Positions 1-35,634 of a DNA stretch of 35,634 nt are shown here, piece by piece; the first letter of the stretch is position 1, and each line of letters begins with the position of its first letter. This stretch comes from Candidatus Tayloriibacteriota bacterium (GTDB lineage Bacteria; Patescibacteriota; Minisyncoccia; Phycocordibacterales; SIBU01). The translations under genes and the position numbers were made by a program. Location: positions 1-35,634 of the forward strand of contig SIBU01000008.1 in NCBI GenBank assembly GCA_009695005.1, in the 5' to 3' direction. The notes under the pieces were generated by a model. The model made no database searches and had not been told where the DNA came from. It worked only from the letters and a program-made list of their open reading frames with translations.

Positions 1-593
1 GTATAAGGGCATCTGTCGAACTTGCATACGACCGTACCGTGATTGTTACCACCGAGCATACCACGGGAGCAGGAGCGATAATTGGTGACAAGATTGTGAC
101 ATCACTGCTTCTAGTCGCAAATGTGGAAGAATTGTTTGTCCGCTTTCGTAAGGGAAAAAAAATGCCGGCATTTGTCACAAGGCGAGACCACAATACGAAT
201 CTAGCCGAATTGGTGCCAGCAAACAGATGCCTTTCGGCCGAATCTCGAAAGGAACCACTCGCCTCAACACCATCTCCAAGAATTGGAAGAATCGGAGCAA
301 TTGGCGATCCCCTCCTGATTACCGATGTAGGCAAAGGTGTCCCGTCAGTGAAAGTTGCCGGTACCAAATACGTTACCATTCTTGCCGAGCTTCGTTGTGA
401 CCTTTGGAGGATCAAAGCATTTGCTCCACATGGGCTGATTGGGGGTAGTATCTGGAATATAGAAGGTCAGTTCATGGGTGTGGCCATTGGAGAGAAGATT
501 CCTTCACCTTTTGAGCAGGAGAGAGATCCAGCTGATAGAAGTGTGTACTTTATTCCGAGCGAAGAAGTAATGGACTTTGTGGAAACAAACTGA
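1..593 (+). CDS. Degenerate trypsin-like (S1/HtrA-like) serine protease homologue, 5' end probably truncated by window edge
   Basis: ORF track gives 39..593 from a GTG, but the frame is open to base ~3 (IRASVELAYDRTVIVTTEHTTGAGAIIGDKIVTSLL...). Trypsin-like spacing: TGAGAIIGD..IVTSLLLVANVEEL; GLIGGSIWNIEGQFMGVAIGE resembles the GxSGGPlxnxxGxvvGi motif. The expected His and Ser positions are not His/Ser. Confidence 0.5.
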   Translation, partial: IRASVELAYDRTVIVTTEHTTGAGAIIGDKIVTSLLLVANVEELFVRFRKGKKMPAFVTRRDHNTNLAELVPANRCLSAESRKEPLASTPSPRIGRIGAIGDPLLITDVGKGVPSVKVAGTKYVTILAELRCDLWRIKAFAPHGLIGGSIWNIEGQFMGVAIGEKIPSPFEQERDPADRSVYFIPSEEVMDFVETN

Positions 594-598
594 AAGCA

Positions 599-626
599 CC
601 CCTCCGGTTAGTCGAAGGGGTTTTTA
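599..626 (+). terminator. Rho-independent terminator
   Basis: CCCCT(599-603)...AGGGG(616-620) followed by TTTTT, just after the stop at 593. Confidence 0.75.
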
Positions 627-775
627 TATGTAATAGTTGATTAGTTTTAGATTTGAAAAAGACTGGGTAAATGTCTTGTCGTTGGCCATGAGTATTCCTT
701 ATCAGACGGCCAGCTATTATTATCCCTGCTGGAGCACAGCACAATGTTGTAAACATTTCTTAGTCAGTACAGAAA

Positions 776-803
776 AGTAAAAACTCGCCATTATAGCGAG
801 TTG
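776..803 (-). terminator. Rho-independent terminator (minus strand)
   Basis: AACTCGC(783-789)/GCGAGTT(797-803), with T-run on the minus strand, just beyond the minus ORF end at 819. Confidence 0.65.
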
Positions 804-818
804 TAACTGCAATTGTCG

Positions 819-1580
819 TCAGTAGAATTTGTGAGCGCATACTCTGACACCGAACCTCCGTTCGGTAACTTTTAGAAGTAAGTTGGAATCCAGATCATTG
901 TCAACGAACATCAGTTCGTCAAGAGTGAACGCCCCGTCCAAAATCATAGAGCTCATCACACACCAATGTGTGAGTACCTCCCACATCTTGGTAAAGGTTT
1001 GTACTGGATTTGGATACGCAATAAAATATTCGCCAGTCGCGACAGAGCGTACGACGGGAATGGTGCACTCCATCAACATGCCAGGCTCCGGTGACAGAAC
1101 TTGAATCTCATAGTGTGGATTTGTTGGAACTGAATGCCCAAATTTAAAATAAAATGTTCCAAGGTCCAATGCCAGCTGGTCCATTCTTTCACGCCTATGA
1201 GCACAAACGCGGAAGTCGGAAACCTTAAGCGGTGACTGTACAGATATTCCGTATTGCATATTTTTTATCCTAAAGTTCGGGTTACTGTTGAAAACTTGAA
1301 TAAGAGTATACGGTTGGAGAAATCTGTCAAGATAAGTGGAAATACTTAATGTTGGATTTGACAGGATAACAACATGTCTGGGGACACATCTATTCCATGA
1401 GTTTTTCTGCTTCATATCTAAATTAGGAACTTGCTGTCCTAGATTAGAGAATTGACTCAGCGTTGCTTGACAAAATCGTAGTCTAGCGTTAATTTTACGG
1501 TCGATACAAATCAGCTCTTTGATGCGAATATAGTCCTCGTCTACGTAGACGAATGGTCTGAAACCGCTGATTTTGAGCAT
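819..1580 (-). CDS. Hypothetical protein (start uncertain; ATG at 1580, 1415 or other)
   Basis: The 342-aa ORF is cut back to MLKISGFRPFVYVDEDYIRIKEL... because its upstream part overlaps a better-supported plus ORF. A downstream minus-strand terminator supports it. Confidence 0.5.
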   Translation of the reverse strand: MLKISGFRPFVYVDEDYIRIKELICIDRKINARLRFCQATLSQFSNLGQQVPNLDMKQKNSWNRCVPRHVVILSNPTLSISTYLDRFLQPYTLIQVFNSNPNFRIKNMQYGISVQSPLKVSDFRVCAHRRERMDQLALDLGTFYFKFGHSVPTNPHYEIQVLSPEPGMLMECTIPVVRSVATGEYFIAYPNPVQTFTKMWEVLTHWCVMSSMILDGAFTLDELMFVDNDLDSNLLLKVTERRFGVRVCAHKFY

Positions 1581-1596
1581 AAATTGGAGGCAGTAA

Positions 1597-1944
1597 ATGA
1601 GAAGAAGTAAAACAGAACAGGAGTTGTTGGGAGAAATTACGGTGCAAAAGACAAACGTCGCGAGACTCAATATGGCTATCGCGGCTCTCGAACAGGAATA
1701 TGAAAAAGTCCTGGCCGAGGCGAGGAAACTGAGGGACGAGAACACAGTGATCAAGAGTGAGTTGACCTCGGCAAGGCATGACATCGCCGCTCTCAAGTTA
1801 AATGAGAAAACTCTGGAAAACCGGGTTATCGAACTGAAAGCAAACATGTTTGGCCTTCATACCGCTTACCAGTGGGGACTTCGGATCGCCAATGAATCTC
1901 GCTGCGGTCATGATGATAATCGACCCCCCTACGAAGGCTCTTAA
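1597..1944 (+). CDS. Small coiled-coil protein
   Basis: ATG preceded by GGAGG. Heptad-like Leu/Glu/Lys-rich sequence (LNMAIAALEQEYEKVLAEARKLRDENTVIKSEL...). Terminator downstream at ~2013. Confidence 0.65.
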   Translation: MRRSKTEQELLGEITVQKTNVARLNMAIAALEQEYEKVLAEARKLRDENTVIKSELTSARHDIAALKLNEKTLENRVIELKANMFGLHTAYQWGLRIANESRCGHDDNRPPYEGS

Positions 1945-2011
1945 GGGGTCTCAGGACCACCTCAACGCCTTCAGGAGCTCCCCACTAATTCTAAATATGG
2001 AACCCACACCA

Positions 2012-2045
2012 ACCACAGCCTCACGCTGTGGTATTTCTTTTATCA
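2012..2045 (+). terminator. Rho-independent terminator
   Basis: CCACAGC ctcac GCTGTGG followed by a T-rich tract. Confidence 0.65.
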
Positions 2046-2220
2046 ATTTAGACTATCGTGATTTACTTTCATACTCTATATTCAGAATGTTCTTCAAGTC
2101 GTCGGTGAATATTCTGATTGAATATGTTGTTGACTCGCGCTCATTGATTAAACGTAATTTTTGAAAGGGTTAACTGGAATTATTCTCGCATTGACTACTA
2201 ACTGTTTTATCTAAAAATTA

Positions 2221-2242
2221 AAAAACCCATAATAATATGGGT
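2221..2242 (-). terminator. Rho-independent terminator (minus)
   Basis: ACCCAT(2225-2230)/ATGGGT(2237-2242) with T-run on the minus strand, next to the GNAT stop. Confidence 0.7.
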
Positions 2243-2252
2243 CAAAACTTTA

Positions 2253-2585
2253 CTACTTAAAATCCATTCGGAACTCGGTTCCGTAGTCGCGAAAGCCGAG
2301 ACGAAGGTACCAGTCGTGTACTAGCTGTCTTGTCCCGTCATCTCGACTTGTCGCAATGAGCTTGTAACACTTTTCCGTCTTTGTTCGCTCTAGAATTTGG
2401 TCAAGTAGTTCGCGTCCGGCCCCTGTTCCTCTGCTCGCGCTCTCGACGTGGACATCTTCAAGTAGACCGAATGGAGTGTCGTGAAGGTCGTTTTTTAGGA
2501 CGTACAGGTAAGCTCGAGCGACCTCGATTCCACTCCGTTCAATTGAGAACCTAATTCCTTTTGCGATGAACTCATGTGTTTGCAT
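2253..2585 (-). CDS. GNAT family N-acetyltransferase
   Basis: LEDVHVESASRGTGAGRELLDQI (motif A, R/Q-x-x-G-x-G/A) and WYLRLGFRDYG (motif B). Confidence 0.85.
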   Translation of the reverse strand: MQTHEFIAKGIRFSIERSGIEVARAYLYVLKNDLHDTPFGLLEDVHVESASRGTGAGRELLDQILERTKTEKCYKLIATSRDDGTRQLVHDWYLRLGFRDYGTEFRMDFK

Positions 2586-2796
2586 ATTTAGTCTCCATGA
2601 TTTGTACTATAAAAAGTGCAGAAATGTTACTTGGAATTTGATAATATGTTCAGCACATGTAACAAAGGTGGACATATTCAATGTGAAATGATATGGTTTC
2701 AACCGACTTAAACGGTTCTTTGCCAGTTATAATAAGTGTTATCCGTGTGGGAAATGCATATTTGTGTTGTCGTAGAATCAAACACCCAGGAGAAAT

Positions 2797-3330
2797 ATGG
2801 CGGAAAATTCTGAACCAAATCAACGAGTGCTGTGCCTTGCTGATAGCCTACTGTATGTTAATTTGGGTTATTGGGATAAACTTGCTTTGAGTCCTATCAC
2901 GGCTGAGCTGAAGGCCACAGGTGTCATGAATGAACATGAGAGACGCATGTTCATGCTCATGCAAAGGTTTCACAGATCAGCTTATGATTGCGCGAACGAG
3001 GCAGTCAGCATTAAGCTCGAGCATTTGCAAATACATTCGCGGGCAACGATGAGTGGTGAGGCCGTACACGAAAATCACTCATGTGACATATACAACATGA
3101 AGATCAAGTTGATCTTAGACAATCAGTCAGCCCATGAAGAAAGAAAGAGGTGTCTAAGTAAAATATTAGCGTACACGCTTGCTTTCGAGTATGGAATCAC
3201 CGGAAACTTCACATTAGCTTTCTTCTATGGCGGTGAATTTGTAGCTACAGCGACGGATGATCAGCTGGATATACCTCCTAAAGGTCCGAGTTTGATTCAG
3301 CTTCTATGCATGCTGGAAAAAATACAGTAG
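2797..3330 (+). CDS. Hypothetical protein (177 aa)
   Basis: ATG after CCAGGAGAAAT (SD-like). Long ORF. No family recognised. Confidence 0.6.
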   Translation: MAENSEPNQRVLCLADSLLYVNLGYWDKLALSPITAELKATGVMNEHERRMFMLMQRFHRSAYDCANEAVSIKLEHLQIHSRATMSGEAVHENHSCDIYNMKIKLILDNQSAHEERKRCLSKILAYTLAFEYGITGNFTLAFFYGGEFVATATDDQLDIPPKGPSLIQLLCMLEKIQ

Positions 3331-3501
3331 TACATTCCAAATTATAACAGCAGCAGTCTTCCTCCTGACACAAAGCTCTGTGGAGCGTATGTGATCTCAC
3401 GTCGCACTGACAACAGAGATTCTGACTGAAGTGCCTGCACCAATGACAACGCTAAACATTCGTCATCTACAACGCAACTCTTGTTCAAATCCTATATAGA
3501 A

Positions 3502-3537
3502 ACCGCAATGATTCCAAATCTTTGCGGTATTTTTATT
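3502..3537 (+). terminator. Rho-independent terminator
   Basis: ACCGCA(3502-3507)/TGCGGT(3523-3528) then TATTTTTATTT. Confidence 0.55.
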
Positions 3538-3690
3538 TAAAAAACGGAACCTGCTCCACTATTCTGAATAATTACGACTAGAAACCAAAGTTTGTTGCCC
3601 TGTTGTTTTTAAAGTTAAGGTATATTTTTTTGATCAAACTTGTTAAGAATAAATGTGCTAAACTTGCAGAAGTGATTTGGCAGGGGTGTT

Positions 3691-3744
3691 ATGACACTTA
3701 AAAAGCTTGCTATGCAACACAGGTTGGCTTGGTTCAACAGTTGA
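3691..3744 (+). CDS. Possible 17-aa mini-ORF (MTLKKLAMQHRLAWFNS)
   Basis: ATG after GGGGTGTT. Followed immediately by an 18-bp palindrome and a terminator. Coding status speculative. Confidence 0.25.
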   Translation: MTLKKLAMQHRLAWFNS

Positions 3745-3762
3745 AGAAGGAGCGCTCCTTCT
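3745..3762. repeat. Perfect 18-bp palindrome
   Basis: AGAAGGAGC|GCTCCTTCT, directly after the TGA of the mini-ORF. Confidence 0.85.
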
Positions 3763-3792
3763 GATTGCCGGCCACCACAGTGCTTGGTCAAA

Positions 3793-3830
3793 AGCCCGCC
3801 GAAGTACTTCGACGGGCTAACATATTTTCT
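3793..3830 (+). terminator. Rho-independent terminator
   Basis: AGCCCGcCGAAG ta CTTCGaCGGGCT (3793-3818) followed by a T-rich stretch. Confidence 0.6.
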
Positions 3831-3864
3831 GATATAATTTCATTATTAATATAATTTATTTAGA

Positions 3865-4305
3865 ATGAAAACTGTCACGCCATTTTTATGGTTCAACACT
3901 AACGCAGGTGAAGCGGCTATTTTTTATACTTTAATTTTTAAAAATTCAAGAATTATCAGTCAAAGTATTATGATGATAACTTTTGAACTTGAGGGTCAGA
4001 AATTCATGGCTTTAAATGGTGGAATCGACTTCCCTTTCACTGAAGCAATTTCCATTTATGTTGATTGTGACACACAGGAAGAAGTTGATGAATTATGGAC
4101 AAAACTTTCTGAAGGAGGAAGTTCTGGTAAGTGTGGTTGGCTTAAGGATAAGTTCGGTCTTTCTTGGCAGATTATTCCCAAAGCTTTAAGTGAATTGTTA
4201 AACGGTGATGATACCGACAAAACAGAACGGGTGATGGAAGCAATGCTTCAAATGACAAAAATCGAAATTGACACATTAAAGAAAGCTTATAACGGAGGGC
4301 AATAA
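3865..4305 (+). CDS. VOC family protein (PhnB/3-demethylubiquinone-9 3-methyltransferase-like), short variant
   Basis: VTPFLWFNTNAGEAAIFYTLIFKNS; FELEGQKFMALNGG; FPFTEAISIYVDCDTQEEVDELWTKLSEGG; CGWLKDKFGLSWQIIPKAL. Confidence 0.88.
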   Translation: MKTVTPFLWFNTNAGEAAIFYTLIFKNSRIISQSIMMITFELEGQKFMALNGGIDFPFTEAISIYVDCDTQEEVDELWTKLSEGGSSGKCGWLKDKFGLSWQIIPKALSELLNGDDTDKTERVMEAMLQMTKIEIDTLKKAYNGGQ

Positions 4306-4489
4306 TTAATCCCTGAAATATAATTATATGAATGATGATTTGATACTCGTCGATCATGATGATAAACAAAGAACCTGTTAGTTATAAATGGATAGAAATT
4401 CCTCTACTTAAAAGTGATATGGCTAGTAATCCGAAAATATACAGTGTCTGGATTACAGTTTGTTTAGAAAAAGTAATAGAATATTTAAA

Positions 4490-4657
4490 ATGGAATCAAA
4501 AAGAATAATTTGGATTGGTATGGCGATTGGATCTGCGATTGGAGGTTACATTCCTAACTTGTGGAACGCCAGTCTATTTTCTTTTTCATCAATAATTTTA
4601 ACTGCGGTCGGTGGTGTAATTGGTATTTGGATTGGTTACAGATTTACTAATTGGTAA
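4490..4657 (+). CDS. Small glycine-rich membrane protein
   Basis: MESKRIIWIGMAIGSAIGGYIPNLW...AVGGVIGIWIGYRFTNW: two hydrophobic segments with glycine-zipper-like spacing. Start chosen inside ORF 4460..4657. Confidence 0.55.
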   Translation: MESKRIIWIGMAIGSAIGGYIPNLWNASLFSFSSIILTAVGGVIGIWIGYRFTNW

Positions 4658-4719
4658 GTTTTAATTATCGAATTGATTTCTGTGGTACAATTTCGCTATT
4701 ATAAATAATAAAAAAATAT

Positions 4720-4782
4720 ATGGCAAAAGGAAATGACTCTCGAAAAAAGGAGACCAAGAAACCGAAGAAAAATAAGAAATAG
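4720..4782 (+). CDS. 20-aa lysine-rich micropeptide (MAKGNDSRKKETKKPKKNKK)
   Basis: Complete ATG-TAG frame, directly followed by a strong terminator at 4789. Confidence 0.45.
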   Translation: MAKGNDSRKKETKKPKKNKK

Positions 4783-4788
4783 TAAAAC

Positions 4789-4824
4789 ACCGTCGCAACC
4801 TAAATGTTGCGGCGGTTTTGTATT
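4789..4824 (+). terminator. Rho-independent terminator
   Basis: ACCGTCGCAAC(4789-4799)/GTTGCGGCGGT(4806-4816) + TTTTG. Confidence 0.75.
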
Positions 4825-4835
4825 AGAGCACACAA

Positions 4836-5489
4836 CTATAGGTCTGGTAGTGAAAAATTCCTTAATATTTCAATATCTCTTTCTATGACATTGTCAGTAA
4901 TTTCTTCAGGTTTGACCGAAGCTAAGGAAAATATAGATATTTCAAGCTGAGTTAATGAAGAAAATATTTTTTCTCGATAAACTGTATCATTGTAACGAAT
5001 TTTATGTGCATATCGAATTCTTCCCTCATCCAATCTTCCTCTTATAGATACCACCGCGGTTGGTGTTACTCTGCAATCTGAGTATGAAGCAATTTTATAC
5101 TCCAAAACTTTACTGTTATTTACTTCGTCTAATTTACTAAATCCAAAATGTTCAATAATTGAAATCACATCGTTATCCAATCCTATTTCTTTTGCAATTA
5201 GAATGTGTGCTAAATTCTCATCGGCTCCGTATTTTAAGATAAATTCGTCCTTTATTCTTGACCAATATGGAACACCTTCATGTCTGTAGGACTCAGGAAA
5301 CATTGTTAAATCAAATTTAATAATGTTACCCATATCGTGAAATAAGCAGGCTAAAATTACCCTGTCAGGGTCAACCGGAACACTTAAATGCTCACAGATA
5401 TACTTACCTACTGCTGCAACTCTAATTTGGTGGTCCTGTAGTAATGGCAAAATATTGTAGTGGCGATATATATCCTTGAGGAGGCGCAT
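4836..5489 (-). CDS. HD domain-containing protein (putative phosphohydrolase)
   Basis: Upstream His (LLQDHQIRVAAVGKYI) and ILACLFHDMGNIIKFD (HD motif). Confidence 0.8.
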   Translation of the reverse strand: MRLLKDIYRHYNILPLLQDHQIRVAAVGKYICEHLSVPVDPDRVILACLFHDMGNIIKFDLTMFPESYRHEGVPYWSRIKDEFILKYGADENLAHILIAKEIGLDNDVISIIEHFGFSKLDEVNNSKVLEYKIASYSDCRVTPTAVVSIRGRLDEGRIRYAHKIRYNDTVYREKIFSSLTQLEISIFSLASVKPEEITDNVIERDIEILRNFSLPDL

Positions 5490-5492
5490 AAA

Positions 5493-7094
5493 TTAATAGA
5501 CATCGTCCTGCTTTTCTTTAAGGAACGAAACAAATGCATCGGAGAAGTTTAAAACAAATTTAAATGGTGTTTCTATGATGAAGTCTAAAATAAATACAAA
5601 TAGATTTATCGAAGAAAATTTCCTGGACAACCATTTTCCAGTTTTAATTATAGGTAGGGCAAAAAGATTGAACATAATACCAAAAATCTTGTCGTTTTCC
5701 TGCGTAACTTTCCATTTGTTTGCACTGTGTCTGATTCTTAAGGCGAAGTAACTGATAAGTGCCAAAAAACACAAGAACAGGAATATACTGACTATGCTGA
5801 AGTTAAACTTGAACAAAGAAACAATAATTACACCGAATACAATCATAAACAAAAATACGTATAAACAGTAGAAAAGCACAGTAAATATGCTAACTGTGAT
5901 AGGCGGAATTCTTATTAGTTTTCCACTCTCACTGGTGATAATTTTCTCAACTCCCTGTAGGATTTTCTTGGTATTTTCATCTCCAAGTTTTCCCACAGTT
6001 AATGTCATAAACATCAAGACTATCGGATGAACTAAAACATTTGTTGCAATCGGAATATACTCTATTTCTTTAATTACATATATTTGATATGGAACTTCCA
6101 TTGCAAGAGCGATGACAATTTTTGTACAAAAAATATACAACACAGCACGAACAGCACTACTTCTAGCCTTGGAAAATTGGTGCTTATAATTTTTCTCCAG
6201 ATAATCCTTGATAAATCTTTCACGCATCTCTGGATCAGAAATTACACGCTCTGATTCTGCGCCGTACGCATGCACAAGCTCCCTTATAATTGAAAAATAG
6301 ATTGCATGATTGTTAAGTTTGGGTATCAATTTTAAACTTAAAGGGTTTTCAAGAGAAGCTTGAATTGAGTCTAAAATATTTGGACAAGTTGGACCAATAT
6401 TTTGAATTTGGGCAATATCAGTTTGGCCAACCCATGTCGGATTATGCTTGTTCCAGAGTTTATAACGCAAAGCCTCATCATCACTGTTCAGTAAACTTCT
6501 GTAACACGCTATATTTACTTGAGTGGGCACTTCACTTTGAGAGAACTGCAAATCACTGACTCGAACGTCATCTGCAACTGTAGCGAAAAAAGCGTCAGCC
6601 ACAAAATCATCCTCGTTTCCTGAAAAAAAGAAAGACTCGATTTCGCTACTCATAATGCTCAATATGGCATTACGGTATTTAGGCATTTTGGGGAGTCCTT
6701 CAGGTAAAGATTGCACAAGGGTGATGTACTTAGAGACAATTGTATTCAATTCCTCGATTGCCTTTTCGGGTATTGAGTTGTTGGCTAGATATCGTCCTGC
6801 AATGAGCTCTTGCACCAAAGACATCCCGATCGCATCGTTTCCACCTTCAAATACAATTTTTCTCTTTGCAATTCGCTCAATCGCACTACGTCTTATGTGT
6901 CTTTCATCCTTATAGTCAACCAGGTATCTAACCTTTTCATAGAGAGCACCGGCCTTCTCTGTAATCCTGTTTACGTTAATGAGTGAATCACCATTTGTAG
7001 CTGTAATATGAGCCTTTTTTTGGCTTTTAAGCTTCTCAGTAAGGGCCACTATTGATGGTGATAACATGCCAAAATAATACCAGATTTCTGGCAA
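5493..7094 (-). CDS. Hypothetical protein with soluble N-terminal half and several C-terminal TM segments
   Basis: 533-aa ORF, 3 nt upstream of the HD gene (likely operon). Hydrophobic stretches e.g. ITVSIFTVLFYCLYVFLFMIVFGVIIVSLF. Start could be ATG at 7070. Confidence 0.75.
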   Translation of the reverse strand: MPEIWYYFGMLSPSIVALTEKLKSQKKAHITATNGDSLINVNRITEKAGALYEKVRYLVDYKDERHIRRSAIERIAKRKIVFEGGNDAIGMSLVQELIAGRYLANNSIPEKAIEELNTIVSKYITLVQSLPEGLPKMPKYRNAILSIMSSEIESFFFSGNEDDFVADAFFATVADDVRVSDLQFSQSEVPTQVNIACYRSLLNSDDEALRYKLWNKHNPTWVGQTDIAQIQNIGPTCPNILDSIQASLENPLSLKLIPKLNNHAIYFSIIRELVHAYGAESERVISDPEMRERFIKDYLEKNYKHQFSKARSSAVRAVLYIFCTKIVIALAMEVPYQIYVIKEIEYIPIATNVLVHPIVLMFMTLTVGKLGDENTKKILQGVEKIITSESGKLIRIPPITVSIFTVLFYCLYVFLFMIVFGVIIVSLFKFNFSIVSIFLFLCFLALISYFALRIRHSANKWKVTQENDKIFGIMFNLFALPIIKTGKWLSRKFSSINLFVFILDFIIETPFKFVLNFSDAFVSFLKEKQDDVY

Positions 7095-7236
7095 TTATCC
7101 AAATATTATTGTGGGTAACAAATTAGTTATATTTTGCCCTACAGCGCTTTGGAAAAACGTCATTCTAAGTTAAAATATATTTATATTTCCCGGTTTATTC
7201 TAATTATTTCGGCCTATTTTAAGTTTTATAGTTGAC

Positions 7237-8310
7237 ATGAATAAGTTTTTACAGAAAATAAAACGTCACGGCAGTTCCCTATCGTTCATAGCAGGTTTTG
7301 CCTGGGACAATATAATGTTGTCTAGAATAGATCACTTGCTAGCAAACGTACTGCTTGGTTTGTATCTTTTGCTGTCCGCCATGAGCATAATTGGTCTTAA
7401 CGCTCCAGTTGGCGAGAATTTTCGTGGACGCATAACTGAAAGGTACTCAAAATGGCTTCCATTTATTTTGCAATTTTGTTTCGGTAGTTTGTTCAGTGCA
7501 TATCTCGTGCTTTATACTAGAAGCGCCTCACTTTCATCAGACTGGCCATTTTTACTTTTTCTGGGATTTCTTGTGATCAGCAATGAGCTGTTTCGTAAAA
7601 GATATTTTTCAATTACTTTACCCTCAAGTATTTTTTTTGTTGTCTTATTTTCATATAGTATTTTCTCTATGCCAATTTTGTTCGGCAACATTAGCGACAA
7701 AATTTTTGTTTTTAGCGGTTTGTTAAGTTTCGGTGTTTTTGTGCTGTTTTCGTTTGTTTTGTTTAAAGTCGCTCCGGAAAAATTTAAAACATCTGGATTA
7801 AGATTATATGCTACTGTAACAGGACTTTTCATATTATTTAATCTGGCATATTTCAGTGGTTTTATTCCTCCGATTCCAATCTCGATCAAGGAAATAGGTG
7901 TTTTTCACCTTGTAGAACGCAATACTGATGGTAATTACACCCTAAGTTTCGAGCCATCAAAATGGCATTACATTTTTAGTGGAACCTCGAAAATTTATAA
8001 CAGATTACCTGATGAGCCCGTGTATTTGTGGAGTTCAATTTTTGCTCCAACAAAATTTAATTTACCGATTTTCCACCGCTGGCAGCATTTTGACGAGTCT
8101 TCTCTTAGTTGGAAAACTACGGACTTACTTCAATTTACTGTTGTCGGAGGCCGAGATGAAGGTTTTCGTGGTTACACAGTTAAAGCAAAAGTTTACCCGG
8201 CTAAGTGGCGTGTCGACGTTGAAACTTTGCGAGGCGATTTAGTGGGCCGTTTTGATTTTGAGATAATTGACAATCCCCTACGCAACCATCTTTTGGTGGA
8301 AAGAAGATAG
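7237..8310 (+). CDS. Membrane protein with C-terminal DUF2914-like domain
   Basis: Multiple TM segments, then FHRWQHFDESSLSWKTTDLLQFTVVGGRDEGFRGYTVKAKVYPAKWRVDVETLRGDLVGRFDFEII, matching my recollection of DUF2914. Confidence 0.75.
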   Translation: MNKFLQKIKRHGSSLSFIAGFAWDNIMLSRIDHLLANVLLGLYLLLSAMSIIGLNAPVGENFRGRITERYSKWLPFILQFCFGSLFSAYLVLYTRSASLSSDWPFLLFLGFLVISNELFRKRYFSITLPSSIFFVVLFSYSIFSMPILFGNISDKIFVFSGLLSFGVFVLFSFVLFKVAPEKFKTSGLRLYATVTGLFILFNLAYFSGFIPPIPISIKEIGVFHLVERNTDGNYTLSFEPSKWHYIFSGTSKIYNRLPDEPVYLWSSIFAPTKFNLPIFHRWQHFDESSLSWKTTDLLQFTVVGGRDEGFRGYTVKAKVYPAKWRVDVETLRGDLVGRFDFEIIDNPLRNHLLVERR

Positions 8311-8370
8311 TATTTACTTAGTTAATATATTTCAAATGAACTATCGCTACGTGTGATAATTGATTAAGGT

Positions 8371-8928
8371 TTATTTATTATAGTTTCTCAAGTGTAAAAG
8401 CATAAGCAAGACGAGGAAAAAAAACGCCGTAACAGACATCATAGGAATAGTCACAAAACCGAACTCAACAAAATATCTTACTGAACAGGAAGCTCCTCCA
8501 ACAACATCACAAGAAGGCAGTACACTGGAATCAATTGATTGCCCATAAAAGTGGTAACCGGCGATTACTGTCCCAATTATGGACAGTGCTAAGCAGTACA
8601 GATCGGCATCCCTTGTTTTTTTCCATAATGCAAGACCTAAAATCACAAATTGTGGATAGAGAAAAATTCTTTGTATCCAACAAAGTTCACAGGGTATATA
8701 TCCAATTACCTCGGAATATATAAGACTGATTAGTACTGATGCCGAAACTATCAGAAATCCGATAATTAAAGATTTCTCTTTAAAATAGTCGAGAATGAAA
8801 CTTTTCTCAGAACTTTTAGAGAAAAATCTATCCTTGATCATCATGCCAACTATACAAATAACGCTGATCAGTAACAAAATTGTTCCGAAAGACGTACTAA
8901 GATTTAAGTATTGTGTAAATTGCTCCAT
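8371..8928 (-). CDS. Disulfide bond formation protein B (DsbB/BdbC family)
   Basis: Multi-TM; YIPCELCWIQRIFLYPQ (CxxC in conserved context) and second Cys pair SSVLPSCDVVGGASCSV. Confidence 0.88.
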   Translation of the reverse strand: MEQFTQYLNLSTSFGTILLLISVICIVGMMIKDRFFSKSSEKSFILDYFKEKSLIIGFLIVSASVLISLIYSEVIGYIPCELCWIQRIFLYPQFVILGLALWKKTRDADLYCLALSIIGTVIAGYHFYGQSIDSSVLPSCDVVGGASCSVRYFVEFGFVTIPMMSVTAFFFLVLLMLLHLRNYNK

Positions 8929-8931
8929 AAA

Positions 8932-9330
8932 CTATTTTACCGTTTCAGTAGGAAGTACACAACCTGTTTTTTCAGCCAAAACAGAAAGAGAAATTTCACC
9001 TGTTGAACTGCTTGTGTCACCAAAGTACCAAGTAGGGTAAGTGGTGATTTTTCTTTCTATACAAATTGGGGTTTGTCCGCGACTGTCAGGAGTAGAACAC
9101 TCAACGTAAGGTAAATATTGCTTTGACTTACCAAATAAAGCCTTCTGCTTTTGACAATGAGGACACCAAAACGCGCCATAAAAAGTTGCTCCCTTTTGAC
9201 CTAAACACTGCGCGAAACCATCATACTTACTAGGTCCACCGGAAACTTTACTGGCATAGAAAAGTAAACCTATTGTAAGTATTAATAGAATTATTCCGCC
9301 AATAAAGGTTGTCTTGTTTAATTGTTCCAT
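8932..9330 (-). CDS. Membrane-anchored thioredoxin-like protein (CPHC)
   Basis: N-terminal TM; KGATFYGAFWCPHCQKQKALFGK; ITTYPTWYFG (cis-Pro loop). 3 nt upstream of dsbB. Confidence 0.85.
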   Translation of the reverse strand: MEQLNKTTFIGGIILLILTIGLLFYASKVSGGPSKYDGFAQCLGQKGATFYGAFWCPHCQKQKALFGKSKQYLPYVECSTPDSRGQTPICIERKITTYPTWYFGDTSSSTGEISLSVLAEKTGCVLPTETVK

Positions 9331-9438
9331 TTTTTATAATATATGATTTATATGTGCCATTATATCATCACTGTCACTGTTGTAAAATTTTTGAAACTAG
9401 AGGATAATATTAATATAGTAGCTAATTAAAATTGATTT

Positions 9439-9843
9439 ATGATAAAAAAGTGCTGTGCAGTTACAAACTCAGATTTAGGAATTTTAGTAATTCGTTTTTC
9501 TTTGGCTCTCGTTTTCATTATTCACGGTCTTGCTAAATTTCAAAACATGCAAGGTACACTTGCATTTTTCACAAGCCTAAGTATTTGGCCTGCGTTTGCA
9601 TATCTTGTTGCTGGAATTGAACTCTTTGGAGGAATTTTGCTTTTAGTTGGTTTTTTGACACCTTGGATGTCACTTGCCTTGGGATTAAACATGATGATGG
9701 CAATTCTTTTGGTTAAAATAAATAAGCCTTTCTTGGGTGGTTACGAATATGATTTAACATTAATGCTCGCTTCTCTTGGGCTGTCTCTACTTGGTACCGG
9801 TAAGTACACCATATGTCCTTGTGGAAAGGATTCTAAAAAGTAG
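9439..9843 (+). CDS. DoxX family protein
   Basis: ILVIRFSLALVFIIHGLAKFQ...GIELFGGILLLVGFLTPWMSLALGLNMMMAI. Confidence 0.85.
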   Translation: MIKKCCAVTNSDLGILVIRFSLALVFIIHGLAKFQNMQGTLAFFTSLSIWPAFAYLVAGIELFGGILLLVGFLTPWMSLALGLNMMMAILLVKINKPFLGGYEYDLTLMLASLGLSLLGTGKYTICPCGKDSKK

Positions 9844-9869
9844 TCAGGTCTCATTCAATTTAATTGTCT

Positions 9870-10289
9870 ATGGAAAAAAAGCCAAAAGTTGCAATGGTTT
9901 TCGGTGTTTTTGATATTCTTCACGCTGGTCACAAACATTTTATTGAAAGCGCTTCATTTTTGGCTGAAAAACTTGTGATTGTTTTAGCTTCAGACGAGAA
10001 TGTCTTAAATCTAAAGGGCGAATTTCCAATTAATATGTTTAATGATCGTTTACAATCACTAAGTAAGCTATTTCCTGATGTAAAAATTGTAAAAGGAGAC
10101 GATGAACTCGGTAAATGGAACATTGTTTCGGTGATAAAACCCGATTTGATTATTTTCGGCTACGATCAAGAAAAAATGAAAGAGGCACTGAGCTCGCGTG
10201 CTGGAATTTTTTCAGCTACCAACTTAGTTTCCATATCAAAGTACAAAGATGGATCACTTCACTCATCAACTCTTAGAAAAATGCTATAA
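9870..10289 (+). CDS. Cytidylyltransferase-family protein (TagD/RfaE C-domain-like)
   Basis: VAMVFGVFDILHAGHKHFIESA (GxFDxxHxGH) and HSSTLRKML (STxxR-like). Confidence 0.88.
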   Translation: MEKKPKVAMVFGVFDILHAGHKHFIESASFLAEKLVIVLASDENVLNLKGEFPINMFNDRLQSLSKLFPDVKIVKGDDELGKWNIVSVIKPDLIIFGYDQEKMKEALSSRAGIFSATNLVSISKYKDGSLHSSTLRKML

Positions 10290-10297
10290 TTAGAAGC

Positions 10298-10840
10298 ATG
10301 CCAGACTACAATACTTACTTATTTTCACTTATAAATAGCATTTCCGGACAGTCCGATTTCCTTGACACGATCATTGTATTTTTTGCCCATTATCTTGCTT
10401 ATGTCTTGATTTTTACTTTCATTATTTTGATATTTTTCTCAAGTGCTTTATACAAAAGCAAGATTCACCTTTTTTTAAGCGCGCTTATCGGTTTTGCTTT
10501 TGGTCGCGGTGTCGTTGTGGAGCTTTTCAGATTTCTTTATCACCACCCAAGACCCTCGATTATTTTATCAAATGTGCATCCCCTGCTTGTTGAAACAAGT
10601 TATTCATTTCCGTCAGGGCATACCACGGCTTTTTTTACACTTTCGTTCGTTATGTGGAACTACAACAAAAGTTTAGGCATAGTTTTCTTTATATTTAGTA
10701 CAATCATGGGTATTGCAAGGATAGCGGCTGGAATTCATTACCCTCTGGATATAATGGCAGGAGCAATCATTGGATTACTTATTGGCTTTGCCACTACTCG
10801 AATTGTTAATGTATTTATGAACAAATACACAAAAATTTAA
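10298..10840 (+). CDS. PAP2 superfamily phosphatase (undecaprenyl-diphosphatase-like)
   Basis: HHPRPS; SFPSGHTTAFFTLSF; ARIAAGIHYPLDIMAGAIIG, the three PAP2 motifs. Confidence 0.9.
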   Translation: MPDYNTYLFSLINSISGQSDFLDTIIVFFAHYLAYVLIFTFIILIFFSSALYKSKIHLFLSALIGFAFGRGVVVELFRFLYHHPRPSIILSNVHPLLVETSYSFPSGHTTAFFTLSFVMWNYNKSLGIVFFIFSTIMGIARIAAGIHYPLDIMAGAIIGLLIGFATTRIVNVFMNKYTKI

Positions 10841-10856
10841 ATTGGCTGTCATTTTA

Positions 10857-12311
10857 ATGTTTTCTCTACTAAAAAAATTAATTTTTAGGAAACCCAAGAT
10901 ATTTATCGCTATCTTTCTATTTTTTTTCACATTTCAATTTATAGATACATCTGCCGATGCTCCCACAGTAGTTTCTTTTGTTTCTACCGAGTCAATTGAA
11001 TCGGCACAAGTGGCAAATTTGACCTGGTCAATTAACGGGGGTGGGCATACTTTGATGGTGCCTTGTATTCAAGGCGTTAAGTTGTTCTATGATTCAAACA
11101 AGACAGTTTTTCCATGTGGCACTCGAGTGTCAGTAAGCAAACAGGCCAGTGACGGAATATCGCTTGTGATTGTGAATGTAAGTGGAAGTATGAGAATTAT
11201 AACTGCTAGGATTATTCCAAAAGACGCATACGCAAAAGACTATGACCTAGGTGCGAGAGAAACCTCTGTGACAGTTTATCCAGTGAATCAGCCTATTACC
11301 GGTTTTTTTTCAAATGCTACAACCACTAAATCTGGAACAGCTACTATTTTTTACTGGACATCTAAACATCTAGATGGAGTCAATATAAAAATTTCGTGTA
11401 ACGAATCTGTCACAGCCACATTGCCAACACTTGGAGGGAAGTTTGTTCCATGCGACAAAATGATTTTCCCAACGGATTTACCCGGTACAGGATTAACCTC
11501 AATAATGTTCGCTAATCCCTCAAGTATCGATCAGCCTGTTGATATAACACTTTTCCCTGCAATGGCTGCGGGCTTTTATGATGGTTTACATCCAAACACT
11601 ATTAATCTTTCGATTGCAAGTGATGCACAAAAGCCAGTTTCGATTTTGTTTTACCCAAATAAGTCGAAAATATCATCTGGTGAGCTCATATATTTGAACT
11701 GGTCAATAACCAATGCGGTTGGTGCTAACATTAAATTTACCTGCTCAACCAACATAAAATTGCAAAGTTTTACTGCAACTGCCATAACTGATATCTTGTG
11801 TGGAGAATACGCCTGGGTTAACCCCTTAAGTGCTTCAAGTACCATCGCAATAAATGTCAGTGGGCAAAATCAAGAGTCGGAGATAGTTTCTGTCACTATA
11901 TTTCCATATTTAAAAGACAAAACTTACGATGCAAGACAGAGCCGTTCGTTTAACTTACAGGTAGACCCAGCGAAAACTCTAATTCTCCAAACTGAAATCC
12001 CCATTGTGCCAACTTTATCCACTTCTACAACTGTAGTATTACCTCCTGTGACTATTAACGCAAAGAAGGATGTTTTTGCTCGATGGCTAGGTCCTGGCTC
12101 TAAAGGAGAGGATGTAAAACTTCTTCAAATATTTTTAGCTAAAGATAAGAAAATCTATCCTGAAGGTTACAAGACTGGATATTATGGAAAAACAACAAAG
12201 TCTGCTGTTGGACGATATCAACTGAAGTACAAGATTATTCTCACAGCTAAGGATTCTATTTACGGCACCTTGGATCCAATAACAAGATATCTTCTCAATT
12301 CACAACAGTAA
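10857..12311 (+). CDS. Secreted surface protein with three Cys-containing Ig-like repeats and a C-terminal peptidoglycan-binding domain
   Basis: Signal-like N-terminus (FRKPKIFIAIFLFFFTFQFIDTSADA). Three repeats of the type '.W..........C...(C)......V...IFP'. C-terminus GPGSKGEDVKLLQIFLAKDKKIYPEGYKTGYYGKTTKSAVGRYQLKY is PG_binding_1-like. Confidence 0.8.
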   Translation: MFSLLKKLIFRKPKIFIAIFLFFFTFQFIDTSADAPTVVSFVSTESIESAQVANLTWSINGGGHTLMVPCIQGVKLFYDSNKTVFPCGTRVSVSKQASDGISLVIVNVSGSMRIITARIIPKDAYAKDYDLGARETSVTVYPVNQPITGFFSNATTTKSGTATIFYWTSKHLDGVNIKISCNESVTATLPTLGGKFVPCDKMIFPTDLPGTGLTSIMFANPSSIDQPVDITLFPAMAAGFYDGLHPNTINLSIASDAQKPVSILFYPNKSKISSGELIYLNWSITNAVGANIKFTCSTNIKLQSFTATAITDILCGEYAWVNPLSASSTIAINVSGQNQESEIVSVTIFPYLKDKTYDARQSRSFNLQVDPAKTLILQTEIPIVPTLSTSTTVVLPPVTINAKKDVFARWLGPGSKGEDVKLLQIFLAKDKKIYPEGYKTGYYGKTTKSAVGRYQLKYKIILTAKDSIYGTLDPITRYLLNSQQ

Positions 12312-12347
12312 ATTAAGAAAGTTCAATGGAAGTTTCTCTATTTCATT

Positions 12348-12686
12348 CTAGGCGGACAAACCTCTAAGTGCTCCAGTTAAGATTACATTTTTAATATCGC
12401 GAAGCATAAATCCAACTACAGTTAATGTTCCGAGGAAGGCAATTTGAATTGCCAATTTTGTATTGAGTAGAGCACTAACTATAAAATACGTGAAGTTTTG
12501 AATTTCAAACAAGCTCGGCATGTTTTGCAATACATGAGGCATTGACACAAAAAAACTAGAAACAGCAACAAGCGACATTAAAACAGCAAGTTTTGGTACA
12601 AAAACTCTAGGTAGACTTTTAAGTCCATAAATGAATCTCACCCTCATCATTATTTTATTTTTTAAAACTAAATCTTCGTAATTCAT
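12348..12686 (-). CDS. Small membrane protein downstream of ECF sigma (candidate anti-sigma/partner)
   Basis: 112 aa with two or three hydrophobic segments; 4 nt downstream of the sigma factor ORF. Confidence 0.6.
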   Translation of the reverse strand: MNYEDLVLKNKIMMRVRFIYGLKSLPRVFVPKLAVLMSLVAVSSFFVSMPHVLQNMPSLFEIQNFTYFIVSALLNTKLAIQIAFLGTLTVVGFMLRDIKNVILTGALRGLSA

Positions 12687-12690
12687 ATAT

Positions 12691-13290
12691 TTACATATTA
12701 TTAATACCTATTTTTTTTAATTCCTTTTTAGCCCTGTGAATCCTAGCTCTAACTGCACCAAGAGATATGCCTTCGATCCTGGCAATATCCTTCTGGGCCT
12801 TCCCTTCCACTGAATACAACTTCAACACTCTTCCTAAAATTACAGGCAATTTGGATATGAGTGATAGTACATAATCGGTGTCCAATCTTTGTTCGTGTAG
12901 GACACCCTCCTCCTTCGATGGAACAAGCTCCTGAATTTCCGGATCAAGATCTGCCAAATAGACTCGCTCTCCTTTAATCTTCTTATACTTTGTAAAACAA
13001 GTGTTTATCAAAATTTTATAGCCCCAAGATTTAAATGAAGCACCCTCTTGTACTTTAAATTTTGAAGCATTTAAATATATTTTGACAAATGCTTCCTGCA
13101 CGATATCTCGAACGGTTTCAGGGTCATTCAAAATAATATGATTTGCTTTGCGTAAAAAAGCTTCCTCGTATCTATCTACTAAAACAGAAAAAGCGTCAGG
13201 CACCGTAACCGACAGAGCCAGTATCTCTTCATCCTTCCTTGTATCCAGCAGATTATTTGAATTTATTGTTTCATCTAACAGTGATGTCAT
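12691..13290 (-). CDS. ECF-type RNA polymerase sigma factor
   Basis: Region 2 (FSVLVDRYEEAFLRKANHIILNDPETVRDIVQEAFVKIYLN) and region 4 (QKDIARIEGISLGAVRARIHRAKKELKK). Confidence 0.9.
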   Translation of the reverse strand: MTSLLDETINSNNLLDTRKDEEILALSVTVPDAFSVLVDRYEEAFLRKANHIILNDPETVRDIVQEAFVKIYLNASKFKVQEGASFKSWGYKILINTCFTKYKKIKGERVYLADLDPEIQELVPSKEEGVLHEQRLDTDYVLSLISKLPVILGRVLKLYSVEGKAQKDIARIEGISLGAVRARIHRAKKELKKIGINNM

Positions 13291-13467
13291 GGTGTCGAAA
13301 ATAGTAGAGGAATAATTACTTCTATGTATTTAGCTCTTTGATTATATCGGTCTTCTTACTCTATTTCAACCACAATTTTGACCAAAATGTTACAGCAATA
13401 TTTGATAGATCTAACTCTAGGTGTTACTCTCTATAATAGCAATGTAACTCTAACCAAAGGAAGTGAG

Positions 13468-13692
13468 ATGAAATGGTCTGAAGTTGTAAAACTACCTACC
13501 GGTTCACCTCTTATGCGAATCGGAGGTAATAGACAAGCAGTTCTTGTGGATAAAAATGAAATAACAAGAGGGATAACAGTTTCCTACTTGGACACACCGT
13601 CCTTGGAAGAAAGGTCAAGCCCAAGCGAGTTTGAATTACCCAAGGCTAAAAGAGATGGCGTGATATATCAATTAGAATTCCACTTTTTATAG
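13468..13692 (+). CDS. Small hypothetical protein (74 aa)
   Basis: MKWSEVVKLPTGSPLMRIGG..., SD-like GGAAGTGAG before ATG at 13468 (inside ORF 13378..13692). Terminator immediately after. Confidence 0.6.
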   Translation: MKWSEVVKLPTGSPLMRIGGNRQAVLVDKNEITRGITVSYLDTPSLEERSSPSEFELPKAKRDGVIYQLEFHFL

Positions 13693-13714
13693 AGACCGTC
13701 GGTCTCTTTTTTTT
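13691..13714 (+). terminator. Rho-independent terminator
   Basis: AGAGACC gtc GGTCTCT TTTTTTT. Confidence 0.8.
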
Positions 13715-13792
13715 AATAATTAACATTTGACAAAGAGTATTTTTTTTGCTTTACTTGTGGACTGAGCCACCGGCTCTTTTTACTTTTATTTT

Positions 13793-15589
13793 ATGGAAAT
13801 ACGAAATATTGCAATTATAGCTCACGTAGACCACGGCAAAACCACCCTCACTGATGCTTTGATGCGCCAGACAGGTATGGTCAAGGATGAAAAGGCTAGT
13901 ATGGATTCAAACGCTCTAGAACAGGAGCGTGGTATTACTATTTATTCAAAAAACTGCTCTCTTTACTACAAAGATACAAAAATAAATATTGTAGACACGC
14001 CAGGTCATGCTGACTTCGGTTCTGAAGTTGAACGTGTGCTTCGTTCTATTGATACAGTGCTTCTACTTGTGGACGCTCAAGAAGGTCCAATGCCACAGAC
14101 TCGCTTTGTACTGAAAAAGTCTTTGGAATTGGGACTAAAACCTATAGTTATTATAAACAAGATTGATAAACCTGCTGCCAGAATTAACGAAGTTCATGAT
14201 GAAATCCTTGAATTATTTCTTGAATTAGGTGCATCAGAAAAGCAGATCGACTTTAAAACAGTGTACGCAATTGGTAGACAGGGTATTGCTAAAATTAATT
14301 TAGCAGATGAATCAAAGGATTTAAATCCTCTACTAGATCTTATACTCACTGAAGTTCCGCCAGCTGGGAAAACAACTTCCTTACCACTAAGAATGCAACC
14401 GTTTAATCTCGCTTATGACAATTTTCTTGGACGTCTTGCAATTGGACGAATTTATGACGGAACTATTAAACAGGGGTCTACAGTATTTCTGAAAAAACCT
14501 ACAGGTGACGAAATAGAAACCGGAAAGATTACAAAATTGTTTACATTTGAAGGAATAACCAGAAAGGAAGTGTCAGAAGCTGGTGCTGGAGATATTGTTA
14601 TGGTTGCAGGATTGCCCACTGTCTATATTGGAGAGACGATAACTGATCTTGAAACTGTGCCCCCATTGCCAGCAATTGCAGTTGATGAGCCGACGATTTC
14701 TCTAAACTTCTTGGTTAATGACTCTCCTCTTGCTGGGCGAGAAGGCAAATTAGTTACAACTAGACAAATTCGTGCTCGCTTAGAAAAAGAACTTGAGGTG
14801 AATGTCGGTCTTAAGGTTGATTTTTCTGGTGGTGATATTTATAAAGTTTATGGTCGTGGAGAACTTCACGTCTCCATTCTTTTAGAGTATATGCGACGAG
14901 AGGGTTTTGAGTTACAGGTCTCACAACCACAGGTTATAATTAAAGAAGTTGATGGCAAGAAGGTAGAACCATTTGAGGAGGCAATTGTTGATGTGCGTAC
15001 CGAAAATGCAAGTTCAGTTATTCAAAAGCTTTCCCGTAGAAAAGGAATTCTTATGGAGCACAAAGAGCATGAAAACATTGCTCGTCTAACTTTTGAAATT
15101 CCAACCAGAGGACTTCTAGGTTATAGAGGTGAATTTGTTATTGATACTAAAGGTGAAGGATTGTTATCATCACGTTTTATTGGTTTCAAACCCTACGTCG
15201 GTCTAATAGAAAAGCATTCATTCGGTTCAATGATTTCAATGGAAACTGGTACAGCACTAGCATATTCAATTTGGAACCTTCAGGAACGCGGGACCATCTA
15301 TATTGACCCTGCTTCACCTGTATACGAGGGAATGATCATCGGAAATGTTACCAAAGGAGAAGACATGGATGTAAATCCTACTAAAAATAAACAACTTACA
15401 AATGTTCGTATGTCCGGTAACGACGATGCCATCCTTATTATTCCACCCCTACTACTTACAATTGAGAGAGGACTGGAAATTATGCAAGGTGATGAGTATC
15501 TAGAAATCACTCCTAAATCTGTACGTCTACGCAAACAACACCTCACACGTGCTGACAGAGCGAGGGCGTTAAGGAAGGAAGATAAATAA
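13793..15589 (+). CDS. typA: Translational GTPase TypA/BipA
   Basis: IAIIAHVDHGKTTLTDALMRQTG, QERGITI, DTPGHADFGSEVERVL, NKIDKP, EF-G-like C-terminus (IPTRGLLGYRGEFVIDTKGEG). Confidence 0.97.
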   Translation: MEIRNIAIIAHVDHGKTTLTDALMRQTGMVKDEKASMDSNALEQERGITIYSKNCSLYYKDTKINIVDTPGHADFGSEVERVLRSIDTVLLLVDAQEGPMPQTRFVLKKSLELGLKPIVIINKIDKPAARINEVHDEILELFLELGASEKQIDFKTVYAIGRQGIAKINLADESKDLNPLLDLILTEVPPAGKTTSLPLRMQPFNLAYDNFLGRLAIGRIYDGTIKQGSTVFLKKPTGDEIETGKITKLFTFEGITRKEVSEAGAGDIVMVAGLPTVYIGETITDLETVPPLPAIAVDEPTISLNFLVNDSPLAGREGKLVTTRQIRARLEKELEVNVGLKVDFSGGDIYKVYGRGELHVSILLEYMRREGFELQVSQPQVIIKEVDGKKVEPFEEAIVDVRTENASSVIQKLSRRKGILMEHKEHENIARLTFEIPTRGLLGYRGEFVIDTKGEGLLSSRFIGFKPYVGLIEKHSFGSMISMETGTALAYSIWNLQERGTIYIDPASPVYEGMIIGNVTKGEDMDVNPTKNKQLTNVRMSGNDDAILIIPPLLLTIERGLEIMQGDEYLEITPKSVRLRKQHLTRADRARALRKEDK

Positions 15590-15593
15590 AAAA

Positions 15594-15611
15594 AGCGTGT
15601 TTTTTGCACGC
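15594..15611 (-). terminator. Terminator hairpin between convergent genes (minus-strand U-tract)
   Basis: GCGTG(15595-15599)/CACGC(15607-15611), flanked by AAAAAAA on the plus strand. Confidence 0.5.
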
Positions 15612-15632
15612 CCATTCGTTAAACTGAAAAAG

Positions 15633-16394
15633 TTACTTCTTTTTTTTGCTATAATACTGACCCTTTTTGTTCAGAGCAGCTTGTTCTTTCAAATTAACCG
15701 GACTGAGAGCAAAGGCAGCTAGTTCTCCATGATCAACCGGCTTTTCTGAGAATAGTTTCTTCACAAATGACGGCAGGCAACTTCCCATGCCAAGCCTTCG
15801 AGCGAGACGTTCCCGAAACAACTCCTCATCCTCGCTAATCATGCTGATCGAATCATGAACAGATGCAAACATTTCTGTGATTCGGATTGCAAGAGCAAAG
15901 TTCTTCGAGGGGACGTGAAGACCAGGTCTAAGTTGCTGATTAAGTTCAGCACGATAAGTAAGAGCCGTTCCGTTGCCATTTACCCAGAATGTCCTATCGA
16001 TGTTTTCCACAGACGCAACATCGGATGTCAACAAACGGTCAAAGTGCACCGTTATCGGTTGCCACCAGTCAATGCCACCAGCGAAATCAACGATAGGTGA
16101 TTTTAATGTTTTCGCTACAAGCACATCCACATCCTTTCGTTTAGTCAATTCACGTGGCGTACGTTTTTGATTCCATACCGCCTCTGCTAAGCCACCTATA
16201 AGAAGACCAACCTCCCCACGCTTTTTAAGCATTAGGTCGGCTTTGACCATACCCTTCAAACCGCGTGTGGCGGTGACCGACATTGACTCACAAAGCTCAT
16301 GCCGAAGCGAGATTATTTGTGACAATAACTTTTCTAGTTTATGCGACAGTCGCTGTGACTGCTGACAATAAATACTGCACGATAGACTAATCAT
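15633..16394 (-). CDS. Nucleotidyltransferase-fold (AbiEii/NTP_transf-like) hypothetical protein; start uncertain
   Basis: GLLIGGLAEAVWNQKRTPRELTKRKDVDVLVAK resembles 'GGxA...R.TkDvDllv'. Confidence 0.6.
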   Translation of the reverse strand: MISLSCSIYCQQSQRLSHKLEKLLSQIISLRHELCESMSVTATRGLKGMVKADLMLKKRGEVGLLIGGLAEAVWNQKRTPRELTKRKDVDVLVAKTLKSPIVDFAGGIDWWQPITVHFDRLLTSDVASVENIDRTFWVNGNGTALTYRAELNQQLRPGLHVPSKNFALAIRITEMFASVHDSISMISEDEELFRERLARRLGMGSCLPSFVKKLFSEKPVDHGELAAFALSPVNLKEQAALNKKGQYYSKKKK

Positions 16395-16485
16395 AGTTTT
16401 TCATACTTCCTTTATTCAATTTTTCTACTACTGTGCTGGAATATATGTTATTAAATTGATTTTGTCAACACTTTTTTAAAAACTA

Positions 16486-16521
16486 AAACCCTCCCAGCGC
16501 CATGAGGCGCTGGGAGGGTTT
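16486..16521 (-). terminator. Strong terminator hairpin
   Basis: Perfect 16-bp stem AAACCCTCCCAGCGCC atga GGCGCTGGGAGGGTTT downstream of the RRM gene. Confidence 0.8.
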
Positions 16522-16552
16522 AGTATTGAACCTTATCTACTAAAAGTGTAGA

Positions 16553-16876
16553 TTAGTAACTCGATCGGCGATCATCGCCTCCTCTGTTGTCATATCCACC
16601 GCCACCGCCAGTTCGGCGAGGAGGCTTCTCTGACATAGGACGAGCTTCATTGACGGTCAATGTGCGACCATCGAGATCAGTTCCGTGCATGGAAGAGACT
16701 GCCTTTTCGGCATCCGCATCCTCCATTTCAACAAAACCGAAACCTCGTGAGCGTCCTGTCATCTTGTCCGAGATAACGTTAGTCGAAACAACAGTTCCAA
16801 CCTTAGAAAAGGCGGTCTTGAGTGAATCAGCTGTCGTACCGTACGACAAGTTTCCGACGTATAGCTTCTTTGCCAT
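16553..16876 (-). CDS. RNA-binding protein with one RRM and Gly/Arg-rich tail
   Basis: RNP2 KLYVGNL, RNP1 RSRGFGFVEM, C-terminal RRTGGGGGYDNRGGDDRRSSY. Confidence 0.95.
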   Translation of the reverse strand: MAKKLYVGNLSYGTTADSLKTAFSKVGTVVSTNVISDKMTGRSRGFGFVEMEDADAEKAVSSMHGTDLDGRTLTVNEARPMSEKPPRRTGGGGGYDNRGGDDRRSSY

Positions 16877-17035
16877 ATTGAGAAAATTGCTTACCTATAA
16901 AATATCGCGCGACCCCCTTTCTCAATAATATGCCTTAAAGCTTATAACTTCAGAATCACCTTGAGAAAACCACGACATTAATACTATACACGTATTAGGT
17001 GAAAAGGCAACAAACAAAACTGATACAGCAGAAAG

Positions 17036-18394
17036 CTATAGCTTGTCAGAAGTCAGGATAACATTTATTTTTGAGGCAACACCTGGAAACACAGATTTCC
17101 AAAATGGCCAAATTGTTGCTGAAGCCATTGAAATTGCGGGATATTTAGAGGTAATACTAGAAAGTTCGCTCTTTTTTATATTAAACAACTGCCTTTTGAG
17201 CTGAGCTTCGTCAAATTTCCAAACGATCTTTGCATCACCGATCATATCAAACATAATGGGGCCAAGATTTGTAGCGTCATATGCGCTTCGGTTAGTAAAG
17301 TTAAAAATCAATTCATTCGCATTTACAACCAAAACAGGTGAGCCATCATAATCTACCATCAAACTTTCAGCTAAACTTGATGATAATATGTTTAGTGGCA
17401 GGAAAAATGCAGTAAAGCGTGCCTTCTTTCCTATTTGAATACTTTTACCGTCTTCTCTCAATGACTCAGAAATATCCTCGATATTTATTCTATAAGCATT
17501 GTTATAAAAAATAAAATCCTTCGCTACTTTCGCTCTTGATTCATCTATCAATTCCTTAGTCAGTTCGTTTTCTAAGTCCTTTTTTGCCAAAGCCAGCTTT
17601 TCATCAGAAACTGACTTTACTGTCCCCACCTTGCCACCAATCATTGGTGTTTTTGATCTGCCATAGAAGGCAGAATATCTATCTGAGCTTGTTTTAAAAC
17701 CTGGAACAGTAAAATCAGTAAGGCCGATATTATACTCTTCTCCAGGTGATTCAGCATAAACTAGTGCCTCGGTACTACCAGGAACAACTTTTCCTGCCAC
17801 AGGATGTCTTCCAGGGACGGTTATCGATTCACGAATTTTATAAATTAAACCATCTGGTGTTTCAAAACGTGTATTCTTTACAAATCTTTGCGAGGCAGTG
17901 CTGAAATTATTATAAATAATTATTTTACCAGTCGCAGATAATTCAACCTCTTTCTCGGAATCAGTAAGAATAGATGCGAACTTCTCTTTTGTGATTGAAA
18001 GAGGAACATAATAAAGAGAATTCTCGTCGGCTTTAGGTTTCGCGATTAAGTTTACCTTTGAGTTTATTTGCTGTGATTTCGACACAATTGTGATTTTAGC
18101 AGTAGAGAAATAATTTCCGAAAACAATGACTAAGATAATCACCGAAACAATACCGACTATCCATACCATCAACGAAGATGCCATTCTAGATGACATTTCA
18201 CGATTGCGTTCTTTGGATTCAGCTCGAACTGTGTCTCTTAGTTCAGCCAACTCTTTTTGTATGCCTTTTTTTTCATAAACTTCTGGCTCATCTTGATTTT
18301 CTTTTTCAATTTGTACACTTTTCTGCATCGCTAAAATACCGCGTATGCCCTTACGCTTAGGTGGTAAAACGTCTTGAACTATGTTTCTTGCCAT
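17036..18394 (-). CDS. Membrane-anchored protein with baseplate-J-like extracytoplasmic region
   Basis: Coiled N-terminus, one TM (SLMVWIVGIVSVIILVIVFGNYF). NTRFETPDGLIYKIRESITVPG....VVPGSTEALVYAESPGEEYNIGLTDFTVPGF resembles phage baseplate J patterns. Confidence 0.6.
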   Translation of the reverse strand: MARNIVQDVLPPKRKGIRGILAMQKSVQIEKENQDEPEVYEKKGIQKELAELRDTVRAESKERNREMSSRMASSLMVWIVGIVSVIILVIVFGNYFSTAKITIVSKSQQINSKVNLIAKPKADENSLYYVPLSITKEKFASILTDSEKEVELSATGKIIIYNNFSTASQRFVKNTRFETPDGLIYKIRESITVPGRHPVAGKVVPGSTEALVYAESPGEEYNIGLTDFTVPGFKTSSDRYSAFYGRSKTPMIGGKVGTVKSVSDEKLALAKKDLENELTKELIDESRAKVAKDFIFYNNAYRINIEDISESLREDGKSIQIGKKARFTAFFLPLNILSSSLAESLMVDYDGSPVLVVNANELIFNFTNRSAYDATNLGPIMFDMIGDAKIVWKFDEAQLKRQLFNIKKSELSSITSKYPAISMASATIWPFWKSVFPGVASKINVILTSDKL

Positions 18395-18441
18395 ATCGAT
18401 TAAAATAGTTACTTCGTGATTTTATCACACATTCCAAAATC

Positions 18442-19653
18442 TCAGTACAGTCGTGAAAGAAAATTTACCTCTACCGCAATCGAACTTTCGTTTACAATAT
18501 CCTTTTCATAGTCAACTAATATCTTTGATAATGATGCATCAATTGCTATTACACTAAATGGCTGTGAAGTAACTGTAAATCTGTTTGACTCCGCACCTTT
18601 TAAAAATTCCATAAAAATTTTTGAAAAAGGGCTATTGTCCTGAAAGAACAAAGTGTTTGGCAAGAAAGATTTATCAGAAAATGACGACAGAGCATCATTA
18701 AAAAATTTTAGCCAGGAAGTCTTCGTGTCATTAATGGCAATTTGAATTTTAGATAAATCCAAACTGTGACTCTTGTTTTCTAATGCGATTTTTACTAATG
18801 ATTCAAGTGCTCCATGTGGAGTTCCTGAAAATATTTTTTCAGTATCACGCAATATCGTATTTCTGCCTAGGGGAAAACTGGCAGTGTCCGCAATTGTCCC
18901 CTTTTTAACTACGACAATATCCGTCACCTCTCCTCCCACATGCATAAATATAAAATCGTCCTCTTGTGAATAAATATCTCTGATAGTAGAGAATGCCGCC
19001 AGCGAAAATGTGTGCAATCCGAGTTGATGACTTGGAAATTTTCTTGTAACAGCACTTTTAATGCCCTCAAGAAAAACTCGAGGAGTCAGACTAATAGCAA
19101 CAATTAATTCAAGCTCCCTTGCCGTTTTGCCAATGGGCTTATCAGTGGAATAACCATTAAGATTGGTACGTAAAATTTTCCTCTCCAACAGTAGATATGG
19201 ATCAGCATTCTTATTCTGCTGTGAAATTTCAGATTTTGATTCAAATTCTCTTTCTTCAGTATCAAATAATTTATTAATAGAAGACTGTGAAATTTGATGA
19301 GGAGTGGCGTACAAAGCCTTTAAAGTTTTAATTTCTGAGAGATACCAAGGTGAGGACAATACTGCGTCATACCCTCCTATAACGTGTAGTACATTTTTGT
19401 TTTCATTAATCCCAACTAATCCTGCATTTTCTATTCTATCCAATATTGTCTCAAGAGCCTTGAACATTGCACTAAACAAGACTTGACCATTCAAATCTTT
19501 TTGATAAACAAAATTTTCACGGGCAGTGTAGAGAACAATTGGTTTTTTACCTGGCCTATTCATATATAGTCCAGCACCAATGCTTCCACTCTCAATATCC
19601 AATACCAAATTTAATGGTACGATATCTTTTTTGGCTGAAAAAAAACTACTCAT
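18442..19653 (-). CDS. Actin-like ATPase (PilM/FtsA-like)
   Basis: LNLVLDIESGSIGAGLY (phosphate-1-like), FIFMHVGGEVTDIVVVKKGTIADTASFPLGRNTI (phosphate-2-like). Confidence 0.65.
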   Translation of the reverse strand: MSSFFSAKKDIVPLNLVLDIESGSIGAGLYMNRPGKKPIVLYTARENFVYQKDLNGQVLFSAMFKALETILDRIENAGLVGINENKNVLHVIGGYDAVLSSPWYLSEIKTLKALYATPHQISQSSINKLFDTEEREFESKSEISQQNKNADPYLLLERKILRTNLNGYSTDKPIGKTARELELIVAISLTPRVFLEGIKSAVTRKFPSHQLGLHTFSLAAFSTIRDIYSQEDDFIFMHVGGEVTDIVVVKKGTIADTASFPLGRNTILRDTEKIFSGTPHGALESLVKIALENKSHSLDLSKIQIAINDTKTSWLKFFNDALSSFSDKSFLPNTLFFQDNSPFSKIFMEFLKGAESNRFTVTSQPFSVIAIDASLSKILVDYEKDIVNESSIAVEVNFLSRLY

Positions 19654-19797
19654 GTGCCAATTATATCACTGTAAACGACCTACAGAAAGAGAATAAGTCT
19701 AAGTAACTGTAATATATTCTGTTTTATAGATTTATTTAAAATTTAATCAATGTGTTAAGATATACCTAAATCGTTTAATTGTATTTCATTACTTCAA

Positions 19798-20520
19798 ATG
19801 CTTACTATTTTTACAATTGCCGCTTTTAGTTCAACACTACTTGGTGGTCTTTTTGCTCTAAAATTTAAGGACCGTCTTCACTTGATACTCGGTTTTAGCG
19901 CCGGCGCTGTAATTGGCGTTGCATTTTTTGACTTACTTCCTGAATCTATAATTTTAGGTGGAGAGTACTATGGGATTTCATTTATAACCTCTATTATGGC
20001 ACTTGGTTTTATCATTTATATGATTTTAGATCGGGTTGTAATATTCCATGGACATAGACATGAAGATGAAATTGGCGACCACGATCGGCGTGGCCTACTC
20101 GGAGCAGGAAGCTTATCCATCCATAGTTTTCTCGATGGAATAGCAATCGGTTTAGCATTTCAAGTTTCAAATGCTGTCGGAGCAATAGTAGCAATAGCGG
20201 TGTTAACTCATGATTTCTCCGACGGTATAAACACCGTAAGCATGATTATTAAAAATGGAGGCAAGGCAAGGGAGGCATTTTTTTGGCTTCTAACCGATGC
20301 GTGCGCTCCGGTCTTGGGAATTATTTCAACTCTTTTTTTCACCTTGCCAAAACAATCACTAGGAATTCTACTCGCCTTGTTCACTGGATTTTTCATATAT
20401 ATTGGAGCAAGCGATCTTTTGCCAGAAAGTCACCACGCTCATCCAACAATATGGACAACTGCTATGACTGTTTTAGGTATAGCAGTTCTCTTTGCTGCCA
20501 TAAAATTGGCGAGCATATAA
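19798..20520 (+). CDS. ZIP family metal transporter
   Basis: LGFSAGAVIGVAFFDLLPES; SIHSFLDGIAIGLAFQ; LTHDFSDGINTVSMI; GFFIYIGASDLLPESHH. Confidence 0.9.
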   Translation: MLTIFTIAAFSSTLLGGLFALKFKDRLHLILGFSAGAVIGVAFFDLLPESIILGGEYYGISFITSIMALGFIIYMILDRVVIFHGHRHEDEIGDHDRRGLLGAGSLSIHSFLDGIAIGLAFQVSNAVGAIVAIAVLTHDFSDGINTVSMIIKNGGKAREAFFWLLTDACAPVLGIISTLFFTLPKQSLGILLALFTGFFIYIGASDLLPESHHAHPTIWTTAMTVLGIAVLFAAIKLASI

Positions 20521-20538
20521 TCCAACTTTTTTATCAGA

Positions 20539-22359
20539 TTATGCGGTGATTACTGCCTTAATGCGTCGCACACCAGCGGAAACCGCTTCCTCCTTAGCAA
20601 TTTTAAAATTACCGATTACTGATGTATTTTCAACATGAGGCCCACCACAAAACTCCTTTGAGTAAGCTGTATCGATCGAGTCACCGACATAATATACGTT
20701 GACTTGGTCACCATATTTCTCGCCGAAAAAATGTAATGCGCCTGTTTTTTCAGCTTCTACAAAAGGTAATACTACTTTTTGAACTGGTAAGTGTGCTTTT
20801 ATTTTTTCATTAACAATGCTCTCCACCTTTTTCTTCTCTTCGTCTGTCAGTTTTCGTGAAAATGCAAAATCAAATCTGAGTCTCTCTGGTGTGATGTTAC
20901 TTCCTTTTTGTCGAACCTCGTTACCCAACACATCACGGAGCGCTTGATGAAGTAAATGTGTTGCTGTGTGGTATTTAACTGACACTTCACCAGTATCAGA
21001 AAGTCCTCCTTTAAATTTCTTTTCTGAACCGGCACGAGAAAGTTCCTTGTGAGCTTCAAAATTTTTATTAAATCCTTCGATGTCCACTCGAATTCCCTTC
21101 TCACGTGCAAGATCAATAACCATATCAATTGGCAATCCATGCGACGAGTACAGATTAAATGAGTCGTGGCCAGAAACTTCCTGACTGCTATTTGAAATTT
21201 TTTCGAATTCTCTTAAACCAGAGGTCAGTGTTTTTCTAAATTGTTGTTCTTCTTGATTTAACGCTTGCTCAACAATATCCTTGTTAGAAAGAAGATTTGG
21301 ATAGTGTAACTTGTAAACATCTATAATCGAGCTTAGTGGGTTGTGAAGATGATTACCCTCAATTTGAAGCTTATCTAAGTGGAGGATTGCTCTGCGCAAA
21401 AGTCTGCGTACAAAGTAACCCTGATCAGTGTTACTTGGCATAACTCCATCTGACATAAGAAAAACTGCAGCCCTAATATGATCTAAAGCTATTCTGTATG
21501 ATTTTTTATTATGTTGATCGACATACTTATTTGACGTATGCAGTTCAAGATTCGCAACAACATTCTCAAAAACATCCAAGTTAAACACGTCAGGATTGTC
21601 ATTAGCGGCAGCAGTTATCCGTTCCAATCCCCCACCAAAGTCTACATTCCTCTGCGGTAACTTTTCAAAACCAGATTCCGTCTTCCTATACTCCATAAAA
21701 ACAGAGTTTCCAATTTCCATAAAGCGCCCACAGTCGCAATTCGGATGACATGCTTCTTTCTTCCATTCTGATTTTTCATGTAAACCACGCTCCATACCGA
21801 AATCGTAAAAAATTTCACTATCCGGTCCACCCGGTTCTCCAACAGGCATATTCTCTGGGATACCTGCCCTACTCCACCAATTTTTTTTAGTATTATAAAA
21901 GCAAATGCGTTCAGCCGGCACTCCAATACTTTTCCATATTTCTGCGGACTCATCATCTTTAGGTAGTCCAAATTTTTGATCACCTTCAAAACAACTTACC
22001 CAAAGCTTCTCACTTTTTATGCCGAGTTCCTTTGTCAAAAATTCAAAAATCCAAGACAGCTGTTCCTTCTTCCAATAATCGCCAAGTGACCAGTTACCAA
22101 GCATTTCGAAAAAAGTGGTATGACGGTTATCACCAACCTCCTCTATGTCTCCACTACGAAAACATTTCTGAGAATCTGCAATCCGCTTGCCTGCGGGATG
22201 TGTCTCACCAAGAAGGTATGGGAGCATCGGTTGCATGCCGGACCCTGTAAATAGCGTTGTAGGGTCATTTTCAGGCACGAGAGAGGACGATGGAACGATA
22301 GTGTGTCTACGTTTAGCATAAAAATCCAAATACTTCTTTCTAACTTCACTTAATAGCAT
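20539..22359 (-). CDS. alaS: Alanyl-tRNA synthetase, short form
   Basis: LSEVRKKYLDFYAKRRHTIVPSSSLVPENDPTTLFTGSGMQPM, DNRHTTFFEMLGNWSLGDYWK, VDFGGGLERI, HTATHLL, FCGGPHVENT. Ends at ...SAGVRRIKAVITA. Start taken at internal Met (22359). Confidence 0.95.
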   Translation of the reverse strand: MLLSEVRKKYLDFYAKRRHTIVPSSSLVPENDPTTLFTGSGMQPMLPYLLGETHPAGKRIADSQKCFRSGDIEEVGDNRHTTFFEMLGNWSLGDYWKKEQLSWIFEFLTKELGIKSEKLWVSCFEGDQKFGLPKDDESAEIWKSIGVPAERICFYNTKKNWWSRAGIPENMPVGEPGGPDSEIFYDFGMERGLHEKSEWKKEACHPNCDCGRFMEIGNSVFMEYRKTESGFEKLPQRNVDFGGGLERITAAANDNPDVFNLDVFENVVANLELHTSNKYVDQHNKKSYRIALDHIRAAVFLMSDGVMPSNTDQGYFVRRLLRRAILHLDKLQIEGNHLHNPLSSIIDVYKLHYPNLLSNKDIVEQALNQEEQQFRKTLTSGLREFEKISNSSQEVSGHDSFNLYSSHGLPIDMVIDLAREKGIRVDIEGFNKNFEAHKELSRAGSEKKFKGGLSDTGEVSVKYHTATHLLHQALRDVLGNEVRQKGSNITPERLRFDFAFSRKLTDEEKKKVESIVNEKIKAHLPVQKVVLPFVEAEKTGALHFFGEKYGDQVNVYYVGDSIDTAYSKEFCGGPHVENTSVIGNFKIAKEEAVSAGVRRIKAVITA

Positions 22360-22416
22360 ATGAAGCAAATTATACATAATTTGCTCAATTTTTCCATCTA
22401 GGTCAAGCGGTGTAAT

Positions 22417-22686
22417 CTAAACTGTCTCCTCGATATACCCCTCAAAAACCAAAATCCTTCTTTTGTTACTTTCACCTCTGTTATAGCCGCCAAGCTTTCC
22501 GTCAGAGCGAATAACGCGATGACAGGGAATATTTGGGTCAAAATTCGTACGTAAAATGGCACCAACGGCTCTTCCAGCCTTCAAATTCCCTGCCCTTTTG
22601 GCAACATCACCGTAAGTTAAAACGGAACCTTTTGGTATTCCTCTCACCACCTTAAACACCCTCTCCTTAAAGCTTAAATTTTTCAT
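22417..22686 (-). CDS. MGMT-family protein (methylated-DNA-cysteine methyltransferase DNA-binding domain)
   Basis: GIPKGSVLTYGDVAKRAG, AVGAILRTNFDPNIPCHRVIRSDGKLGGYNRG (PCHRV active site). Confidence 0.92.
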   Translation of the reverse strand: MKNLSFKERVFKVVRGIPKGSVLTYGDVAKRAGNLKAGRAVGAILRTNFDPNIPCHRVIRSDGKLGGYNRGESNKRRILVFEGYIEETV

Positions 22687-22877
22687 GCGAGTTAAATTTA
22701 AAACAGAGCTCCTACGCTTATCGCGGTTTGTTTACAAAAATTGGAAAGTGTTAGCCAATTAAGAGATGTAACGTTTATTAAAAAGGAAATGGAAAATCCG
22801 AAAGCAAAACTTAAAATAGAAACCGATATCAGTTTTTCATTGTGCTTAAAAAAATTTTTGTGCTGCTTTTTCATGAT

Positions 22878-23723
22878 TTAAGATAATTCTGGACAAAAAA
22901 TCAAACTCTCCTTAATTGCATTTTCTAAAACATCCTTGTGTAAGCCAACAGAGGCAACGGCATCACTATTCTCTCTTATGCTTTTACACAAAACTACACC
23001 CTTCTCCATTAAATTTTTCTTCTCGACCAGGGAAAGTGTGGTCAGACAAGTTATAGGATGTAAACTTGAATCCTCAATCATATCGTGAAGATTTTCTGAA
23101 CTAGGATAATTCCATCCAATGAGTCTTACCCCAGCACACTCGCAGTACTGGACTGCCTTTGCGGTAAAATTAGTATTTGTGATCAAGATTCCCTCATCCA
23201 GCTTACGCTTGGTTCCGAAAATAAATTCCTTCTCTTTTAAATCGTCAAAACGTGCCTTGATATATAGCGCAACCTTAAGATCTGATTTCAATCCCAACTC
23301 ATTATGAAATTTTGCCTCAGCCATAATCAGCTTGTTTTCGTTCCAAGCAACAACATCTATTTCGTGGTCAACACATCTACCGTCAACTATTTGATCAGTC
23401 AATGTTGTATAACCCTTCGCTTTAAAAATTTCAGCCACAAATTTTTCAAATGGAAAGCCTGATGGACCAAGGTCCGCAATCGCGCGTTTCAACGAGTACC
23501 TTGCTGCGACAGGACGTTCAAACTTATGCAACAACTCAAAAGCATGGCTATATATAGCGGTGGTACTCATACCATCTTCTATCTCACGGGAAATGTGATT
23601 AACTATTTTATCTTTAACTTCAATTGATGCTCCAGAGCGTACAAGGGACTCCTCGAGTTTGCTTCTTTGGAACTCCTCCTTTGTTCCGTCGGTTTTAATA
23701 ATAAAAATCTTCTGGTCTGACAT
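22878..23723 (-). CDS. ATP-cone domain plus restriction-endonuclease-like (Mrr-like) domain protein
   Basis: MSDQKIFIIKTDGTKEEFQRSKLEESLVRSGAS (ATP-cone). FEKFVAEIFKAKGY...VDHEIDVVAWNENKLIMAEAKFH (D...ExK-like). Start refined from 23783. Confidence 0.8.
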   Translation of the reverse strand: MSDQKIFIIKTDGTKEEFQRSKLEESLVRSGASIEVKDKIVNHISREIEDGMSTTAIYSHAFELLHKFERPVAARYSLKRAIADLGPSGFPFEKFVAEIFKAKGYTTLTDQIVDGRCVDHEIDVVAWNENKLIMAEAKFHNELGLKSDLKVALYIKARFDDLKEKEFIFGTKRKLDEGILITNTNFTAKAVQYCECAGVRLIGWNYPSSENLHDMIEDSSLHPITCLTTLSLVEKKNLMEKGVVLCKSIRENSDAVASVGLHKDVLENAIKESLIFCPELS

Positions 23724-23751
23724 AAAGAATATTATACATTGTATATAAAAA

Positions 23752-23779
23752 ACGACATAACCTTGATATTTACTGTCGT
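23752..23779 (-). terminator. Minus-strand terminator-like hairpin upstream of the ATP-cone gene
   Basis: ACGACA(23752-23757)/TGTCGT(23774-23779), minus-strand T-run TTTTTTATA. No minus ORF directly precedes it. Confidence 0.5.
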
Positions 23780-23814
23780 ACATGCTACAAATCTACTGGA
23801 TACAATCACTAACT

Positions 23815-24306
23815 ATGAATACCGCTCTTATTACTGTCCCAGTTAACTACAGCGTCTCTGAATTAGATTTACGTCGAGATTTGACGCTATGTGGTCACTA
23901 CTTCATCCCGTATGCGCCACCACCGATAAATGAATCAGTTGGTAACGGCGAACACAAGATCAGCTTTAAGATTTGGTGGGGAGATAAAGCTCAAACGTTT
24001 GAGCAGATCATGAGCTTCATCAAGGGAACGGGGTGCAGGCACTCTACACAGGTAGAGATGCGTTCGCTTGCCCAAGAACTTCTTGGCGGCCTTCGACACA
24101 ACGGAACATGCTCACCAGGATATTTCAGCCCATTTCAATGCTTTGGTACGGTCTGGACCCTTCCATCTGAGCCTAGCAGCGCCATCCCACTTCTAATGAA
24201 TCCTTGCTTCACTCTTCATTCCCTAGCTGTAGAGTGGGACTTACCAGTGGCAGAAGGATTGTTTCCTTCTTCATGGAACTATGTGGGAGTAGTTCAGATC
24301 GGCTAA
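23815..24306 (+). CDS. Hypothetical protein (163 aa)
   Basis: MNTALITVPVNYSVSELDLRRDLTLCGHYFIPY...; own terminator at 24332. Confidence 0.6.
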   Translation: MNTALITVPVNYSVSELDLRRDLTLCGHYFIPYAPPPINESVGNGEHKISFKIWWGDKAQTFEQIMSFIKGTGCRHSTQVEMRSLAQELLGGLRHNGTCSPGYFSPFQCFGTVWTLPSEPSSAIPLLMNPCFTLHSLAVEWDLPVAEGLFPSSWNYVGVVQIG

Positions 24307-24331
24307 AGCCATAGCCAGATATACGAAGTTT

Positions 24332-24358
24332 AGCAACACACACGTGTTGCTATTTTAT
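24332..24358 (+). terminator. Rho-independent terminator
   Basis: AGCAACAC acac GTGTTGCT ATTTTATT. Confidence 0.65.
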
Positions 24359-24361
24359 TAT

Positions 24362-24531
24362 CCCTCCCCCCAAACACACCTCTCTTTCATAAAAAACAAT
24401 TGACTGCCCTGACGCTCCTCCAATCTGTGCTTCATCAAACTCGATGAGGATTCGTAATTCTTGGTTCCTGATTCTTACCATTTGCAATGGTTGGCGATAA
24501 CGGAGACGGGCGAGGACCCGCGTTCCGTCTG
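24362..24531 (-). pseudogene. Duplicated 3' fragment of mnmA (ends CLGGGIIK*)
   Basis: ~170 bp matching 25500-25669 (offset 1138) with about 8-9 mismatches by eye. Homology stops at the centre of a palindrome present in intact mnmA. Confidence 0.9.
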
Positions 24532-24580
24532 TTTAATAATGTAGATTTTCCTATCTGATATAAAGAATATTTTTATCGTA
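24522..24580 (-). pseudogene. Remnant of an ATP-cone gene start (ISDRKIYIIK, ATG replaced by ATA)
   Basis: gttccgtctgtttaataatgtagattttcctatctgatataaagaatatt aligns to the ATP-cone gene 5' end at 23683-23735 (gttccgtcggttttaataataaaaatcttctggtctgacataaagaatatt). Confidence 0.7.
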
Positions 24581-24608
24581 TAAAAAAACGACACCACTAG
24601 GATGTCGT
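24581..24608 (-). terminator. Rho-independent terminator (minus)
   Basis: ACGACA(24588-24593)/TGTCGT(24603-24608) with minus-strand T7, downstream of gene 24636..25319. Confidence 0.7.
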
Positions 24609-24635
24609 CTGGGGTACACGGAATTTACTTGCTAA

Positions 24636-25319
24636 TCAGTCAGGTTCGACTGCGGGTTTGACCGAATGCTTACGTTCCATAGCGATAACCCTGTCGGCCT
24701 CAATAAACATCGGATCGAACTTCTCAATCTTGAAACAAAAGCGTTTTCTAAGCAAAGCCGAAAACTCTCGTAATTCAGCACGCAAATTTTCCAAAATCAA
24801 CTCTTTACTCTCAATGCCATCGGCGCGCTCAATCCTAACAATTTCAATAATTCTTTTCTCAATTATGTCTGTTACAAACGGTAATGCTCTGCTATATTCG
24901 TAGGGTAACTCAACAATACCAGTTTTCAAACCCCACGCCTTAAGCATTTCATCCAATCTGTTCACGTCCGCTGTGAATCTCCGGACAGGAGTAAACTCAA
25001 TCAGGTCAAAAAAAAATGCCGATGTAAACGATATGACCGACAATGCTATGGACCCTTTGAAAGAAAGGTCCAGAAGGCTAAACCAACCGTTACCCCAGTA
25101 AGTGTAAGCGTCTGAGTAGAACTTGCTAAATAACGCTGAGAAATACGCTAGCAGAAAAGAAAACGACAACAAATATTCGACAATACCAATGTTGCTAAGC
25201 AGTCCTTTTTTGTTAGTTGGGGGACCGACCCATAGCGATAGTAAAAACGTTACAACCGGCGCAAAGCCTGATTTGCTTAGTTCGTCGACCCTAATACCTC
25301 TAATTTTCATATCAAACAA
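24636..25319 (-). CDS. Hypothetical membrane protein (227 aa)
   Basis: Two or three hydrophobic segments (IVEYLLSFSFLLAYFSALF; GSIALSVISFTSAFFFDLI). No family recognised. Confidence 0.65.
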   Translation of the reverse strand: MFDMKIRGIRVDELSKSGFAPVVTFLLSLWVGPPTNKKGLLSNIGIVEYLLSFSFLLAYFSALFSKFYSDAYTYWGNGWFSLLDLSFKGSIALSVISFTSAFFFDLIEFTPVRRFTADVNRLDEMLKAWGLKTGIVELPYEYSRALPFVTDIIEKRIIEIVRIERADGIESKELILENLRAELREFSALLRKRFCFKIEKFDPMFIEADRVIAMERKHSVKPAVEPD

Positions 25320-25481
25320 CTCCTATCTGTCCAGCTGTAGTCAATACACCAATGGGGATCGGTCCCATAGCATTATCACTTTCGGGGTGACACTCACCTT
25401 CGGGGGCGGGCTATACTTCATTGTTTTATATCGATTTGTCCAGATGAACTATGTATTTTATATGCCAAACATTCAACAATG

Positions 25482-26636
25482 TCAAGTGGCATGAATCACC
25501 CCTCCCCCCAAACACACCTCTCTTTCATAAAAAACAATTGACTGCCCTGACGCTCCTCCAATCTGTGCTTCATCAAACTCGATGAGGATTCGTGATTTCT
25601 GATTTCTGATTCTTACCATTTGCAATAGCTGACGATAACGGAGACGGGCGAGGACCCGCGTTCCGTCTGACGGAACGCGGGTAATCCAATTTACATCCTT
25701 CAGTTCGAAAACTTTTTTGGAGTTCTCTCCAATACTTGTCTTTGGGTCATGAGAAACAGTTAGTGTGTTTTTTTTGATATCCTTAGCTACCACATAATAC
25801 GGTTTAGCATTCGCATCTAAGTCTGACCTCTTTCCAGACTTAGAGTCAGACCTCGACGTGAGAAAACCGTGCCTCTCACCGAGAGTGAAATACATCGCTC
25901 CGTCATGACTACCAATAACTTCTCCACCCTCATTCAACACTTTCCCCTTTTTTGGCTTGATAAACTGTTTTAGGAACTCCTTCACATCTATCTTACCCAA
26001 GAAGCACAATCCCTGACTATCCTTTTTTTCTGCGGTCACCAAACCAAACTTTTTGGCCAATTTTCTCACTTCGGATTTCTCTAAATGTCCAACTGGAAAA
26101 AGAGTATGCGCTAGTTGTTCTTGTGTTAGAGTCCATAAAAAATAACTTTGATCTTTTTGCGGGTCAAAACCCGCTAGCAGGTTGTAAGATTTAGTATTTA
26201 AGATTTTAGTTTTTGGGCTCTCAGCCTCCAACTTTAAATATTCGACTATTCGCGCGTAATGACCAGTGGCTACAAAGTCAGCACCATTTTGTCGCGCGAA
26301 CTTATAGAAACCACCAAACTTTACATATTTGTTACACATTACATCCGGATTAGGTGTCCTTCCTATTTTGTACTCATTTATCATGTAATCAACAACCTCA
26401 CACTTGTATTCTTTACTCAAATCAAGCGTCATGAAGGGAATACCGAGCTTTGCGCACACTCTCATGGCATCGAGCCTGTCTTCTTTCCATGTACATTCAA
26501 TCCAATCAGGTTGCCAAACCTTGATAAATACCCCAGTCACGTTAAAACCCTGTTCCTGGAGGAGTGCCGCAGAAACCGAGGAATCTACGCCACCAGACAT
26601 GCCGACAAATACTATTTTGCTCATAAGTATTGACAT
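25482..26636 (-). CDS. mnmA: tRNA-specific 2-thiouridylase MnmA
   Basis: VGMSGGVDSSVSAALL, GRTPNPDVMCNKYVKFGGF, FVATGHYARI, KDQSYFLW, DSQGLCFLG, RYRQ, CLGGGVI. Confidence 0.97.
   Translation of the reverse strand: MSILMSKIVFVGMSGGVDSSVSAALLQEQGFNVTGVFIKVWQPDWIECTWKEDRLDAMRVCAKLGIPFMTLDLSKEYKCEVVDYMINEYKIGRTPNPDVMCNKYVKFGGFYKFARQNGADFVATGHYARIVEYLKLEAESPKTKILNTKSYNLLAGFDPQKDQSYFLWTLTQEQLAHTLFPVGHLEKSEVRKLAKKFGLVTAEKKDSQGLCFLGKIDVKEFLKQFIKPKKGKVLNEGGEVIGSHDGAMYFTLGERHGFLTSRSDSKSGKRSDLDANAKPYYVVAKDIKKNTLTVSHDPKTSIGENSKKVFELKDVNWITRVPSDGTRVLARLRYRQLLQMVRIRNQKSRILIEFDEAQIGGASGQSIVFYEREVCLGGGVIHAT
25654..25682. repeat. Perfect 14-bp inverted repeat, 1-nt spacer, inside mnmA
   Basis: ACCCGCGTTCCGTC-T-GACGGAACGCGGGT. 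Confidence 0.9.
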
Positions 26637-26685
26637 GCTACCATACGCATGCTATTTTATCAAAGGTCAAAATATACCAAAAATA

Positions 26686-26934
26686 ATGAAAACTGAAAGT
26701 TTTTCGAAAATTGAGGTTCTGCCGTTTTTTGTTCTAAAAGCATGTGAACTGCCATCAACACGCGATGGCTCAGACATCACAACTCGAGCCTACCTTGGTC
26801 CTACCGGTACTGAACTTGTAAACGAGTACCTGTCGAAAGGATGGGAGATTCTACATTTTAGTTCTCATGTGGACGATAGCAAAAATGCAACCGTTCACGC
26901 CGTTGTGGTTGGGAAACCACGAATGAAAAGATAG
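26686..26934 (+). CDS. Small hypothetical protein (82 aa)
   Basis: MKTESFSKIEVLPFFVLKACELPSTRDGSDITTRAYLGPTGTELVNEYLSKGWEILHFSSHVDDSKNATVHAVVVGKPRMKR; terminator at 26954. Confidence 0.6.
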   Translation: MKTESFSKIEVLPFFVLKACELPSTRDGSDITTRAYLGPTGTELVNEYLSKGWEILHFSSHVDDSKNATVHAVVVGKPRMKR

Positions 26935-26953
26935 TATTATAAAAAGTGCCTTG

Positions 26954-26979
26954 CCGAGCTTTAACGCTCGGTTTTTTAT
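26954..26979 (+). terminator. Rho-independent terminator
   Basis: CCGAGC tttaac GCTCGG TTTTTT. Confidence 0.8.
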
Positions 26980-27003
26980 TATCTTGAAGTAATTTAGCAA
27001 ATA

Positions 27004-28014
27004 CTACTTCAAATACTTCTCTTTATTAGACACATGCTCCTCAAAAGTTTTTGCGTAATGCATATCTCCATGAATATCTGACAAATAGAATAAATAAGAT
27101 GATTTTGTTGGCGTAACAGCGGAAAGCAACGAATCCAATCCCGCATTGCCAATCCCAGTAGGAGGTAAACCTTTATATTTATAAGTGTTGTATGGAGAAT
27201 CAAATTTCAAATCATTTAGAGTGAGCTGAAATGTATTTTTACCAATTATGTATTGAAAAGGAGCATCAACCTGAAGTGGCATTCCGATTTCCAACCTTTT
27301 CCATAAAATACCAGAAATTACTTTCCGCGTTTCGGTTGTCCTCGCTTCTGCTTCGAGTATCGAAGCCATAATTACGATATCTTTAAGCGGTTTTTTAAAA
27401 CTTTTTATACTTGTGTCGATTGATGCTACTTTTTGGTCAAAATTCTTCTTAAATATATCAACAACTTCAGGTACTTTGGCATTGGGGGAAAATTGATAAG
27501 TGTCAGGAAAAAGATAGCCCTCCATGGTCTTTGTCATTTCAAGAAATTCATTTGCATTGAAATCAAACAACTGATTTTCTAAAAGAACTGACATTTGTCT
27601 TGAAGTTGAACCTTCCGGAAAAGTTATTTTTACTGGTGTTAAACCAAAAATTCCAGCGCTCAATCTTGATGCTACTTCGAAAACATTGGCTGGTTTTTCA
27701 AAAAAATAATCGCCCGCCATCACACTTCGCTCACCGTGCATAATTATAACGATACCCCTAAAAACAAACGGTGAACTTATAACATGCTGGACATAAAGAG
27801 AATTCGCTATGCCATTAAGCCCCGCATTTCCAATTACGGGAACAATAGTTTTGACCGGAAAGGTTTTCGGTGACTCTACATACATACGATAGAAGGTGAG
27901 GAAAAGAAATAAAAAACTGAAAAAAGCTACGATCCAAAGGACTATCGTGCGTTTTTTGTCGCCGAGTTTGCCCACAAATACAGGTAGAGGTTTATTTGAA
28001 TCCAAAGATGACAT
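27004..28014 (-). CDS. mltG: Endolytic transglycosylase MltG (YceG-like)
   Basis: N-terminal TM; TFPEGSTSRQMSVLL; MEGYLFPDTYQFSPNA; IMASILEAEARTTETRKVISGILWKRLEIGMPLQVDAPFQYIIG; SPYNTYKYKGLPPTGIGNAGLDSLLSAVTP. Confidence 0.93.
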   Translation of the reverse strand: MSSLDSNKPLPVFVGKLGDKKRTIVLWIVAFFSFLFLFLTFYRMYVESPKTFPVKTIVPVIGNAGLNGIANSLYVQHVISSPFVFRGIVIIMHGERSVMAGDYFFEKPANVFEVASRLSAGIFGLTPVKITFPEGSTSRQMSVLLENQLFDFNANEFLEMTKTMEGYLFPDTYQFSPNAKVPEVVDIFKKNFDQKVASIDTSIKSFKKPLKDIVIMASILEAEARTTETRKVISGILWKRLEIGMPLQVDAPFQYIIGKNTFQLTLNDLKFDSPYNTYKYKGLPPTGIGNAGLDSLLSAVTPTKSSYLFYLSDIHGDMHYAKTFEEHVSNKEKYLK

Positions 28015-28022
28015 TGTGGATG

Positions 28023-29408
28023 TTAAATTGGCAAATTGGATGGAGCCTGCGATCGCTTTGATGCAATACGCTCAAGTGATGGCGTAGCCGCAACACTGCC
28101 TGGGAAATGAAATATTGTTGCTAACTCCTCTGTGTTTAGAATAATTGGTACCTGTTCGAAATTCTTAAAAGGAGGTTGAAAAAAAGACCTAAGCTTAAAT
28201 GCTTCCATCATTTCTTTTTCAGCACGTGTTCTTCTAATCCTTCGAAAATCTTGCCAAGGGTAATCATAATCTGTAAACCATCCTAATTTAAAACCATTCA
28301 GATCGTCATTTGAACTGTATTGTCTAAATGAACCGATTAAACCCGTAATTCCAATATTATTAAATGTCTCTTTAGTTGCAATGTAGCATCCTCGAATACA
28401 AGCGTCAAACGGAAATTTCGACACGCTCTTCTCGATTGCAGCAATTGTGTTTTGCTGACCCTTGGTTGGGTTCGGCATTCCGGGAAACTCACTCCCTTCT
28501 TTTTCCATTACTGATTCCTCACGTATTTTTTCTATTTCGTGTCTTGCTTTTTCCTTCCAGTCACCTTTCGCAAAAAGCACACCGTCCTTTAATTTTACTC
28601 CACGATGTGCCTGAATTAAAATTTGGATCCAAACGTTCTCCCCCTTTCGCATCGAACCTAAGTACTCCAAAACCGATGTCATAGGATCAATTTTAAATTC
28701 CTCCTTTGGATCTTCATGCAATCCATAATCCACATAAGTTTTAATGGGGTAAACACTGGCCTTGGAAAATTTAAAATAAGTAGCCCACATTGGAATATTT
28801 ACTGGGTCAGGCTCATGCGGTACCCAACTCATATAATCCTCAGATTCATGAATTTCAACATTAGGATACTGAGCGTAGATTTGAGACTCAATCAAATTTC
28901 TGAATTTTTTAAAAGACCAAATGTAGAACTTAATCTGACCACCTGTCGAAACAATCTCAAACGAAAACCAAGGTCGAACATTTCCATTCCAATACGTTTG
29001 AATATATGTGGCAGAACCGGTTTGGAAAAGCGAAGTAAAAAAAAGCTCCATTGCTAAAGGTGATTTCATCGTTTCCTTTGGGATTCTAACTTCAAGCAGT
29101 ACTGAACCAGCCTTGTTGATATAATCAGTGCGAATGTATCTCATCCAACCACCTATAAACATTGCACCCAGTGCCAGCGGAGCCCATATTGGCGCGGTGA
29201 CATTTAAAATTTTAAATACAAGAGAAAAATTAAAAAATGTGATAACTGGGGTGGTAAAAAAAATGAACGCAGAGAGCATCCCAAAAATACTAAATATGAA
29301 AAGCCAGCGTTGAATTTGCGAGACTTTTTCATTATTACTTTCAAGTAATGTGCCTTGAATAATATTGTAAAAAAGTTCAAGACCACCGTAGAACCAATCC
29401 TTAATCAT
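28023..29408 (-). CDS. Conserved-looking membrane protein (461 aa), possibly related to CPR T4SS/conjugation-associated proteins
   Basis: N-terminal TM pair, then a long soluble region (VLLEVRIPKETMKSPLAMELFFTSLFQTGSATYIQTYWNGNVRPWFSFEIVSTGG...). Family link is recollection only. Confidence 0.6.
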   Translation of the reverse strand: MIKDWFYGGLELFYNIIQGTLLESNNEKVSQIQRWLFIFSIFGMLSAFIFFTTPVITFFNFSLVFKILNVTAPIWAPLALGAMFIGGWMRYIRTDYINKAGSVLLEVRIPKETMKSPLAMELFFTSLFQTGSATYIQTYWNGNVRPWFSFEIVSTGGQIKFYIWSFKKFRNLIESQIYAQYPNVEIHESEDYMSWVPHEPDPVNIPMWATYFKFSKASVYPIKTYVDYGLHEDPKEEFKIDPMTSVLEYLGSMRKGENVWIQILIQAHRGVKLKDGVLFAKGDWKEKARHEIEKIREESVMEKEGSEFPGMPNPTKGQQNTIAAIEKSVSKFPFDACIRGCYIATKETFNNIGITGLIGSFRQYSSNDDLNGFKLGWFTDYDYPWQDFRRIRRTRAEKEMMEAFKLRSFFQPPFKNFEQVPIILNTEELATIFHFPGSVAATPSLERIASKRSQAPSNLPI

Positions 29409-29452
29409 ACGTACTATAATACCGTATACTTTAAAAATTTTCTATAGCAAAA

Positions 29453-29482
29453 AACTCCCAAACAGTGTTTGGAAGTTTTTTA
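29453..29482. terminator. Terminator hairpin (U-tract on both strands)
   Basis: AACTcCCAAACA g TGTTTGGaAGTT TTTT. Confidence 0.65.
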
Positions 29483-29485
29483 TGA

Positions 29486-30517
29486 TTAGGCTATAAGATA
29501 TTGACCTTCTTTGTTTTTCTTGAAAAATCTTGGATTTTGAAGGTTTACTATAATTGTATTCTCCTTAACATATCTTTCTTTTAGTACCTTATCGATTACC
29601 TGCTCTCTGTTAAGCGGACCGTTAGATTCTATAACTTTTCGAATTACATCTTTAACCACACCTGACATGTATCCCCATTCTGCCAAAGCATACAATCCCC
29701 GACCAACAAGAACAAAGCGCTGATCTTTAATTAGTTCATTGTGAGTAGTGGCAACATGTGCCTTTTTACCAAACAGTTTCTCAATTGACTTGGCTACTTC
29801 ACGAAAATGAATTGGACTGCCATGGCGTCTGATAACCAAGAAAGCGTAATCTCGCATTCCTTTTGCTCTGATATTCGGAGATGAAGTTAGACCCCACTCG
29901 CCCAAAGGATTCTTACCAATCATTTTTGAAAGAGCCAACCAGCGCTTAACTACTTCTTTATCCTTTTTATAGTCGTCCGAAATATCCTCTACGTGACTTA
30001 AAAAAGTAGCAATAATGTCCAACTCTGAAACCAAATCCTTATTAGAAAGATTTCTGTATAGTTTTTTAAGAGCATCATGAACCTTCTTGGCCAAATCATC
30101 ACTTACATGCCAATGATGCTTGAAATGCTCATCCTCTTTTTCTCGCTTGAAAGTTCCACCAAGCACTAACAATAAATGCAAGTGATGCTGAATACTTTTA
30201 TCCTTTGAAAAAAAGCTTAGCAAATCCTCCTCAGTAATTATTCCACCTAATTTATGAATTAACGACTCTAATTCTGTCCAGATCGGCTTTTCCTTTGTAT
30301 ATACTTCAGAACGTTTAATACTATGAATGGCGTAATTCTCAATTTGTCTGACACGCTCACGAGTAATACCGTACTTCTTTCCAATGGATTCAAGAGTCAT
30401 CTTGTGAGAATCTTTGTCGAGACCGTAACGACTGTTTATAACGTCGCGAGCTCTTTCTGGAAGGACTGCGAGAAGTTTCTTGCTAACTTGTTTTGGATTG
30501 AAAGTTAAAGTATTCAT
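29486..30517 (-). CDS. Sigma-70 region 4-like protein fused to HARE-type HTH domain(s)
   Basis: VLPERARDVINSRYGLDKDSHKMTLESIGKKYGITRERVRQIENYAIHSIKR (region 4). MRDYAFLVIRRHGSPIHFREVAKSIEKLF..VLVGRGLYALAEWGY (HARE-HTH-like). No region 2 seen. Confidence 0.75.
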   Translation of the reverse strand: MNTLTFNPKQVSKKLLAVLPERARDVINSRYGLDKDSHKMTLESIGKKYGITRERVRQIENYAIHSIKRSEVYTKEKPIWTELESLIHKLGGIITEEDLLSFFSKDKSIQHHLHLLLVLGGTFKREKEDEHFKHHWHVSDDLAKKVHDALKKLYRNLSNKDLVSELDIIATFLSHVEDISDDYKKDKEVVKRWLALSKMIGKNPLGEWGLTSSPNIRAKGMRDYAFLVIRRHGSPIHFREVAKSIEKLFGKKAHVATTHNELIKDQRFVLVGRGLYALAEWGYMSGVVKDVIRKVIESNGPLNREQVIDKVLKERYVKENTIIVNLQNPRFFKKNKEGQYLIA

Positions 30518-30633
30518 GACACATGACCACAATGTGGTTTTTATTAATATTTAGCTTCTAATTTAAATAACTTATTAATTGAGTTTAAGATAAGATGTAC
30601 TGCTTGTCAACTGTGTGATAATTTATGCAGGGA

Positions 30634-33600
30634 TTACAACACAATGTTTACGATTCTTCCTTTGACATAAATAATTTTTTTAATCTCTTTTCCATCCAAC
30701 CATTTTGTAATTTCGGGCAACATAAGAATTTTAGCTTTTGCCTCTTCCTCTGAAATATCTGCTTCAACTGATAACCTTCCACGAACTTTACCATTAATTT
30801 GAATAATCAAATTTTCAAACGCTGATGTCATGATCAATAAATCAAATGACGGCCAAGATTCAAGGTGAATTGATTTTTTATGAGACAACATATGCCACAA
30901 CTCATCTGTAATATGGGGAGTAAAAGGGGCCAACAAGCGAAGGAAAATTTCATAATTTTTTATTGAAACTTCCTCTTCCTTATCCATCTCATTAGCAAGA
31001 ATCATCATTGAGCTTACTGCGGTATTAAATCTCGTAGCTTCTATGTCATCTCCCACTTTCTTAATAGTTTTATGTAAAAGTGTTTCTAATTTTGAATTAG
31101 TAATTTTTGACCTTTTTCTCTTTTGTGATTTGGAATTTACGTTTTGAGTTTTCTCAAAAAGTCTCCAAACCTTTTCGAGAAATCTTCTTGGGCCAATCAT
31201 TGATTCAGTAGACCACGCAATGTGTTGATCAAAAGGTCCCATAAACATTTCGTACAAACGCAAAGTATCTGCTCCAAATTGCTCGATTAGAGTATCAGGA
31301 TTTACTACATTACCCACAGACTTGGACATCTTTGCTCCACCCTCACCAAGAATAAGCCCATGCGAGGTACGCTTGAGATATGGCTCACTTGTTGGAACAA
31401 GTTTTAGATCAAATAGAAATTTATGCCAAAATCTCGAATATAGAAGATGCAGTGTTGTGTGTTCCATTCCGCCGTTGTACCAATCCACCGGAGTCCAATA
31501 CTTCAACGCTTTAGCCGAAGCAAACTCACGTTTATTTTTAGAATCGGCATAACGAAGATAATACCAAGAGGAACCTGCCCAATTTGGCATTGTATCGGTT
31601 TCTCTTTTTGCAGGACCCTTACATTTTGGACATTTTACATTTACCCAATTTTCAATGACTGCCAGTGGAGACTCTCCGGTATCAGTTGGCAGATAATTTT
31701 TAACATTTGGTAATTTTACAGGCAAATCCTTTTCAGGAACTGCTACTGCTCCACACTTTTGACAGTGAATCACAGGTATCGGTTCCCCCCAATAACGCTG
31801 ACGGGAGAAAATCCAGTCACGAAGTTTGAAAGTTGTGATTTTTTTTCCATAACCTTTTTCTTCCATGTATTCCATTATTTTTTTAGTAGCCTCATGAATA
31901 TCTGTCCCATTTAAAAATTCACTGTTTATCATCGTTCCTGTATCTTCCTGAACTTGCTCTTTTTTGGTAATTGGTGATACATCTCCATCTGGACCGACAA
32001 CGACACGAACAATTTCCAACTTCATTTCTTGAGCAAATTCAAAATCGCGCATATCATGTCCCGGCACACCGACTAAGGCTCCAGTACCTACGCCACCCAA
32101 TACAAAATCCGCGACATACATCGGCATCTTTCTATTGTTCAAACTATTCACTGCATACAAACCAGTAAACACTCCTGTTTTCTTCCTCCCTTCCGCTAAT
32201 CGCTCAATATCAGTTCTTTTGTTGACCTGCTCAATATAAACCGAAACTTCCTTTTTGTTCGGAAAATGTTCCAAATTTTCTTTGACAAATGCCCCGTCGG
32301 GAGCCAAAGCAATAAAGGTGGCGCCGAAATTTGTATCTGGTCTTGTTGTAAAAATTGTTACAGTTTTTTTAAAACCATCAATTGGATAAGTAATGTTAAT
32401 TCCGTGAGATTTACCTATCCAATTCTTCTGCTGTATTCTTATTTTTTCTAAATAATCAATTGCGGTCTTATCACCAAGCATTCTCGGTACAAAATGTTTT
32501 TTAAACATCATTGCGATGCGAACATATCGAACATCATCACTTTGATCAGCTTTAAACACACCGGTCTTTGAATCCTTTAGAAGAGCCTCAGTCGGATAAC
32601 CAGGCCAATAACTTTTCGCTTGCACCTTGTCCTGCAAGATATAATTAGCGGGAACTTCTTCTCTAACAAATGTTCCATTCTCGTCTGTATAAGCTATGCC
32701 ATAATGAAAATTAGCCTTAGACTCGCCTCCAACTCCCTTTAGAAAGTTTTTCAAAAAAACTACAACCTCCTCATCTGTGGCTCTTTCACTAGAAGGATTG
32801 GCATGTTTACGAAGATGCACCATAAAGCCTTTATTTTCCGGCCACTTGTCAATCCACAAAATATGGTCAGTGGAAATAGTTGGTATACCTGTTGCTTTGA
32901 AATAGAATTCGGATTTCTTTTTTGCATTCTCAAGAAAATCATCCCCTTCTACAAGCTTACTGTCGTCAACAGGGGGAATATCATCAAAAGTAATAAGGCT
33001 TATACCGACTACACCGGCAAAACAGGCCTTTATCATTTTCACCTTTGCAGAATTACGAGTACCGATAAGTACTCTCTTTGGATCCAAATCCCTATCTAAA
33101 CGATCTGCGTATTTCGTAATCGCAAGCATCCATTGCTCTTTCTCTCTTTTCTCAACGGGAGTTCCACAACGCTCGCAACAACCATCCACTACTTCCTCAT
33201 TAGCCAGACCGGTTTTATCCTTTGGACACCAATTGATAGCCATTTTCTTTTTGTAGGCTAAACCTTTCTCTAAAAATTTAAGAAAAATCCACTGAGTCCA
33301 TTTGTAGTATTCTGGATCAGTTGTATTTATTTCTCTTGACCAATCAAATGAAAAGCCAAGCGCCTTAAGTTGTCGCCTAAAGGTATCAGTATTTTTTTTA
33401 GTCACAATCGCCGGCTGTATACCCGTTTTAATGGCGTAATTCTCTGTAGGAAGCCCGAAAGCATCCCAACCTATAGGATATAGCACTTCGTTGCCTTCCG
33501 CGCGACGCTTACGCGCAATAATGTCCATCGCAGTATTACTTCTTATGTGTCCAACATGCAAACCATCTCCTGATGGGTAAGGAAATTCGATGAGTCCGTA

Positions 33601-33702
33601 AAACTTCTTTTTTTTCGAATTCACCTTGGCTACATTTAGTTTCTTCTTCTCCCAATATGATTGCCACTTTTTTTCAATCCTTTTATGGTCGTAAGATTTC
33701 AT
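30634..33702 (-). CDS. leuS: Leucyl-tRNA synthetase with large insertion
   Basis: FPYPSGDGLHVGHIRSNTAMDIIAR (HIGH), IGWDAFGLPTENYAIKTG, NWIGKSHGINI, TIFTTRPDTNFGATFI, MSKSVGNVVNPD (KMSKS-like), IQINGKVRGRL. Start refined to internal Met at 33702. Confidence 0.97.
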   Translation of the reverse strand: MKSYDHKRIEKKWQSYWEKKKLNVAKVNSKKKKFYGLIEFPYPSGDGLHVGHIRSNTAMDIIARKRRAEGNEVLYPIGWDAFGLPTENYAIKTGIQPAIVTKKNTDTFRRQLKALGFSFDWSREINTTDPEYYKWTQWIFLKFLEKGLAYKKKMAINWCPKDKTGLANEEVVDGCCERCGTPVEKREKEQWMLAITKYADRLDRDLDPKRVLIGTRNSAKVKMIKACFAGVVGISLITFDDIPPVDDSKLVEGDDFLENAKKKSEFYFKATGIPTISTDHILWIDKWPENKGFMVHLRKHANPSSERATDEEVVVFLKNFLKGVGGESKANFHYGIAYTDENGTFVREEVPANYILQDKVQAKSYWPGYPTEALLKDSKTGVFKADQSDDVRYVRIAMMFKKHFVPRMLGDKTAIDYLEKIRIQQKNWIGKSHGINITYPIDGFKKTVTIFTTRPDTNFGATFIALAPDGAFVKENLEHFPNKKEVSVYIEQVNKRTDIERLAEGRKKTGVFTGLYAVNSLNNRKMPMYVADFVLGGVGTGALVGVPGHDMRDFEFAQEMKLEIVRVVVGPDGDVSPITKKEQVQEDTGTMINSEFLNGTDIHEATKKIMEYMEEKGYGKKITTFKLRDWIFSRQRYWGEPIPVIHCQKCGAVAVPEKDLPVKLPNVKNYLPTDTGESPLAVIENWVNVKCPKCKGPAKRETDTMPNWAGSSWYYLRYADSKNKREFASAKALKYWTPVDWYNGGMEHTTLHLLYSRFWHKFLFDLKLVPTSEPYLKRTSHGLILGEGGAKMSKSVGNVVNPDTLIEQFGADTLRLYEMFMGPFDQHIAWSTESMIGPRRFLEKVWRLFEKTQNVNSKSQKRKRSKITNSKLETLLHKTIKKVGDDIEATRFNTAVSSMMILANEMDKEEEVSIKNYEIFLRLLAPFTPHITDELWHMLSHKKSIHLESWPSFDLLIMTSAFENLIIQINGKVRGRLSVEADISEEEAKAKILMLPEITKWLDGKEIKKIIYVKGRIVNIVL
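32455..33082 (-). other. In-frame insertion in LeuRS with Ham1/RdgB-like (ITPase) domain similarity
   Basis: KRVLIGTRNSAKVKMIKACF...KLVEGDDFLENAKKKSEFYFKATGIPTISTDHILWID...FHYGIAYTDENG matches the Ham1 pattern (xVxxATxNxxKVxEl...EeGxTFxENAxxKA......TGxPxxADDSGLxVD...Fxcxla..). Confidence 0.75.
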
Positions 33703-33761
33703 AGAAAGATAATATAACAAACCAGGGATTTATCAAATTTATTGTTTGAACTTACTCAAAT

Positions 33762-33789
33762 AAAAAACACACCTCTCTATTTAGGTGTG
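33762..33789 (-). terminator. Rho-independent terminator (minus)
   Basis: CACACCT(33768-33774)/AGGTGTG(33783-33789) with minus-strand T6. Confidence 0.7.
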
Positions 33790-33995
33790 GTAACGGATGC
33801 ATATGCTATAAACGAGATTGGGTGTGGTACTTTATGATATACCCTCCAAGCTGCGTAAAAGAGAAATATACTGATTATGAAGACTAAGAGTGCAACGAAA
33901 TATCCAACAAAACAGCTCTCGTCAGTACTCGCAAGCACCCTCCATGCGAAAATCAGAGCTGCTATGGCAGCTACCAATAAAATCCAAAATAGCAT
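33777..33995 (-). CDS. Small two-TM membrane protein
   Basis: MLFWILLVAAIAALIFAWRVLAS...CFVGYFVALLVFIISIFLFYAAWRVY. Confidence 0.65.
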   Translation of the reverse strand: MLFWILLVAAIAALIFAWRVLASTDESCFVGYFVALLVFIISIFLFYAAWRVYHKVPHPISFIAYASVTTPK

Positions 33996-34088
33996 TTTCT
34001 CCTTTATGGGTTAAACGAAGAACTAATGTGATTGCGAGAATAATAGGACAAATTTTTCCCAACGTCAAGATAATCAAATTCAAGCTTA

Positions 34089-34168
34089 ATGTCGAGGAAT
34101 TGCCTTGACGGAGAGGTCGTGTGTTGTAATGTTGCATTATGTCGAGGAATTGCCTTAATGAAGAGGCC
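34089..34168. repeat. Repeat cluster A: two hairpin repeats at 50-bp spacing
   Basis: ATGTCGAGGAATTGCCTTGACGGAGAGGTCG...(50 bp)...ATGTCGAGGAATTGCCTTAATGAAGAGGCC. Confidence 0.9.
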
Positions 34169-34233
34169 ATCTCCTGATAGGAAAGGCAACATGATTGTCA
34201 TTTCTTCTCTATTTTCGTGTGATCGAAGGGTTT

Positions 34234-34257
34234 AAAGATTGAAATAATTCAATCTTT
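34234..34257. repeat. 10-bp inverted repeat (operator-like)
   Basis: AAAGATTGAA ataa TTCAATCTTT, overlapping a TTGACA -35-like hexamer at its right end. Confidence 0.7.
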
Positions 34258-34284
34258 GACAATGGAGTGCAATTTATGCAATAT
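34256..34284 (+). promoter_or_regulatory. Candidate sigma70-type promoter
   Basis: TTGACA - 17 nt - CAATAT upstream of the ORF at 34321. Confidence 0.4.
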
Positions 34285-34320
34285 GTATTCGGATAAAAAC
34301 GTCTGCGACCCAAAAAACAT

Positions 34321-34731
34321 ATGGAAGATCATTGTCACCCAAAAAACCCATGCGGATACAAATACCCGCTTCTCGTCCTTCACCTTGATGGAGTACCAGC
34401 TTGGCATGTTGAGATTGACGGACAAATTGGACAGTACCTCAATCTGGAAGACCGGGCTGTAAAAAATCTCAGTGCCGCCTGCTCGGAAAGTGGCCTTTCA
34501 GGTGATGCACTTCAAACGGCTGCAACTCCTCTCTTAAAAAAGATTGCCAGGAAATTACGTGTCCACGAGTTAATCATAAATCGTGTAGGCTGGTACACCG
34601 GAGCGGGTCCAAGTCACATCCTGAGGGATGGAACATTCTTCGCTCGGATGATTGATATTGAAGCGGATACCAAAAAAACAGGGGTACCTTCGTGGATGGA
34701 TGCAGGTCAACCCGTCCACGACGCTGACTAA
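34321..34731 (+). CDS. Hypothetical protein (136 aa)
   Basis: MEDHCHPKNPCGYKYPLLVLHLDGVPAWHVEIDGQIGQYLNLEDRAVKNLSAAC...; promoter-like element upstream, terminator downstream. Confidence 0.6.
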   Translation: MEDHCHPKNPCGYKYPLLVLHLDGVPAWHVEIDGQIGQYLNLEDRAVKNLSAACSESGLSGDALQTAATPLLKKIARKLRVHELIINRVGWYTGAGPSHILRDGTFFARMIDIEADTKKTGVPSWMDAGQPVHDAD

Positions 34732-34758
34732 TCTAACTGAAATACCTCTAAATGTACA

Positions 34759-34788
34759 AACGGCAACCTTTCGGACGCCGTTTTTTCT
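34759..34788 (+). terminator. Rho-independent terminator
   Basis: AACGGC(34759-34764)...GCCGTT(34777-34782) TTTT. Confidence 0.7.
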
Positions 34789-34822
34789 ATACTAAATACT
34801 TTTATTTACAATTAACAGAGTT

Positions 34823-34902
34823 ATGTCGAGGAATTGCCTTGACGAAGAAGCCATGTGTTCTAATGTTGCTTCATGTCAAGGAATTGCCTTGACGGAGACT
34901 AG
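34823..34902. repeat. Repeat cluster B: two hairpin repeats at 50-bp spacing
   Basis: ATGTCGAGGAATTGCCTTGACGAAGAAGCCATGTGTTCTAATGTTGCTTC ATGTCAAGGAATTGCCTTGACGGAGA, similar to cluster A at offset 734. Confidence 0.9.
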
Positions 34903-35088
34903 TAGTCTCTTACTATATGAAAAAGTTGATGCTTGAGTTAATAGCTTTAGGATATATGTTGGAAATCCAGGGGCGGGCATAACCCAACAGTCTGATCAGT
35001 GATTGATTTTCATAATATGACTTAATTGAACCGGGTAAAACAATACTACAAGTAATATAATTCAAATATGAGATAAGGGGTGAATAAC

Positions 35089-35117
35089 TTGACAAGTAAG
35101 GCAATTTTTGTTACTTT
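35089..35117 (+). promoter_or_regulatory. Candidate promoter
   Basis: TTGACA - 17 nt - TACTTT upstream of the ORF at 35154. Confidence 0.35.
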
Positions 35118-35153
35118 AGTTGTGGAAACACAAGGCCTCCAAATTAATTATAT

Positions 35154-35495
35154 ATGAATGGACAAGTAACAGCCGGTCAAGTGACGATTGTCGGTCAACC
35201 TGTGGATTACAGAATATATCCGAAAAGCCCTAGGGCACTTCCGGTCCAGATAATGCGAATGTGTAGAAATGAAGAGAGGCACGGCTTCTCTCCAAAAGAT
35301 GTTCGCATGGTTTGGGCTGAGGACCTAAGGTCTCTCACACTAGAAAACAGGGAAGTTTGCATCTCCGGAGGGTGTACAACTAAACTTCCGTCGATTTCAT
35401 TCTCGATTGCCGATGTAGAGCGGATTTCTTTTTCGCTAGGCGAATTTGTCGAAAGGGAGGGTTTTAAGCCTCCCAAATCAATCGCTTTTCGATAG
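35154..35495 (+). CDS. Hypothetical protein (113 aa)
   Basis: MNGQVTAGQVTIVGQPVDYRIYPKSPRALPVQIMRMCRNEERHGF...; terminator downstream. Confidence 0.6.
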   Translation: MNGQVTAGQVTIVGQPVDYRIYPKSPRALPVQIMRMCRNEERHGFSPKDVRMVWAEDLRSLTLENREVCISGGCTTKLPSISFSIADVERISFSLGEFVEREGFKPPKSIAFR

Positions 35496-35508
35496 ATTAC
35501 CTCTTACT

Positions 35509-35545
35509 ACCATTTTCCACTTTGCCGTGGAGAATGGTTTTTTTA
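35509..35545 (+). terminator. Rho-independent terminator
   Basis: ACCATTTTCCAC tttgcc GTGGAGAATGGT TTTTTT. Confidence 0.8.
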
Positions 35546-35564
35546 TGTCAGATCTTGGTTCCGT

Positions 35565-35634
35565 CTAGATTTTGAATTCAATTACTTCGCCATCCTTGAC
35601 GACATATTCCTTACCTTCGGTGCGAATTAAACCT
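35565..35634 (-). CDS. ychF: C-terminus of YchF/OLA1-type GTPase (TGS domain), truncated by window
   Basis: Minus-strand ...GLIRTEGKEYVVKDGEVIEFKI* resembles the YchF C-terminus (G..R.EGK.YVV.DGDVi.F.F). Confidence 0.65.
   Translation of the reverse strand, partial: GLIRTEGKEYVVKDGEVIEFKI

Follow-up and report, generated by a model that had tools for sequence, protein, structure and literature searches.

Paired hairpin repeats in a small Patescibacteria genome are very probably dispersed terminal sequences of a RAYT-type element

Short palindromes standing in pairs on both sides of a single orphan gene raise the question of whether they belong to that gene, as boundaries of a cassette or sites of its regulation, or whether they form a family of their own. 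The window, namely the whole stretch of 35,634 nucleotides analysed here, is contig C18 of genome G000 (793,660 bp in 24 contigs, 89% complete). The four hairpin copies reported by the initial annotation are indeed found in it, with spacings of exactly 50 bp inside each pair and 734 bp from pair to pair, and the pairing in copy 2 is weakened as described, the lower stem having one C-A mismatch. The features are as follows.

34089..34164, + strand: upstream doublet, REP/TIR-like, made of a hairpin, a conserved tail/linker and a second hairpin
34091..34109, + strand: hairpin 1, GTCGAGG-AATTG-CCTTGAC, 7 pairs with one G-T
34110..34136, + strand: variable part of about 8-9 nt, then the conserved tail GTGTGTTGTAAT and a spacer
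34141..34159, + strand: hairpin 2, GTCGAGG-AATTG-CCTTAAT, lower stem decayed
34321..34731, + strand: bracketed ORF of 136 aa, not a transposase
34760..34787, + strand: terminator-like hairpin ACGGC...GCCGT with a T-run, between the ORF and the second doublet, read from the sequence
34823..34898, + strand: downstream doublet
34825..34843, + strand: hairpin 3, GTCGAGG-AATTG-CCTTGAC
34875..34893, + strand: hairpin 4, GTCAAGG-AATTG-CCTTGAC, perfect stem

The two doublets, each 76 bp of hairpin, linker and hairpin, are 86% identical and ungapped, and they lie in direct orientation relative to each other. As single-stranded DNA the downstream one folds into one long REPIN-like hairpin (-16.2 kcal/mol, z -5.4). 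Allowing up to 3 mismatches, the pattern has 6 matches in the window versus 0.7 expected, and none of 100 shuffles reached 6, thus chance is excluded within the window. That the repeat is non-coding, as first proposed, is borne out by a single-base difference near the copy start (GTCGAGG versus GTACGAGG) which shifts the frame, and a coding reading is ruled out by such one-base length differences among the copies.

Searching the whole genome for the repeat, as the initial annotation had suggested, gave four more loci, on C22 and C23, which shows that the repeat also occurs beyond the window.

C22:584-627, - strand: repeat copy, singlet
C22:3407-3454, - strand: repeat copy, singlet
C22:25465-25509, - strand: repeat copy, doublet
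C23:62942-62986, + strand: repeat copy, singlet

In total the genome holds 6 loci with 9 hairpins, all intergenic, and a covariance model found the six loci with E values of 1e-12 to 1e-15, the second hairpins scoring weakly. The repeat unit, about 48 bp long, consists of an imperfect palindrome (stem of 7 bp, loop of 5 nt), then about 8 variable bases and the conserved tail GTGTGKTGTAATTT; the tail GTGTGTTGTAAT is common to all single copies and to the copies of another genome, G358, described below. In the copy alignment GTGTG-TAAT of the tail is nearly invariant, and doublets are two hairpins which share a tail. The lower stem tolerates mismatches, and in one copy (C22:25465b) it is altered on both sides with the pairing kept. 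We also observed that the doublet at C22:25462-25508 (L022 5462-5508) has its loop reverse-complemented, CAATT for AATTG, with the tail in the normal direction, which looks as though the stem-loop had been flipped in place.

What these four loci flank are ordinary genes: one copy follows a prephenate dehydrogenase-like gene, one separates FKBP from tgt, one lies between clpC and a tRNA gene, and one precedes murB (clpC, murB and the tRNA gene were identified by reading the sequence). The pairs do bracket the 34321-34731 gene, as had been noted, while the tie to this gene falls away, since a repeat which elsewhere lies between ordinary genes is not an attribute of it. The 136-aa product has no family match over any cut-off and no homologue in 6 other genomes (3 congeners and 3 of the order) or in phage records, and the gene is probably a bystander or neighbour of the repeats.

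Regarding the distribution among relatives, the repeat family is absent from three congeners, G001 and G003 among them. Genomes of the order are mostly 0.4-1.1 Mb at high completeness, which together with their bacterial genes suggests Patescibacteria/CPR. Among 397 of these genomes the single other carrier is G358, belonging to a different family, and a refined model applied to 384 genomes of the class found no carrier beyond it. Mobile DNA typically shows such a scattered distribution over families. At the clpC-tRNA site the repeat is missing from the congener G001, whose DNA is about 90 bp shorter there; with congeners of only about 70% DNA identity, a clean empty site including target sequence could not be shown. 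There was no match to the repeat in Rfam at gathering or permissive thresholds, in viral contigs by exact-pattern scans, or in phage and plasmid records by blastn. The 19-mer occurs in 3 unrelated contigs of a wider genome set, none of which matched the combined hairpin and tail pattern.

The copies in G358 give the clearest view of what the repeat is. On its contig C5, two copies at 11232-11279(+) and 12007-12054(-) lie inverted directly around one gene, 11281-11949(-), with 44 identical positions over 48 bp; the hairpins face outwards and the tails inwards, and the inner end of one copy abuts the stop codon. The encoded protein of 222 aa matches Pfam Y1_Tnp above the curated cut-off, matches NCBIfam REP_Tyr_transpos with an E value of 1.2e-7 that is well below that model's cut-off, and carries the motifs NHFH and YIHLNP. 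Y---NP is the signature of class-2 TnpA-REP, and NHFH/YIHLNP belong to such proteins (PMC6006769). No Y1 match came from PDB when the transposase alignment was used as query. The third G358 copy, at 7184, lies within a head-to-head inverted doublet. Hence the early suggestion of a MITE or mobile boundary pointed in the right direction, since a Y1-transposase element of G358 has terminal inverted repeats that match the window family. The window genome is different in this respect: the arrangement of a Y1/HUH gene bracketed by terminal inverted repeats (TIRs) of the repeat sequence was found in G358 only. No Y1 transposase was found in the G000 assembly by a search which matched the family in three other genomes; an alignment-based transposase search of G000 was also blank, which is weak since no known-positive genome was included.

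Related Y1 genes were gathered from G002, G003 and G358, and they reveal a common stem code. Each of the seven genes of the clade that were examined (L064-L070) is accompanied, at no more than 100 bp, by a CRAGG-N5-CCTYG hairpin with a loop of its own (TCGAA, TTAAA, TTCAA, CAATG/CAAGG, AGTCT and AATTG), and the stem-loop of the window family, CGAGG-AATTG-CCTTG, fits this code. About 255 kb contain the code 3 times outside the copies of the window family, a doublet in G003 accounting for two of them, and hairpins stand upstream of 5 of 9 transposase genes versus 8% of 138 other ORFs (Fisher p 0.0008). The divergent proteins L071 and L072 have other palindromes. In the transposase alignment NHFH is invariant, with YIHLNP or YVHLNP in the five closest members. 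The inverted doublet of G003 (AGACT/AGTCT) has the loop of L069, whose gene is on another contig; being distant from that gene, the doublet is an independent case of dispersal. As a further observation, four of the transposase ORFs (L064, L066, L068 and L069) contain the cognate hairpin near +160 nt and sometimes also near the 3' end, and in L066, L068 and L069 the embedded hairpin encodes QGxxL within SNYQGxxL.

We consider it very probable that the window repeats are dispersed, non-autonomous terminal sequences (REP-like or TIR) of a RAYT-type element, where 'REP' is applied loosely, GTAG being absent from the window family. The enzymes of IS608 and TnpA-REP bind single-stranded hairpins, cleave alongside them via a tyrosine and re-ligate (PMC8266576). 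By analogy, when a strand becomes single, e.g. as the lagging-strand template, the hairpin would fold, a Y1/HUH tyrosine transposase would bind its stem and loop, cleave beside it and join it elsewhere, and solo ends and doublets might thereby spread through intergenic DNA. The window repeats would have been cleaved and moved in this way, and the enzyme, presumably once present in the window species, may have been lost or may lie in the unassembled part of about 11%. As no Y1 gene was found in the assembly, the copies are relics, or else the missing part contains a gene that serves them.

Several other explanations can be weighed against this one. A gene cassette or composite mobile unit of 734 bp, whose paired repeats would act as recombination sites moving the 136-aa gene, is improbable. 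The gene and its terminator do sit between direct 76-bp repeats, no homologue exists in the three congeners, and the interval between leuS and ychF varies among them; however, the cassette boundary proposed at first is not supported, because the pairs are direct while the known mobile arrangement in G358 is inverted, the remaining copies flank ordinary genes with single hairpins at 3 of 4 loci, and a second gene of the interval (35154-35495), also without a family match, is unbracketed. Still less likely is a regulatory RNA or a pair of protein-binding sites, where the hairpin would act on the gene downstream from within its 5' UTR or promoter. Every G000 copy with a known downstream gene points toward that gene, and the near-invariant tail and the two-sided stem change that retains pairing would suit such a role, but the copies precede unrelated genes, one locus has a flipped loop, the orthologous tRNA site of G001 is without the repeat, Rfam gives nothing, and the G358 copy at 7184 is directed against its neighbour genes. 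As a promoter the repeat is rejected, the gap of 14 bp from TTGAC to TGTAAT being too short for sigma-70, and the paired regulator-binding sites once envisaged found no support.

The equal 50-bp periods, with a hairpin of 19-22 bp and a 28-bp spacer, recall a degenerate tandem repeat or a CRISPR remnant, a reading to which we give almost no credence. Homology links the 'spacers' with one another and with single copies elsewhere, the copies are dispersed, and in G358 the same repeat unit brackets a transposase gene. The linkers between the paired hairpins are related in both window doublets, and a CRISPR remnant, for which unique spacers would be expected, is refuted by this conservation.

The leuS-ychF interval itself (window 33720-35566, compared with G001 and G003) is variable, with two orphan ORFs in the window and, in the congeners, different small ORFs together with a membrane-protein-like ORF of 312-315 aa. 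The adjoining LeuRS, at window 30634-33720 (-) and 1028 aa long, has an inserted Ham1/ITPase-like domain, for which the excised piece matches Pfam Ham1p_like with E 1.1e-6, above the cut-off; by eye the same insertion is in LeuRS of G001. The G003 ortholog, L056 (G003:C27) 7092-10112 (-), is without the Ham1 insertion by eye and has a NUDIX domain at residues about 393-513, thus two different nucleotide-cleaning domains are inserted in the same enzyme within one genus.

Returning to the proposed terminal sequences of a RAYT-type element, the window family most resembles the TIR families of TIRYTs. In TIRtrons a Y1/HUH gene lies within long terminal inverted repeats which are unrelated to GTAG REPs and some of which are self-complementary, and further TIRs, solo or dimeric, form moderately abundant families elsewhere in the genome (Di Nocera et al. 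2013, PMC3733652). The likeness lies in the gene-bracketing TIRs of G358 and in the dispersed solo and dimeric copies (6 loci in G000 and a further copy in G358), whereas the shared CRAGG-N5-CCTYG code of the hairpins, the presence of TIRs without a transposase in the G000 assembly, and the absence of GGGGWSAS from the copy alignment set our case apart; this motif was reported for part of the TIRs and hence does not define the group (PMC3733652).

With REP/REPtron and RAYT systems (TnpA-REP class 2; PMC2817692, PMC6006769, PMC8266576) the family shares short extragenic palindromes, as singlets and doublets, beside a class-2 Y1 protein, and like classical REPs its palindromes are imperfect and dispersed. 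Against the RAYT reading count the low copy number, the direct orientation of the window doublets and the lack of a conserved GTAG/GTGG tag, GTAG standing directly before one listed hairpin (L068) and before none of the window family; with GTAG unconserved and so few copies, the family is not a classical REP. The fold of the downstream doublet and the inverted doublet of G003 recall REPINs (Bertels and Rainey 2011, PMC3116915), although in the window doublets the halves are palindromic and repeated directly, while REPINs and most REP dimers are inverted. On the opposite strand several copies start with CGTC or TGTC, as in the CGTC-tagged REPs, but here GTC lies within the stem, the first stem positions have no AT, there is no CCA tail, and the G358 copies flank a transposase, which was found for none of the CGTC REPs (PMC3733652).

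Subterminal single-stranded hairpins recognised by a Y1 transposase are also known from IS200/IS605 elements such as IS608. The ends of IS608 are not known to be inverted repeats, and unlike these elements the G358 protein lacks the class-1 motif Y---Q; no tnpB gene adjoins it by eye. As to the clade, its protein motifs NH[YF]H, F-Q and Y[IV]HLNP resemble TnpA-REP subclass 2.1, for which a survey found no REPs (PMC6006769), and this resemblance of motifs may serve as a lead.

The window repeats are a known kind of selfish DNA, of which the variant and the setting are new. We found no literature linking RAYTs with Patescibacteria/CPR in substance, as far as our incomplete coverage goes. The catalogued REP/RAYT systems come from other phyla and mostly from larger genomes, and the large branch 2.1 was linked to no REPs by motif survey (PMC6006769). 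We lean somewhat toward the view that Patescibacteria-type small genomes hold a GTAG-less RAYT clade of their own, subclass-2.1-like by motif, with private hairpins of the CRAGG-N5-CCTYG stem code and varying 5-nt loops, whose in-frame copies inside several transposase genes at about +160 nt suggest self-targeting or autoregulation. Members resembling 2.1 here come with hairpins of their own in genomes no larger than about 1 Mb, a size at which selfish repeats would be less expected, and a constant stem with an enzyme-dependent loop makes the pairing of hairpin and transposase directly testable.
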